This document shows positions 1 through 64,000 of a stretch of DNA of 64,000 bases, piece after piece. This DNA is from Pseudocercospora fijiensis CIRAD86 (Eukaryota > Ascomycota > Dothideomycetes > Mycosphaerellales > Mycosphaerellaceae): positions 62,001 to 126,000 of the forward strand of contig NW_006921552.1 of the NCBI RefSeq assembly GCF_000340215.1, in the 5' to 3' direction. Within the stretch, counting starts at the first letter, position 1; each line of letters starts with the position of its first letter. Below the pieces are notes generated by a model. That model saw nothing but the letters and a program-made list of their open reading frames with translations, was not told where the DNA came from and searched no databases. Made by a program: the position numbers and the translations under genes.

Positions 1-1314
1 CCGCTCAAGCCGAACAGTCCTACTATGGTTCGCCTTGTCCACGCCTCCTTCAGATATGACCCGAGTGGTCAACTTCAGCTCTACGCACTGCGTAAAGGCG
101 TCACACTGGACGGAGTCACCTTGCCCGAAGGTGAGAAACGTACATTACATGCTGAAAGCCACAACATTGGGATCGCAGATATGAGTTTCACATTCCAGTC
201 GGCTCGCCGCCGTGACGAAGATTCCGCTTTCCGCCAGCACCTGCAACATTGGGCTCATGGACTCGACTTGGACATCCATCCTCACAAGTACTTGTGCGCT
301 ACGCCAAAGCACGTCGACATTCTTGCCGGTAGGTACAGGGTTCTCGCTGTTGTTGGCGTTGGCGGCCTCCAATCCATAAATGACGGACGAACGACTATTT
401 TCGGCGGCGTCGATGATAAAACGAACACTGCCGTTGCCATCAAGACATGCAAGCGGCTCGATCAACGAAGTGCTAACGCCGTTGCTGACGAGGCAGCCAT
501 CTACCGCAACATTACTTCTGCTATGCCTGCGCCACCCTCTGTGGCCGACTTTGTCCTCAGACTGCATGATGAGGTTCCTCCAATACTTGAGCTTCCCATT
601 GATCAGCGCGATACTGTCCACTTGGTCTTCTCTCCACTGGCAGACAGTGATCTTCACAGTTATGCTTTTGGCACCCAAAGCTACCTCGATGTGCCTACGG
701 CCATTGCTCAATGTCTTTTGGCCGTACAGTGGCTTCACTCCATCGGCTGGATCCATCGCGATATCAAACCTAGCAACATCGGGGTTCGAAGTCATCCTTT
801 CCGCATCGTCCTCCTAGACTTGGCCCAAGCCATCAACCCCAAAACCTCACCAGATGCTTGCGTTCCTCGGCCCGGCACTCTCGGCACTCTCGGCTACCTC
901 GCACCAGAGCTGGAGAATGCCGCATTTTGCCCATCTCCTGCCTCGCCTAAGTACGATTCAAAGGTCGACATCTTCTCGCTCGGAGTCGTAGCGCTCGACC
1001 TCTTACATCGACCTCCGTCTCACCATCAAGATGTGGAATGGACCCGTAACCCCAACCCTTTTCTCAATAAACACGGAGGAGAATACCAAAGGTTCAAATC
1101 CGCCATTGCACGACTTCGATGTTCAGATCGACTTTCCCCAGAATTCCTTATAAGTCAAATGCTGGAGCCTTACCCAACGATGAGGCTTGACGCCGATAGC
1201 GCGCTGCGACATCCGTTTCTAGAGACAGCAGTAAAAGAGCAGCGAATGCAGTTGGAGAAGGCGAAGGAGGCACAGACTCAGCCCGGAGAGAAGAGGCAGC
1301 GTAGCGGAAGTTGA
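1..1314 (+). CDS. FHA/protein kinase-like protein, 5' end outside window
   Basis: Serine/threonine protein kinase-like protein. The frame is open from base 1; the first ATG is at 25, but the residues before and after it look like the second half of an FHA domain (strand pattern around VTLDGVTLPEGEKRTL and GIADMSFTF), so the true start probably lies upstream. Counting from the ATG, the kinase domain spans about residues 103-400: a degenerate glycine loop (GVGG at 111-114), VAIK with Lys140, HRDIKPSN with Asp246 and Asn251, DLA instead of DFG at 265-267 (the metal-binding Asp is kept), and APE at 293-295. The tail is basic/Gln-rich. FHA plus kinase is the Rad53/Chk2-like layout, but the kinase part here is divergent, and the substrate cannot be told. 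This is the one clearly intact long gene in the left 14 kb. Kinase fold is certain; FHA is inferred from half a domain. Confidence 0.88.
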   Translation, partial: PLKPNSPTMVRLVHASFRYDPSGQLQLYALRKGVTLDGVTLPEGEKRTLHAESHNIGIADMSFTFQSARRRDEDSAFRQHLQHWAHGLDLDIHPHKYLCATPKHVDILAGRYRVLAVVGVGGLQSINDGRTTIFGGVDDKTNTAVAIKTCKRLDQRSANAVADEAAIYRNITSAMPAPPSVADFVLRLHDEVPPILELPIDQRDTVHLVFSPLADSDLHSYAFGTQSYLDVPTAIAQCLLAVQWLHSIGWIHRDIKPSNIGVRSHPFRIVLLDLAQAINPKTSPDACVPRPGTLGTLGYLAPELENAAFCPSPASPKYDSKVDIFSLGVVALDLLHRPPSHHQDVEWTRNPNPFLNKHGGEYQRFKSAIARLRCSDRLSPEFLISQMLEPYPTMRLDADSALRHPFLETAVKEQRMQLEKAKEAQTQPGEKRQRSGS

Positions 1315-2195
1315 GGCAGGCATGGACCGTTCACTTTTTCCAAGTGTGGGCGCGAGGAAAAGCTCATGGGCTTTGAGCACGGAAGCAACTCGTTCGAACT
1401 TCTTGTAGCTGGAGGTCGAGCGAAGATGCGGGAGTCGGGTTTGGTGATTGTGCTCGTGGACATACGGAAGCGTAAGGTGAAAGAAAGTTCCAGTTGAGTA
1501 ACGAGGCCCATCATTTGGTTGACTGGTCCGCGGCAGCTATGTCAGGCACACAGCTTGCCCAAAGGGAGAATTCCTTGCCTCCTTGCCATGTCTGCTCCGA
1601 CTGAGCATCATCTCCACCAGGCCCGTTCAGGAAACCATACATCCAGTTTCGGCTTTCTCATAGTGTCTCTCTGCTCCTTCAACTTCCCGTCACTCCAATG
1701 AAACCACTTCCGCTGCAGACGCAACGCTTTGTCGGAGGAGCTCCGGAAAGTATTCACTCGAACTTTAGGATGCCTGAGATTATGTGATGGAGCGTCAATG
1801 CGGTCCAAGGCCTCGGCGAATGAAGAGTTTCCCATGAGGCAAGAGTATAGGGTCCTTGTGACGGCGTTTGGATAAGCCAAACATCCGAAGAGGACGTCCT
1901 CATCGAAACGGCTATGCGCAAGAGTGACAGTGTTATGGCGGGACGTCCCTACGGCGTCCGTGGGCTTGGGAATGTTGCCACAGGTGATGGGTATCTCGAT
2001 TGAACGAAAGTCGAACAGGTGTCTTTCAGCCTCAGGTTCATGGATTTTAGTCTCGATCTGCTAAGAAGTCATCGAACTTACGTCTGTCCTCAAGAGTCTG
2101 TTGCACATGCGGATGTGCAGAATTGTCCCGCTTCGTCTTTCCTCCTCGTCTAGCACATGGATTTGAAACATATCGCTGCGAGGCATTGTGGCGAT

Positions 2196-2223
2196 CTGTC
2201 CAGCGAGTTCTGTCCAGCGAGTT
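2196..2223. repeat. 14-bp perfect tandem duplication that breaks a frame
   Basis: CTGTCCAGCGAGTT occurs twice head to tail (2196-2209, 2210-2223). Because 14 is not a multiple of 3, the duplication shifts the minus-strand reading frame of the surrounding gene remnant. Deleting one copy joins two strongly protein-like segments. Confidence 0.9.
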
Positions 2224-2812
2224 CTCCCCAAACCACCTTCCGCCCCTCAAATGCCTGCAACCGGCAGTGCTGCTCGATCTTGAGTAGATGGAGATCATCC
2301 CGAGGTGTAAAGGAGTGCAGCGATGGTTCGTTCGTAGAGGGCTATAGCCGCCGTGGTACTCGTGCATAGCCCAGTCGAAAGATGTAGCCACGCTTTCTCG
2401 GGATTTCGGGCGATGTAGAGACGGTATGTAGAGTTCCGGCTCGTCAAACCAATTTGATCGCTCCTAGATTCGTGGCGAGTTCCATTTCTGTTCATTCCCG
2501 TAGACTTGATGCACACTACCAGTTCCGACAGAGCCTGCTGACCAGCGTCCTCCACACTATTTGGTGATGTCGGATACTGCGCAGCATGGCCTAGCAAAAT
2601 TTGATCATGAGCCTGAGCCTGAGTCGTGTGCCACAACCTGCCACCCCCATGTGCGAGGAGACGTACTCGGCGCGGCGTGCTGAGTGCTGGATGATTTTGT
2701 AACACGCTGAGTAGAGTAAAGCTTCTCTGTATGTATGGGCTGCCCATTCCGCGCGCCTTGTGCCGCCGAGAGATGCCGAATTTGAGCATTACTGAGCTGA
2801 CAAACTCCTTGT

Positions 2813-2866
2813 AGAGCAACTTGCAGAGCAACTTGCAGAGCAACTTGCAGAGCAACTTGCAGAGCA
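2813..2866. repeat. 12-bp minisatellite, about 4.5 units
   Basis: AGAGCAACTTGC is repeated four times without change, followed by a partial unit. The period is a multiple of 3, so the array is read on the minus strand as a repeated Leu-Cys-Lys-Leu tetrapeptide in the flanking remnant. Confidence 0.9.
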
Positions 2867-3206
2867 AGCTGTGTAAGTTCTCGACGATGGACGTTCAAGG
2901 CGTCGTATGCTTCGGGAAACTTTACCAAAGCGGCATCGGATGCAGTGCCACCGGTGGAGATGTGGCAAATGCGAAGCAAGCGAACGAGTTGGCCTCTGGT
3001 ATAGAGCTCAAAGTCTGCACCAAAGAAGCCGGCACCAAAGACTGAAGGGGTCGGCGCTGGGAGGCACATCGTGGTTTCGTAGTTAGATGGGAGCTCTGGT
3101 AACAGCGTTCCGGATCAGCACCAAGGAGTCGATCCGGCTTTGAACAGGAGATTATGCACATGCAGAGGAAGCTAGTACATAAACGCTCGAACGCGAGCAA
3201 GATCAA

Positions 3207-3898
3207 AGCTGTGTCAATGAGGACTCAGGGCTTGGTCAGCACGAGGCCTTCTCACAGCAGAGGTAAGGGTGTGTGTGTACCAGAGTCCCTTTGGAGTTGT
3301 TGAAGTAGCACCCAAATCTCGATGAGGATGGGATTGGGCCTGCCACAGCGCGCGAGGTGATGAAAGAGGTAGCGAAAGTCTTGGGCGTTGAGGCTGCTTT
3401 GTCGAGCGCCTAGCGATTCAAGGCAGTGGGTATCAAGACGAGCATGTCTCGCTCTTATACTACAAATGCCACAACCTGCCAGCCGTGGCTGAGCAAACGC
3501 TTGCTATGGAGTGGCGGAAGCAGAATCCTTCGACGGTGGCAGGACGATTGGACATCTTAAGAATGTGTACGGGCGAAGCAGACCATTGAAGCCGCGGCTT
3601 CAGCTGTTACGGCTTGAAGGAACCTCGCGGTCCAGCCCAGTCTGCGCTGTCAGTAAGAGCTCGGTATCGAAATTGGCTGACCAGCGTAGAGACTCTCGTG
3701 ACCTTGCCCGGGGAGTGTATTGGCGTGATCAGGCTTGCTTGATAGATTGACGGAAGCAAAGCGGGAAATAGTCACATCCTCTGCATACCATTGACGACTG
3801 AGCTGTCGTGCTGGATGATTGACAGTCAGTGGACCCTAAAGGCTCAAATTGGCTATGGGAGGGCGTACTTTCATGCTCAAGTCCAACGCGACCACAGG
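3207..3898. other. No gene recognised
   Basis: Ordinary base composition. Only short open frames (longest about 79 codons, plus strand, 3511-3750) without recognisable protein character. Contains a short GTGTGTGT run near 3269. I see no RNA gene or mobile element. Confidence 0.5.
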
Positions 3899-4631
3899 CT
3901 AGCCTGCCCGGATCTTCGCTAGTGCTTCGAAGAGATGATAGCTACTTCGTTTGATCGGTTGTGCTTCGTGGGTGTCTGCAGATGTGAGAGGTGGTAGGCG
4001 TGTACCATGAGGCTTGGTCTCTGGGGAAAGTCCTTGCATTTCCTCCGAACCGCCGAGGTCAAGCAGTTGCAACTCGGCCATCCTATCTGTCGTATTCTCT
4101 CGTACATGAACAGTGCATTGGGTGTGTCCTCGAGACGAGTTGGCGTCTGTAGCATTCCTGGGGATGGGTTTAGCATCACCCAAGATGCTCTCGACGTCTG
4201 TTCGATGTTGATCGCTTGTAGAGAGATGAAGTGGCGGCCTTGCGATTCTTGAGCCAAGTCTAGGACACTGTTGTTGTAGATTTCCTGCGTAGAGCACGTC
4301 AATGAAAGCAGCTCGCGATTGGTGAGATTGAGAGCGAGCACTTCGGAGGATTAGGTGAGAATTCCCGGCTCTGCTTGGCGGGTGGAAAGATCATGGATAT
4401 GTGCCAATTTCGCGAGACAGCTACAGCAACGCGGGTCACGGATTCGGACAGATGGGTATAGAGCATATGATGTCTAGTATTGAAAACCCAATCGGAACAG
4501 AAAGCTCGCTTGTGGAGAGTCACTACGGCCAGGTTAGGGTATACGGAGATGGAGGACTCTCCATGATTTTGGCGGTATGCTGAATCCGAGGGAATGATCG
4601 CTGATGAGATGCCCAATGGTGCCGAGCGCAC
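3899..4631 (-). pseudogene. Frame-broken unknown gene
   Basis: No family recognised. Minus-strand protein-like sequence passes through at least three frames: a first piece with NTRHHMLYTHLSESVTR and PPAKQSREFSPN, then VLALNLTNRELLSLTC and QGRHFISLQAINIEQ, then RMAELQLLDLGG and LFEALAKIRAG ending at a stop at 3899. Between the breaks the amino-acid usage is typical of real protein and there are few internal stops, so indels rather than substitutions opened the frame. The alternative is a three-exon gene, but I see no convincing donor/acceptor pairs at the joins. Confidence 0.4.
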
Positions 4632-4662
4632 GTCTGGCGGCTTGAAGCTTCAGGTCAGTATT

Positions 4663-5166
4663 CTAGCGGCCTGGTCTGCTTGGCTGCGGCGACAAATCTC
4701 CGAAGAGGAACGGTTGATGTCCTTCATCGGCAGCTGAATGTGCAGCTTGTGCCTGTCCCTGTTGGCCTGTTCTGAGCGTATCGAGCTCCTGCCGGCCTTG
4801 TTCCCATTCCAACTTCTTCTCTGCCACGCGCAGATCAGCACGAAGGGGGAGTCCACGACTGCCAGCTCCGTGTTTTCCATTCGCACGAACAAGTCAATCA
4901 CTTCCTTCCCATCCTCGAACCCCAACTCTCGCCCGTTGGCAGTTCTCGCACCGAGCGGCCTCAATTCTTTCGTTGCCAAGGTGTGGAGCGAGGAGTGGTG
5001 CCTCCAGATGCGGCGCGGGATTTTGGGATGCAGGTTGCTCTGGAGTGTGTTTCTTGTGCTGCGCCGTGATCTCGTGTTCTCCGAGCGCTTTGAGGAGGTT
5101 CGCCGTGGTCTGGTTGCCGCCGTGGTCGAGGCCTGCGACGCTGTAGAATATTCATGGCGCAATTGA
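4663..5166 (-). pseudogene. Frame-broken unknown gene with charged helical C-terminus
   Basis: No family recognised. Reading leftwards from about 5160: a segment containing GLDHGGNQTTANLLKALGEH, a shift, then EDGKEVIDLFVRMENTELAV, another shift at a run of five C near 4850 (one more C would rejoin the frames), then VAEKKLEWEQGRQELDTLR, a charged helix likely to form a coiled coil, ending at a TAG at 4663-4665. A single missing base in a C homopolymer is a typical assembly error as well as a typical pseudogene lesion, so the call should be tested against reads. Confidence 0.45.
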
Positions 5167-5259
5167 TGATTCGTCAGGTGGTGGAAGTGGTGTATCGTTG
5201 GTGGTTCTCCGCTCCGCTCCGCGATGCTGGAAGCAAAAGGCTCGGCACGCTGCCGTCTT

Positions 5260-6256
5260 TGTCACGACTTTGTCATCAGCTGCGACTTACCCATTCTCAG
5301 CCTGCACGGCGTCACGTGTATGTTCTGGCACATCGTGAAGACTCGCTGGCAGATGTCCTCGTTCAAACGGAAGCATCTGCCTCTGCACCCTTCATTGAAA
5401 CATGGAGCAAGGCATCGAGAAATTCCCTGGCAATGTTCGGACCCATTTCGTATTTGGCAAAGGCACATCTGAGGTTCGAGGCCAACTCAAACCTGGGAAC
5501 TGGATGCCTGCTGCTGTGCCAATGCCATGGGCGATTGCTGATATGCTCGATGGAGGACCAGCGTTGATGTCGTTTTCTTCCAGGTATCTCTCCATGGCAA
5601 ATACCAGAACAGCATGCTGTTGCTCACGGCTGCAATCCCTCTCAATGCCATCACCGTCTCGTTCCTAGGCCGTTCCCTGGGCTGGCCGCGCGAATTCCCA
5701 ATTGCCCTGCTTCCTGCGCTGCGAACTTGCCCTGGCGGGGATGGATGCGATCCTCACCTCAACTTGCAAGTTCACTAAGAAGATCGATATTGTGGCAGGT
5801 CGCGAAGATTGGGATGCGGCTCAATGGGGCATCGCGTAGATTGATCGCCTGTGCTCGATAGACATGAGATTCCCGGAAGTGGTCATTGCAGATCGGGACC
5901 TGCGATGATTGTCAGACTTCATGAATGGAGTCTTTACCAGGCTCCGCTCCAGCCCTACTCATCCCCATCAAGGCAGCGCGTCTGGTTGTCGTGGAGCAAC
6001 TATCGAAGTATTGGAGCACGTCCTTTATCGATGCCTCAGGATTGCGACTACTGGTAATGACGAGGTTATTGGTTCCACGGTTTGGTATGCAAGATGTATC
6101 TGCCATGGTCCCGATCAAGGCATCGCCGCTATCCCAGGATAGTCGAGGTGTGATGGTCTGGTCGCGCAACACCGGGAGAGGTGCTGGTACGCCAGTCGTA
6201 TCGCCTGCGGCTCTATTGCGTAGATCAAAGCATTCATAGACCGAAAGCCAAATCAT
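5260..6256 (-). pseudogene. Frame-broken unknown gene remnant
   Basis: No family recognised. Minus-strand fragments in alternating frames: GDALIGTMADTSCIPNRG and ASIKDVLQYFDS in the right part (to about 5912), MERYLEENDINAGPP and SAIAHGIGTAAGIQFPG near 5500-5590, AFAKYEMGPNIAREFLDALL near 5400-5470, and LNEDICQRVFTMCQN near 5330. It may be the 5' part of the same ancestral gene as the 4663-5166 fragment. The frame changes every 100-200 bases without a matching number of stop codons. Confidence 0.35.
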
Positions 6257-6400
6257 TCACAAAGCCAACTTGAAGCATTCAGTGCACATCGTAAGCCCAA
6301 AGCATTCGCAAAGTGACAGCATTCAGTCCATGTCACAACTGAAGTTACATCGTGCCCAAAAAGCATTCAACAAGCACAGTCATTCAATGAATGGATTTCA
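6225..6400. repeat. Irregular AGCATTCA-containing repeats
   Basis: The word GCATTCA or a one-base variant recurs at irregular 15-45-base intervals (near 6231, 6273, 6300, 6319, 6362 and 6383), usually preceded by AA or CA. It looks like a degenerate short repeat in a non-coding stretch. Confidence 0.35.
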
Positions 6401-6447
6401 CGTCGGAAGTTTCAGCGACCCAAGTGCAGAGGATGGAGCACGAAGCT

Positions 6448-7038
6448 TCAGTCTCTGAGTGAGTCCCTGTGCACTTTCACACTGTGTTGGCCTTTACACA
6501 CCCGCTGTTGGATATGGAATGCCTTCTTCCAGGGAGGCTTGCTGTGCACGATGTTCGCTTGTCTTATGTCGAGTCGGATAGGCAAGGCTCGATTCGCGGT
6601 TGAAGAAGTGGGTAAATGGATCCCGCCCGAACCACGTAGGCTTGAAATGGAGTGCGGGCTCTGCATATAATCGTAAGAGTCGTGAGGCGGTAATTCGATG
6701 CCAGGTAAGTCTAGATGAATTGTATCAATGGCACGAAGGGGTGCAGCCATGACCGTGTCCAAGGCACCATCAACCTCGGGTAGCTGTTCTTCTCTTCTTA
6801 CTTCATGGAAAAGAGCCCCGAGCTGTCGCCTCGTCATCAATATGCTGACATCGCGTACCAACGAGATAGGCTGCGACGTCACATGCCTACCAGGAAGCTG
6901 ATCGGAGGTGATTGCAGTCACACCGATCCTCCGATCTCCTCCGTGATCCAACTCTCCCAATACTGCGCTTACGTGTGTACATGAGCCGACGAGTCGTTGA
7001 GGAGCGGCTAGTGACACTGGGAAGTCCACCGCAGACAT
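6448..7038 (-). CDS. Hypothetical protein, 196 residues
   Basis: Unrecognised single-exon open frame on the minus strand, ATG at 7038 with A at -3. The sequence has normal protein character in its first two thirds (for example TRRQLGALFHEVRREEQLP and AIDTIHLDLPGIELPP) and a basic tail. No signal peptide or membrane segment is evident. Unlike most of the neighbouring minus-strand sequence, the frame is unbroken for almost 600 bases, which is why I list it as a possible gene. It could also be a chance survivor of a decayed gene. Confidence 0.35.
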   Translation of the reverse strand: MSAVDFPVSLAAPQRLVGSCTHVSAVLGELDHGGDRRIGVTAITSDQLPGRHVTSQPISLVRDVSILMTRRQLGALFHEVRREEQLPEVDGALDTVMAAPLRAIDTIHLDLPGIELPPHDSYDYMQSPHSISSLRGSGGIHLPTSSTANRALPIRLDIRQANIVHSKPPWKKAFHIQQRVCKGQHSVKVHRDSLRD

Positions 7039-7343
7039 TGTAGGCGCTCCTCTTGCAGCACGGCGTTGTATCTGTCGACATCCGCCTACAGGGTTCTTTA
7101 TGAGCCTCGCCGTAGTCTACGACAGCCGACTGCGCTCCGTTATGCGAGGATTCGCGTGAGCCAGATCGAAGAGATCATTATGCTGTTCTGGACGTAGATC
7201 TGCATAGAATCCGTGAATCCAAGGCATGGTCAAGTTGAGACAGGCAGTTCTTTGTGCAAGCTTGCTATCAACCAGAGCCGTGGTGTCGTGGCGGCTTGTT
7301 TCAAGACCTCGTCGTCACTCGGGTGTGGGTACTAGTCAAGTTT

Positions 7344-8091
7344 CTATTCAATCGCGGTCAGCAGGTCTCTCGGAGTAACCAGAATCGTGCCAACAAGCTT
7401 CCCAAGCACCCAAGGATGATAAGCTCTCGACATCGCCGCCAGCCATCCTTCCGCTCTATCCGCGATGATGTTCGTATTTACAGATGCTTCTTCCCAAGAC
7501 CCGATACGTATGGTCTTCAACCTGCTACGGTGCCTTTTCAAAGAATGTAGTCCGGCTCAGATGGTCGTAATTGGGATCTTTTCGGGGTTTGCGGTGGAAG
7601 GCAAGGACAAGGGCGCTCAAGTAATCTGGACTGCCAGCCGCATAACCAAAGTCCGTTGCTCCAAAGCTTCGCACAGGCTTGCGAGGGCTTCCAATGGGTA
7701 TGGTTCGGGGGTATCGTGAATGCGAGCCCGGCGCCGGAAAGACGGGAAAACAGTTTTGTGATAGGCTTCCTCGATCTAGACAGACTTGTCCACGACTGTT
7801 GTGGCCGGATCTTCGCTAGGCAAATCGACGTGGGCAGAAATGACTCTGCCAAGTCCCAATTGGGATGGGAAACGTTCCTCGCAATCTGGTCTCTTTCAAA
7901 GTCCTTCCTAGAGTAATGGAAGCTGATGCCATTTGAGCACAATGAGGCCTCTGTCTGCGAGCGCCCAGAAACGCTGGAGGAGGGAGCGTTTCATTCATTA
8001 TGAGTGCGGTGACTGGTCGCAGAGCTGCGTGGGACGTCTGCAGAAAGGGAATCGAAGAAGCAAGTTGCATCTGGATTGGACGACATGACAC
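7344..8091 (-). pseudogene. Frame-broken unknown gene
   Basis: No family recognised. Minus-strand fragments in order from the right: DLPSEDPATTVVDKSV, IEEAYHKTVFPSFRRR, EPYPLEALASLCEALEQR, then after a shift LSALVLAFHRKPRKDPNYD, and after another shift ADRAEGWLAAMSRAYHPW and VGTILVTPRDLL ending at a stop at 7344. One in-frame TAG lies between the first two pieces. The pattern (good protein character, indel breaks) matches the other remnants of this region. Confidence 0.4.
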
Positions 8092-8383
8092 GGGAGACTG
8101 AACTTCACGTTGTAGACAGAATGCGGCAGCTGTATCGAAATCGTACTGGATGTCATATTAGGGAACCAAAGATTCCCAAAAGCTCATGCGCAGTTGAAAG
8201 TTTGTGGGATCGAGTGACTTGCCCGTCTCCCTTCAGATGCTGGTGCAAAGATGTAAGACAGCTGGGGAGCGATCGTCCTCTGGTCCGCATCAGCATACTT
8301 TGGATGTCATGAATCTTACCAGAAGTTGAAGTCGCCTGAGGCAATCACCATACAAGCATGCAAGGCTTTGACCATTCACCGAA

Positions 8384-8690
8384 TCATGCCGCTCTCAGAC
8401 TCTTGCGTCGCAACTTGCACTCCACTCTGCAGGTACAGCTTCGCCGAGCTTCGTGCGCACGACGCGAGGAGGTGAAATCCTGAGAAAAGACCAGTGGGTA
8501 GAGATACGCGGCAAACAGGAAGAAGAGAATGCCAACGACCAGAAGTTTCGGCAACACCGCCGGCGCCCAGGAGGTCACCACGAATGCTTTTGCTCGGCTG
8601 CTGCTTTTGCTCATCTGCTGGCGCTGCTCATCTGCCCATCTCCCTGTGCTGCCCATTTGCTCATCGGCTGGCGCTGCACATCTGCCCATC
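8384..8690 (-). CDS. Small single-pass membrane protein or remnant
   Basis: About 101 codons, unrecognised. The N-terminal third is encoded by the adjacent minisatellite (Gln/Met/Ser/Trp-rich repeats such as DEQMGSTGRW). Next comes a clear hydrophobic helix (LPKLLVVGILFFLFAAYLY), followed by a Ser/Arg-rich basic tail ending at 8384. The positive-inside rule would place the C-terminus in the cytoplasm. It is one of several minus-strand single-helix fragments in the left region. Whether it is expressed is unknown; the minisatellite at its start suggests instability. Confidence 0.35.
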
Positions 8691-8795
8691 TCCTTGTGCT
8701 GCCCATTTGCTCATCGGCTGGCGCTGCCCATCTCCTTATGCTGCCCATCTTCCCATCGGCTGGCGCTGCCCATCTGTGTGTGCTGCTCATCGGGT
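8600..8795. repeat. Minisatellite, four units of 42-50 bp
   Basis: The core CTGGCGCTGC recurs at 8618, 8668, 8718 and 8760, flanked by variants of CCCATCTCC and TTGCTCATCGG. Spacings are 50, 50 and 42 bases, so unit-length change alters the reading frame. All three plus frames and a minus frame stay open through it. Not a CRISPR: no unique spacers between fixed repeats. Confidence 0.8.
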
Positions 8796-9237
8796 TGTGC
8801 TTCTCGTCGCATGTGCGGTCTACGCCTCGTATCCGTCTCCAAATCCAGCCTTTTGTCCTCTTGTCATCAATCCATCTCGAGACGCTGATTGTGCCCCACC
8901 GTACACTACTATCATACCATGACGGCACTGCGAGTCGTGAGAGCAGCGAACATCCGCGGTGTGAGTGAGGCCAGGCGCTCGGAATCATGCAATCTGGCTG
9001 GACCTTGCTACGCAAGCCATGAAACTCGTGTCGGAGCTTGGGCTGCGCCAATGCATCGTCAAAGGCGTGGTACGGAAGGGTAGACATCGTGGGTGAGGCA
9101 CTGCTGGGCTGATCAATAAGGGGTGCAGAATATCTCAAGATGTTTCCGGATGTATGGTATGGCGAAGAGACCATCTTGCGCCAGGCTGTTTTGTGACTTG
9201 AGAGGCATTCAATCCCACTTTGAGCCCAATTGCGACC

Positions 9238-9648
9238 TCATGGCGGTCGATGGAGCGAGCTCAAAGCATCGGGCTCATGGAAAGCACCGTGTCGTGTCGG
9301 TGCAACAAAGTCTGGCGGTGGTGGTGGTGGTGGTGGTGTACGCGGAGAAAGTGCAGCAAAGTTCCAAGTTGTGCTTGGCATAATAGGCTTTTCCCCTGGC
9401 CTCCGTACATCTTCTCCGCTCCGCTCCAACAGCTGCACCACGACAACATGACCATCAATCCGCAGCTCTTCACGGTCACGAGTCGAGGAGACGCCACCAC
9501 CACCCAACCGAAGAAGCGATCGCGAGTCCTCCACTGCAGCCATTGGCATGACCGCAGCAACAGCAGCAACGACCAAGAAAGGAGAGGGGGTACTGCGGAG
9601 CCGGCACGGCAATGGCTTCGTCAGGAATACCATGACTACGCTGGACAC
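9238..9648 (-). CDS. Hypothetical membrane-anchored protein, 136 residues
   Basis: Unrecognised open frame on the minus strand. It has a short N-terminus with a hydrophobic helix at about residues 23-40 (PFLVVAAVAAVMPMAAV), a charged middle (RDREELRIDGHVVVVQLLER) and a run of eight prolines near residue 110 encoded by the (GGT)n microsatellite. The unbroken frame and hydrophobic/charged pattern are compatible with a real small membrane protein, but length and location among decayed genes keep confidence low. Confidence 0.3.
   Translation of the reverse strand: MSSVVMVFLTKPLPCRLRSTPSPFLVVAAVAAVMPMAAVEDSRSLLRLGGGGVSSTRDREELRIDGHVVVVQLLERSGEDVRRPGEKPIMPSTTWNFAALSPRTPPPPPPPPDFVAPTRHGAFHEPDALSSLHRPP
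9317..9337. repeat. (GGT)7 microsatellite
   Basis: Seven perfect GGT units. On the minus strand they encode a proline run. Confidence 0.9.
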
Positions 9649-9885
9649 CTCTCACTGCCAGCGTGAAACATGCGGGAGGGACTTCCAAAATGAGGTAATC
9701 AATGCTGGGAAGCGGGCTGGACATCGAGAGGATACGATGTAGTCAGCCCGACGTCGCAAATGGACTGGACAAGATTTCGGAGACTATGCCAAATGTCTAG
9801 CGCTTCTCAAAATGAACCTTGGAGCGGTCTGGACGAGAGTATCGGAGAGTGGACCGGTACCTTCACGGACTCACACCTATAGCGC

Positions 9886-9923
9886 GTGATCCATGGAGCC
9901 TTTCGTGATCCATGGAGCCTTTC
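9886..9923. repeat. 19-bp perfect tandem duplication
   Basis: GTGATCCATGGAGCCTTTC occurs twice head to tail (9886-9904, 9905-9923). It is a third example in this region of a short perfect duplication whose length is not a multiple of 3. Confidence 0.9.
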
Positions 9924-10561
9924 GTGAGGCTGCGCCAGACCTTTCAAGAAGCACTTCTAAGAGCTTGAGTTCAAAGGCCAAAGCTACTGCTGGAGATGTC
10001 GATTCTGGGAATGGCTGTGAAGGCTTTGGACATCATTTCCGAAGCTGCGCACGACACTTTCCACAACTGCCATTCACGCGTCGCCTAAACTGTGCTTCCT
10101 GCTGGCCTCGGATCCATTGCACATCTCTGTTGTCACTCGCAACAGTACCACGAGTCATCAGCTCCATTCAACAATCCGGGCCTTTGCTATTGTGTTCCAT
10201 TTCTGGCTGTATAGGCACAGGCCTCGGTCTCGATTTTGGTGGCTCTCTGGCTCTCTGGCTGTGTGCTCTTGGTCTTCTTCCTCGTGGGGACATCGGCCCT
10301 GCTCACGGTGGTCTGGATATTTGTGTTACGGGCTACTTGTGGGTGAAGGTGGCTACGCGGATGGCCCCAGGCAGGGCCATCTTGCTGCTGAATCGCCATC
10401 TCCCTCGGCGGTTGCTTGGTCTCGAGCTCTTCGCCAACGACAGCTTTCGTCTGAAGTCCTCCAGCTGAGGACAAAAGTGTTGCGGTGACGATTTGAACGT
10501 CACGCGGCGCATGCTTCATTGCAGCGTGTGGTACTGGGCAGATTGCTGCGCTGTGATGCCT
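9924..10561. other. Ambiguous stretch with opposing open frames
   Basis: A plus-strand frame of 191 codons (9893-10468) and a minus-strand frame of 110 codons (10187-10519) overlap here. The minus frame (QTKAVVGEELETKQPP, RADVPTRKKTKSTQPE) has the more protein-like, charged composition. Neither could be assigned to a family, so neither is called as a gene. Confidence 0.35.
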
Positions 10562-10912
10562 TCACTCAACCTGGCAAACAGTATTGGTGAGCAAGCCGGA
10601 GTGGCGCTGCACGAGCGCGGCCCCCAATTCAGAGCGTGGAAAATGCGTGTCGGCCGCGTACATGACTTCGTTGATCAGGGTATGAGAGAAGATCCAGAGT
10701 ATGACCAACATGGCGAGAACTGCGACCATCATCTTGACGGCATCCACAGGCGGACCATTTGATACATGCTCTTCAGATATGGAGCTATGTGCCGAATGAA
10801 TGGGAAGATTCCAAGGACGTTCGTTTCTTTTCCTGCTGGAGCGTTTGGGACGGCAAAGCTTCTGCTTGGGCAACACCGCTTTTCCATGTACCGAGATCGG
10901 CTGGAGATTCAC
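10562..10912 (-). pseudogene. Remnant with one transmembrane helix
   Basis: No family recognised. The right part reads EALPSQTLQQEKKRTSLESS in one frame; after a shift near 10790 the next frame gives PPVDAVKMMVAVLAM, a strongly hydrophobic helix continuing to VILWIFSHTLINE, then a short tail. The layout is polar N-terminus, one membrane helix, short C-terminus, like the fragments at 8.4, 12.1, 14.1 and 18.7 kb. Confidence 0.4.
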
Positions 10913-11274
10913 AAGTTCAGAGACACCCGGCCTATCTACATATCATACCTTTGTTGCCTGGAGTTCCTTCATTCTACGACGACCTTGTTCCTTGGTCTTG
11001 GTCTTCGGTATTCAATCACATTTTTTTGAGACGCGCGATGATCACTGGCGCCTTCGTCTAACTGCTCCTCCCGCCTGGAGTGTCGCGAACACTGATCCTT
11101 GCCTGGCCATGTGATGCTCCTGTGGGCTTGGGCTCATCGACCCTGGGATGCTTCACAAAGTCAGGCGAGCCACTGCTCGGCAGTATCCATCGCTCGTCGT
11201 CCGTCATCTGGGCTCCGCTTCATCAGAAGATCCGCAATCTGCGCCGCCGGCAGACCTTCGAATCTCCTCCAAAG

Positions 11275-11788
11275 TCAATCTTCTGCAACCATTCCTGTTG
11301 TGGAATGGAAACCCATGGTTGCGGACCAGGCGCCTGTTGGCTTCGGTCGCGCCTCTGCGGCATCGGCGAAACGTAGCTTCCCAACCCTTTGGCACCCATC
11401 CACCTTCGCCTGTGCGCACACGGTTCCTGGTGAGCTGAAGCACGATGCGGCCACCTTGGCAAGATATCCGCTTGACAATGCAAGACATTGCGCGACGACT
11501 TTGGCGGAGATGGATGGAACGTGACTCTGATGAATAAGAAGCTTGGCCTCTGACTGAAAGGACTCATCTCTGGCGACCGGAGCATCGATCAATCACTACC
11601 TCTTCAACTTCATCAGCTCCCACCTTGACTATGTAGGCAAAGCCGACGATGTGGCGCACGAGCTCACTAAAAATGTCAGTTCCAAAGAAACAGCATCTCC
11701 ATGCTGGACGCGGGCCATAACGAGCACTTGAAGATCTCGTGGGGTGGCCGCAACGACACTCGGAAACGAATTCCAAGGACTCAAGCAC
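11275..11788 (-). pseudogene. Frame-broken unknown gene
   Basis: No family recognised. Minus-strand piece FSELVRHIVGFAYIVKVGAD followed by EVEEVV, a frame change at TTGATCGATG near 11586, then ARDESFQSEAKLLIHQ and AKVVAQCLALSSGYLAKV to a stop at 11275. The two pieces read as one amphipathic helical protein once the break is ignored. Confidence 0.35.
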
Positions 11789-12097
11789 TCTGGATCTGGT
11801 CGACCTGGTGCCGGCTGGTCAGTTGCCCGACGCCAAGCACGCTATCTGCTTGTGAACCATGCGTCAGAGGAGCATGCGGCTGCCTGCCACTTGCATGGAC
11901 AAGCCGGTAGTTCTGTTCTGGGCGTAGTCTGCACGTGTCACCGCCATGGCGATTCAGACAATGGACTCTGCTCGGAGCGGGAGTCATGGCGAACGCGAAG
12001 AAAGGCTGTGGTAAAGCACGTCTTGCTCGATGCGTTGGTACTTCGAATGCTCATGCATAACGGCGAACGGTCGAGAAGGGAATGCGAGACAGCCTGA

Positions 12098-12310
12098 TCA
12101 GCCTGCCTGCGAGCTGGTCAGGAGTCCTTTGTCTGTACTGGACGTTTTGCCGCCTGGGTCTGTTCTCGCCTTCGAAAGTCCAGTCATTACCGACACGACA
12201 GCCACTAGGAAGAATGCCAGGGTTAACAGAGACCACCTAGGCAGTTCTCCTACTCCGACGACCACTCCGCCCGACTCCAACACCCGCCCAACTCCAACAA
12301 ACTCGAGCAC
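12098..12310 (-). CDS. Small single-pass membrane peptide or remnant
   Basis: About 70 codons. Glycine/valine-rich N-terminus, hydrophobic helix RWSLLTLAFFLVAVVSVM, then a polar tail (LSKARTDPGGKTSS). The right end overlaps the start of the plus-strand repeat-encoding remnant. Possibly the last exon of a decayed gene rather than a complete one. Confidence 0.3.
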   Translation of the reverse strand: MLEFVGVGRVLESGGVVVGVGELPRWSLLTLAFFLVAVVSVMTGLSKARTDPGGKTSSTDKGLLTSSQAG

Positions 12311-13677
12311 ACTCTTCCTACCTCACCACACCATGAATCGCCCTTTCCCTCCACAACGGACAACGCCATGGACCTCACGCCCCAAGCAATCATCCATCTC
12401 CCCTCAGAGCCTGACGATGTCGATACGCCGGAGGACGGTTTTCTCACTTCGCCACATCATGATTCGCCCCTTCTCCTCATGACTGGCAACGCCATGAACC
12501 TCATGCCCCAAGCAGAGAGGCCCATCTCTTCCGCGCCTCACGATGTCGACACACCTGAGTACAGTTCTCCCACTCCGCGACATTATGATTTACCCTATCC
12601 CTCCTTCACGGACAACGCTGTGGACTTCACGCCCTACGCAAAGAAATCTCTTCCGAGCCCGGCGATATCGACACACCGAATCGAAGTTCTCCCACCTCAC
12701 TGCATCAGAATTCGCCAACTCCCTCCATCACGGATAACGCTGTGGATCTCACGCCCCAAGCAGATAGCCGATGTCCTCCGAGCATGACAATATCAACATG
12801 GAAGATCAAGTCAATCAAGGAGATCATGAAGAATCCCAAACCGTCACCACCCAAGAAACGCAAACTGCCACTCTGCCAGAAACATCTGAGCAGAGGTATC
12901 TCCTAAGCAAGGTAACTCAGCACATTCAGCGCCACTCATGGGTTTCCGCGAGCTTGACGGCGTAACCTCTACAGTGAGAACAGTCTATGGCGTGAAAAAT
13001 GCTTTCGACGTGGCAAGTCTTTGGATGTCCCCAGCGCCTGCGAGTCTTGCTGCCCACGGTTCTGATCGACCTCTTGATGGCCAACAGTCAATGCCACGAC
13101 CAGGCGCTCGTCACCTGCTGGATCGGCATACGTTCGAGACCTACGATCTGGAGTCACTGGACTACATCGTCGAGAAACTCCGCCAGATCTCAGCGATGGT
13201 GTGCAGCAGGTTTACCAAACCTCCAGCAGCGTTGCTTCAGTTGAACGGTCAAGATGAAAAACGATGAACGCTCAGGCAAGGGCGGCAAGATTGTCTTCAC
13301 TTGTGATCACAAGCTGGAGCCATAGCGGCCCAGCAATACATCAGCAACGCCAATGGTGAATGCCCTCTCATCTTGTGTCAGGTCCGAGTACTCGATCCTG
13401 ACCTCAGCGAGCCCAACAGCATTGCAGCTAAGGCTAGTTACGAGGATGGAGATACAAAAACAAGGACATGGATGATGTCCAAGATGAGAAAGAGTCCAAG
13501 AAAATTCCAGCTACGATTGCTCCAACGAGAAACTGTGACCACACCAAGCCGAAGTCGAAGGGTAGGGCAGGCATGGGAAAGAGGCGCAAACTGGACGCCA
13601 TCGAGACTGACCTATCAAACCCGACTACTGGAGATGCCACGATAGCAGAACGTGCGAAGGAATTGCAGAAGGAGTAG
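12281..13677 (+). pseudogene. Frame-broken gene with 42-residue repeats and NLS-like motifs
   Basis: No family recognised. The N-terminal part is built of about four units of 42 residues with the pattern DNAMDLTPQA...DDVDTPE...SPT..HHDSP. The fourth junction is 122 instead of 126 bases, which shifts the frame. Downstream in other frames follow SSEHDNINMEDQVNQGDHEE, FETYDLESLDYIVEKLRQ, KNDERSGKGGKIVFTC, YISNANGECPLILCQVR and KDMDDVQDEKESKKIP with GKRRKLDA, ending at a stop at 13677. Acidic, low-complexity and basic-patch composition suggests a nuclear protein. The gene is broken at least four times, at least once by the 4-base repeat contraction. Confidence 0.45.
12360..12790. repeat. 126-bp tandem repeat, about 3.5 units
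   Basis: The words AACGCCATGGACCTCACG and variants start at 12362, 12488, 12614 and 12736 (periods 126, 126, 122). Coding register is kept between the first three and lost at the last. Confidence 0.8.
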
Positions 13678-14030
13678 GTGAACGAAGCTAAGCCTGTGCG
13701 CAGCTTCCTCGCGGCTCCATGGAAATTGTCACGCCACCTCCTGGAGATTTCCTTTTGATTAAAGATGGCGAATGTTCCTTTCCGAGAAATGGTTGCAATT
13801 CTCGATTCCCTTCGTCTCGCATGTCGCGTGATGAAGCTCACCGCCATGCCTCGGCGAAGTCTCCGAGCAAAGAGCCTGGGTGTAGGTGATGGCGGCTCGC
13901 GTGCGAAAAGATGATCAATGATCAGGTTCTCGGCGAGCGGGCGTGGAAGCGTGCGTGATGCTGAGGTCCGTATTACGCATAGTGGGTGATATGGGCGTGG
14001 ATGTGGCAAGGAAGACTTTCATGGACTCAC
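13678..14030. other. No gene recognised
   Basis: A minus-strand frame of 191 codons (13434-14009) crosses this stretch, but it lies mostly opposite the better plus-strand coding remnant and is Arg/Ser/Phe-rich in the way of an antisense frame. Nothing else seen. Confidence 0.4.
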
Positions 14031-14300
14031 CTACACCGACGACAAGAGAGCAACAGAAGAGGGTGTGTTGTGTGTAGGCAGCGCAGAGACGGCGGAGATG
14101 CTGGCGATGTCATCAAAATGTTCGCTGGTGGTGATTTCGGTGGGGACGTTCGCAAAGGCAACAACGTGCCGGGCGACAGGGAAGAGGCAGATCAGGTCGA
14201 GGAACAGAGCAGCGACGATGGGGGCGAAGATGGCAGTCAGAGAGCTGAAGGCAGGCGCCAACGAACCAGGCACACCATTCCATAGCTGGCATTCAGACAC
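14031..14300 (-). CDS. Small membrane protein or remnant
   Basis: About 89 codons, unrecognised. Hydrophobic segment SLTAIFAPIVAALFLDLICL followed by FPVARHVVAFANVPTEITT and SEHFDDIASISAVSALP. One or two membrane passes possible. Belongs to the same loose group of minus-strand helix-bearing fragments. Confidence 0.3.
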   Translation of the reverse strand: MSECQLWNGVPGSLAPAFSSLTAIFAPIVAALFLDLICLFPVARHVVAFANVPTEITTSEHFDDIASISAVSALPTHNTPSSVALLSSV

Positions 14301-14370
14301 TTACCAATCTTTGACGCGATCAAGCAAAAACATTTTCCACAAAGCATGAGCACTGGGTATCTCATTCTTA

Positions 14371-14446
14371 TCGACATTGTGCTTGACCTCGTCCGTTTGC
14401 ATTGCCGCATCTCCGCCTAGCGCTTCTCGTCGACATTGTGCTTGAC
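14371..14446. repeat. 59-bp tandem duplication
   Basis: TCGACATTGTGCTTGAC occurs at 14371 and 14430. The two copies are followed by CTCGTCC and GTGCAGA, so only the core is conserved. Confidence 0.6.
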
Positions 14447-14514
14447 GTGCAGAAAGGCAAGCTGGAGCCGACGTTGCAATCCCGCTTCTTTACATCTTTC
14501 TTTCTGTCGACACA

Positions 14515-14538
14515 TCTCACCTCACCTCACCTCACCTC
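14515..14538. repeat. (TCACC)n microsatellite
   Basis: About five units of TCACC in a pyrimidine-rich stretch that follows a TTTCTTTC tract. Confidence 0.8.
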
Positions 14539-14624
14539 CCAGGCTTCGTAGTCATTCAACTCACAGTTACTTGGTGGTTGCGTCATCCCGTTGCCACTTC
14601 TCGCAGGCTGGCGACCGCAGCTGG

Positions 14625-14945
14625 CATCACACTTGTTGATCAAGTATCTATCCGGAAACTCAAATACTCATCCCAATGTTCTCGATTCTCACGATGCTAC
14701 GGACGAAAGAATGCCTGTTTGATCTTGCCGCAACAGCCATCACACTTGATCAAGTATCCAGAAATTCAAATACTCATCCCAGTATTCTCTATTCTCACGA
14801 TGTATCTTGCCGCAGCAGCCATTATACTTAATCAAGTATCCAGAATTTCAAATACTCATCCCAGTGTTCTCCATTCCCACGATGCTGCGTGTGCTAGAAT
14901 GCTCATTCTATCCTGCCGCAGCATGCCACTCTCTTGGTTCTCATC
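14625..14945. repeat. Degenerate tandem repeat, three units
   Basis: Three copies of a segment containing CACTT-GATCAAGTATCCAG, AATACTCATCCCAGT and TTCTC-ATTCTCACGATG start near 14625, 14737 and 14817. The middle unit lacks about 40 bases present in the outer two. Lies upstream of the gene at 15.05 kb, so it may sit in its promoter. Confidence 0.7.
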
Positions 14946-15048
14946 CTGAGCGTTTTTTCGTCACCATCACATCTCAATGCTCTGCAACACCCACATGCCC
15001 ATTGATCTTGTCAAGTCTGTTCCTTCCGCTGCTCCGTCCACCACAGCC

Positions 15049-15807
15049 ATGGCGGAAAAGTCACCCACATCATCATTTGTTCCCACGCCCGTCGTACACG
15101 TTGATGGCCCATCGTTTCTTCTCCCATCTCTTCAGAGCTTCTTACGAGTGCTCAGCTGGACTCCTGCTCAGCCTTGCCTTGTTCAGACCAACGCATCTCG
15201 ACACCACTCCAAGAAGTGCAGCAGTCGCAACTCGATCCGGGCTCAGTGCACTCCTGCTGCGGCCATGAGGGTTCTATGTGCGGTGTTCCACTACGATCAC
15301 AAGATACTCCATGCCAGACAGTGGGAGGAAGAAGGAAATGAGGAGTCGGCTCTGCTTGTTCTCCATAGCGTTCTGCAATTGATCGACGTCGCCAGGTGCA
15401 CCCGACACGAGGAAGGCTGGTCAGGCGCAGAGGCCGACGATGGGGTACTGATTCAGATTGTTGGCGACCTCATTACGGCAGCAGAGACGGTCCTGAAAGA
15501 GCAGCAGCAGGACCAGGCCCATGTGCGCTGGGATGAAGAAGAGTATGCAGAGGCGGCAGGACTGTTGTTGAGGACTCGCTCCAGTGGCTTGGATCGAACT
15601 CTGGAAGTGTCCAGCTTCACCCACGTATGGATGGAGAGGCTAAGTCGAGGATTCGCAGACTTCTTGGTAAGAATTGTCTCATTGTCTGCTTCCTCTTGGT
15701 TCTGGAAGCTGATTCAAGTCCAGACAACACGACCTTCACCTCTCCGTACTCAGACTGGTGGAGATGAATTGTTCTTCTTCGACTTTGAGCGCTTTGAGGA
15801 GACATGA
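15049..15807 (+). CDS. Hypothetical protein, about 252 residues
   Basis: Unrecognised. I chose the ATG at 15049 because its context (CCACAGCCATGG) fits a strong fungal start and it begins a Ser/Thr/Pro-rich leader (AEKSPTSSFVPTP); an earlier in-frame ATG at 14977 has weaker sequence. The core from about residue 75 is acidic and helical (HARQWEEEGNEESALLVL, LIQIVGDLITAAETVLKEQQ, VRWDEEEYAEAAGLLLR). A GTAAGA at 15667 with a CTGAT and CAG near 15711-15723 could be an intron near the 3' end, in which case the last 45 residues differ. No membrane helix, no known domain. Intact frame and typical composition support a real gene. Confidence 0.55.
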   Translation: MAEKSPTSSFVPTPVVHVDGPSFLLPSLQSFLRVLSWTPAQPCLVQTNASRHHSKKCSSRNSIRAQCTPAAAMRVLCAVFHYDHKILHARQWEEEGNEESALLVLHSVLQLIDVARCTRHEEGWSGAEADDGVLIQIVGDLITAAETVLKEQQQDQAHVRWDEEEYAEAAGLLLRTRSSGLDRTLEVSSFTHVWMERLSRGFADFLVRIVSLSASSWFWKLIQVQTTRPSPLRTQTGGDELFFFDFERFEET

Positions 15808-15970
15808 TGTCTTCACTGAGGACGGAAGCATCTACCCACCATTCGCACAGTTCCAGAGCAGCTCTGGATGTGCTCATGGTGCTTGTTGGCGTCGAAATCG
15901 GGCTCGCGGTAGGACGTGGGGAAGCTCTCTGAGGGCCGAGTGTCAAGGACGATGGACGTAGCAATGCTTC

Positions 15971-16476
15971 TCAGTGTCTCTCCATATTTGCCAGGAGAAT
16001 GTCCTCAAAGAGTGGCAGTGTTGGTGTGACTGTAAACAATGCTGGTGACTTCCGGGGAATGGCGTAGCATTGAGTGCTAAGAGGGCTCGTATAAAGCAGC
16101 GCAACTCTAGCGATGGAGATTCTAGCAGAGCGATGACATCTGGGACGACGACGCCTGAGTGTGGGAAGTAGATTATACTGCACATCGTGATACAAGTGTT
16201 CCTTCTACAATGTGTCCGCAATAGCTCTAACTTACTCGTTGTCGAGATGGTTGCCGAAGATCGCCCAACCCATGAATACCAGAGCCTTTCCAAAGCGCCC
16301 TGTTTTATTGAAGCCGAGGATCTTCGACGCTTTTGCGGTCGTACATGTCAATCAAGCATTCGCTGAGAAGTAAGTTGGGACTGCGAAGCGATCGTTATTC
16401 TTCCACGTGTTCGCCAACGTTCTCCTCTCTATCGGCCTCGTAGCAGGCACCACGAGCAGCGTGGGAGCCGACATCT
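15971..16476 (-). pseudogene. Small spliced gene, probably broken
   Basis: No family recognised. Reading leftwards: ATG at 16476 (MSAPTLLVVPATRPIERRTL), then ANTWKNNDRFAVPTYFSANA, an in-frame TGA, then in the same frame KASKILGFNKTGRFGKALVF and MGWAIFGNHLDNE, a GTAAGT donor near 16235, a CAG acceptor near 16155, and a final exon whose frame fits and contains SPALFTVTPTLPLFEDILLA, ending with TGA at 15971. The TGA may be a lesion or lie in an unrecognised intron. A second frame over 16330-16370 also looks protein-like (LSECLIDMYDRKSVEDPR), so an indel is also possible. Confidence 0.4.
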
Positions 16477-17278
16477 TCTGGCGGTGGGCTGGGGCCTTGT
16501 TGTATAAGGGAGTCTATGAGACAGTTACCCAGGGTGATGCCGTGACGCTGCGCTGAATGCTTCCAGGCGTTGAAGCGTGGCAGCTGATGCATGCAATGGG
16601 GTGATGTAGTGATGGAATCTCCACGCAGACTCCCATCGTCAACTCGAACCACGAAGCATACACATTGTGACCAGGACTGGCAAGCCGTACATCAAGGCGT
16701 GTTGGACCAGATGCGAGGGCGAAAGGAGCGCAACAGGCACGATGGGTGATGGACGTGGGAACAGTGTCGACACGATGGCGGCGGAGTTTCCAGGCGGAGC
16801 GGAGAAGATGAAAAGCGGCCACAGTCCTTGGCACGCCGGGAAGTGGAGTGATCGAACTGCTTTCTCGAGTCCGCTGCCGTCAGACTTCACAACGACATGC
16901 TCTCCCATCTCTGCCGACAACCATCTCCAACGTCATGCGTCTGGTACTGACGGATATGCATCTGCTACCCAGCCTGTGTCTGTGCCTATCACCGCATGGC
17001 GTACTCCAGTCGCGAAAGGCGATACTCGGACAAGTATTCATCTGAGAATGCCCGCGCTTTCTCCCCGTCTGTCGGCTGAGCATGTATACCATGACCAGTA
17101 CTTCCTGCCCTCTTCTCTCTCTCTCTACACGAACCACGCAGATTTCTATTGCTCTTGCCAATACATCAGCAGCAGCATCCTCACGGCACTCTATACTGCA
17201 GCCCGCGCTCCACGCCGGACTCCACAGAATACTCAAGCAAGCAACCCAACGCGGCCCGCCATCTTCCGCCATCTTCCA

Positions 17279-18151
17279 ATGCCTCCTCAACCACCACTGC
17301 GCACTACCGACGCCTTCGCGCGACTCAACACCATACTCCAGCGCCTGAACCACAGCCCCGCAAAGATCGCCATCACACGACAAGTTACCTACCATGCTAC
17401 TGTCGCGCTTGACAATCGCACCCAGGAACTCCTCGCCAGTGACGAACTGGCTCCCGCGCTGAAGAAACACATCCGCAGCAAGTGGTCGAGGGGCAAGAAA
17501 GCCAGCGAGGAGAGGACTGCAAAGGAGGCGCTGGCGCGGGAAGTGGCAGAGTGCTTGGACATTGCTTTGACGGCGCGGAAGGGCCGCTTAGGAGGGCGAG
17601 GTGGAGAAGATGGAAACCTGAACAAGAGCATGACTACTCCGCCCCGTGTCGCGAGGAAGAGGTCTGCGGAGGAGGATCATGCTGAGTCGGGAGGGCGAAG
17701 TGGAGAGATGGGAAACCTGAAGAAGAGCACAACTACTCCGCCTCGTCTCGCGAGGAAGAGGTCTGCCGAGGAGGATTATGCTGAGTCGGGACGGCGAAGT
17801 GGAGAGATGGGAACCCTGAAGAAGATCACAACTACTCCGCCTCGTCTCGCGAGGAAGAGGTCTGCCGAGGAGGATTATGCTGAGTCGGGACGGCGAAGTG
17901 GAGAGATGGGAACCCTGAAGAAGATCACAACTACTCCGCCTCGTCTCGCGAGGAAGAGGTCTGCCGAGGAGGATCATACCGAGCCCGGGGAAGTTAGGGA
18001 AGAGGAGAGCAGAGGCGGAGCTAGGACATCACCTGCCCAGAAGAAGCGCAAGACTGTGGCAGGTGTACAAGAGTGGGATGCCGGTTACCAGGAGCGCGAG
18101 CAGCGAACCGCGCCTCGCAGCAGGCGCAGTTCTCCGCACCTAGCGTGGTAG
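17279..18151 (+). CDS. Nuclear-type repeat protein, 290 residues
   Basis: Unrecognised intact gene. The frame is open further upstream, but I chose the ATG at 17279 because the preceding part looks like an untranslated leader (CT-rich, then poorly protein-like) and the protein proper begins MPPQPPLRTTDAFARLNTIL. Residues 1-105 are helical and basic (HIRSKWSRGKKASEER, AKEALAREVAECLDIAL). Residues 105-236 are four tandem 33-residue units, each with the pattern SGEMG-LKK-TTPPRLARKRSAEED. The C-terminal part has a classical basic nuclear signal (AQKKRKTV) and an RS/basic tail. TTPP and RKRSAEED suggest phosphorylation and nuclear import. DNA or chromatin association is a guess from charge alone. 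Confidence 0.7.
   Translation: MPPQPPLRTTDAFARLNTILQRLNHSPAKIAITRQVTYHATVALDNRTQELLASDELAPALKKHIRSKWSRGKKASEERTAKEALAREVAECLDIALTARKGRLGGRGGEDGNLNKSMTTPPRVARKRSAEEDHAESGGRSGEMGNLKKSTTTPPRLARKRSAEEDYAESGRRSGEMGTLKKITTTPPRLARKRSAEEDYAESGRRSGEMGTLKKITTTPPRLARKRSAEEDHTEPGEVREEESRGGARTSPAQKKRKTVAGVQEWDAGYQEREQRTAPRSRRSSPHLAW
17591..17986. repeat. 99-bp in-frame tandem repeat, four units
   Basis: Units at 17591, 17690, 17789 and 17888. Units 3 and 4 are almost identical, unit 1 the most diverged, consistent with recent expansion from the 3' side. Every unit encodes ARKRSAEED preceded by TTPPR. Confidence 0.95.
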
Positions 18152-18462
18152 ATCGGGAGGAGATCTGCATGATCGATGGGAGGTAGTCATGGTGAATGAT
18201 GAGATGAGCTAGGCATTGTGTATCACAATGATTGTGTATCACAATGGAGCATATGGCACAGTCGGTATCCGTAGAATGCATGGTGTGCCATGGAGGACAG
18301 CGAAGACAAAATCCAGAATGAGAGCACATAGAATGAGGGCACGATTGGTTACGAGCATACCGAAGTTGTGAAGTGTTGTAGAAGGTAGCATGCGTACTAT
18401 TCTTTGCGAGGCAATGCAAGCACTGTTTTCAGCTGCTTCGAGAAGGAGAGGCGGCAATTTTT

Positions 18463-18546
18463 TCATTCATCCACCTTTTTCATCCACTTTTTCCATCCAC
18501 CTTTTCCATCTACCTTTTTCATCCACCTTTCTTCATCCACCTTTTT
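18463..18546. repeat. Minisatellite, about 15-bp unit
   Basis: Variants of TTTTTCATCCACC repeated about six times. Confidence 0.85.
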
Positions 18547-18700
18547 GGCGTCTGCAATCAACTGTAGACTCAACTCCACGAGGCGAACTGATAATGCTGA
18601 CGATTCTTCTCGACATCACAGGCGCAGATCTCCAAGGCAGCAGTCGTAGGCAAGCAATCTCATCACCTTTCCCGTAGCCCTTGACGAGCTCTGCGAAGCA

Positions 18701-19310
18701 TCAGAGGCTATCGATCCTAGCCTTCCGCTTCTCTGCACGCCGATTAACGAGAAGCACGAAAGCGAGCAATGAGTTGGCAAAGAACAGCAGCATAAACACC
18801 AGCAACACCTGAAGCAACGAATCATGAGCTCAGCACTCGACATTTTGATGATCCAATTGCAACATGAAACAGCGGAAATGAGATTGGGATACTACTCGAT
18901 GGTGGAAGATCGATTCCGTCTTGCCCAACGGACGTACATCAGCGCACAGGCAACTGGATGACTACTGTGAGAGTGTCATGATCAAGATCGAACACAAAAA
19001 CGCGGTGCTACAGGCCCAAATGGAACAACATGCCAGGACAGTCACCAATGGGGCCCACATCTCTGCCATGACGAACTACACGAGACTTGTCATTTTCAAC
19101 CTGACTACTTCCATCGGAGACGTTCTCCCAACGATGCATTGTCCGGCTCATAGCCTCGTCGAGATCGAGCAGAGAACTCGCGATGATTCGCTCGAAGTCG
19201 GGCATCATGCTGAGCTGTAAAGCCAGTGGGGATGCTCGAACGTGGTTAGACATTCCATCTTGGGATTCCTCATGAATCGCAAAGCCAGGATCATCATATG
19301 CAGGAGGCAA
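18701..19310 (-). pseudogene. Frame-broken gene ending in a transmembrane helix
   Basis: No family recognised. Right part (19310-19010) reads DDPGFAIHEESQDGMSNHVR, MMPDFERIIASSLLDLDEAM and SRTMHRWENVSDGSSQVEND in one frame. After breaks, a frame with one in-frame TGA gives AHDSLLQVLLVFMLLFFANS, continuing as a hydrophobic helix to LLAFVLLVNRRAEKRKARID and a stop at 18701. Soluble acidic N-terminus, one membrane helix and a short basic tail predict a tail-anchored or single-pass protein if it was ever intact. Confidence 0.4.
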
Positions 19311-19347
19311 CGCATGGCCGCAGTCGACTTCGTTTGCATCCTCCTGG

Positions 19348-19716
19348 TCAACGTCTGCTTCCTCGGATGTTCCGCGTCCTCGTGAAGCAGGACTCCTTCA
19401 CTCTCAATTCGACCTGCACTTGGCGGACAGGTACCGCTCGCTCGTCAGCTTTCAGAAAGTCCGCCTTACCCCAGGTGTCCTCTCCTACAGTGGCAAGAAT
19501 GTCCGGACATCGCCGGTGAAGCTTGCCAGGGTGATGAAGATCATCAAGGAAATGTTCACACCTCGCCCGATTGACGAAGATCATCCAAGAGATGTTCACA
19601 GAAGGTGTGAGGGCCTTCGCAATCTTCATGGTCCAAGGTGCCAAGTTTGCGAACACGAAAGCTGCCAACGCCAACAAGGCAAGACCGACCCGATGATCGG
19701 CCTCCAACTTATGTAA
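19348..19716 (-). pseudogene. Membrane-protein remnant disrupted by a 40-bp duplication
   Basis: No family recognised. Begins with a hydrophobic helix (GLALLALAAFVFANLAPW), then MKIAKALTPSVNISWMIF. A 40-bp duplication follows and changes the frame; skipping one copy joins ALTPSVNISLMIF to ITLASFTGDVRTFLPL, a second hydrophobic stretch. The frame actually open continues as HHPGKLHRRCPDILATV and KADERAVPVRQVQVELRVKE to a stop at 19348. Confidence 0.4.
19536..19600. repeat. 40-bp tandem duplication (1.6 copies)
   Basis: GAAGATCATC-AAG-GATGTTCACA occurs at 19536 and 19576 with 2-3 differences. Length is not a multiple of 3, so it shifts the minus-strand frame. Confidence 0.85.
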
Positions 19717-20019
19717 CCAACTTTGTTCGGTTCAAAGGCGGCGTAATGAGCCTGGAAATTGCCTCAGCATTCGACATGGCAAGATCCTGCTTGATTGGGA
19801 GCCTGTGTCAATATCCTGAAGCTTGAAATGAGCTATAAGCCTTCTGGTCTACGCTGGAAATAGTCATATCAACGAATGGCAAGTCTCGCTCTGCGATACC
19901 ATGAGTCAGTCTTCCTTTGCGACCGGAGCTCCTGGGTTCTAGATGGGCTGCTGCCACTACAGGCATTCAATGTCTCGCGACCGAATTTGCCATGACTCCG
20001 AGCATGATCTAGCGATATT

Positions 20020-20460
20020 ACCACTTCTTTGGCGATTGACGACGATTACCAGAAACAGGACCACCAGTGCAGTTGATGCAACGAGACTGAAGCAAGGTGA
20101 TCCTCGCAGTAAGAAGCCGAGACAGCTAGGTGAAGGCGGCAGGTGTTCGTCAATCGGCAGATCTTCAAGGCTCGAGGTACTACATCTGATTCCTGAGACA
20201 ACTCTCTGGCGATACTACGCAATCTCTCCGGGTTTCCCACAATGACTAAATCCCTACATTTCGCAGGAACCGATGACAAAGTACCTCCATTGCCCCTCAA
20301 AAATATATCTTTAGCAAGCATTCAGCCTGTATATATCCATGCGAGGCATGATCGCTTCTCGACAGACGTTTCAGACTCTACAGTACTGCTGCCACAATCG
20401 TCGATGATGGCAAAGATCACAAATCCCAGTAGAACAAGAGCCTGGTGCGCTTCTACGGCT
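20020..20460 (-). pseudogene. Remnants with two further transmembrane helices
   Basis: No family recognised. From the right: KAVEAHQALVLLGFVIFAII followed by ESETSVEKRSCLAW and a stop near 20320; then NPERLRSIARELSQESDVVP and RALKICRLTNTC, a shift, and SLVASTALVVLFLVIVVNRQ. The last helix and its VNRQRSG end resemble the VNRRAEKR end of the fragment at 18.7 kb, suggesting related but decayed small membrane proteins. Confidence 0.35.
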
Positions 20461-20479
20461 TTCTAGTGCCGAATTAATC

Positions 20480-21510
20480 ACATCTAGGACGACTATGACA
20501 AATCGCAGCAACACCTCTCACTTATTCATCTCCGGCAGTTTCCTAGGATCGGCAACATGGTATAGCAGCACCCCACAAGTGATTCTTCCACTACGGTTGA
20601 ATCATTCAGCCTACACAGGAGCGTTTCCCAACGACTTTCGCCTGACGAACTGCATCAGCTGCATTGGGTTGTGCTCGGGTGCCGATGGCAAGTATCTCCA
20701 AAGACTCACCCCCGATCAGTGGGCTATTCAATCGCCAACTTGGCGAGGTTAAAGGCCAGCAGCACTCCTCATGGACGCCGTTATATTCGAGACATCTAGG
20801 GCTACGAAAACATCATAGATATCAAAAGTTACGAGCTTTTCAATCAATATTGATTCGTCCATTCCACTCGGCCAACTGACTGTGGCATTACACCCTCATA
20901 AGACAACTGAATTCATTCTCCAACACCCGTGAGTCGAGCGAAATACTCTCCATATCGATAATTCAAGCGATGGGCGGCCCACTTCTGTCCTTGGCCCCGA
21001 ACCTCTCTCAAGCGATACCCATGAGTCGCCAAACCGCAATACCAAGCTTGATGCACTTTCTGGCAGATCCCGCGGAGCCAGGGAATCCCTACAATAGCAA
21101 GGCGATTCATATCACATCTTCATGTCTGTAAAGACAAGCGATCCGAACTAGACAGCCCGCTTCGTTTCCCAATCCCCAGTCGGAAGCCGCAAAGTCGAAT
21201 CTGGAATGGGATCCAGATGCACATATTCTGCAAAAGAATACGGAACGAAGGCTATGTCGTGTTCCAGACGACCGTACACAGAGACATTGGGAGTCAGAGA
21301 GTTGAGAGAAGAAACCGGGAGATAGAGATCGCGACCAGGTCACTATGATTACGACTACGAGACATGCAGCATCACCGCACGCACCCCTTCACACTGGCTA
21401 CAAGGACTCCTCACCCACACCCTCCTCAACATAAAGGGCCACGACTACAGCGCAGAGCAGAGCAACAAGAGAGGATGCAAAACGTAGCAACGTTACATCG
21501 GATGCGAAGA
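20480..21510. other. No gene recognised
   Basis: Short open frames only (longest about 85 codons, plus strand, 20495-20752). No splice-joined protein or RNA gene could be supported. Confidence 0.4.
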
Positions 21511-21515
21511 GCAAC

Positions 21516-21700
21516 TCCACCATCCTGTATTTATACACGCGAAAAGCAAGTTGGCCGCCCGGTATTTGTACAAGAAACAAATCCACCACCCAGTATTTGT
21601 ACACGCGAAAAAGCAAATTGGCCGCCCGGTATTTGTACAAAAAGCAAATTGGCCACCCAGTACTTGTACAGTCGGAAAGAAACCAAACCACCTAGTATCA
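21516..21700. repeat. Minisatellite, about 36-bp unit, five degenerate copies
   Basis: CCxCCCAGTATTTGTACA plus CGCGAAAAAGCAAATTGG alternate with shortened versions near 21518, 21558, 21586, 21622 and 21652. Lies 350 bases from the start of the RIP-mutated block. Confidence 0.75.
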
Positions 21701-21708
21701 CAACAAAA

Positions 21709-22089
21709 TCAAAAAGCAAACATCTCAAACAACCAGCTGCCGCCATGAGCTTCAGTCCAGCCTTTCCTCTGCCACCTCATCCATAACCTTATAACATCTT
21801 GCTTGGCTGCAGTCCAAGCAAAATGCATGCAGTCAGGATGATCAGGCGCCATCTCACGGCAGCACTGAGGACATTGGACAATCTGTACAGACAGCATCAC
21901 AGCTACTCGTCGGAGGGACGAGGCGCGGTAAGAGGTAAAGGAAAGAGGTGAAAGTCCCGGGGTGACGTGCGAAATAAAAGAGGCTTTTTCTACTTGTCCA
22001 AGTAAATCTGCGGCCGGCTTCCGTTTATAATACTTAGTGTAGTCTACAATCAATCCGGGATTGCAATCTAGATTGGCTTGGCAATTCAA
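21709..22089 (-). CDS. Hypothetical Cys-containing protein, 126 residues
   Basis: Unrecognised open frame. The central part has two cysteine pairs (VQCPQCCREMAPDHPDC) that could bind a metal, followed by a Trp-rich helix (IRLWMRWQRKGWTEAHGG). The N-terminal third runs into the AT-rich repeat border, so the start is doubtful. Could be a chance frame. Confidence 0.25.
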   Translation of the reverse strand: MNCQANLDCNPGLIVDYTKYYKRKPAADLLGQVEKASFISHVTPGLSPLSFTSYRASSLRRVAVMLSVQIVQCPQCCREMAPDHPDCMHFAWTAAKQDVIRLWMRWQRKGWTEAHGGSWLFEMFAF

Positions 22090-22335
22090 TCTAATCTAAT
22101 CTGGCTTATTCCTACTAACTAAGCAATTTAATTTAATCTAGCCCTATTTAAAGCAATCTAATTCAATCTAGGGGCCAAAGCGCTAAATTAGGTAGGCTTA
22201 GCAATTTAATCTAATTCAATTTAGCTTATTCTTACTAATTTAGCAATTCAATCTAATCTAATCTAGCCCCTATTAAAGCAATCTAATTTAATCTAATCTA
22301 GGGGTCCTAGTAATCTAATCTAATTTAATTTAGGG
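22074..22335. repeat. Two ~122-bp units of AATCTA-rich sequence at the RIP border
   Basis: The segment GGCTTxGCAATTxAATCTAAT ... TAGCCC-TATTAAAGCAATCTAAT ... AATCTAGGGG is present twice (starts near 22074 and 22196). The inner sequence is made of AATCTA/AATTTA words and their complement. It is partly RIP-mutated and marks the left edge of the transposon nest. Not a telomere repeat (no TTAGGG array). Confidence 0.7.
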
Positions 22336-22369
22336 GGTTCCAGATCAATCAGACCAACCACAGACTATA

Positions 22370-22950
22370 CTAATAACGCTACTAGATTATTAGCCTATAT
22401 ATTAGTACTAATATCCGGCTAATCTCCGGAAGCCGAGCCACGTTTAGACAGTTATAGTAATTGCTAATAGAGTTCGTAGTGTTATTAAGAGTATAAGAGC
22501 TACGAGATTTTGGGTAGATAGGTACTAGAATAGGGTACCAGTAAAGAACGAGGAAGAGGTAAGTTAGATACAAGAGTAGAAGTATCTACCGTATTCCTAA
22601 CTTCCCGAATATAGATTAAAGTACTTATACGATTCTATATATACGTTAGAAAATTATCTAATTAGGCGCCTATTAAACGTTAAAGATATTAGCTCTCTAT
22701 TTAATTATACTAGACGCTGTAGCAAAGTACTGTAAACCTGAAACTTCTGGATTATCTTAACTATATTTAAGTATAAGGTACGCTTAGGGCCGTAAACGTT
22801 AAACGAGGAGTAGTAGCCTATTATTTCGAGAACTAAATTCTATTTTAGAGAGGGCTATTGCCTCTTAGTCTAACTTTTAGTTTATTTCGCTACGCCGAAC
22901 TACGAAGTTAAAACCTCCGAAAAGCCTTTTAAGTTTTATCGCTAAGATAT
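22370..22950 (+). pseudogene. RIP-degraded ORF of unknown type
   Basis: One plus-strand frame stays protein-like for about 580 bases if TAG/TAA are ignored (for example VRSVIKSIRATRFWVDRY and IISRTKFYFREGYCLLV). It lies left of hAT-A. I could not assign it to a transposon family. Confidence 0.3.
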
Positions 22951-23249
22951 CGCCTTACTTAATTACCTAGACTATACTAGCTTATCGTTAGCTATAAATA
23001 TTAAATACTAAATACTTAAGATTTACCGCTCGTATTTATATTTACTATTTAATATAAATAAAATCATATTTAATTTATATTTAATATAGTCTCGGTACGA
23101 TAGGGAGCTTAGTTAGTAACGATTAGGGTTAAGATAGAGGGTGTTTTTAACAGTATAGTCTTATATAATAGCTAATTATATAACTCGTCGCTATATTTAG
23201 CTTCTATACCTAATTATAGTATATCTAAAAGTAAGTCGGCTACGCTACT

Positions 23250-24851
23250 AGTAGTACGTTACTATTACTTGCTATACTCGCTTATACGGATATTATTACT
23301 AGTAAGTAATATATAGTCCTATAAAGCGGTCCTTCTACTACTACTAAAGGTATACTCGGACTCTATAGATATAGCGAATACAGATAATAAATTAATAGCT
23401 AGTTATAAGAGCGTTAGATAGTAGGCGGTCCGCTATATAGGAAGGCACTACTATTTAAACAGACTTATATAGACTAGCTACTTCCGCTATTTAGTACTAA
23501 TCTATAGTAGCTTAATAGGCGTAGCGGTAATAAAGAACTCGAAGGGGTTAATATTAGTTATTAGGACGTCGTTCTCGAATTGTTATTACTACGCAATTAT
23601 ATCTATTAAGTTAACAGCTTCTATAGCGGTAGTAGAAGCTACCTTTATAGAAGCTAGTCTATAACGCGCCTTGTATTTAGTCTATAATCCTCTCGCTCTT
23701 ACTAGGCTATTAGTAAGCTATTAATCCTTCTTCTTACTACTAGACTACCGCTTATAAAGCTATACCTTACGGCGAGCTAGATATAGCAGTATTACAGTAA
23801 CGTAGACACTACTGTCGTTAATTAGACGATAGTATTTATTAAACAGGTACTAAGAGGCATAGATAGCCTTTACTATAGGCTCTCGTTTAGTATGCTATTT
23901 CTTAGTACGCTCGAAGTAAGTAAGTAGCTATTCTATAGTCTCTTAGAAGTAGTTAAATATAGCGTCGTAGCCTTATAGCCGCTAAGTCGCTTCCTTAAAT
24001 AGCATAAGGAATAACCGTATCTCTTTAAGGAAATCTAGTCGCTCTCGGAGAGCTAGTATTTACTTAACTATAGTATACTAATAAACAAGGCGTTAAGAAT
24101 AGGTCTTATCTAAATAGCCTTCTTAATTGTTAGTAGCTAGCTATTCTAGCGCGTATTACTAGGCGGCTTCGGATAGGTAGAAGGCAGCTTCGGCTATACC
24201 TTAGCGAGCTCCTTAAAGGCGTTATAGTAGTCCTTCTCTCGCTATAGGATCTTAGTTAGTCGGTAGAGACGCTATAGTAGTAGCGTTTACTTAGTAAAGC
24301 ACTCTATATCGAGATCTAACTACCTAGATATAGAGACCTTGTTACTATCGCTCTCTAGTTACTTATTAAATAGCACTTACCGTACTTAAAGAGCGCTTTA
24401 GTCCGCTAACTCGGCGGCTTTAGTTAGCTAAGTAGGTATAAAGGCCTATATTATAAGCTTAATAATATAGCTAAAGTAATATAGGCGGCGGCTCTCTCTT
24501 ATCTAGTATATAAAACCCTTCTAGTATATATAGCGCTTAATCGTATCGTAGAGGGTATTATTACTAGAGACGCTATTAGTAGTTATCTAGCTAACCTTAT
24601 AAGTAATTAAGAAGGTCTTAAAGGACGAGATTAATAGCTAAGCTATAAACTCGCTAGTATAAGAGCCTCGTTCTAGAGGTAGCAAATCGATAAGGACTTA
24701 AGCTCGTTTGCTATTCTTATTAACAAACTAACAATTAATAGCTTAGAAGTGCTTATAGCTAAACTAAGCCTTCTAAGTACTAGTGCTAAAGTATATAGAC
24801 AACTAAGGGTATTAAGAAGCGCTATTTTAACCCTCTCTCGCTAGTTCTCGA
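23250..24851 (-). pseudogene. hAT-A transposase, C-terminal part
   Basis: DNA transposase of the hAT superfamily (nuclear; RNase-H-like DDE fold). Reading leftwards and ignoring RIP stops: ERGSYTSEFIAQLL, a degenerate ITTNSVSSNNTL (family: TTDNASNN), RLYYFSYIIKL (family: RLRCFGHIINL), LDFLKEIRLFLMLFKEAT, GYDAIFNYFQETIEQLL, SSVYVTVILLYLARRKVQ, and near 23,330-23,400 AINLLSVFAISIESEYTFSS followed by RRTAL, which is the hAT C-terminal dimerisation domain. Inactive: dozens of TAG/TAA codons and insertion of hAT-B. Confidence 0.85.
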
Positions 24852-24859
24852 AGTTATAC
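24852..24859. repeat. Target-site duplication of hAT-B, left copy
   Basis: AGTTATAC directly precedes the terminal inverted repeat and is matched exactly at 34777-34784. Eight bases is the hallmark length for hAT insertion. Confidence 0.95.
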
Positions 24860-24966
24860 TAGACCCCGCAGTAGTTCGGTTTCCGAACCACTAAACGTAT
24901 ATAGTTTGGTTTCTTAGCGGCGAACTAGCTCCCTAGTTCCGGTTTGGTTTTTTCGAACTATATAGA
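24860..24966. repeat. hAT-B left terminal inverted repeat
   Basis: First 20 bases match the right end with one C/T difference. The next ~85 bases are GGTTTGGTTT-like and only loosely paired, ending in TTCGAACTATATAG, which has a counterpart about 100 bases inside the right end. Confidence 0.8.
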
Positions 24967-24999
24967 TTCCTAGTTTAAACCAGAGACTATATTGGTTTT

Positions 25000-25303
25000 A
25001 CTACAAGGACACTCTTATTCGACTGCCGGCTACGATTGCCGGCTATAATAGTAACTCTGTTACATTTACTACGCTCTTTTGCCGTTGCTAGGGCGTAGTT
25101 GTCGTTGCTAGGGCGTAGTTACCGTTGCTAGGGCGTAGTTTTGCTACAAGGACACTCTTATTCGACTGCCGGCTACGATTGCCGGCTATAATAGTTACTA
25201 GGTTGTATTTACTACGCTTTATTACCGTTGCTAGGGCGTGGTTGCCGTTGCTAGGGCGTAGTTGCCGTTGCTAGGGCGTAGTTGCTATTGCCGGGGCGTA
25301 GTT
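25000..25303. repeat. Subterminal duplicated module with 20-bp arrays
   Basis: A 143-bp module (CTACAAGGACACTC..., two GCCGGC motifs, then the array) is present twice (25000 and 25143). Each ends in tandem 20-bp units of the form CCGTTGCTAGGGCGTAGTTG: three at 25081-25140, four at 25224-25303. Position just inside the terminus is where hAT transposases bind short repeated motifs, so these are candidate transposase-binding sites. Confidence 0.85.
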
Positions 25304-25775
25304 GCCGTAGTTGCGAAAGCTTACCTATATAACGTTACGTAGGCGGCAACAATTAGGGCTTCGCGATATTCTTATACTTTCAACTTCTTCCTCTATACCT
25401 ATACCGACAATAACTACTATACGCTACGCCCCCGCCCCTTTCCCTTATAATAGTAAGAGAGAAGCGCGCCGCGCGCTAAACAGAAGATAGAACTAAAGAC
25501 CGCGAGTTTGTTTTACCTAAGCGTCTAACTAAAAAGCGCAAGACTAAAGAGGAGTACTTTACGAAGAAGAATTCCGTACGAGACCGCGAGAGAAAGGATA
25601 AGATAGATAAGGATAAAAGAGCTAAGGATAAGAGAAGAAAGGCGCGGAATAAGGCATTCTATCGATAGCTAGCGCCTATAGAAAAAAGTGAAGGTTAGAA
25701 TAAGAAGACAACCTAAGAGAAGGCTAAGAGGAGGAAAGAATTACGGCTAGTTTTCGAGCGTAAAGTTCTAGTAGC

Positions 25776-25882
25776 GTAAGTTAATCTAGCTAGCGGCCGT
25801 AGCTAGTAGCTATAGCCGGCAGCCGTAGCCGGTAGCTATAGCCGGCATATTTTTCTTTAATACGTTAACTAATAGCATTTAG
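25776..25882 (+). other. Intron of hAT-B ORF1 containing GCCGGC motifs
   Basis: Donor GTAAGTT, branch GTTAACTAAT, acceptor TTTAG; removal keeps the frame. Contains TAGCCGGCA/TAGCCGGTA three times around 25815-25850. Confidence 0.8.
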
Positions 25883-26363
25883 ACCTATAGCCGCTACCTC
25901 TATCGATACGACCGATAGTGACGGAGATATTTAGATAGCCGAGAACAACAATACTAGAGTTTAGGATGCCGCGATAGAGCTTAATACTACGAATAAAGGA
26001 ACTAAAAAAAGCGAGGAGATACTATACGTCGATCTAGTAATAGGTGTAGTCTTAGGGCCTAACGCTATAGACGATAAGCGCTAGGAGTAGATCGAGCATA
26101 GTCAAAGAGACGAGATACTAGTAAAGGGCTAAGGCATAAGTCCTATCAATCTAGAAAATTATAGTTAAAGCTACTATAAAAAGCTAGCAAGGATTGGAAT
26201 CGAGACTAGTCGTCTTTATATCCTCGATATAGAGTGGAAGTTTCTTTATTAGTATTAGAGCGAAGCCTTTGCGTCTATAAAGGCAAAGTGGCTTACGATT
26301 AATGCGATCGGGGCTAGGTATCTAGGAACGGTAGAAGTATTACTATAGGAGGAAGGGGTACAG

Positions 26364-26429
26364 GTAATTATTCTATGCTCGGCATATATAGCCGGCGTTT
26401 ATAGCCGGCAGATACTAATAGTTAAATAG
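26364..26429 (+). other. Intron of hAT-B ORF1 containing GCCGGC motifs
   Basis: Donor GTAATT, branch ATACTAATAG, acceptor AATAG; in-frame join. Contains TAGCCGGCG and TAGCCGGCA. Confidence 0.75.
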
Positions 26430-27758
26430 AAAGCGTTTCTCGAAGGCAGAGTGCTACTACTATATAAAATCTTTACTAAGGCAGAGAGGGCTTGTATCCG
26501 GAATCTAAGCTACTAGTAGGATAGGTTAGCGTTAGAATTCTCTGAATCTCTATATAAGCCTCCGAAGGATTACCTATTTTAGCGATACGGCTTTATCTCG
26601 ACTACTCCGTAGGTACCCGAAGAAGCTCGAGCGCTCTTTAAGGTCTTTACTAAGAAGCGGAAGGAGTTCGAGGATTAGGATTGGTTAATAGAGCTATTAG
26701 TTAGTCTTAGGTTTCGTAGTTAGACTCGGCCTAAGCATTTGCTTATCGAGTGTCTTATACCGAAAGAGGATAGATTAAGACTAAAAACGAGCTTAGATTC
26801 GTTAGGTATAGTAGCTCGGTTCCGTTAGTAGGAGAGAGCCGCCGTATAGAAGGCAAAATTCAGGTAGTTAGGGTAACTAGGAAAGAAATTCTAGTAGTTA
26901 GGCTAGCTAGGGTAGCTAGGAAAAAAAATCTAGTAGTTAGGTAGCTAGGAAACAAAAAAAAAGGTAGCTAGCTATTTACTACCTAGCTATTCCTAACGAT
27001 ACGATACTATAAAAGAAAGGGTGTTTCTCTATAGCTACTAGTACACATCTACTACTCCTAAGTCCTTACCTTACCGTACGAAACCTTAAAACATACCGAC
27101 CGACATTGTATATACACTAGGCGCTATACTAGGAAGGGTAACAACGAGACGACAGTCGAAATAGTCTAGTATACGAGCGAGATTGCGACAACGTCGAGAG
27201 GAGGTCGTATACTCACCTTCGAGCCTATCGAGTCCTAGACTACGATTAGGGCTAGATTTATCCTCTCCGAATCCTAGTAGTAGGAATTCATTATAGGGTA
27301 CTACTACCTAGTCCTTACCTTTACGGAGTCTAAGTAGAAGGTTATTCGGAGATATAAGAACATCGAGTATTAACCCGGAAATCTTCGAAAAGGCTAGCTA
27401 GGCGTATCTTTAGAAACCCGAGTATATAGAGCAGTTCAATTAATAGGTCTATAAGATATAGTTCCCTTTATACTTACGTTCGAAGGAGTGTAAACTCCGG
27501 AAGTACTCGATACGATAGGGGAGTAAGGAGCGAACGGATACATTCTAGAAGTTCTTTATAGAGGGGGCATTATACCGTTATACGACTTCTCGACTTAAAG
27601 GTTAACTAGTAATTGTCTATAACTTCTACGGTTTAATCTTAAAATACCCGAAACTAGGGGATAGGAACTTATCGCCTACGAACTATCTCTATTCTAAACG
27701 GTATCGGGAATCTTAAGGAGAGAGGAGAGTTAATATAGATACAGCGTTCTAGAAAGAG

Positions 27759-27858
27759 GTATGTCTTCTAAAATGCCGGCTACAGCTGCCGGCTATAGCT
27801 GCCGGCTATAGATTCCGGCTACCTAAATTAACCGTAGAGATCTAGCTAATTATTATAG
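27759..27858 (+). other. Intron of hAT-B transposase containing GCCGGC motifs
   Basis: GTATGT donor; acceptor most likely TATAG at 27858 after CTAAT, with upstream alternatives. Contains TGCCGGCTA three times and TTCCGGCTA once. Confidence 0.65.
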
Positions 27859-28370
27859 GCTACGCTTAAGGAAGCTCTAGGATTAAAGGCTACCGATTTC
27901 TCCCCCGAAGACTTTAAGCAACTAGCAAACGAAATGCTAGCTACAAACGGTCTTCCGGAAGACTTCTACGAAAGGGAGTCTATATAGAAGATATACCTAT
28001 ATCTTACAAACTACCCTCCCCTATTTCTCGGCGCGATAACCTAGCGTATTATATTCGAAAAGAATAAAGAGGCTACGTTAGACGACATTCGGGAGATCCT
28101 CCGTAATACTCGCCGAGTAGCTATTACTATCGATAGCTAGTTAAGCCGGACTATAAGAGCCTCCTTCCTCTCGATTATACTATACTTTATCAATTCGAAT
28201 TAGAAACTCTAGGAACTTATAATCGGATTCCCTAAAATTCTAGGTTCCTATACTAGTAAGGATATAGCGAAGCTTGTCTATACGGCAATAGATAGGGTTA
28301 GCGTAATAACGAAACTAATCTCGATTACTACGGACAACGCTAGTAATAATCGAACATTATATAAGGCGTT

Positions 28371-28422
28371 GTATATACAATTCACTCGCATATGTCTTTA
28401 AAATTACTAATTATATCGATAG
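28371..28422 (+). other. Intron of hAT-B transposase without GCCGGC motifs
   Basis: Donor GTATAT, branch TTACTAATT, acceptor GATAG. The 52-base removal joins KAL to VECVEEIIR in frame. It is the shorter intron type lacking the motif. Confidence 0.75.
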
Positions 28423-28792
28423 GGTCGAGTGCGTAGAGGAGATTATAAGGTCTACAATCTAGCTTAATCTTCCGAATATTAAGCTCGCTACGATTCCGGA
28501 TACGTACGACAATACGCACGATAATAACGATAAAGAGGAGCCTATTAATAGCCCTAGCCCTATTAAATCGGAGCCGACGTCGTTACTAGTTGCATCCCTA
28601 TAGAAGTTTCCCTACCTCGCTTATATAGTTTAAATCGCGATCCGAGCCCTCTTTAAAACGCTTAAAATTGTACTATTAAACGACGACTAATAGAAGATCC
28701 TAGATAAGGATAAAGCAAAGTCGAAAGTCGAGAAACTTATTATAGCAATAAGACGGGATAAGGTAGAGAGCCTCGCTCTCGTTTTATATAAG

Positions 28793-28861
28793 GTATAACT
28801 TTTGTCCGTAGCCGGTACCTATAGCCGGCAACCTAGTATAGTTCTAACTCTTTCTCTCTAG
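28793..28861 (+). other. Intron of hAT-B transposase containing GCCGGC motifs
   Basis: Donor GTATAA, branch TTCTAACTC, pyrimidine tract, acceptor CTAG. Contains TAGCCGGTA and TAGCCGGCA. Confidence 0.85.
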
Positions 28862-29426
28862 CTTCGTCGTCTAGCAATATATACGAACTCGAGCTTATAG
28901 AGATATAACCGATTCGAGGCTATTTAAAAGAACCTAATCGAGCGCCCTAAAACCGATGCCTAGAATATCGTATAGAATAAGCGATAGCAAAAGCGGCCTC
29001 CTTAGCGCCTACTCCGTTTTACCTAAGACGTTAAGACCCGGTTCGATTCGACTTTCTATATAGTTACGAGGGGATATACTTTACGTACCGCTCTCGAGAT
29101 CTATTAGAGTTCCGAGGGTATTAAGTAGCTCGGCCTTACCGCCGCCGAATAGCGCTAAGTAGAGTATCTCGTCGATATTAGTAAGCATTACGCGAAGGTT
29201 ACTACTACGATTGGAAGAACCCGAGGACCGACGATCTACCTTGTCTTTGCGTACTATAACTAGCTCTTTAACGAGCTCGAAGAAACCGCAGCTAAGCTAG
29301 CTAAGAAGAGCGTTCCCTAGAAAGTAGCTATAACGAAAGCTATAGACACCTCCTATACTAAGTTACATAAATATTACAGTAGTTCTTATAAGGGCGACTC
29401 TATCGCGTACCTTATACCGTTACGTA

Positions 29427-29526
29427 NNNNNNNNNNNNNNNNNNNNNNNNNNNNNNNNNNNNNNNNNNNNNNNNNNNNNNNNNNNNNNNNNNNNNNNNNN
29501 NNNNNNNNNNNNNNNNNNNNNNNNNN
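29427..29526. other. Assembly gap, 100 N
   Basis: Exactly 100 unknown bases, the usual placeholder for a gap of unknown size, inside the hAT-B transposase. Total element length is therefore approximate. Confidence 0.99.
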
Positions 29527-30385
29527 GATGTTCTACGAGCGTCGGAAAGAACTAGTCCAAATGCAGCTCCTATAAAGAAAAAGAAGGTTTAGAAGGCTCC
29601 GATATTATACCTATTTCGTAGGTAGGAAGTAGAGGCAGAAGAGGAAGCAACTACTAAAGTAAATAAAGAAGAGCTCGATCTCTATCGGCGCGCGAGTAAG
29701 TATAAACCCGTAGGCTCGGAAAGAGGGCTAATAATCTCTAGATCTTACCAGTCTTCTAGACGAATTCGGAGACGATATTCTCGCTATATAGTAGCGGTTA
29801 GAGCCTAAGTTTCTAACGATAGCGTCGGTCGCTCGGGACGTCCTCGCTATCCCGAGCGTAGGTATAGGCTATAAGAGGTCTTTTAGTATCGCTCGTTACT
29901 AGGGCCGCTTTAATCGAATATACTCGCCTACTACCTTCGAATCTATTATAGTATTCCGATACTATCTCCTCTACTAGAATCGCTAAGGCAGGTTACTAAA
30001 GATTATACTAAAGGAGTTAATCGAGGAATTAGAAAACCTTAAGATCGAAGAAACCTAGGAGCGCGAAGAGAATGCGAAATTTAGTCTAAGCGAAACCCTA
30101 ATTAGCGATAACGAAGAGGAGGAGGGCGGAGGTAGAAGGCGATACCGGGTCGAAAAGCGGAAACGTATATAGGCTTAGAGCAGCTTTAAGGAGACGAAGC
30201 GTTTACGTATAAGGTAATATAGCCGGCGTATATAGCCGGCATATATCCGAAATGTGTTTCGAATTCCTAGGACCTAAACAGACTAGTTGCTATAGCAACC
30301 GACCCCGCTTACCTACGGACTATTTCTAATTCTCTATTCGCTCTTCCTCTCCTTCTTCCTTTTTCCTATATTCTTAAAGATAAAT

Positions 30386-31169
30386 ATGCCTTAAGGATTC
30401 GGCTCTTCGGGCCTTCCTAAGCCGGCTACCTCCCCTTCCTTAAGCTACTATCCTTTATTCGAATCTAACGATAACCTAATAAGGCGGTTTAATAGAAGAC
30501 TATTTGTTCTAGAAGGTAAGAAGTATTAATATCTCCTTACGATTATATACTTATTAATTTCTAGGTTCTACCGATATACCCTCGTCGCCTAAACGCGTAG
30601 ATAAATATCTTTAGAGGCTAAAGGGCAAGGGTAAAGTAAGCTAAGTATAGGGAGACCGTAGCGAGAACGAGATATCGGAAGAGTAAGGCTCTCCGTAGTA
30701 TATACGAAGGAAGGGGGTTCCTCGGAAAATAGTACCGAAAAATAAGAAGGCTATAGGTAGATAGGAGAAGGCTAAAAAGAGTAGGCGGATAAAGACTATC
30801 GCGAAGAAAAGTTATCTTTCTATTAAAAGAAAGGGAATAAGGTAGGACTCGACAACAAAGAAGCGGCGCTTTAAACTAGGTACTATTACCCTTCGCTAGA
30901 TCCGGCTTTTCTAAAACAAAAGAGGGACCGAGCTTTTAATCCCTAAGACTCCCTTCTAGCGACTCGTCCGAGAAATTACATTAGATTTTCGGTCTAGTAT
31001 GCGATTTACGGCTAAGGCGATTAGTGCTCTTTAGGAAGCTACGGAGGCATTTCTCGTAACCGAGCTTAAGCTTTTAAACCTCCTTACTATCTATACGAAG
31101 CGGGTTACTCTTTAAAATAAAGATATATAGCTTCTAGCTAAAATTCGGCGTCGGTTTATAGCGGATTAG
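30386..31169 (+). pseudogene. Histone H3-like gene with long basic tail (CenH3-like?)
   Basis: Histone-fold protein of the H3 family, which would pair with H4 in nucleosomes. Two exons: ATG at 30386, intron 30516-30564 (GTAAGA donor, CTTATTAAT branch, CTAG acceptor), stop at 31167-31169. The spliced length is 735 bases, a multiple of 3, giving 244 residues with RIP stops read as Gln/Trp. About 160 residues of Lys/Arg-rich tail precede the fold. Fold landmarks: LGTITLR and IRLF (H3: PGTVALREIRRY), GTELLIPKTPF and RLVREITLDF, then ALQEATEAFLV, NLLTIYTKRVTL and KDI(Q)LLAKIR. EAFLV, LLT and RVTL, a two-residue insertion before TELLI and the long tail recall CenH3; loop 1 is not lengthened and lacks its Trp, so canonical-variant origin is equally possible. 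Four or more fold codons are now TAG/TAA. Confidence 0.9.
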
Positions 31170-31558
31170 TTAAAAATTGTATTTAGTCGTTAGATTAACC
31201 TAGGAGGAGGCCTATTTTCGCATCGTTTTGCCGGCTATAGGTGCCGGCTATATTTCTAATTTTATCTCCGCGCCGTCCCTAAATCTAAGATACGAAGTAG
31301 AAACCTAGCGCTCTATATTCACCCGGCTATTACAGAGACGAGCTACATTTAGATTAGTTTCTTCGTATATCGCGACCTAGCGGGTAGTAAGCGAAAGGGC
31401 GATAGAACGTTTATAATACGTCTCTATTTAGACCTAAAACATAAAGGTCCTAAGGAGCCCTAGCATCCTAACTATAAGGAGATTCTTTAGTATTAGTACT
31501 TTAATCCTTTATACTACGAGGTAGATAGTAAGCCTACGAGAGAGAAACTTCAACGAGA
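31170..31558 (+). pseudogene. hAT-B ORF-X, unknown protein, first part
   Basis: No family recognised. After a gap with two TGCCGGCTA motifs (31232-31256), a plus-strand frame opens with NLALYIHPAITETSYIQIS, FFVYRDLAGSKRKGDRTFII and RLYLDLKHKGPKEP. It continues into the duplicated segment with a predicted coiled coil (VRQLEEELRQRISDRGG). The start is not resolved; a donor near 31226 could even make it a 3' exon of the H3-like gene, but the histone frame has a natural-looking stop first. Confidence 0.45.
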
Positions 31559-32280
31559 AATTCTCTATAATACGTAGCGCTATTATATAGCTATAGATAC
31601 GTACTAAGTCCGGCAACTCGAAGAAGAATTAAGACAGCGTATTAGCGACCGAGGAGGAGATCGATAGTATACTAGTAGAGTCGAGGTCTTATAAGCGAAG
31701 CATAAGATAATATAGGCTCTTAGTCGTATAGAGTAACGTACTATATAAATAACTAGGCGTGCTACTCTTATTTACTTACGACCTATATCCTAGGATGCTC
31801 TTCTCGTACTTTTTATACTCTTTTCTAATACCTTACCTATAAGCGCTCCGCGACAACCGAGTGAATATAAGCTGTCGGGTTTCCGCTCGGTACCTTAGCC
31901 TTCGAGATACGGCGGAGTTAATTCTCTATAATACGTAGCGCTATTACATAGCTACAGATACGCACTAAGTCCGGCAACTCGAAGAAGAATTGAGACAGCG
32001 TATTAGCGACCGAGGAGGAGATCGATAGTATACTAGTAGAGTCGAGGTCTTATAAGCGAAGTACAAGATAATATAGGCTCTTAGTCGTATAGAGTAACGT
32101 ACTATATAACCAACTAGGCGTACTACTCTTATTCACTTACGACCTATATCCTAGGATACTCTTCTCGTACTTTTTATACTCTTTTCTAATACCTTACCTA
32201 TAAGCGCTCCGCGACAACCGAGTAAATATAAGCTATAGGGTTTCCGCTCGGTACCTTAGCCTCCGAGATAGGGCGGAGTT
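31559..32280. repeat. 361-bp tandem duplication within ORF-X
   Basis: Copies at 31559-31919 and 31920-32280 are nearly identical; almost all differences are C/T or G/A, with copy 1 generally the more mutated. The unit encodes the C-terminal part of ORF-X; 361 is not a multiple of 3, so copy 2 is out of frame. Confidence 0.9.
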
Positions 32281-32809
32281 GAATTTAGAGCGATAGTCGG
32301 CACCCGTAGCCGGTATATAGAGACGGTAGTAGGCCTTTTTCTGCTAAATAACTAGCTTGTTTAGTATAGCCTACCTGATATTTCTTATATTTACTAGCAA
32401 TAGGCCTAGGTTACTTATAAGATTACTATAGCTAGTAAAGGCATTACTAAAGAATATCTATACTATAGTAGGATACTATTATCACGCCGGCTATTTATTA
32501 AAAGGAGGCTTTCGCCTATTACTATACCGGCTATATATGCCGGCTATATTTCAAAGTCTGCCGTACCTGCCTTTTTTAGCCGTGCCTACCTTCTTTCCTT
32601 GCTCTAACGTTACTATAATATAGGCTTACGCGAAGCTTACTCTATTGCCTAGCGATACCGCGATACTACCTCTCTCGCTATATTCAACCTTCGTATCGAT
32701 ACCTATATCTCTACGCTCTATATCTACTACCTCCGTAATACCCTCGCTCCGCGCGCGCCTTCGTACACCTTCGTAACGCACTTTTTTCCTCAATTCGACG
32801 ACTTTTATA
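32281..32809. promoter_or_regulatory. Intergenic region upstream of the second H3-like gene
   Basis: Holds two clusters of the GCCGGC motif (about 32299-32320 and 32519-32546) and, nearer the gene, a pyrimidine-rich leader (for example CTTTTTTCCTC at 32781). This is typical of the region just upstream of a highly expressed fungal gene. No TATA box can be named after RIP. Confidence 0.4.
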
Positions 32810-33482
32810 ATAGCGAATCTACTTAACTAAGTTACGACGCCTCGTAAGAAGGGACCTACTACTTCTACGGGTCGCAATAAGATCGGAAATAAAGGAACGA
32901 GTATAGTACATTAACGTAAGATAGCTGCTACTACTACCGCTAGCTCCGGTGCTAGAAAGGGCGTCGCGAGCAAGGCTCCGCGTAAGACAACGGCAGGTAA
33001 GGCTCTACGTAAGACGACAACTAGCGCTTCTGCTACTAGTAGCAATCGTGCGAAGCGTCGATAGCGCCTAGGAAGTAAGTCTTATTTATAGCCGGTAGCG
33101 TAGCCGGTAGCGTAGCCGGTAGCGTAGCCGGCATTCTTACTGTCTTTTTACTAATCCTTCTTTAGCCGTAGCCCTCTATAAGATTCGGTAGTATTAGAAG
33201 AGTTCTAAGCTCCTAATCCGTAAAACTCCTTTCTAACGACTTATTCGCGAAATTGCCTAGGATTACAGAATAGACCTTCGCTTCTAAGCCTCCGCGATAG
33301 GCGCCCTTTAAGAGGCTATAGAAGCCTACCTAGTTCGTATCTTCGAATATATGTTTCTCTTCTACCTCTTTTCGGACTATACTAATACTATTTTAGCGGT
33401 TAACCTTATAGCTATCCACGCGAAGCGTATAACGATTATAGACAAGGATTTCAAAGCACTCGATTAGATCCTAAAAGGCTAG
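32810..33482 (+). pseudogene. Histone H3-like gene, canonical-type fold, two introns
   Basis: Histone H3-family protein. Three exons: start codon at 32810, now ATA (ATG before RIP); intron 1 33075-33165; intron 2 33349-33396; stop at 33480-33482. Spliced length is 534 bases, a multiple of 3 (177 residues with RIP stops read through). The tail resembles the H3 tail (KAPRKTTAGKALRKTT; H3 has STGGKAPRK). Intron 1 splits the Thr codon of the conserved RPGTVAL block (Pro now Leu); then IRQYQKSSKLLIRKTPF, RLIREIAQDYRIDLRFQ, ASAIGALQEAIEAYLV and, across intron 2, NLIAIHAKRITI and KDFKALD. Intron 2's donor is ATATGT where GTATGT is expected, a RIP-type G-to-A change that would also abolish splicing. 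The tail is 30-40 residues longer than canonical H3. Confidence 0.93.
33075..33165 (+). other. Intron 1 of the second H3-like gene, filled with a GCCGGTAGCGTA array
   Basis: Donor GTAAGT, branch TTACTAATC, acceptor TTTAG. Between them TAGCCGGTAGCG is repeated in a 12-bp period and ends in TAGCCGGCA. The clearest case of the motif as an intron-filling minisatellite. Confidence 0.9.
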
Positions 33483-33870
33483 AATGTCTATATTCGAGAT
33501 AGTGCTAGATAGGATAGATATACTAGTAGGAAGGATGTTCGTAGTATCGTCTACAAGCTTTTCTATATACGAAATGAGCCGCTGTTATACGGCGCTATAT
33601 ACCGCGCTCTAAATACTCTCTAAGCATATATATATAGTATAGTATGCTTTATTAGCCGTACGGAATAGAAGTCTCCTAAAATCCCGTTAGTACTAAGGAG
33701 TAAAAAGGCCGGCTACGCTGCCGGCTACGCTACCGGCTACGCTACTAGCTACGCTGCTAGGTTTTTCAAAGAACTAAAAGAAGATAGACATTCCGGTTGA
33801 TTTGTATTAGTTTAGATTTTTATAAAAAGAAAACAGGGAAAAATAAGGAAGGTTAAAGAGCCTAATAGTT
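33483..33870. other. hAT-B gap with GCCGGC array
   Basis: Contains a 12-bp array of GCCGGCTACGCT and RIP variants at about 33708-33760, in the orientation opposite to that in H3 intron 1. No gene recognised. Confidence 0.6.
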
Positions 33871-33879
33871 ATAGTTATA

Positions 33880-34346
33880 GGCACTATCCCTGTTTTCTAG
33901 AGTATATTATATACCTGCCTTCGCAACTCTACCTAATACTCCCTCTAAATATCCTTATACTCTACCTACTAGAAATTCAACTAGGTACCTAGACCTATAG
34001 CTGCCTCTATATCTTTTACTATCTTCTATAGGTTGAAGGCCTCTTCTATAGCAGCCTCTACCTCCTTATACAATACGAAGTTACTACCTACCCTACCCTT
34101 TATATCTCCCAAATAACTAAGAGTTCTAAGGAACGAACTAGTATTCGGCCTTAGTATAGCGAGTAACTAGTGGAACGTTCTGTAGAGCTGCCTTATAGCT
34201 CTTTTATATACTGTGCCGATACCGAGAGAGGAGCTATCCTAGTACTTAATATTGTCGAATAGTTCGGTAGGAAAGTGTATAAACTTCTTAAGGAGGAGGA
34301 CTTCTAGGGAAATCGATAAGTTCTGCCTAGATCTAGATAAAGACAT
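33880..34346 (-). pseudogene. hAT-B minus-strand ORF, helical unknown protein
   Basis: No family recognised. ATG at 34346 (reading leftwards): MSLSRSRQNLSISLEVLLL, KKFIHFPTELFDNIKY, GTVYKRAIRQLYRTFH, LYKEVEAAIEEAFNL and VEYKDIQREYQVELRRQVYN. Mostly helical with charged heptad-like pattern. RIP stops throughout. It is the only hAT-B gene on the minus strand and lies next to the right end of the element, beyond the GCCGGC cluster at 33.7 kb. Confidence 0.5.
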
Positions 34347-34659
34347 TCTGCTAAGCAGTTAGGGAATTGAACCGTAAACGAAAGGATGAAATTTATACCT
34401 AAGGAGTGCAGTTTCCGAACTAAACTATAATGCCTTGTATGTATGTATGTGCTTTTGATTAGTTAGTACCCTTAGCTGATTGTCTATAGATTTGAGGTTA
34501 TATAAGTACCTTTATACAACTACGTAGCCTAAGTAGGATTCGAAAATTCTATAAGTACTAAGGACTAAAAATGCCGGCTACGCTGCCGGCTACACTACTA
34601 AGTCTTACAAAGGGCTTGCTTGAAGCTACGTATATATTCGTACACTTCTTAAAAACCGA

Positions 34660-34776
34660 TAAATTATATAGTTCGAACCAGCTACTTATATAGTTGCTTA
34701 GCAAACCAACCCAAACTAAACTAGAGTTTCGGCTTAGTAAACCAAACCAAACCAACCCGAACTACTACGGGGTCTA
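34660..34776. repeat. hAT-B right terminal inverted repeat
   Basis: Ends CCGAACTACTACGGGGTCTA, the reverse complement of the left end. Internal part is AACCAAACC-rich, with TTATATAGTTCGAACCA at its inner edge. Confidence 0.8.
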
Positions 34777-34784
34777 AGTTATAC
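34777..34784. repeat. Target-site duplication of hAT-B, right copy
   Basis: AGTTATAC, identical to 24852-24859, directly after the right terminal inverted repeat. Confidence 0.95.
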
Positions 34785-36300
34785 TATACTCGTTCTATTA
34801 TTAATATATAAGACTTTAAAAGAGCCTTGTCTATATAGAGATTAATTGCTAATATTATCTCTTAAAAGGCCTTAGAAACAAGACTAGAATAAGCGATACT
34901 ATACGCTATAGTATAGCGAGCTATTAGCTACCTAAACTTATCGATATTAGCTTCCGCTATATTCCTTAGAATCGTAGCTATACGCCTTGTCTCGTTACTC
35001 TCGCTTACTACCTATATTTTATCGATATTAATACGGCCTTATAATAGTATTATATCTCTTTCTAGATATATAATAATACTATATATCTTAAGAAGGTATT
35101 CTACGGCGTTACTAGATACTAATTTATATACCCTTAGGCTATCTACCGGATAGTACTTATAGTAGAAGTATTTATATCTATAGCTATTCCGAGTAGGCTC
35201 CCTATCCTATAGATTTCGAGCGTATAACTATAATAGTAGACCCGTCTTATTCTTCGTATAGTAAAGCTTCTTCTACTAAGCGAGCGTCGGTAGTATAGGC
35301 TTCGGTACTAGTATTAGTGTTGGAAGAAAGGCTAAGGAAAAAGATATTGATTACTAGGTTTAGGGCTCGTCTAGTGTCGGATTTGGTGCTATATTATCTA
35401 TAATATCTATACGCCTACGTTTCCGTAGCTTCTAGCTTTTCCGTTTAGGATCTTAGGTATTTAAGAAGGTTTCGAGCGCTTATTAGGTCGGATAGCAATT
35501 TTCTTAGGTCTTTATTATAAGGAAGAAGATAGGTAGGTTCTAATTAGAAAAGATAGAATTAGGAATTTAACTTTAGAGGCTTAGTACGGCCCGCTTCGGT
35601 TAGGCTATCCGAAGCTAGGAGTACAGGTTAGCAAGTCTAATTAAGGCCTAGTACAGAGCCCACAACGCAAACTCGAGCTCTTAGAGGTAGGTATAGAAAG
35701 CTAAATACTAATCTTCGACTAGTTATTATATACTTACTTAATAATAATAACCTTACTACCGCCCTTAGTACTCTCACTATTAATTAGACGTATAGTACCT
35801 TATCGATACTAGCCTTAGGGAATATCTATCGTAGCGGATACTACGATTTTAGCCTAAGAAAGCACTCTTCCGAGTATATATACCTCCTTCCGAATTTAAG
35901 GTAACGACCTTCCTCGTAATTCTTCGAAATAGTAGCTATAGGTCCTCTCTTTCCGCCTCCCTAATATACTACTTAAAGTCCGCCTATTATACGTACTCGA
36001 TAAACTAAATATCGTCTAGATTAGCCTAATAATTATTTACTTAATTAGTATTAATAAGAGATAGATAGACTAAGCGGATATTCTTTAGCTATTATTAAAG
36101 CCTATAGTCCTATAGAGCGAGGAATGCTTATATCTCGGATAGAAAGCGGTATAATAAATAAGGTAGTAATAATACTATAACCTCGTCTTTAGAGGCTACT
36201 AGCGACTTAGTAGCCTAGTAGAATTAGCGACCTTCGTATACCTAAGTAGGTTCTATCTACCTACCTCGAAGTAGTCTATTCTCTAAGCCTATTAAAAGAG
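34785..36300 (-). pseudogene. hAT-A transposase, N-terminal part
   Basis: Continuation of the hAT-A gene beyond the hAT-B insertion. Protein-like minus-strand sequence includes AEANIDKF near the insertion and YEGRQFYQATKSLVASKDEV and LLLPYLLYRFLSEIQ near 36,100-36,250. I did not see a clear BED finger. Assignment rests on the target duplication that joins it to the C-terminal half. Confidence 0.55.
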
Positions 36301-36515
36301 CTTAGTTTTTAGTAAGAAATAAGCAAAAAATAACCTAATTTTATATAATTAAACAGATCTACGTACACCGTAGTATAACCGTTAGGCCCGTTAAATTGCC
36401 GACTAAATATATTAAATATTTAAATATTTAGTAACCTCGTATTTATATTTGTATTCGATATTAAATATAAATATAAGTTAAATCCAATTTTATATTTAAT
36501 ATCTATATCGTTAGC

Positions 36516-39500
36516 AAAGTAGCTCGACTAATCGGTATTTGCGTTTAATCTACTATAACGGTTTCGTCTTACTAGTTGTCCGATCTTAAAGACACTCGGC
36601 TAAAATATGTTTTTCCTAGATTAAATTGCGAAGCGGATATAGCGACGTAGCTACTAAAAGCTACAGATCTTAGTAAATACCCTAAGTAGCTAGAAGGAGG
36701 AGGTTAGTAGTTACGAGAGCTCGATCTTAGTCGTAAAGAGAGCTATTTACCTGTTTACTAGTATATTTCTAATAAAAACGGAGCTTAACTTGCTTTTGCC
36801 CGCGATATTACTCGGTCTAGTTCGTATTCCCGACTAATTAGACTCTTTATTAATTACTTCGTTCGCTAGAGATTAAGTAAGGATATACAATTTAGAAGCC
36901 TACGCGTACTAAAGATCTTAATATATCGGTTTCTTCGACTATATTTAAGTAGTTAGAGAATAGTTGCCGAGACGCTATTACGGCGATAGTATCGCTCGAG
37001 CTATACGACTAATCCTTGTCTATAACAAAGTCGAGCCTAGAAATGTTTAAGGCATCGTCTAAGCAATTTTACTAAGCACGACGTCTTTAAAGTACCGTTA
37101 CAATAATTACAAGGCTTTTAAGGATCCTAGAACATCTTACGGATTTTACTATTAATAAGACGCAAGTATAAGGAAAGGTAATCTGCTTGTCCTCTTACTA
37201 TATATAGGTAGCGTCTACTAGTATTGCTTTAGGCTAGCATTATAGAATGCGGTTATAATACCTAGTACTTAAGTATAGAAGAAGCTATTAGACAGTATCG
37301 AAGACCTATTCGTAGTACTATTAGGAAGGAACTAGATCTCTCTTTTCTAAAGTACAAAACTACGGTATCTTTACTAGCGCTATAGTATTCGTTCTAGTAA
37401 CTATTGTATTAGTCTAAATTACTAGAATGCTAGTACTAACCCTTTAAGTATCGGGATATTAACGACCGGAGCGTTATAAGGCATTAAACTACTACACTTC
37501 GGCTATAGCACGATTATCCCGCTTAGTACGGTTTTTAAATAGTCGAATACTAACTAGTTTAATATTAACCTTTTCGGGGCGGTCCTCTTAATTAAGTCGA
37601 CGCCTTAAGCTAAAGAGACGGAAGTTACGATCGAGAGTCGCTAGGTATAGTCTTATTTAGGATAGAACAGTTGTTAACACTTGCTTAGTATCTAGTATAG
37701 GGATTATGTAAGTATAGTAATCTCGGAGTCTAATAACAATCTATATAATCTAAAATTAGGAAGAAAGGCAAAGAAAAATATCCTAATTAGAATCTCGTTT
37801 ATAAGCGAGTAAGATTATTGCGATACGTTAACTTAAATATAGGCTAGGAAATAGGTAATAATCTAGAGCTACAATTGTTTAAAATAGGCGATTAAGAGAG
37901 GTATTTAACTTCAATCGAAACCGACGAGATAGAAAACGAGTATTAAATCGTTTAACTACCCGAGACGCTTTATAGAAGCTCGGATCCGTAGATAGCTACG
38001 CGAAGACCTTCTATAATCGAATAGGAGACTAGGATTGTTAATACTAAGGAGTAGTAGGGAGGGTTTGATTTCTTCTCGCTAACGAATAGAGCGGTTAAGT
38101 CGATACGTCTAGCTTCTAATTCTAGGCTACGATTCTCCTTTAGTACCTTAGATATTAATTTAATATACTAAATTCGCCGGTCGATTATACTAATTCTCCT
38201 TTACTCGTACCTATTCTAACGACTCCTCTATACTTACGAACCTTAAAGTTTATAGTAGTCTTAAGGTAATCGAGTATAACTCCTACCGGTCTACGAGGGA
38301 GATCTATACGCCGAGAGCTAGGGCTAGATACTATATAGGAGTTTGTCGAGATGCTTTTGCCTTATATAGACCGTAGTAGAAGGCATCCGAGATACGTAGG
38401 CTAATCGGACTTTCTATAGTTAGCTACAAAAGGTAAGAGTAAGTCTATACGCCTATAAGAACCGGCTACGATAGGCTAGGATATTACTTCTATCGCGCCG
38501 AGAGCTTAAATAAATTGTTATCGGCCTAGCTTCTTCTTATACTCGTTAAGGACAACTAGAATATAGCGAATATATATTAGAGAGCGAGGCGCGCTTTACT
38601 TATAGTAGCTAAGCGCTATATCTTTTATCGGGGTCCCTCTAACTATACTTATCCTCGGAGCTAAAAGGTAGAGGGCATATTATAATTACATTTATCTTTG
38701 TCGGCGAGCTAGTAGTTCTAAGGGTGCTCTTTGTAACAATAGTAAAGTCGGCATATTTCCGATACTTAGACTCGGCGAAGATAAAATAGGAAGGTTCGAG
38801 GGATAACGAATTCCTCTACGACTACAATGTTCGTAATAATAAAGACATCGTAGACTCTACCTAGCAGCGTACTATAAGTTCTTTAAATAATATTGTAGCT
38901 AAAGTTATAGCGTAGGGAGGAAGAAGATATAGAAGGTATATATATAGGTAGCGTATATTCGGAAGACTCTTATACTTAACTATAAGCGTACGTCGCTAGA
39001 ATACTATATTCGGGCCTTATAGTAGCAGATGTCTACTTCCTAATTTATCGTATATCCGTATTCTAACTTGATTATAGTATTAGTTAGTATCGGATCGGAC
39101 TAGGCTTACCTATAACTTCGTCTATCTTAAATATTACTACTAAGAAGCATCTTGCTAAGTCGATAGAGTATAGGTTAATTAACGTCCTCGTTCCTATTAC
39201 CGGTATCTGTATTCCCTTACCTTCTACTACGTAGGATTATTACGGTATCGCCGTCTAGAGAAAGCGATAGCTACTCTAGTAAGCGATTATATATAGATAG
39301 TAGCGCCGAAGTATGTTCGGGAGAGAATTGTTAGCGCATTTATTTAGGTTTACGAAGCCGACTACTCTACTATGCTTTTCTAGAAGGTTAAGAATGCTAA
39401 GAACCCGGGTTTATAACCCTCGTAGATCTTCGAGATTAGACTTCTTTATACCTTTAAGTACGATAATGCCTATATAAGGTCTTACCGCTATTAAATCTAG

Positions 39501-39689
39501 CCTCTTATAATGTCTTATTATACGTTACTACCGCCGGAAGTCGCTATTCTTATCGCTACGTTAATAGCGACTAATCTCTAGCGCCTATATCTCGAATACT
39601 ACGCTATAGTAGAGGTACGCGCGTCTCGCTCGTAGAAGCTAGTTTCGAAGGACCTACCGGCGTATAAGGAGGCTACTAAGCGGCGCGAG
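36516..39689. mobile_element. RIP-degraded sequence, element type not identified
   Basis: RIP-mutated, protein-like plus-strand stretches occur (YSRLIRLFINYFVRQRLSKD near 36.8 kb; KLVSKDLPAYKEATKRRE at the right end), but I could not follow one protein with recognisable catalytic motifs. The last frame appears to resume beyond Gypsy-1 at 47,022, implying that Gypsy-1 inserted into this element. Confidence 0.4.
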
Positions 39690-39887
39690 TATAAGAAGGG
39701 TTATATTAGCAGGTAGATAGGGTAGTAGTAGGTATAGGTAGTATTTAATAAGGAACTAGGAGAAGAGGGAGGAAGGCGGGCAAGTTAGCCTATTACTAAG
39801 CGCTAAGCCCTGCCTAAGGTATTAAGACCCTAGCTTTACTCGAGCCCGGTTATATACTAATTACGTATAACCTCTTTAGTCCTAATA
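39690..39887 (-). repeat. Gypsy-1 3' LTR
   Basis: 198 bp; about ten differences from 46819-47016, nearly all C/T or G/A, as expected from RIP. Confidence 0.9.
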
Positions 39888-41199
39888 TACGCTTCCCTTC
39901 TAAAGGCCGCGCCTTCGTAGCCTTTCTATATCCTAACCTCGACCTCCGCTACTAACTTAGCGAATCTAATAAGCTACTTAGCCCGCGCTAAATTAAACAC
40001 TTAACTACCTAATTATATAACTATATTAAACCTTACCTCTAACATATACAATATGCAACTCTAACTACGCTATCCTTATATATAATAAAGTAATATATAA
40101 CCGCGAGAATTAAGGACTATCGACTAATTATAATACGAGCGCGTCTTCCCTACTATAATAGGTAGACGTACGAGGTATTATAGCAATGCCTCCGTTCTAA
40201 GTAATGTCGTACCGAGTTCTTTACGTCTACTCTTAAAAGACCTAGAAATGTCCGCTTCGAGGGTTGTTCTTATTATTACGAGGGCTATTATTGTTCGTAG
40301 TTTCGCTAGCCCTAATTAGTTAGGTTTAGTAGCCTTTAATTGTTAATCTTATCTTATCTTTTTAAAAAACACAGTTCGTCTAGTTTCTATAGGTAAAGGC
40401 TATTATAAGTGTAATAGTTAAGGTTCGCTTTACTTAAAGGGTCGGAAAGATCGAGGAGTAACCTATTGTCCGCAAGATCGACTCCGGCTAGCTTAGCTCT
40501 ATAGTTTTTGCCCTTAGTTAGTCTATTAGTCGCTTAATCTTTTAACTTAGTTAAAGTTTTAATTAAACCCTTAATAGGTTCAATCTTTTAACTTAGTTAG
40601 TATAGTGCTTTACGCTCGTAGTATAGGTAAGGTTGTTCCTATAGATATAGTAATAATAGTAGGTAAGGTTAGCAATAGCGGCGCTAGTCGTCTTAGCGCT
40701 AACTTTACCCTACTTCTAATTTCCTTCTTCGACTAGTAACGCTTTAACTAGTAATACACTCCGCAATACCGTTACTAATATAGCCGCGCCGGCCGTACCG
40801 CCCTTTAGTATAGGCGCGACGCCGTTATCGTTATTATTATTACTATTTACGCGTACGCGCGCCATCCTCGCCGACCGACTAGGCCTTAGGCCTCGATAGG
40901 AGGAAGGAATAAGAGGGGGATCTATAGGGCGTATTAGTAAAGAGGTAGAATCCTTAAAAGAGTAGGCGATTAGTTAATAGTTATAGCGCGCTTGTTGCTA
41001 CTCGGTACGCGTTTACTATAGTAGTATAGTCTTATTGTCCTCTATTACTAACAATTGCTTGCTTCTAATTAGTTAGCTAATAGTACCCCGGGGGTAGCAT
41101 TAATCCTAGGCCTTTCTAGTAACATTATAGGCCCTTAGCCTTCTTCTTGTTCTTTATACTAGTCTAATACTCGTCTAACAACTCAGCTATATCCTTAAA

Positions 41200-44100
41200 G
41201 GAGTCTTTAGCCTCCTACGAGTCCTATTTAGGTAAATAGCCTTACTATCTTAGGAGGTACTCCTTTTTGCCTTATCTAGTCCGATGCTTTAGAATACGTT
41301 CTATAGACTATAGCTCTTTACTATTAGCTAAGACTTCTTCCGATTTAGTAGGCGCTTTATCGCCTTCGCGCTAGTAGTATAGTTTAAGGAGGGATATATA
41401 GAAGGTATTATAGATAGTATAATAAGGAGGAAGCTACAACTAGTAGGCCTATATACCCTTAGCCTCTTAGATACGGAATAGGCCGATATATCTTAGTACG
41501 AGCTTAGGCCTTGTTTTACTATTAGGTAATAGGTGTTTGCGGATACGGAGGTTCTTCGTACTAAGCATAACTATATCGCCTTGCTTAAAGGTTATCGGTG
41601 TATAGTGTTTGTTATAATAGGCCTTCTAATATACCTAGGCTTTTGCTAGTTTGTTAGCTATTTTAGCGTGAATTTCTCGCATCCTTTAAACTCTCTTAAT
41701 AGCCGCTAGTGTTTTAGGGGCTTAACGCGCTTCCCTTTCCTTGCGCTCGGCCTCGAGCGATATAGGGTCTTGTAGGATAGCAGCGTTCTAGCCTATTATA
41801 GCTATATATAGTAACACCTTAGTTAATAAGTAGACACTATTATTATATACGAATTTAGCTAGTTATAGGAGGTTAACCTAGTCGTTAGGGTTCTCGTTAA
41901 TATAACTACGTAGGTACTGCTATAGGGTAGCATTCTGCCTCTCTATTTAACCGTTAGTCTATAGATAGAAGGCTATTAATAGCCGATGCTTTAGTCTTAG
42001 CTATAGGCATATTTCGCTCTAATAGTGCGATGTTAGTATCGATCTACGATTAGACACTATCCCCTTAGGGGTTCCCTAATAGGTATAGAAGATGTTGTTT
42101 TATAGCGCTTCTACTATATTAATAGTAGTCTAATCCTTCCGCGCCGGGATATATCGAGCGCCTTTAGTAAATCGATCTACTATAACAAGGATAGTATTAT
42201 ATACATCCTTGCTACCCCTACGCTTAGCAGGAGGAAGGCCTATAATAAAATCTATTATAAGTTCTGCGAATAGCTTCCTAGGAACAGGAAGTAAAGACAA
42301 CTCGCTAAATAGCAGGTGCTTTAGTGCTTTAATACGCTAGTATACTATATAGGTCTATACGTATTCTTTTATATACCGTTTACTATTTAGCTAGTAGTAT
42401 ATACGTAATAGGAGCTCGTACGACCTCTCTATACTATAGTAACTAGCGAGCTTACTATTATAGTGCCTCTTTAAAAGCTCTTATCTAATCGATTGTTTAG
42501 CGGGGACATAATATCTACCCTTAAACTTCAAGTAACCCTTATTATCGATCGACTAGTTACTCTTACTAGATCGAGTCGCTCGTCTACTTACAAGCCTATT
42601 AATACGTTTAATAGTAAAGGCGTCCCTCTACTAAGCCCGTAATAGCTTATCTATAAACGATTGACTATCCCTATTTATAAGGTTATTTAATAGCACCCTC
42701 GCTATTAAACGAGGTACGTATTGTATATATCTAATAGTACTAGTAGCCGGAACTACTACAACCTCTTCTATAGTACTATCGCTATATAGGCTATTACTAT
42801 AGATAGCAATGTCTTTAATCGAGTTATTATAGCTCTAGCGATCTACGTCCTTTCTAACGTATACTAGAAGAACGACAACTCCGCTATAGTATTTATTGCC
42901 GCCGCGGGGTCCGGAGGTCCGCTTATCCTACGCTTGCTTATTAACAATACGGGCTATAGCAATCTTATACTATAGGGTTAGAAACAAAGAATTAATATAT
43001 TAGGTCTCGCTATCGTAATTAGGTCGCCTTAATAGGCTATTAGTAGGGTTGCTTACGCCTAGCCGATATAATATATTAAAATCGAACCTACCGAGGTAGA
43101 CGGCCTATCTAGCCTATCGACCTATAACCCTAGTAACCTTAGTAATACTACGGAGGTTGTTATAGTCTATATAGACCTATATTGTATATTAGGCCCTATC
43201 GAGGTAGTGCCTCTAATACTTAAAGGCCTCGACAATAGCTAGTAACTCTTACTCGTAGGTCTCGTAGCGACGCTTAGTATTAATTATCTTTCTCGAGAAG
43301 AAGACAATCGGGTGCTAATAATAGTCTTTATTAGACTGCTAAGACATAATAGCCGAGATAGCAAACTGCGAAGCGTTAGTCTTAATACGAATTAGTTTGC
43401 TTAGTGCGAAATAGTGTAGCGAGGGGACATTAGTAAAGCGTTGCTTTAGACCGTTAAAAGCGGCTTATGCTTTGTTAGTCTATTTAAACTCTCTAGGTCG
43501 GTTAGCCTTAGTTTTAGTAAGTTCAGTTAGGGGTATTATATACCGTAAATAGCTCTTAATAAAGCGGCGGTAGAAGTCAGCAAAACCTAGGAATAATTAA
43601 AGCTCCTTAATACTAGTAGGCGTTAGCTACTTAGTAATAGTTTTAATCCGATTAGGATTAGCCTTAATACCCTTAGTTAATACGAGGAAGCTAAGGAAGG
43701 CTACCTCCTTAGCAGTAAAGGTACATTTAGAAGGCTTGTAATATAGTCTATAGGTCCTTAGACGATCGAGTACCTTACGTACTATAGCCTAGTGCTTTGC
43801 AATATTAGATAAATAGGTATAAACTAGGATGTTATCTAGGTAAACTATACAGAGGTAGTCTAGTAGGCCTAATAGGGCCCGATTAATGTAGGACTAGAAT
43901 GTAGTAGGGGCATTAGCTAGCCTAAATAGTATAACTAAGTACTCGAAGTAGCTATAGCGAGTACGGAAGGCTGTCTTCTATTTATCGCCCTTACGAATAC
44001 AAATGCGGTAATAGGCGTCCTTAATGTCTAATATAGTATAGAAACAGGCGCTAGAAAGGCGATCGAGGGTCTTATTAATAAGCGGAAGTAGATAGCAGTC

Positions 44101-45120
44101 TTTAACAGTAATAGTATTAAGCCTACGATAATCGACATATAGGCGTAGGCTACTATCCTTCTTTAGTACGAATAGGATAGGTATACTAGTAGGGCTGTTG
44201 CTATACTAAATTCGACTATTAGCTAGGTTCTTATCTAAGTACTTACGTAACACAGTAAGTTCTCGTTTACTAAGGTTGTAGAGGGGCCTAAAGGGGACCT
44301 CTTTGCCCTCTATAATGTTAATCTTATAATTAGTCTCTTTAAATATAGGCAATGTCGATACTAGGTAGTATTTAAATATATTAATATAGGTCTCTCGAAT
44401 AGGCAGTAGTATACGAGTAAGCTAATTAGGATCTATACTATTAGGGGGTATAGGTTTATCGTTATCTCTACCGAGAAGGTTAGCCGTCGGATTAGCTAAG
44501 ATAGGCGTTAGGTTACCGATAAATAGGACCCGGATATCGTCGGGACACTCGCTAATATTAATATATTTAATATCCTCTCTCCTAGCGATTCTAAATCGCT
44601 ACTATTAACTGCCTATAAAGGGCTACGCCCTAGGTAGAAAGCGCTAGCCTTAGGCATTCGGCCTGCGCGACTCTAACCTACTACTTAGCGCTTAGCGCAC
44701 CGTATAAAACTATTCGGATTTACGTAGATAGACTTAGCTTTTTATCGAACCTATTAAGTCTTATATCTAGCATCTACGTACGCGTTGCTTACCCGTAACA
44801 CTACCTAAGTCTATAACTATAGCATAGTGCTTAAGAATAGAGTTGCCGATAATAATATTAGACAGAAGGCTGTTTATATCTACCGTATAGGCAGTAAAGT
44901 CTAGTAGGCGTTTATTTCCGAGGTCGTCCTTTAGAACTATAGGAACATAGTAGGCCTTATAGGTTAAGTGCCGAGCGTTATTAAACTAAGCAAGGGTTAG
45001 CATATTAGTTCTAGGCAATTATCGAAGGTCTAATTACCTAGCTAGGCGGTAGTTGATAAGGGCGCTAACTGAATTGCCTAGGTCTAGTATAACCTTACTC
45101 TTATAGTTGTCTCTATATAT
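41200..45120 (-). pseudogene. Gypsy-1 pol polyprotein
   Basis: Reverse-transcribing polyprotein of the Ty3/Gypsy chromovirus type. Reading leftwards with RIP stops read through: protease region near 45,080 (DLGNSVSALINYRL), reverse transcriptase 43.8-44.2 kb (PILFVLKKDSSLRLYVDYRR, TLDRLSSACFYTILDIKDAY, KTAFRTRYSYFEYLVILF, and YLDN where YLDD is catalytic), integrase 41.8-42.3 kb (GTPKGIVSNRRSILTSHY, TNG-IERQ), and a C-terminal chromodomain near 41,215-41,310 (ERILKHRTR, KKEYLLR, GYLPK-DS-EAK). The chromodomain would target integration to methylated H3K9. Catalytic Asp is changed and many stops are present. Confidence 0.9.
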
Positions 45121-45199
45121 GTCCTATATAAGATAGGTACGTATAATAGCTAGTATAATATCGATAGTTTTACGCCGCACAAGGCTAACAGTTAGTGCG

Positions 45200-46320
45200 G
45201 CGCTTATTCCTTTTTCGAAGGCTAGCCTATAGGGGTAGCGTTAGCTACTAAGAGGTGCTTTCGGTACTTAGTAGTAGTACGGTCGATTCGGGCCTAGTCC
45301 TTAGGTTTGTCGTATTAGCCTAGTAGATAGCTAGTGCTATTACAGTTAAAGCACTTCAATCCGGTTAGAACATTGCCGTAGCTGTTATTGTTAGTCGAGC
45401 GGTTAGCGTTATAAGGATACGAGCCCCTTCTACGGCCCCTATTACGGCCTCCTCTATATAGCCGCCGGCTACGGCCTCTTCTACGGTTATTATTACTGTT
45501 CCTATTATTAGTACTATTGTTTTAGTAGGAACCTTAGTTTCCTCCGTAGGCACTACGGTTGCCGCGGTTAGTACTAGCTAGTCGGATCCTCGATTCTAGT
45601 CGTTACTAGAGCTAAACAGCCTATTTAGCTGTTTCTACTTCGACTATAAATTAAATACGTATTAGATTAGCCGGTTCGAATATACGACGGCAGTCTAATT
45701 TAAGGATAAGCTCCTACCTAAGTTTTAGGCGTATCTTAGAGATCTATATAGAATTAGTCTTAGGCGGAAGGTCGTTTTCTAGGGTCTTTAAATAGGCCTC
45801 GAATAAGCGAGCCGATTAATTAGTCTTTTGCTTAGCTCGAAGGTACTAGTCCTAGGCGTATTATTACCTTAGTATAGGGTTTCTAAGGGTGTCTAGTATA
45901 ATAGTTTTATAGGTTTGCTACTAAATAGCGGTCTAATTATCGAGGGAGTTAAAATAGTTATCCTAGGTGCGTTTTAGGTCGCTATTAATGTACTGTATAG
46001 CGTAGACAACTAATAAATAGTCGTCTAGAAGAGCCCTCGGTGTATTTCGTTAGTTAAGCTTATAGTTACGTATATAATTATTATACTGCTTACGACTAGA
46101 GCCGTTAAATACGGTACAGTCCTTAAGCTTAGCATCCTTCTTCTTCTAAACAGATAGTAAAGGAGGCCCTGCTATTAGTTTAGCAGGGGTTGTTAGGGCT
46201 TCCTAAAGGCGGCGGAGTTTAAGGAGGTTATCCTTTAGCTGCTACTCTTAACGTAGGGCAGTAAGCCTGTTTTAAGTAGCTTCTTAAAGTCTCCCTACTA
46301 GTTAGGGGCTAAAGGCTAGT
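45200..46320 (-). pseudogene. Gypsy-1 Gag with zinc knuckle
   Basis: Nucleocapsid-type polyprotein. A CCHC knuckle near 45,310-45,365 reads CFNC with Tyr in place of the His and of the last Cys (both one RIP transition away). The N-terminal capsid part lies at 45.6-46.3 kb. Short chance frames remain here on both strands. Confidence 0.7.
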
Positions 46321-46818
46321 TAACTATACCGTCGATTAACAATATTGTTAAGAATGTCGTTAACAGGCAATTCTAGATTATTACCTAGAACTATAGGTTC
46401 TTTAGTAGGCCTAGTAGTAGGCTCTTTAGTAGGAGGCACTTTAGTAGGTACTTCGGTAGGCACTATACTACCGGTATTATTATTGCTAGCGCTACTAGCG
46501 GCGCCGCGGTTGTTATTATTACTTCGTAATAAGCCGGCTATTATAATAAGGGGTAGTACTAATAATGTATTATAGCCCCTTATAGTACGGATATAGCGGA
46601 ATTAGCGAGTATCGGCCTAATGTGCTTAACTTAGTATAATAGGCCGTATAGAAGGCCTTGCTTAATAATTGGTACGGTTGTTTTAGAGGAATAGTACGTA
46701 TATAGGTCCCGTTCTTTAGGCGTAATATAGTTAAATCGATAGTTTTCGTAGCTATACCGCTAAAAGCTTAAAATAAGGACTATCTAGCTACTACTCTTAA
46801 AGGGTAGATCGAATACTA

Positions 46819-47016
46819 TATAAGAAGGGTTATATTAGCAGGTAGATAGGGTAGTAGTAGGTATAGGTAGTATTCGATAAGGAACTAGGAGGAGAGGGAG
46901 GAAGGCGGGTAAGTTAGCCTATTACTAAGCGCCAAGCCCTGCCTAAGGCATCAAGACCCTAGCTTTACTCGAGCCCGGTTACATACTAATTACGTATAAC
47001 CTCTTTAGTCCTAACA
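46819..47016 (-). repeat. Gypsy-1 5' LTR
   Basis: 198 bp; slightly less mutated copy (keeps the terminal TGTT). Immediately inside, TAGTATTCGATC would be the primer-binding region, but no tRNA match can be named. Confidence 0.88.
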
Positions 47017-47176
47017 CTTAAGCGAGTAGAAAGGATAAGATAGTAGCTCGAACTACTAGTAGTAGTATAGATCCGCTTAAATATCTTTTTTTAATTATCT
47101 AGAGAATACGCTATTAGGTCTAAGTCTAAACGATTGCTACGCTAACTATAAGTTACTATAGGCAGCTAGCTCTAGG

Positions 47177-47345
47177 CTAAGACCTAGTAAGAAGGATAAA
47201 GAAGCCTAGGCAAACTCTAGGTTAAGTATAAGTTATCGCTAGTAGTTATAGACTAAGACTTAGTAATATAGATAAAGAAGCCTAAACAAGCTCTAGGTTA
47301 TCTATAAGATACCGCTAATAGTTATAGAGAGATCTAGTAAGAAGG
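47177..47345. repeat. 76-bp tandem repeat, about 2.3 copies
   Basis: CTAAGACCTAGTAAGAAGGA and variants start at 47177, 47253 and about 47329, each followed by TAAAGAAGCC and a GTTATAGA end. Differences are mostly RIP transitions. Confidence 0.8.
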
Positions 47346-48087
47346 ATAAAGAGGCCTTCTTTAAAGTTAAGCGACTTATTATCTATTATACTATATAATA
47401 AATTAAAAATTTTTAAAGTAGAAGTTTTCGAGATTCGTAGCCTATAAATAAGAAGGCTTTTAAGATCTCTTACGTTCGGCTCTATCTATTTATAGAAACT
47501 ATTAGCCGATTCGCGTTAGTATTATTACCCTAGGTACTAATAGCCTATAATTTCGGTATCGAAACTACTAATCCGATCGACGGCTACTAGTTTATTCGCT
47601 TCTAGCTAGTATTTTAGCCCTTAAAAGCGGCCTCGCTGTATTCAATATCTCGTCTCTAGCCTTAGTAGCTTTCGTATTAGTATTCTTACTCTAGAATATT
47701 TCGATTAACTTACTATAAATGTCTCTATATACCTCTAGCGCTAATATCTAATAACTCGCCGTTTATAAGCCTCTTTTAAATCGTAGTAGAGCTTTAATCT
47801 AGAGCTATTATATAATATAGCTAACTGTTTTCTTAAAGAGGAAAGGTACTCTACGTAAGTAAAACCTTAGGTACGACCTATAGGTATTCTCGTATATTAT
47901 ATCTAGCTTATTTCGGCTCGAGGGCGACAAAACGTTACTAATCTTTTCCTTTATATATAGTATTTGTTAATAGATATTTAAAGTCTAAAGCTTTGCTTTT
48001 ACTATCCCTAATATAATCTCTATAATCTCCTTCCTTAAATACAACGATTACTTTAATAGATCGATATATATAGTAGTATATACTAGG

Positions 48088-48092
48088 CTCTA
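48088..48092. repeat. Target-site duplication of Gypsy-2, left
   Basis: CTCTA, identical to 61281-61285. Confidence 0.95.
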
Positions 48093-48280
48093 TGTTACGA
48101 TATAACACTATTGTATATACGATAGCAGGCAGCGGTTACTATCGACCGCTGCGGTCGCTATTGCTACTAATAGTAGGACTATTATATAGATAGCTTGCCT
48201 CGCGGCACCTTAGAGAATGCATTAACTTTTGTACCGTATAACCGTTACGATACCTTCGTACTATAACCGTGTGCCTAGCA
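48093..48280 (+). repeat. Gypsy-2 5' LTR
   Basis: 188 bp, begins TGTTACGATATAACAC and ends GTGTGCCTAGCA. The following ACTTAGTAGC would be the primer-binding site; no tRNA named. Confidence 0.95.
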
Positions 48281-48289
48281 ACTTAGTAG

Positions 48290-51200
48290 CTTCGCTTAAC
48301 ACTTAGTTAGCTTCTATACTAACTACTAGTCCTCTACCCGAATCGACCCCGGTCGTTATAGCTACGACGAGAATCGACGCGATTAGCTACGGGTCCTACT
48401 AATCTTCCGCCGATTACTACGATTTAACTCCTACCCGTTACGACGGTACCTATTCGATTTACTACCCTTCCGTACTATACCCTACCGACGCGCGAGCGCC
48501 TTATCGGCGATCCTATTAGTACCCCGAGGAGACAGTAGTAGTAGTTTCTACCTTTAGTAGTAATTGCCTACTATACCTAGGTCTAGGGGTAGCCGCTTTC
48601 CCTAGGAGGACCTGCCCGATAAGCTACGCTCCTCCGCCTTTAGTCGGTTCTCCGTTATTGTCCTCCGTTTAGAGACTATCTCGCCTCTACCCTCTTACTA
48701 ATAGTTTACCCGCTTGCCGTAGCTCCTTCGGACTCGCTTCTAACTCCGGTAGAAGCCTCGAAATTAGCTAAGCTAGCGGTTTAACCGCTGCCCTAGTACT
48801 ATAATCTCGGATTGCTAGATATAGAGCCCTATATCCTACGTATCTATTCCTATATTTAGAACTACGTCGATTATAGCGAGAACTTCGCGACCTAGCTTAG
48901 GGCAAGGTACGGCCGAATCGACTTGCTTGCCTTATACGTTCTATATTATTACCCGCTCGTAGGGAATCCGCCGCCTCTATAGGCTAAAATCGAGGAACTC
49001 TACCTAGACGCCCTTAACGGTTACAACTTCCTAGGATAGTAGGTAGTAGATAAAGGAATCCTAACTAAATCGGTTAAGGAGCTTAAAGCCGCGCTCCTAA
49101 CGGTGCGCGATTTACGCTATTACCGTTAATTCTACCTAGAGATCTATCTACTGCCTATAGTAGAGCAGCGCCTACTAGCCCGACCGCCTTAAGTCCTACC
49201 GCGGCCTACGGTTTCGCCTATTACTACGGTAGAAACAACCGTACCGCCGGAATAGCGTCCCGGTTCGCCTAATAGCTCGCTTAAATCGGTTTTCTTATAG
49301 AGGCTACTTAAGCTACGATACCTAGCGGACGAGAATCCTTAGAAGCTAAAGGGGCCTCTACCTAAGACTTCCCCTAAGGAACCGTTAACCGGGCCTTCCG
49401 ATCTATCGACGTCGCCGTTCTAGGATATCGGTCGCGGCTAATTGCCTCTAATAAACGACGGCCTCGCCGACCCGTAGGCTAACGAGCTGCGTAGTCGTTT
49501 CTAATATCGTATCCCGGTAGATACTTCGTAGATAACCGAGGAGATCGATAGGGCGAATATCGCCGTATAATAAAACCGTTAGCGTCGTAATTATCTTCGC
49601 GAATTAGCTAGATAGAGAGGAGTCTATTTTAACGAAGTCGTATTAGACTTTCTAGTAGAATAGGCGATTTTACCGCTATCGGCTACGCGTAAGCTAAGTC
49701 CGCCCTAGCCGAACCTAGGTTAATACGATTACTAGTAGAGGGTAGACGTATATATAAATGCCCGTAGGCATAGCCGCTTACGTCGGGGCGGGTTTGCGCT
49801 AGGCGATCCGCCTAGTAATCCGCCTAGTAATCCTCCTAGCAATCTACCTAGAAATCCTCCTAACGATCCTCTACTACCGCTACCTAGTAACTTCGATCTA
49901 AGTAATTCCTCTCGTAAGCCGACGTAGGGTTAGCCTTTGCCCTTTCCGCTATTAGACTTATAGGGTCTACTACGGGAAGGTAAGAAGTAACGCCGGAAAC
50001 ACCGTCGGTATAGGGATAATCCGAGTAAGGATAGATCTTTATCTAATAGTAAGGATTCGGACGACTCCGATTAATCCTCGTCGGATAACGATAGCTCCTT
50101 AGATACTAGTTATTATAGATACGCCCGCCGTCGCAGACACTATTAGCATTATTGGGACTACGTCGCGGAAGCGCTAGTTTCTAAAGCGAGTTATATCTAG
50201 GGGCACTACGCCTGCCTCTAGCGGCTATAGTTCGATCTAGCGTATCTTAGGTTCTTCGATCCTCTACTTAGCGTTACGGATTACGGCGAGGGAGACTACG
50301 CCTTAGTCGGAAATAAGATAATATACCGTTCGGTATATACTTTTATCGAAGCGGCTAAGGATTATACTTATATCGTAGGGCGAGAGACAGTTCGTCTTAA
50401 CCTCTCCCTTTGCTTTTAAGGGATAGCGCTTAGTTAGTATTATAGTTACCTTTCTAGCTATAACCGAGCAAAGCTCTACGGCAGATACGGTCTAAAGCGC
50501 TAGGAACGTTATCTTAGCAAGAAATAGAAGGTCCCTCCGATAAAGGCGATAGATCTCCTTAATAAGTAACGCTACGACCGGTAGGATATCGCTTTAGGGC
50601 GTTTAGTAATAGACTTTATTATTAAGACGGTGCGACTCGCTAAGGATACTAGCGTACGGAAATCGAACCGGCTCTTAGAAGCTTACCGTCGAATAGACCC
50701 GCGCCTCTAATTAAATATAGATAAGCTAAATCGTCGTATAAAGGTCGATAAGTAGGTTACGTACTACGAGAAGTAGGCATTAATCTAGGAGTATATGCTT
50801 TCGTTCTCGTCTAATCGTCGCTAAGACGCTACGACTAGGAACAATAGCCGCGCTAGTAAGGCTATCTAGTAGAACCGATATAAAGGGAACGCCTCTTATA
50901 CTCTAGCGAGCTTCGCTCTAGTAAGAGTATCCCCTAACTACTAGAACCGCGATATCGACCGACCGAACCTACTACGCCTTACTAACGCCTATTAGTAGAA
51001 TCGCCTACCTAACGCCCCTTAGTAGAATCGCCTACTGCCGGTAGGAAATAGTAAAGGACCGTCGAAGGGTAGTAGCCCTACCTTCCTCCTAAAAGATCTA
51101 AAGCGAATCGATTCGCGCCTATTTAATCGATAGGATAGAAAGCGTAACGATCGAGCTCGTAAGTAGGCTAACTTTGCTAATAATAGTAAGAAAGTAGGCG

Positions 51201-51600
51201 ATATCGTAAATAATGCTAACTAAGCCGACGACGGCTATCGGGAGGATAGTTAGGAGGATAATAGAAGAACCGACGCAGATAATTATAGCTATTTTAGTAA
51301 CGCCGGAGAAGACGCCGACTACTTTACCGACCTATACGACTCTAATCTAGGCTTAGGAGCTTACTTTGCGGACGTAGGCGACCGCTCGCTATTAGCGTTA
51401 AACTCGGTACTATAGGCTAAAGCGTCCCTACTAGCGGCGATCTAACTATTTGCCTCTACGAAGTACGCTTATAAGGTCTATAGGCGGCGATTTAAGTTAG
51501 GCAACCTTCTATACTAGTATGTTCGTAAGGAGTATATAGGGGCGACGACGCCTTCTACTATTATCGAACGCGTATTAGCAAACCTAGAAGTAATTTAGTC
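48290..51600 (+). pseudogene. Gypsy-2 Gag-like region
   Basis: Long RIP-degraded plus-strand frame: Tyr/Ser-rich N-terminus (YYDLTPTRYDGTYSIYYPS), Arg/Pro-rich segments near 49-50 kb, and an Asn/Asp-rich stretch near 51.2 kb. No zinc knuckle identified with confidence. Assignment is by position between the 5' LTR and the protease. Confidence 0.55.
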
Positions 51601-51649
51601 GAAGGCGCCTCCGTTAGCTTAGTAAGGTTACGCATTCCGGAATTAGCAA

Positions 51650-54600
51650 TATATAACTTTCCCTCTTCGGTTGTTACTATCCGGTATATTTATATAGGTC
51701 TGCCTAGATACCGGCTATACGCTTACTATTGCGGAAAAAGACTTCGTTTTAAGCTATCGCCCGGACGTAGAGATACGTAAGCTACGCAAACCGATCGAAA
51801 TCGGCGGTATTACCGGCGCGCATCGCTCTAGGGAATACGTCGTATTAGATATATTTGTTCTAGTAGCGAAGACAGACGGTATAGTCTCCCTAGTACGAAT
51901 AACTCGTAAGATTTACCTAGTTCCTAAACTAAAGGCAAAAATCCTAGTCGGTATAGATACGATTGCTCTAAAGGGAATAAAGATCGATATTCCCGTATAG
52001 ACGGTTACCGTAGCTAGTTAGGACAACGCCTGCTTTAAAGTAGCTGTTAAGCGTAAGAAAGGGAAGTCGGTTTAGCGCCCCGTAAGGCTAGCGGAGGACG
52101 TAATATTAGCGCCGCGTACGGTCGCCCTCGCGCTAGTTAAGTACGGCGGTAACCTCCCTAAGGGCCGGGATTTTATTCTTAACGCCGGTTTCTTAGTCTA
52201 GCTAACTAGTAATATATAGGGATTGTCGTTACAAGCTCCGCCGTTAGTAACGGCGTATAATTAGGTCGTAGACGCTAATTTTTCTTATATATATATTCGT
52301 AACGATGCGACGACTCTAGTAACGATTCGAGCCGGATAGCTACTCGGTTCGTTAAGTAATAGGACTATTGCTAGGGCCTACTATATCGACGTAGCCGACT
52401 ACGGACTAGCGGGATTGAGTCCTAACGCTTTTACGGCTACGCGGGATATACTAAATACGTAGCGGGAATACTAGTACGCGTTAGGCGTAACGATCTATAG
52501 TAATAATAACTAGGTAGACTAAATCGCTATAGCGGTCGAGCGGTACCCGGAGCTTTTTACTAATCGCTAAACGGTTGTTAATATTCCCGAGCACGATTAC
52601 ATACCTATCCTAACCGTACTAAATTACCTAGATCTATTGCCGCCCCCCTATATAATTAACCTAGGTAAAAGGGATCGTAAAGTAGTAGACAAGATATATA
52701 ACGACCTATACCGCTAGGGGAAGATATAGTATATAACCGAGCCTACGCCCTTCGGCTTTCTAGTATTTGTCGTATAGAAGCGCGTTACTAACGGTAAAGG
52801 TAGTATAATTAATAAGCTATAGGCGGTAGTCGATATACGCGCCTTAAATAAGGTAACGATCCCCGACAGCTATTAGATACCGCTCTAGGCGGATCTCTTT
52901 ATATAGTTAGTAGGGTGCTAGTATATTAGTACTATAGACTGTCTAACCTTCTTCTACTAATAGGGCGTAAAGCCGGAGGATCGTTACAAATTAACGATTA
53001 ATACTTATCGTAGCTAGGAACAGTACAAGGTCGCTATTATAGGATATTCGAATAGTATCTAATTCGTATAGTAGAAGCTAGATCAGATCCTTCGCGACTG
53101 TCGTAGCTTTACGCGGGCGTATATCGACGATATCGTAGTGTTTTCGTAGACGTTGCCTAAGCATCTCGATTATCTAGAAGCGGTTTTCTAGAGATTAGAC
53201 GCTATAAGAATTAGTATCAGTCCGAAGAAGACTTTCTTAGGCTTCCCCTCTGCGACCCTTTTAGGTTAGTACGTTAGCGGCCTCGGTCTAGCTACGAGTA
53301 AGGAGAAAATCGCAGCGATTACCTTACTTTAGTTCCCGGAAAACGTATAGAAGCTAGAGCATTATCTCGGTCTAACTAATTAGTTACGGCAATACATCCT
53401 ATACTACGCGTAGATAGCGGCGCCTCTATAGGCGGAGAAAATACGCTTATTAAAAGGGGCGCTAGTTACCGGCAATAGTCGTCGCTAGTACGTCGCCGTT
53501 ACGACGCTAGGTAAGAACGATTAGTACCGCGACGAGCTAGTAAAAGCGTTTCGCTTATTGTAATCGATGTTCTACGAGCCCTCCTTCCTATACTATTTCG
53601 ACCCTAACTATCGCTTATATACTAATATAGATTCCTTTAAAGAGTTTAGCTATAGCGCGCTACTCTACTATATCGATAGAGACCTAGACCCTATTCTATC
53701 TAAGGGAAAGGCGTAGTTGTTTCCTTACTATAAGGTTTAGCCTATTCTGTTCTTAAGCCGAGGCCTAACTTAGGTAGAGATATAATATTAGCCGATAGAG
53801 CTCGAATACTCGGGAATCGTATAGATAGTAAAGAAGGTAGGCTATTTAATATATGCTTTATCGAGGCCGACGACTATCTTTATAGACTACTATACCGCGG
53901 TCGGTCTTACTAACTCGGTGTTAATAACTACGACTACTAATATAGGCAAGTAGAACCTAAAGTTAGTAAGGGTATCGATATTCCTTTCCTAATATCGAGT
54001 TAATATAGTTTACCGTCTAGGGCGGATATACCTAGTTCTAGACGCCCTTAGTCGACTTCTAGGGGATACGGAGTCGCCTAAGTTAACGCTAGACGAGGAG
54101 AACTTAGACCCGCTCTCTTACTATACCGACGTTACGCCCTCTTCGGCCGATCTAGAGGAAGTAGCCTACTTCTATACGATATTAGTAGAGCTAGATCCGG
54201 ATTTCCGACGTCGGTTAAACCGAGCGTACGATAACGACGAACATTAGTCTAGGGTTTTACGACTAGTTCGATAAGCGTAGGCGCAGAATACTTTAGAGCG
54301 TCTCTATTCGGAGGGAGCTAATATGCCTTCGGTAACGAAAACGCTAGTTCGGTATAAGGGTAGCAAAAATCCGGACCTATTCGTAGGTAATAAGTTTAAT
54401 AGTCCGCTAGGCATTCGATTCTTTGAGAGGGACGGCCTCTTATATTTCCGTAACTAATCTTTAGGGCGCGAGCGACTCTATATCCCTCGAGCCTTAATAG
54501 GCGAGATCTTCGAGCAGGCTTACGATAACTGTTGCTACTAAGGCTTTTAGCGCGTCTTCGACCGCATTTAAGCTTCCTTCTTTATATATCGACTCGCTCG

Positions 54601-55840
54601 CTACCTTCGCCTCTATTTAGATTATTATTACTAGTGTCTCCTTTTACGTACCCCCCGATACGCTCCTTACGGCGAACTTTACCCGATCTAGAATGCGGAG
54701 GGCCTATACTATACTATAACGATAGATCTCGTAACTGCCCTACCGGTTACGACCGATAGATTTAATATACTATATACGATTACTTATAAGATATCTAAGC
54801 GGGTAGTAGTCGTCCTAGGCAAAGAGGACTAGAAGGCCTACGACTAGGGCATCGCTCTAATCGATAGGCTTTACTTAATAGATATAAGTATACTAGTAGT
54901 GCTTATCGCTAATCGTAATCCTCGCTAGCTAAGCGACTTCTTTAAGGGCGTTTTCTCGCGCTTACGTACGAAGCTAGCTACGTCTACGGCCTACTACCCT
55001 TAAACCGATAGTTAATCCGAGCGAACTAACTAAACGGTCGAGACGGCAATTCGTTACTAGTTAGCGGATTATCCTAGCGAGGATTAGACGACGTTTATCC
55101 TATAGCTATAGGCTACGCTTAATAACTCCCGTAATACGACTACCGGTTAGTCGCCGAACGAGGTTGCTATAGGCGTAAGGACGAATCTCGACTCGCTCGA
55201 TATACTATACGACTATCCGTATAATAGGGCGGTAGCGCGTAGTCGTATCTAGAAGGAAGTCTAGGATGCGATTACTTAGGCGAACGTAAAGATAAAAGAA
55301 CGGTATAATAGTAAGTATAAGCCCCTATTCCTTAAGCCGGGTAACCGTATTATACTTCGCCTATACCGTAGTTACGAAGTGCCTAGTTAGTCGTACAAGT
55401 TTAGCTACCGTTTTAAAGGGCCTTTTATAGTTCTCGAGAAAGTCGGACGGCTAGCCTACTATCTCGAGTTACTGCTATTAATGCGTATCTATCCGGTAAT
55501 ATCGGTTTCGCAGTTAGAAAAAGCTCCTAAAGACCTAGATCCTTTTAAGAGAACTATTAATTACAAGCCCCCGCCCGTCGTAGCTAAGGACAGTCTAGGT
55601 TCTAGTAACGAGGGCGATTCTTATAAAATCGAGCGCTTTCTAGGGCGAAGGACCGTCGTCCGGAGGGGCTAGCCCGTTCTCTAATACCTAGTAAAGTAGA
55701 AGGGGTATAGGAGCGCCTATAATATATAGTATAATATCGACGACTTAATAGGCGCGGACGATCTACGTAAAATCTACGATAACGCCTACCCTCTAGAGGA
55801 GGCCCCGCTATCCCGTACCCTCCGTAGGGTAGTAAAGCGG
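51650..55840 (+). pseudogene. Gypsy-2 pol polyprotein
   Basis: Reading RIP stops through: aspartic protease near 51,690 (VCLDTGYTLTIAEKDF), reverse transcriptase 52.5-53.4 kb with catalytic AYIDDIVVFS, TLPKHLDYLEAVF and HYLGLTNQLRQYI, RNase H ending VYRLGRIYLVLDALSRL near 54,030, integrase 54.25-55.1 kb (IDLVTALPVTTDRFN, ANRNPRQLSDFFKGVF with Asn for the second Asp, AYYPQTDSQSERTNQTVE), and a chromodomain-like end 55.5-55.8 kb (YKIERFLGRRTVVRRG, then LVK-K-YRSAYN and NIDDLIGADDLRK). A 63-codon piece at 55481-55672 survives without stops. Confidence 0.9.
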
Positions 55841-55999
55841 ACGAGAGCGCGCTAGCCTTTTTTAGAGGTTGCTAGCTCCGCCGATAAAGGCGAAGCCGGA
55901 CAATCCCTCGCGGTTTATCGCAAATTAATACGACTCCGCGGCGCGACTCCTTCTTCGGAGTCGTAATCTATCTAGGCGTACCCTTATATCGTTATCGTA

Positions 56000-58900
56000 A
56001 CTACGTTACTTAGGTAACCGTTATATATAGACGCGGGCTATCCCTTATTTAGCATCGATCTTTCTAGACGATAAGAGAGCTTTCTATTAATTACCGACGA
56101 CGAATAGAAACGGCCCTCGAGCGCGATAACCGCGTCCGTCGCGGGGAACGTAAACTAGTAGCTTTTTAGAAAAAATTTCTATAGTACCGATCGCGATATA
56201 AGCGCCTAAACGTTATATTATTCGAGGCGGATTTATAGTATACGTCTCGCCTATACCGTAAGGCCGACACGTTCGACCTCCTCTAAGGAGCAATAGCTAA
56301 GGAATATCGTAGAAGCGAGGATCGAGAACCCTAGGATACCGCGATAAGGAATAGTAAGGTTAACGCTCCTCGCGGGGAACCGCTACTATTAGACGGTCTA
56401 GGATCGGCCGGATAGTCCTTATTTGTTACCGGCTTAACGCCTACGCCTAAGCTAGAGAGTAGGGCAAGCAATAAGGAGGCAGTATTAGATACTACGGTCG
56501 AGAGATATACGGCCGCGCCTAAGCTAGATAATATAACGGATAAGGAGGTTATAGTATTAGATACTACGGTCGAAAGTCGTATAGCCGCGCTAGAGGCAGA
56601 TAATATAACGGGTAAAGAAGATACGATATTAGACGAAACGGTCGAGAATCGTATAGCCGCGCTAGAGCCTAAGGACGTAATAAGTAGAGAGGATACAGTC
56701 TTAGACCCTTCGATCGAGGTTCCTACGCTCGCGTCTAAGCTTAAGTATATAACGAACGAGAAGGATGCAACGCTTAATACTACGGTTAAGGAACGTACGG
56801 CTACGCCTAAGCTAGAGAATTTAGAGGGCCCGGTAAAGGATTTAGTAGGTAGAGAAGACGCAATAGCGGATTAGATCGGCGAGTATCGTAGAGAGATAGA
56901 TAACGCTACGCTTAACCCGTAACAAACGCGTCTAAAGGAATATAGTACTAATCTAGCATAGACGCTAGAGGGCTTTACGATCCTCGCTATAGCGGAAGGC
57001 AATCTTCGATAGACCTTTCGTAAGGCGCTATCGCTTATTTCTACTAACGGCAGTTTAAGTACCGGCGAGGTTTAGGCGGTATTAAGCTACGCTACTAAGA
57101 ATAGATATATGCGGCCTTTCCTAATATTTACTAAGGACGGATTAGATATAGAACTATACTATATATTAACGGACTCCGGTCGATAACTATTATAGCGATA
57201 CGTACCGTTATTCTTAGGCCGTAGTCGTATTAACGATACGCTAATAGCGAGCTTAGTACCGTTGCCTCCGGCTAATAATATAGACGAATCCGATTTAGAA
57301 TTACTCGAGGTAATAGCTCGCCCGTAATCGTAGGGGACGCCGGGTAGCGAGTTTAGTACTATATAGCGTTAGACTATTGCTAGCCTATCGATAGTGCTTC
57401 CGAATCTAGACTGTCCGCTCTCTAATATTAGACAGTTCTCCTTTCTAAAATATTACGCACCGGCGGTTATTGCGGCGGTTAATCTAGATTACGTTTTCGA
57501 TAGGAAGTCGTTTATATAGGCGGTTACGGCGCTTACTACGAAGAAGAAATAGTTAATAGAGCTAGCGAAGGCGTTGCTAGGCGAGGGCCGATAGACGGGC
57601 CGAGCGCTCTATAAGGCTATAGCCGACTACTTTATCGATAAGGACGACCCTCCGCCGTACTATTTAGGTAAATAGGAGTTTGTTTAGAAGGGCAAAGCGT
57701 TACAGGTCGAGATTCTAGAGACCGAGAAGCTATAGGACATCGTACCGGGCTTCTTTACCCTTTACCGAGACGCCGCTACCTACGCGTCTAGTAGCCTAGT
57801 TAACGGTATAGAAAGCGGCCCGATTAATCCCGTTAGCGCGTAGCCTCTTAACGCGCCTTCGGCTTTAGAATTGGTACTACCGTTAATAATACCCGCAAAT
57901 CGACCGGCTTTACTAGAATTACTATCTCCGCTAGCGCGTATACTTCCTAATTTACCGCTACTATAGGCACTCGCCTCCCTAACGTAGGCGCCGAGTAACA
58001 GCTCGCTATAAGCACCCGTACTAGCTCCTCTTAAGCTCCTAGCTACTCCGATCGAGTCGGTTTTTAAGGAACCTCCGGTCCTATCCCCTAAAGAACTCAA
58101 GTTCGAGCGGTAGTAGCTTCGAGGCTAGCGCGCGCGCTAGACTTTAATTAATAAGCGTCTCCTTCGCGCTAACGAGACGCCCGAATAAGCTATAATCCGG
58201 TAGTATATAGAGTACGAGGACTATAATAAGAAAGTCGATACGCTAATCGCCGCTAATCCTATAGAGCGTAATAAGAATAGAGACGTACGCTTTGTCTAGG
58301 CCGCGAAGCTCGTATATAACGCGTACGCTAAGGACGCTAACGGTCGGCTACCTAATCTTTTTCGCTTACGCCTATATAAGCGAATAGTCGAACACTATTT
58401 AGTAAGGCTTTAGCATTACCTATATTATCTATACCTTATAGCTAGTAATCGGCGCTTCTAGATTCTACGCGAATTGCATTAGTATATAGGCAAGCTAGTT
58501 ACCGATTTTGAAAACCTACTCTTTACGTAACTATACTCCTTCCGAATCGTAAACAACGATCTCGCTCGTAAATACTCTATCTTTAGGACCGACCTCTACT
58601 CGGACGGTTACGATACGTAGTAGGAGATTTACGCGATACGCTTTAGCGAGTACGTAGCGCTTATAACGGCGGGCGAATTAAAGGAGCTTCCTAACCTAGC
58701 TAACCTCGATACGAATTTTCTACTAACTATTACTTTCTACTACGCGAAGTTATAGTACCGACTCCTAGTAAACATTACCCGCTTACGCGAGAACTTCCTT
58801 AGCTTAAGTACCTATACCGGCGACTTACGATTCTAGCTAGTACTGTCTCTAATCCGTAATAGAGCCGTCGGTCTTATAGTACGCGCTATCTTATACTTCC

Positions 58901-60950
58901 TATAGACGGTCGACCTCGTATAAGAGTAGTTCTACCGCTTCGTCCTAAAAGAACATCGCGATAGCATTATAGTAGGCAGTTACCCTATCCTATATAAGCG
59001 TAGCGAGAACGGTAAGGATGTCTCCTACCGCGATTACGGTAAGGAATACTAAAAGACGGGCAAGCGACCTATTAGTAAATACGTCGGAGCGACAAAGCAT
59101 TATAAGATCGACCTAACTACCTACGGCGAAGTCTAATTCTTATAAATAGTAGCTACCGGACGACTCTTAATAGTGCGCCTACCTCTACTAGACTCCTAGC
59201 TTAAGGACTATACCGTTTAGCTACTACTAATCGGTATAGAGCTTAGTGCCTAGTCGGCTATATAGCTCTATAAGTAGTATAAGTCCTCCCTAAACTCTAG
59301 TAGCCTACCCTACCTATACCGTCGAAACCTAGGTCGCCTAGCTATTACCTAGGACGTCGTCGCTTATACCTAGCGGTATATTACGGTCCGTAACGCCTAT
59401 ACGCTTCGCGGCGAGGGCTATATATCCGCCCTCTATACTAATAAGGCGCTTACGGATACGAAGGCTACTAATACGTCGCGTACGGAATAGTACGCTTAGC
59501 TTATAGGTAGTAGTCGCTACTAGAACGGTACCTATGCCGCTAATAAGGGCAAAGGTATACCTCTACTACTCCTTAACCGTTAATACCCGGTAGACTTTAG
59601 CCTAGTCTACTAGCTAACTTAGATCGATCCGGTATACGCCTCGTCTACCTTTATCGCCTATATCTAGACACTTAAGGACGGCGCTATCCCTAATAGATTA
59701 GAGCCCGCGCTAACGCTATAGTTCTATAATTTGCCGAAAACGGTCTCTACCGATCTAGTCTTCGATCCTTTAGGCGTCTAGGAGCGTATTATATAGGGCA
59801 ATACTATTTTTAAGTACGATAAGATAGTAACGAATAAGAATTACTAGTAGTATAATATCGACTATACTTAGGATCCTATAGGTATATTCCTAGTACTGTT
59901 ACCCGACTACTCGCTAGACGAGACCGACCTTACTAACGCGCGCCTTTTCGGCAAAATCGTCCCTCCTAAGCTCGCGACTCGGGCTAAGCCGCAACCTCCG
60001 GCCGTTGCCTCGCTAACTAAGGCGATTTAGCTAAATTCCTCGCGCGTATTACTATCGACTAAGTTAAACACTCGCTAGAAGCTAACCGCTAGCCCGTTCT
60101 TAGCGCCTCGCCTACCGTCGAAGATGCCGCTACTATCTAACCTATTCTCTACGCCTACGAAGGCTCTAGTTGCGGCTTAGCTACTACCGCCTAATAATAC
60201 GGTTACGTAGCTATAGTATAAGCTCCTATCGCTTCCGATACGCTTACTACCTTTGCCCGCCCTATAAGAAAACACTATAGGCGCCTACGGACAATACTAA
60301 TATAATATAACGGTAATTAGTATATGTACGCTTAACTTATAAGCTCTCTACTATATACGCTAGTCCGAGTTAGTAGCAACCGAGATATACTAGCTTTAAT
60401 AGATGCTAGCTAAGGCATAGATCCGCGAAGCAACTAAGCGCTAGATAGCCTAGTAGTATCGTCTTTCCGCTACAGTCTTAAAGGAGTCGCTTACGCTATC
60501 GCTAACCTATCTTTACTACGATTTCTTACGCGTCGCGCCGTAATAGGCAATCCCTATACTATACCTAATCTACGAGGACGCTTTTAAGCTACTCGGCGGC
60601 GTATAAGGCAATGCTACTAAGGATAAGATCGCGAAGCTTAACGCATAGATAGCCGACTACTTTAAGCTATACGGTGCTATACGCGACGCCGATACGCTAC
60701 TATTACTAGGTGCCGACTTCCCTAATATCCCTATCGATTAGTTAGACCGCGCTACTACTATAGCGGACGCAGTTAATACCTCGCTATCCGATAATAAGAC
60801 TATAAAGACCGTCGCGCCTTAGCCGTAGCTAAAGGCGGTTTAGACTATACCGACTAGCTTATACGACGCCCTTCGTAACCGTCGTAATAAGCAAGTATAA
60901 AACCGACGTAGTTATTACTAGAGAGATACGATTCTATACCTAGTATTACC
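56000..60950 (+). pseudogene. Gypsy-2 extra 3' region, unknown protein(s)
   Basis: No family recognised. About 5 kb of plus-strand, protein-like, RIP-degraded sequence lies between the chromodomain and the 3' LTR. Examples: repeated acidic units near 56.5-56.8 kb (LD(T)TVE-R-AAP(K)LE pattern, about 100-bp period), EYEDYNKKVDTLIAANPIER and LPNLFRLRLYKRIVEHYLV near 58.2-58.4 kb, and LYKRSENGKDVSYRDYG near 59.0 kb. Ordinary Ty3/Gypsy elements have little or no coding after integrase; an envelope-like or additional ORF is possible but not shown. Confidence 0.5.
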
Positions 60951-61080
60951 GTTCTAGCATACTATTTAGGCTTAGCCTTTATGCAACGCTATTACGCTCT
61001 TTTGCCTTAAACCTTCCTACGGTGCGGCCTACTAAGGACCTTTGTTTTAGGACACTATAGACAGTGCCGACCTTTTTTAT

Positions 61081-61092
61081 AGGGGGGGAGGC
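61081..61092 (+). promoter_or_regulatory. Gypsy-2 polypurine tract
   Basis: AGGGGGGGAGGC directly upstream of the 3' LTR, the primer site for plus-strand DNA synthesis. Confidence 0.9.
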
Positions 61093-61280
61093 TATTACGA
61101 TATAACACTATTATATATACGATAGCAGGCAGCGGTTACTATCGACCGCTGCGGTCGCTATTGCTACTAATAGTAGGACTATTATATAGATAGCTTGCCT
61201 CGCGGCACCTTAGAGAATGCATTAACTTTTGTACCGTATAACCGTTACGATACCTTTGTACTATAACTGTGTGCCTAGCA
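61093..61280 (+). repeat. Gypsy-2 3' LTR
   Basis: 188 bp; begins TATTACGA (TG changed to TA by RIP) and ends GTGTGCCTAGCA. Confidence 0.95.
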
Positions 61281-61285
61281 CTCTA
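61281..61285. repeat. Target-site duplication of Gypsy-2, right
   Basis: CTCTA, identical to 48088-48092. Confidence 0.95.
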
Positions 61286-62341
61286 TATATCGATCTAGCT
61301 AATAAATACTAAGTAGCTTTTTAGTATATAGTTATACTTATACTACTAATATTTATAGCTCTATCTAGAGTCGTTAAAGTTCTCCTAAAGTATATTATAG
61401 CTAATAAGACCGACTTGTTTCTCCTATATTCTTAGCCTTTATTCGGTGTTTTTTTTAAATTCTAGTCGTACCTACTTAAGCGGCTTATAGTAGCCTTTTT
61501 CTATTTAGTAGTAAGTAGTGCCTCGTTTTTATAAGCCTTTAAGTTCTTCTAATCCCCTTACCTAGTCTAGAGCTCCTTCTTAGGCGTAATCCTATAAGGC
61601 TTTATAACGGCCTCCGCTATCTTCCCGATACTCGTTCTTTCCTTCTTTTTCGGTAAATAGTTCTTATCGTATCTCGAATAGTTGCCCTAGTACTTATAGG
61701 AACCTTCTACCTTATATATAGAGCTCGCTTACGACTAGCCTTTAGGCTTATTACTAGTATTATAGATATAGATCTACTCCGCTTATACGCTTTAGCTCTT
61801 TACTCTTTCTTACTTCTTCGTTAGGAAACCTCCCTAGTCTTTATTAGCTACTACCTCCCTTATAAGTATAGGCTTTAGTTCTAGCTCTCGGGTTAGTTCG
61901 GGCTATAGTATCTAGTTTAAACGTAGTAGCTAGACCTTTACTACTCTTCTTTTCTTCTTCCTTAATCTCTTAAGTTTACTAATTAGTAAAATATTATACT
62001 ATCCCTTAATAGGCTATAACTACTTTAAAAGTAGATCTTTTCCTTTTCTTCTACTCTTTTAGTAGTCTCTCTATTCGGTTTTTTACTTTCGCTTTAGCGT
62101 TCGTTTCCTTAAGTCGACTATTAATCTTCTTATATATCTTCTACTTCTAGATTATATCTTTTTTCGAGTAACCTTAAACGTCCTATCTACTTAGCTCTCT
62201 AATCTAAGCCTCTATTACTTCGCGTTTCTAGCTACTTAACTTTAATCTTAATTTTAGGTTTAAGTAGAGTTAGATAGGTTTAAGTAGAGTAAGATAGATT
62301 TAGGATCGAAGTTTTTATTAGCGTTCTCGTCGTAATCTTCC
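61286..62341. mobile_element. RIP-degraded sequence, element type not identified
   Basis: Continuation of the Gypsy-2 host sequence. On the minus strand it is Lys/Arg/Glu-rich with many RIP stops (for example TIRDTIRTIYRKRRKERVSG). No catalytic motif seen. Ends abruptly at about 62,341 where CA and TG reappear. Confidence 0.4.
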
Positions 62342-62466
62342 TCCGTGTCCTCCTTGCCTTACTGTTGCCGTATTCAACGCCTATATTCGAAGGCATTACC
62401 TCTACACTTCACAAACTCAGACAGATTAACCCGATTCGCAACAATCAGTGCATTCCATCTCTTTAC

Positions 62467-62772
62467 CTATGGTTTTGGCAACCACGGCCCGATAGGAACG
62501 TGTTCCTTTGCCCTGAAAGATCCATGTGCATTTCCTTGTCTGCTCTCTTTCCTAGCTGGCCCTTGCATCAGACCAAGTCCCAAAGAGGTGAGTGAGAGGT
62601 ATGCTCTCCTCCGTGTTTCAGCTTGCATTGTGAATCTGGCACCAAGGCCTGCTTCAAGGAGATTCTGGACCTGATGACTGATGTGTCGAAGCTGGAGACA
62701 GTGTGGTAGGTTGCGATTGATCGTCTTCACATCGATGATCTGTACGCCATGTCCCATCTCAGCAGCACACAA
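62467..62772 (-). CDS. Hypothetical protein or remnant, 101 residues
   Basis: Unrecognised minus-strand open frame next to the RIP border: HGVQIIDVKTINRNLPHCLQ, QVQNLLEAGLGARFTMQAET and RRAYLSLTSLGLGLMQG. A plus-strand frame of 109 codons overlaps (62345-62674), and I cannot decide between them from sequence alone. It may be part of a decayed gene like those left of the nest. Confidence 0.25.
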   Translation of the reverse strand: MCAAEMGHGVQIIDVKTINRNLPHCLQLRHISHQVQNLLEAGLGARFTMQAETRRRAYLSLTSLGLGLMQGPARKESRQGNAHGSFRAKEHVPIGPWLPKP

Positions 62773-63600
62773 GTTATCGTCGCTGCCGCGGGCTCGTCAT
62801 AGCCCGCCAAGCTTATGGAACTCTAGGCGATTGGGGATCCCGTCTCGCTGCTTCCGTCAGTATCTTCAGCAAGACACCCACATCTCTGGTGGCAAGGATA
62901 TGTTCAACCTTGGGAGAGAAGAAATCGTATTGTGATTATGTCGCAGATCATATCTAGGAGGTCGCACATCATCCTGCGTGAAGTGGCGCACAACCTCTGC
63001 AGGAGTCCCAGGTTCGGTCTGCGGTAAGCGTTGAGTTACGCAAAGCCGCACATAGTCGACAGGCATTCATGCTCCGAGGTCTGGGATTGCAATGTAAGAG
63101 GCGCAGGTTCGCATCGACTTGACAATCTTCGGCAATGATATGGGTGCTCTAGTTGTCGCTGTTCTCATCTGACTTGCAGTTTCTGCCAATCTCCACCTTA
63201 ATAGTATCGGATGAGCTATCGCTTCTCAGCTCCAGGTACAGATCTTCTTCTTCCTCGTACTTCGGAAACAGTAGTGGCTGCGTGAAAAGTCTTGCATGGT
63301 ACATGCAAAGTTGCCATCTTGCGTGGAGTCGGACCAATGTTGAATGGCGGTTCTGAACGGAATGACCCTTTCTACCCACATCAGCACCTGCCTTTCATCA
63401 TGTCGCCGTCGGTGGCAGTTTCAAATCAGAGCCAAAGGTGTTCGCATTTGCAAGGGATCCACTGATACACAATGCCAACGCAGCAATACTGAACTGACAT
63501 GCTGTGCCAATGCACTCCCCTAGTAGAAAGCCTCGCTGCGTTTTGCTGACACACTTCTGACTACATCGAGAGGTAGCATCAACGACCGACTAAGTCGAGT
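62773..63600. other. No gene recognised
   Basis: Ordinary composition, only short frames (longest about 84 codons plus, 76 codons minus). No RNA gene or repeat seen. Confidence 0.4.
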
Positions 63601-63604
63601 TGCA

Positions 63605-63900
63605 TCAAACGATGGCGAGAACGTAGTTGCTCCTTCGGCGTCGATGGTAAAGACTAGTTGCCTGGCCTACGCTCGCCGAAGAATGAACGACCTGACTTGC
63701 TAGCAGATGTTTCAATGCAGCTTCACCAATCTCCGGCGCCGTCGACGGGGAAGCCGAGACAAGTTTCCTGACTTGGGATCGCTGTCGAATGGGCGACCTG
63801 AGTTGCCAGCGAATATTTCGATGCCGCTTCATCACGGATTGGCAAGAACAAGTTGGCTTTGCTTCACTACGCATTGGCGAGAATGAATTGGCTCCTGGAG
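63605..63900. repeat. Degenerate ~106-bp tandem repeat
   Basis: Segments CGACCTGACTTGCTAGCAGA and CGACCTGAGTTGCCAGCGAA start at 63689 and 63795; shorter related pieces (TGGCGAGAA-G-A-TTG-CTCC) occur at 63612, 63838 and 63873. On the minus strand the two main units encode EIGEAALKHLLASQVVHSSA and a related IRDEAASKYSLATQVAHST, so the repeat once coded for protein. The frames no longer join. Confidence 0.6.
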
Positions 63901-63998
63901 TGCAATTCCAGCTTCCCGGGGATGGGAATTACGACACAGTCGAGCTACGCTGGCCCATTTTAGACGGCAGTGAGCTGGACTTCCAGACCCGTATCTGA
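63789..63998 (+). CDS. Short hypothetical ORF at window end
   Basis: 69 codons with stop at the very end of the window. The second half (LAPGVQFQLPGDGNYDTVEL and RWPILDGSELDFQTRI) is protein-like; the first half is the degenerate repeat. Could be the last exon of a plus-strand gene. Confidence 0.25.
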   Translation: MGDLSCQRIFRCRFITDWQEQVGFASLRIGENELAPGVQFQLPGDGNYDTVELRWPILDGSELDFQTRI

Positions 63999-64000
63999 TA

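What the first reader, a model, noticed from the sequence alone, without database searches (positions are those of the whole stretch)
30386..33482. Two histone H3-like genes carried as cargo by a hAT transposon
Seen: inside one 9.9-kb element defined by inverted repeats and exact 8-bp target duplications there are, besides the hAT transposase, two separate genes with the H3 histone fold. The second keeps PGTVAL (split by an intron), IRQYQKSSKLLIRKTPF, RLIREIA, ALQEAIEAYLV and HAKRITI; the first keeps LGTITLR, TELLIPKTPF, RLVREI, ALQEATEAFLV and KRVTL. Both gene models keep frame across their introns (735 and 534 bases). Knowledge: hAT elements normally encode only a transposase. Inference: the element may have used its own H3 variants to alter chromatin at its copies, evade silencing or mark itself. 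I know of no described DNA transposon with histone cargo, but cannot search.
Basis: partly seen in the sequence, partly recalled or inferred. Interest (0 to 1): 0.95.

Follow-up and report, generated by a model that had tools for sequence, protein, structure and literature searches.

The report
Known fungal transposon with H3-like genes
In the genome of a banana-pathogenic fungus a family of jumping genes carries two genes for altered histone H3; the family is already published as dead histone copies, but the two genes look like distinct genes that were kept readable until the fungus mutated them.

Summary
Window 24860-34776 is a 9,917-bp hAT element with 20-bp inverted repeats and exact 8-bp target duplications, and it holds two H3-type histone-fold genes. 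The host is almost certainly Pseudocercospora fijiensis. This very family was published in 2019 (PMC6710886: histone H3 captured by a hAT, 784 copies, RIP-inactivated), and another hAT with an H3-like gene in Pyrenophora tritici-repentis in 2013 (PMC3538342). The finding is already known.

My data amend the published reading (intronless retrocopy of the host H3). Gene B has two probable introns; the paper's '16-aa insertion' fits a 48-bp intron. The two proteins differ from each other (42/80 identical) as much as from host H3 (46/85, 54/83). A second subfamily, about 76-80% identical over the gene blocks, carries both genes. Between subfamilies indels inside the genes are mostly multiples of three, those outside are not (5:0 against 1:11; p 0.001 to 0.03 over alignments). 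A substitution test between subfamilies was not significant. So the genes were probably working cargo before RIP; what they did is inference. A TAGCCGGCA repeat occurs near both ends, in several introns and in short derivatives.

The parts
24860..34776 (.). hAT element, 9,917 bp
   Evidence: Inverted repeats and target duplications; hAT dimerisation domain; 38 of 40 scored copies in the genome span the whole 30300-33700 stretch
24852..24859 (.). left target duplication AGTTATAC
34777..34784 (.). right target duplication AGTTATAC
24860..24879 (+). left terminal inverted repeat
34757..34776 (-). right terminal inverted repeat
25020..25190 (.). left subterminal TGCCGGCTA pairs (25023-25047 and 25166-25190)
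34571..34598 (.). right subterminal TGCCGGCTA pair
25480..26870 (+). unidentified gene, open pieces with probable introns at about 25776-25882 and 26364-26429
   Evidence: translations; no Pfam family; splice signals by eye
27260..30212 (+). hAT transposase in pieces, RIP-damaged, 100-N gap at 29427-29526, probable introns at about 27759-27858 and 28794-28861
   Evidence: Dimer_Tnp_hAT 15.2 bits in the window copy, 23.1 bits in copy L015 against a cut-off of 21.4
30386..31172 (+). H3-like gene A (H3L-A): long basic tail and H3 fold (fold about 30879-31155); probable intron 30516-30564
   Evidence: Pfam Histone 3.5e-22 for the part from 30768; H3 chains; coding length from 30768 unbroken in 30 of 30 copies
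32921..33482 (+). H3-like gene B (H3L-B), three exons 32921-33074, 33166-33348, 33397-33482; a longer model could start at 32810
   Evidence: Pfam Histone 1.2e-27; H3.6 7.7e-38; coding length unbroken in 30 of 30 copies. First codon is ATA in 23, AGG in 6 and ATG in 1 of 30, so the start is uncertain
33075..33165 (+). intron 1 of H3L-B with a TAGCCGG array
   Evidence: GTAAGT 30/30, TACTAA 30/30, AG end 30/30, length 67-115 bp by repeat number
33349..33396 (+). intron 2 of H3L-B, 48 bp
   Evidence: 48 bp in 30/30, TTTTAG end 30/30, donor GT in 13 and AT in 17, TACTAA in 25
31559..32285 (.). tandem duplication of a 361-bp unit between the two H3-like genes
   Evidence: 727 bp in 30 of 30 copies

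Best explanation
It is a RIP-inactivated copy of the published H3-carrying hAT family of Pseudocercospora fijiensis. Shown: two different H3-type genes lie in fixed order downstream of the transposase in the copies read, and also in a second subfamily; gene B has the signals of two introns in all aligned copies. Inferred with moderate support: both genes encoded proteins and were kept in frame within the element for a long time, rather than being one freshly captured and instantly dead copy of the host H3. Inferred only: the proteins acted as variant H3 in nucleosomes (gene B keeps positions that align with K9, K14, K18, K23 and K27 of the H3 tail but not K4 or S10; gene A has an unrelated basic tail) and favoured the element, for example its expression or its escape from silencing. 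RIP later put stops into every element copy examined here.
For: Histone fold of both genes. Conserved splice signals and repeat-number changes confined to the intron. A and B are as far from each other (42/80) as from host H3 (46/85 and 54/83). Subfamily II carries both genes in 5 of 6 copies looked at, the sixth matching gene A only in the 4.2 kb fetched. Window against copy IIa: coding indels 5 of 5 multiples of three, noncoding 1 of 12 (p 0.001); IIb 5:0 v 1:10, IId 5:1 v 1:11, IIe 6:0 v 1:7 (these comparisons share most events and are not independent). Transversions, which RIP does not make, are rarer at 0-fold than at 4-fold sites: host-A 35/179 v 21/50, host-B 25/181 v 21/51, A-B 32/179 v 21/50.
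Against: The transversion test between the two subfamilies is not significant (gene A 5/227 v 2/46, p 0.34; gene B 18/267 v 10/73, p 0.09) and gene B's rate at codon positions 1+2 is not below the noncoding rate 35/651. With looser gap costs the indel contrast weakens (IIa 4:6 v 0:12, p 0.029). By codon position alone host-A transversions show no difference (p 0.35). The host comparisons also contain the host's own silent changes. No transcript or protein was seen; the start codon of B is uncertain; 6 of 30 copies have AGG there. The short derivatives move without the H3 genes in cis.
Confidence: 0.58

Rival explanations
1. Published reading: the element captured one transcript or retrocopy of the housekeeping H3 gene, came to hold two copies of it, and all copies were passengers killed by RIP.
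For: PMC6710886 finds both host exon junctions without introns in de-RIPed sequence; the H3 part of gene A is intronless here too; the substitution test between subfamilies does not show constraint.
Against: Gene B has two probable introns, one at one codon's distance from the host's second intron; A and B are too different for a recent doubling; frame-keeping indels between subfamilies.
Confidence: 0.32
2. The H3-like genes came in by a separate, later insertion of host genes into some copies of an ordinary hAT.
For: Short derivatives with the same ends and no genes exist.
Against: 38 of 40 scored copies span the whole stretch with both genes (40 of 524 candidates scored, best first) and subfamily II holds them at the same place; the short derivatives lack the transposase as well.
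Confidence: 0.06
3. Chance resemblance, no histone genes.
For: Only that the frames are full of stops.
Against: E-values of 3.5e-22 and 1.2e-27 against Pfam Histone.
Confidence: 0.01

Closest known systems
hAT family with histone H3-like sequences of Pseudocercospora fijiensis and relatives (PMC6710886; abstract, Results, Discussion and Methods read)
   Same: Same genome by size, largest scaffold and place of the H3 gene; same length class, 20-bp repeats, 8-bp duplications, two H3-like copies per full element, RIP. I take it to be this family.
   Different: The paper reads an intronless retrocopy with a 16-residue insertion, did not find the hAT dimerisation domain and saw no further structural features; here gene B has introns, the domain passes its cut-off in one copy, and a TAGCCGGCA repeat and a second subfamily are seen.
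hAT element with H3L of Pyrenophora tritici-repentis (PMC3538342; passages read)
   Same: hAT with transposase, an ORF of unknown function and an H3-like gene between its repeats.
   Different: 5.6 kb, one H3-like gene, nearly identical intact copies; PMC6710886 reports no nucleotide similarity. Protein-level comparison could not be made here.
ToxhAT (PMC12506042, start of abstract in a listing only)
   Same: Fungal hAT-type element that carries a non-transposase gene.
   Different: Carries an effector gene, not a histone.
Pack-type transduplicating elements such as Pack-MULEs (as described in PMC6710886)
   Same: DNA transposons with host-derived gene sequence.
   Different: Here a fixed pair of near-complete genes lies beside the transposase in two subfamilies.

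Membership tests
hAT superfamily | 8-bp target duplication and short terminal inverted repeats | tested here: met
   window and 12 of 20 other copies
hAT superfamily | transposase with hAT C-terminal dimerisation domain | tested here: met
   23.1 bits against cut-off 21.4 in L015; 18.4 in L006 and 15.2 in the window stay below it
Published P. fijiensis H3-carrying hAT family | length, 20-bp repeats, 8-bp duplications, two H3-like copies, RIP stops, many copies in the same genome | tested here: met
Histone H3 | H3-type histone fold | tested here: met
CenH3 | longer loop 1 and closer kinship to CenH3 than to H3 | tested here: not met
   no loop-1 insertion; A 46/87 to host H3 and 43/89 to host CenH3, B 54/82 and 46/83; tree weak (76/87)
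Retrocopy of the host H3 transcript | no introns | tested here: not met
   gene B: two probable introns in 30 of 30 copies; the H3 part of gene A is intronless, so the feature fails for B only
Working H3 variant | selection on the protein within the element | tested here: inconclusive
   indels for, substitutions between subfamilies not significant
Working H3 variant | expression and incorporation into nucleosomes | not testable with these tools
   no transcripts or proteins held

The most novel reading that the evidence does not exclude
An old hAT lineage of Dothideomycetes took over two histone H3 variants as working genes of its own, kept in use through at least two subfamilies, with tails that keep the positions of K9 and K27 but lost K4 and S10, so as to change the chromatin of its own copies; the Pyrenophora element would be another branch of the same lineage and not an independent accident.
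Probability: 0.35. Interest if true: 0.78.

Novelty: already known. Interest (0 to 1): 0.42.

Why it matters
What would matter is a shift from 'dead passenger' to 'maintained cargo': a DNA transposon that kept histone H3 variants of its own would be a rare case of a mobile element carrying a chromatin component, in a host whose defences (RIP, heterochromatin) such a gene could plausibly act on. The data also bear on two points of the published account, the 16-residue insertion and the intronless state of the copies, and offer a candidate end motif.

Tried and rejected
Protein database search with H3L-A: one candidate shared words, none scored; I infer that the collection holds few fungal proteins, so no cross-species comparison was possible and the other two searches were not spent. 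Pfam on the unidentified gene pieces and on the frame at about 31260-31800 (solved structures): no family. CenH3 origin: considered, not favoured, although the probable start of H3L-B resembles that of host CenH3. Transversion test between subfamilies: not significant. The first alignment of copies held minus-strand copies in the wrong orientation and was replaced. Complete copies without H3 genes: not searched. Structure prediction: not run. Literature: searches gave no paper; some gave listings (20 of 25 shown, 20 of 112). No term of these searches was aimed at the repeat, the introns of this family or its MITEs, so I claim only that PMC6710886 does not report them in the parts that I read (a word search of its text found no 'MITE' and no 'CenH3').

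Full report
What is there. Window 24860-34776 is one 9,917-bp element. Its 20-bp ends are inverted repeats that differ at one C/T site, and it is flanked by AGTTATAC on both sides. The ends were read at 20 further copies: with the window, 13 of 21 have both ends and identical 8-bp duplications, 5 lack an end in the stretch read and 3 have no matching duplication. The dimerisation domain of hAT transposases is weak in the window copy (15.2 bits) and passes its cut-off of 21.4 bits in copy L015 (23.1 bits) but not in L006 (18.4 bits).

Host and prior description. The window lies in a 73.94-Mb assembly of 30 contigs with a largest contig of 11.88 Mb. In a search with canonical H3 the one match without stops is on contig 6 (150 of 780 candidates scored); by my reading of the sequence an H4 gene lies beside it. 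Pseudocercospora fijiensis has an assembly of about 74 Mb with a largest scaffold of 11.8 Mb (PMC4981457, passages) and its original H3 on scaffold 6 (PMC6710886). PMC6710886 (abstract, Results, Discussion, Methods) describes 784 H3-like copies in 471 elements, 99 complete elements with 20-bp repeats and 8-bp duplications, two H3-like copies in full-length elements, inactivation by RIP, and the same event in five more species. PMC3538342 (passages) describes a hAT with one H3-like gene in Pyrenophora tritici-repentis. A 2026 paper mentions the P. fijiensis result (PMC13041039, passages). The finding is therefore known.

The H3 genes. With X at stops, gene A (from 30768) scores 3.5e-22 and spliced gene B 1.2e-27 against Pfam Histone, and the best solved chains are H3. 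Over 30 aligned copies the length of gene A (from 30768) and of spliced gene B is in frame in 30 of 30, with 4-7 and 6-9 internal stops. At 8 stop sites some copies still show CAA, CAG or CGA; at one site two copies have TAG for AAG, which is not RIP; 8 sites are stops in 30 of 30, 5 of them at a Q of host H3 and 3 not. Variable sites among the copies: 497 with transitions only (251 at CpA, 117 CpG, 78 CpT, 51 CpC) and 42 with a transversion. This is the pattern of RIP.

Introns. Gene B reads as 140 codons and a stop if 33075-33165 and 33349-33396 are taken out. The first has GTAAGT, TACTAA and a final AG in 30 of 30 copies; its length is 91 bp in 26 and 67, 103, 104 and 115 bp in one each, by number of a 12-13-bp unit, while the coding length does not change. 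The second is 48 bp and ends in TTTTAG in 30 of 30, with TACTAA in 25, GT in 13 and AT, as RIP would make, in 17. Forty-eight bases are 16 codons, and PMC6710886 reports a 16-residue insertion in the second copy: I take the two to be the same. The paper's view that an intronless transcript was captured can then hold for the H3 part of gene A at most. The first intron lies one codon from the second intron of the host gene, in the same phase: descent with a small shift, or coincidence. The intron of gene A (30516-30564) rests on sequence signals alone.

Age and constraint. In the fold, stops left out, host-A is 46/85 identical, host-B 54/83, A-B 42/80. A tree sets both apart from H3 and CenH3 with weak support (76/87), and neither has the loop-1 insertion of CenH3. 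Transversions are fewer at 0-fold than at 4-fold sites in the three comparisons (p 0.002, 0.00005, 0.001), but by codon position host-A shows no difference (p 0.35), and the host's silent changes add to two of them. A second subfamily was met among the H3 matches; six copies were looked at. They are 87-89% identical to the window in the transposase end (five copies), 76-80% in the block of gene A and 76-79% in that of gene B; five keep the right terminus and both genes, the sixth (IIf) matched gene A only in the 4.2 kb fetched. Between the window and copy IIa the genes differ by five indels, all multiples of three, the DNA around by twelve, one of them a multiple of three (p 0.001); IIb 5:0 v 1:10, IId 5:1 v 1:11, IIe 6:0 v 1:7; IIf gave 2:1 in the genes and no noncoding events, IIc was not run. 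These share most events, so they are one result, not four. Pairwise alignments of three copies with three gap settings and two gene models gave p 0.003 to 0.03; in them some coding indels are not multiples of three, chiefly a +1/-7 pair five bases apart that nets -6. The substitution test between subfamilies is not significant (gene A 5/227 v 2/46, gene B 18/267 v 10/73, noncoding 35/651). I conclude, at moderate strength, that the genes were kept in frame within the element.

The repeat. TAGCCGG or its complement occurs 34 times in the element and 9 times in the rest of the window. Six of the 34 lie in the subterminal stretches, 15 in five probable introns (two of the unidentified gene, two of the transposase, one of H3L-B), 13 elsewhere; the second intron of H3L-B and the intron of H3L-A have none. 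The paired form has 892 forward and 898 reverse matches in the genome and none for the reversed control. Of the 100 listed, all on contig 1, 78 lie within 8 kb of an H3-like place listed, an area of 2.4% of that contig, and one lies in a short derivative; the other 21 were not followed. Short derivatives (MITEs) of about 368-394 bp share both ends of the element (40 of 848 candidates scored, 81-100% identical); the two read in full have 8-bp duplications and keep one pair of the repeat. A repeat near both ends that survives in MITEs is what a transposase-binding motif would look like, by analogy with the subterminal motifs of Ac (recalled). Why it also sits in introns I cannot say.

Mechanism. 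Shown: a transposase gene and two H3-like genes between the same ends, all RIP-damaged. Probable: the H3-like proteins were made, gene B from a spliced transcript, before RIP. Inferred only: they formed variant nucleosomes. The tail of gene B aligns with K9, K14, K18, K23 and K27 of H3 but not with K4 or S10, so a nucleosome with it might take silencing marks but not K4 methylation or S10 phosphorylation; which of these would profit the element is open.

Verdict. Observation confirmed; claim of novelty not; the functional reading is open and somewhat strengthened.

Noticed in passing
window 25023-34592, many places: TAGCCGGCA/TGCCGGCTA repeats near both ends, in five probable introns and elsewhere in the element; also in its MITEs.
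   Followed up: partly
L064 3195-3567 and G000 C17:213317-213700: MITEs of about 373-384 bp with the ends of this hAT, 8-bp duplications, inserted into H3-carrying subfamily II copies; at least 40 such places in the genome.
   Followed up: partly
L033, L034, L058, L060-L065: A second subfamily of the H3-carrying hAT, not separated in the parts of PMC6710886 that I read.
   Followed up: partly
L059 about 1157-1690: Host CenH3 gene, intact; its start MARTAAASSGRK resembles the probable start of H3L-B (AATTTASSGARK).
   Followed up: no
window 31559-32285: Two 361-bp direct copies between the two H3-like genes, 727 bp in 30 of 30 copies.
   Followed up: no
window 25480-26870 and about 31260-31800: Open frames without a known domain; the Pyrenophora element also has an unknown ORF.
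   Followed up: partly
G000 C12:583978-603215: Two copies of the element (L003, L005) lie next to each other in opposite orientation.
   Followed up: no
window 32921: The probable start codon of H3L-B is ATA in 23, AGG in 6 and ATG in 1 of 30 copies; AGG is not a RIP product of ATG.
   Followed up: no
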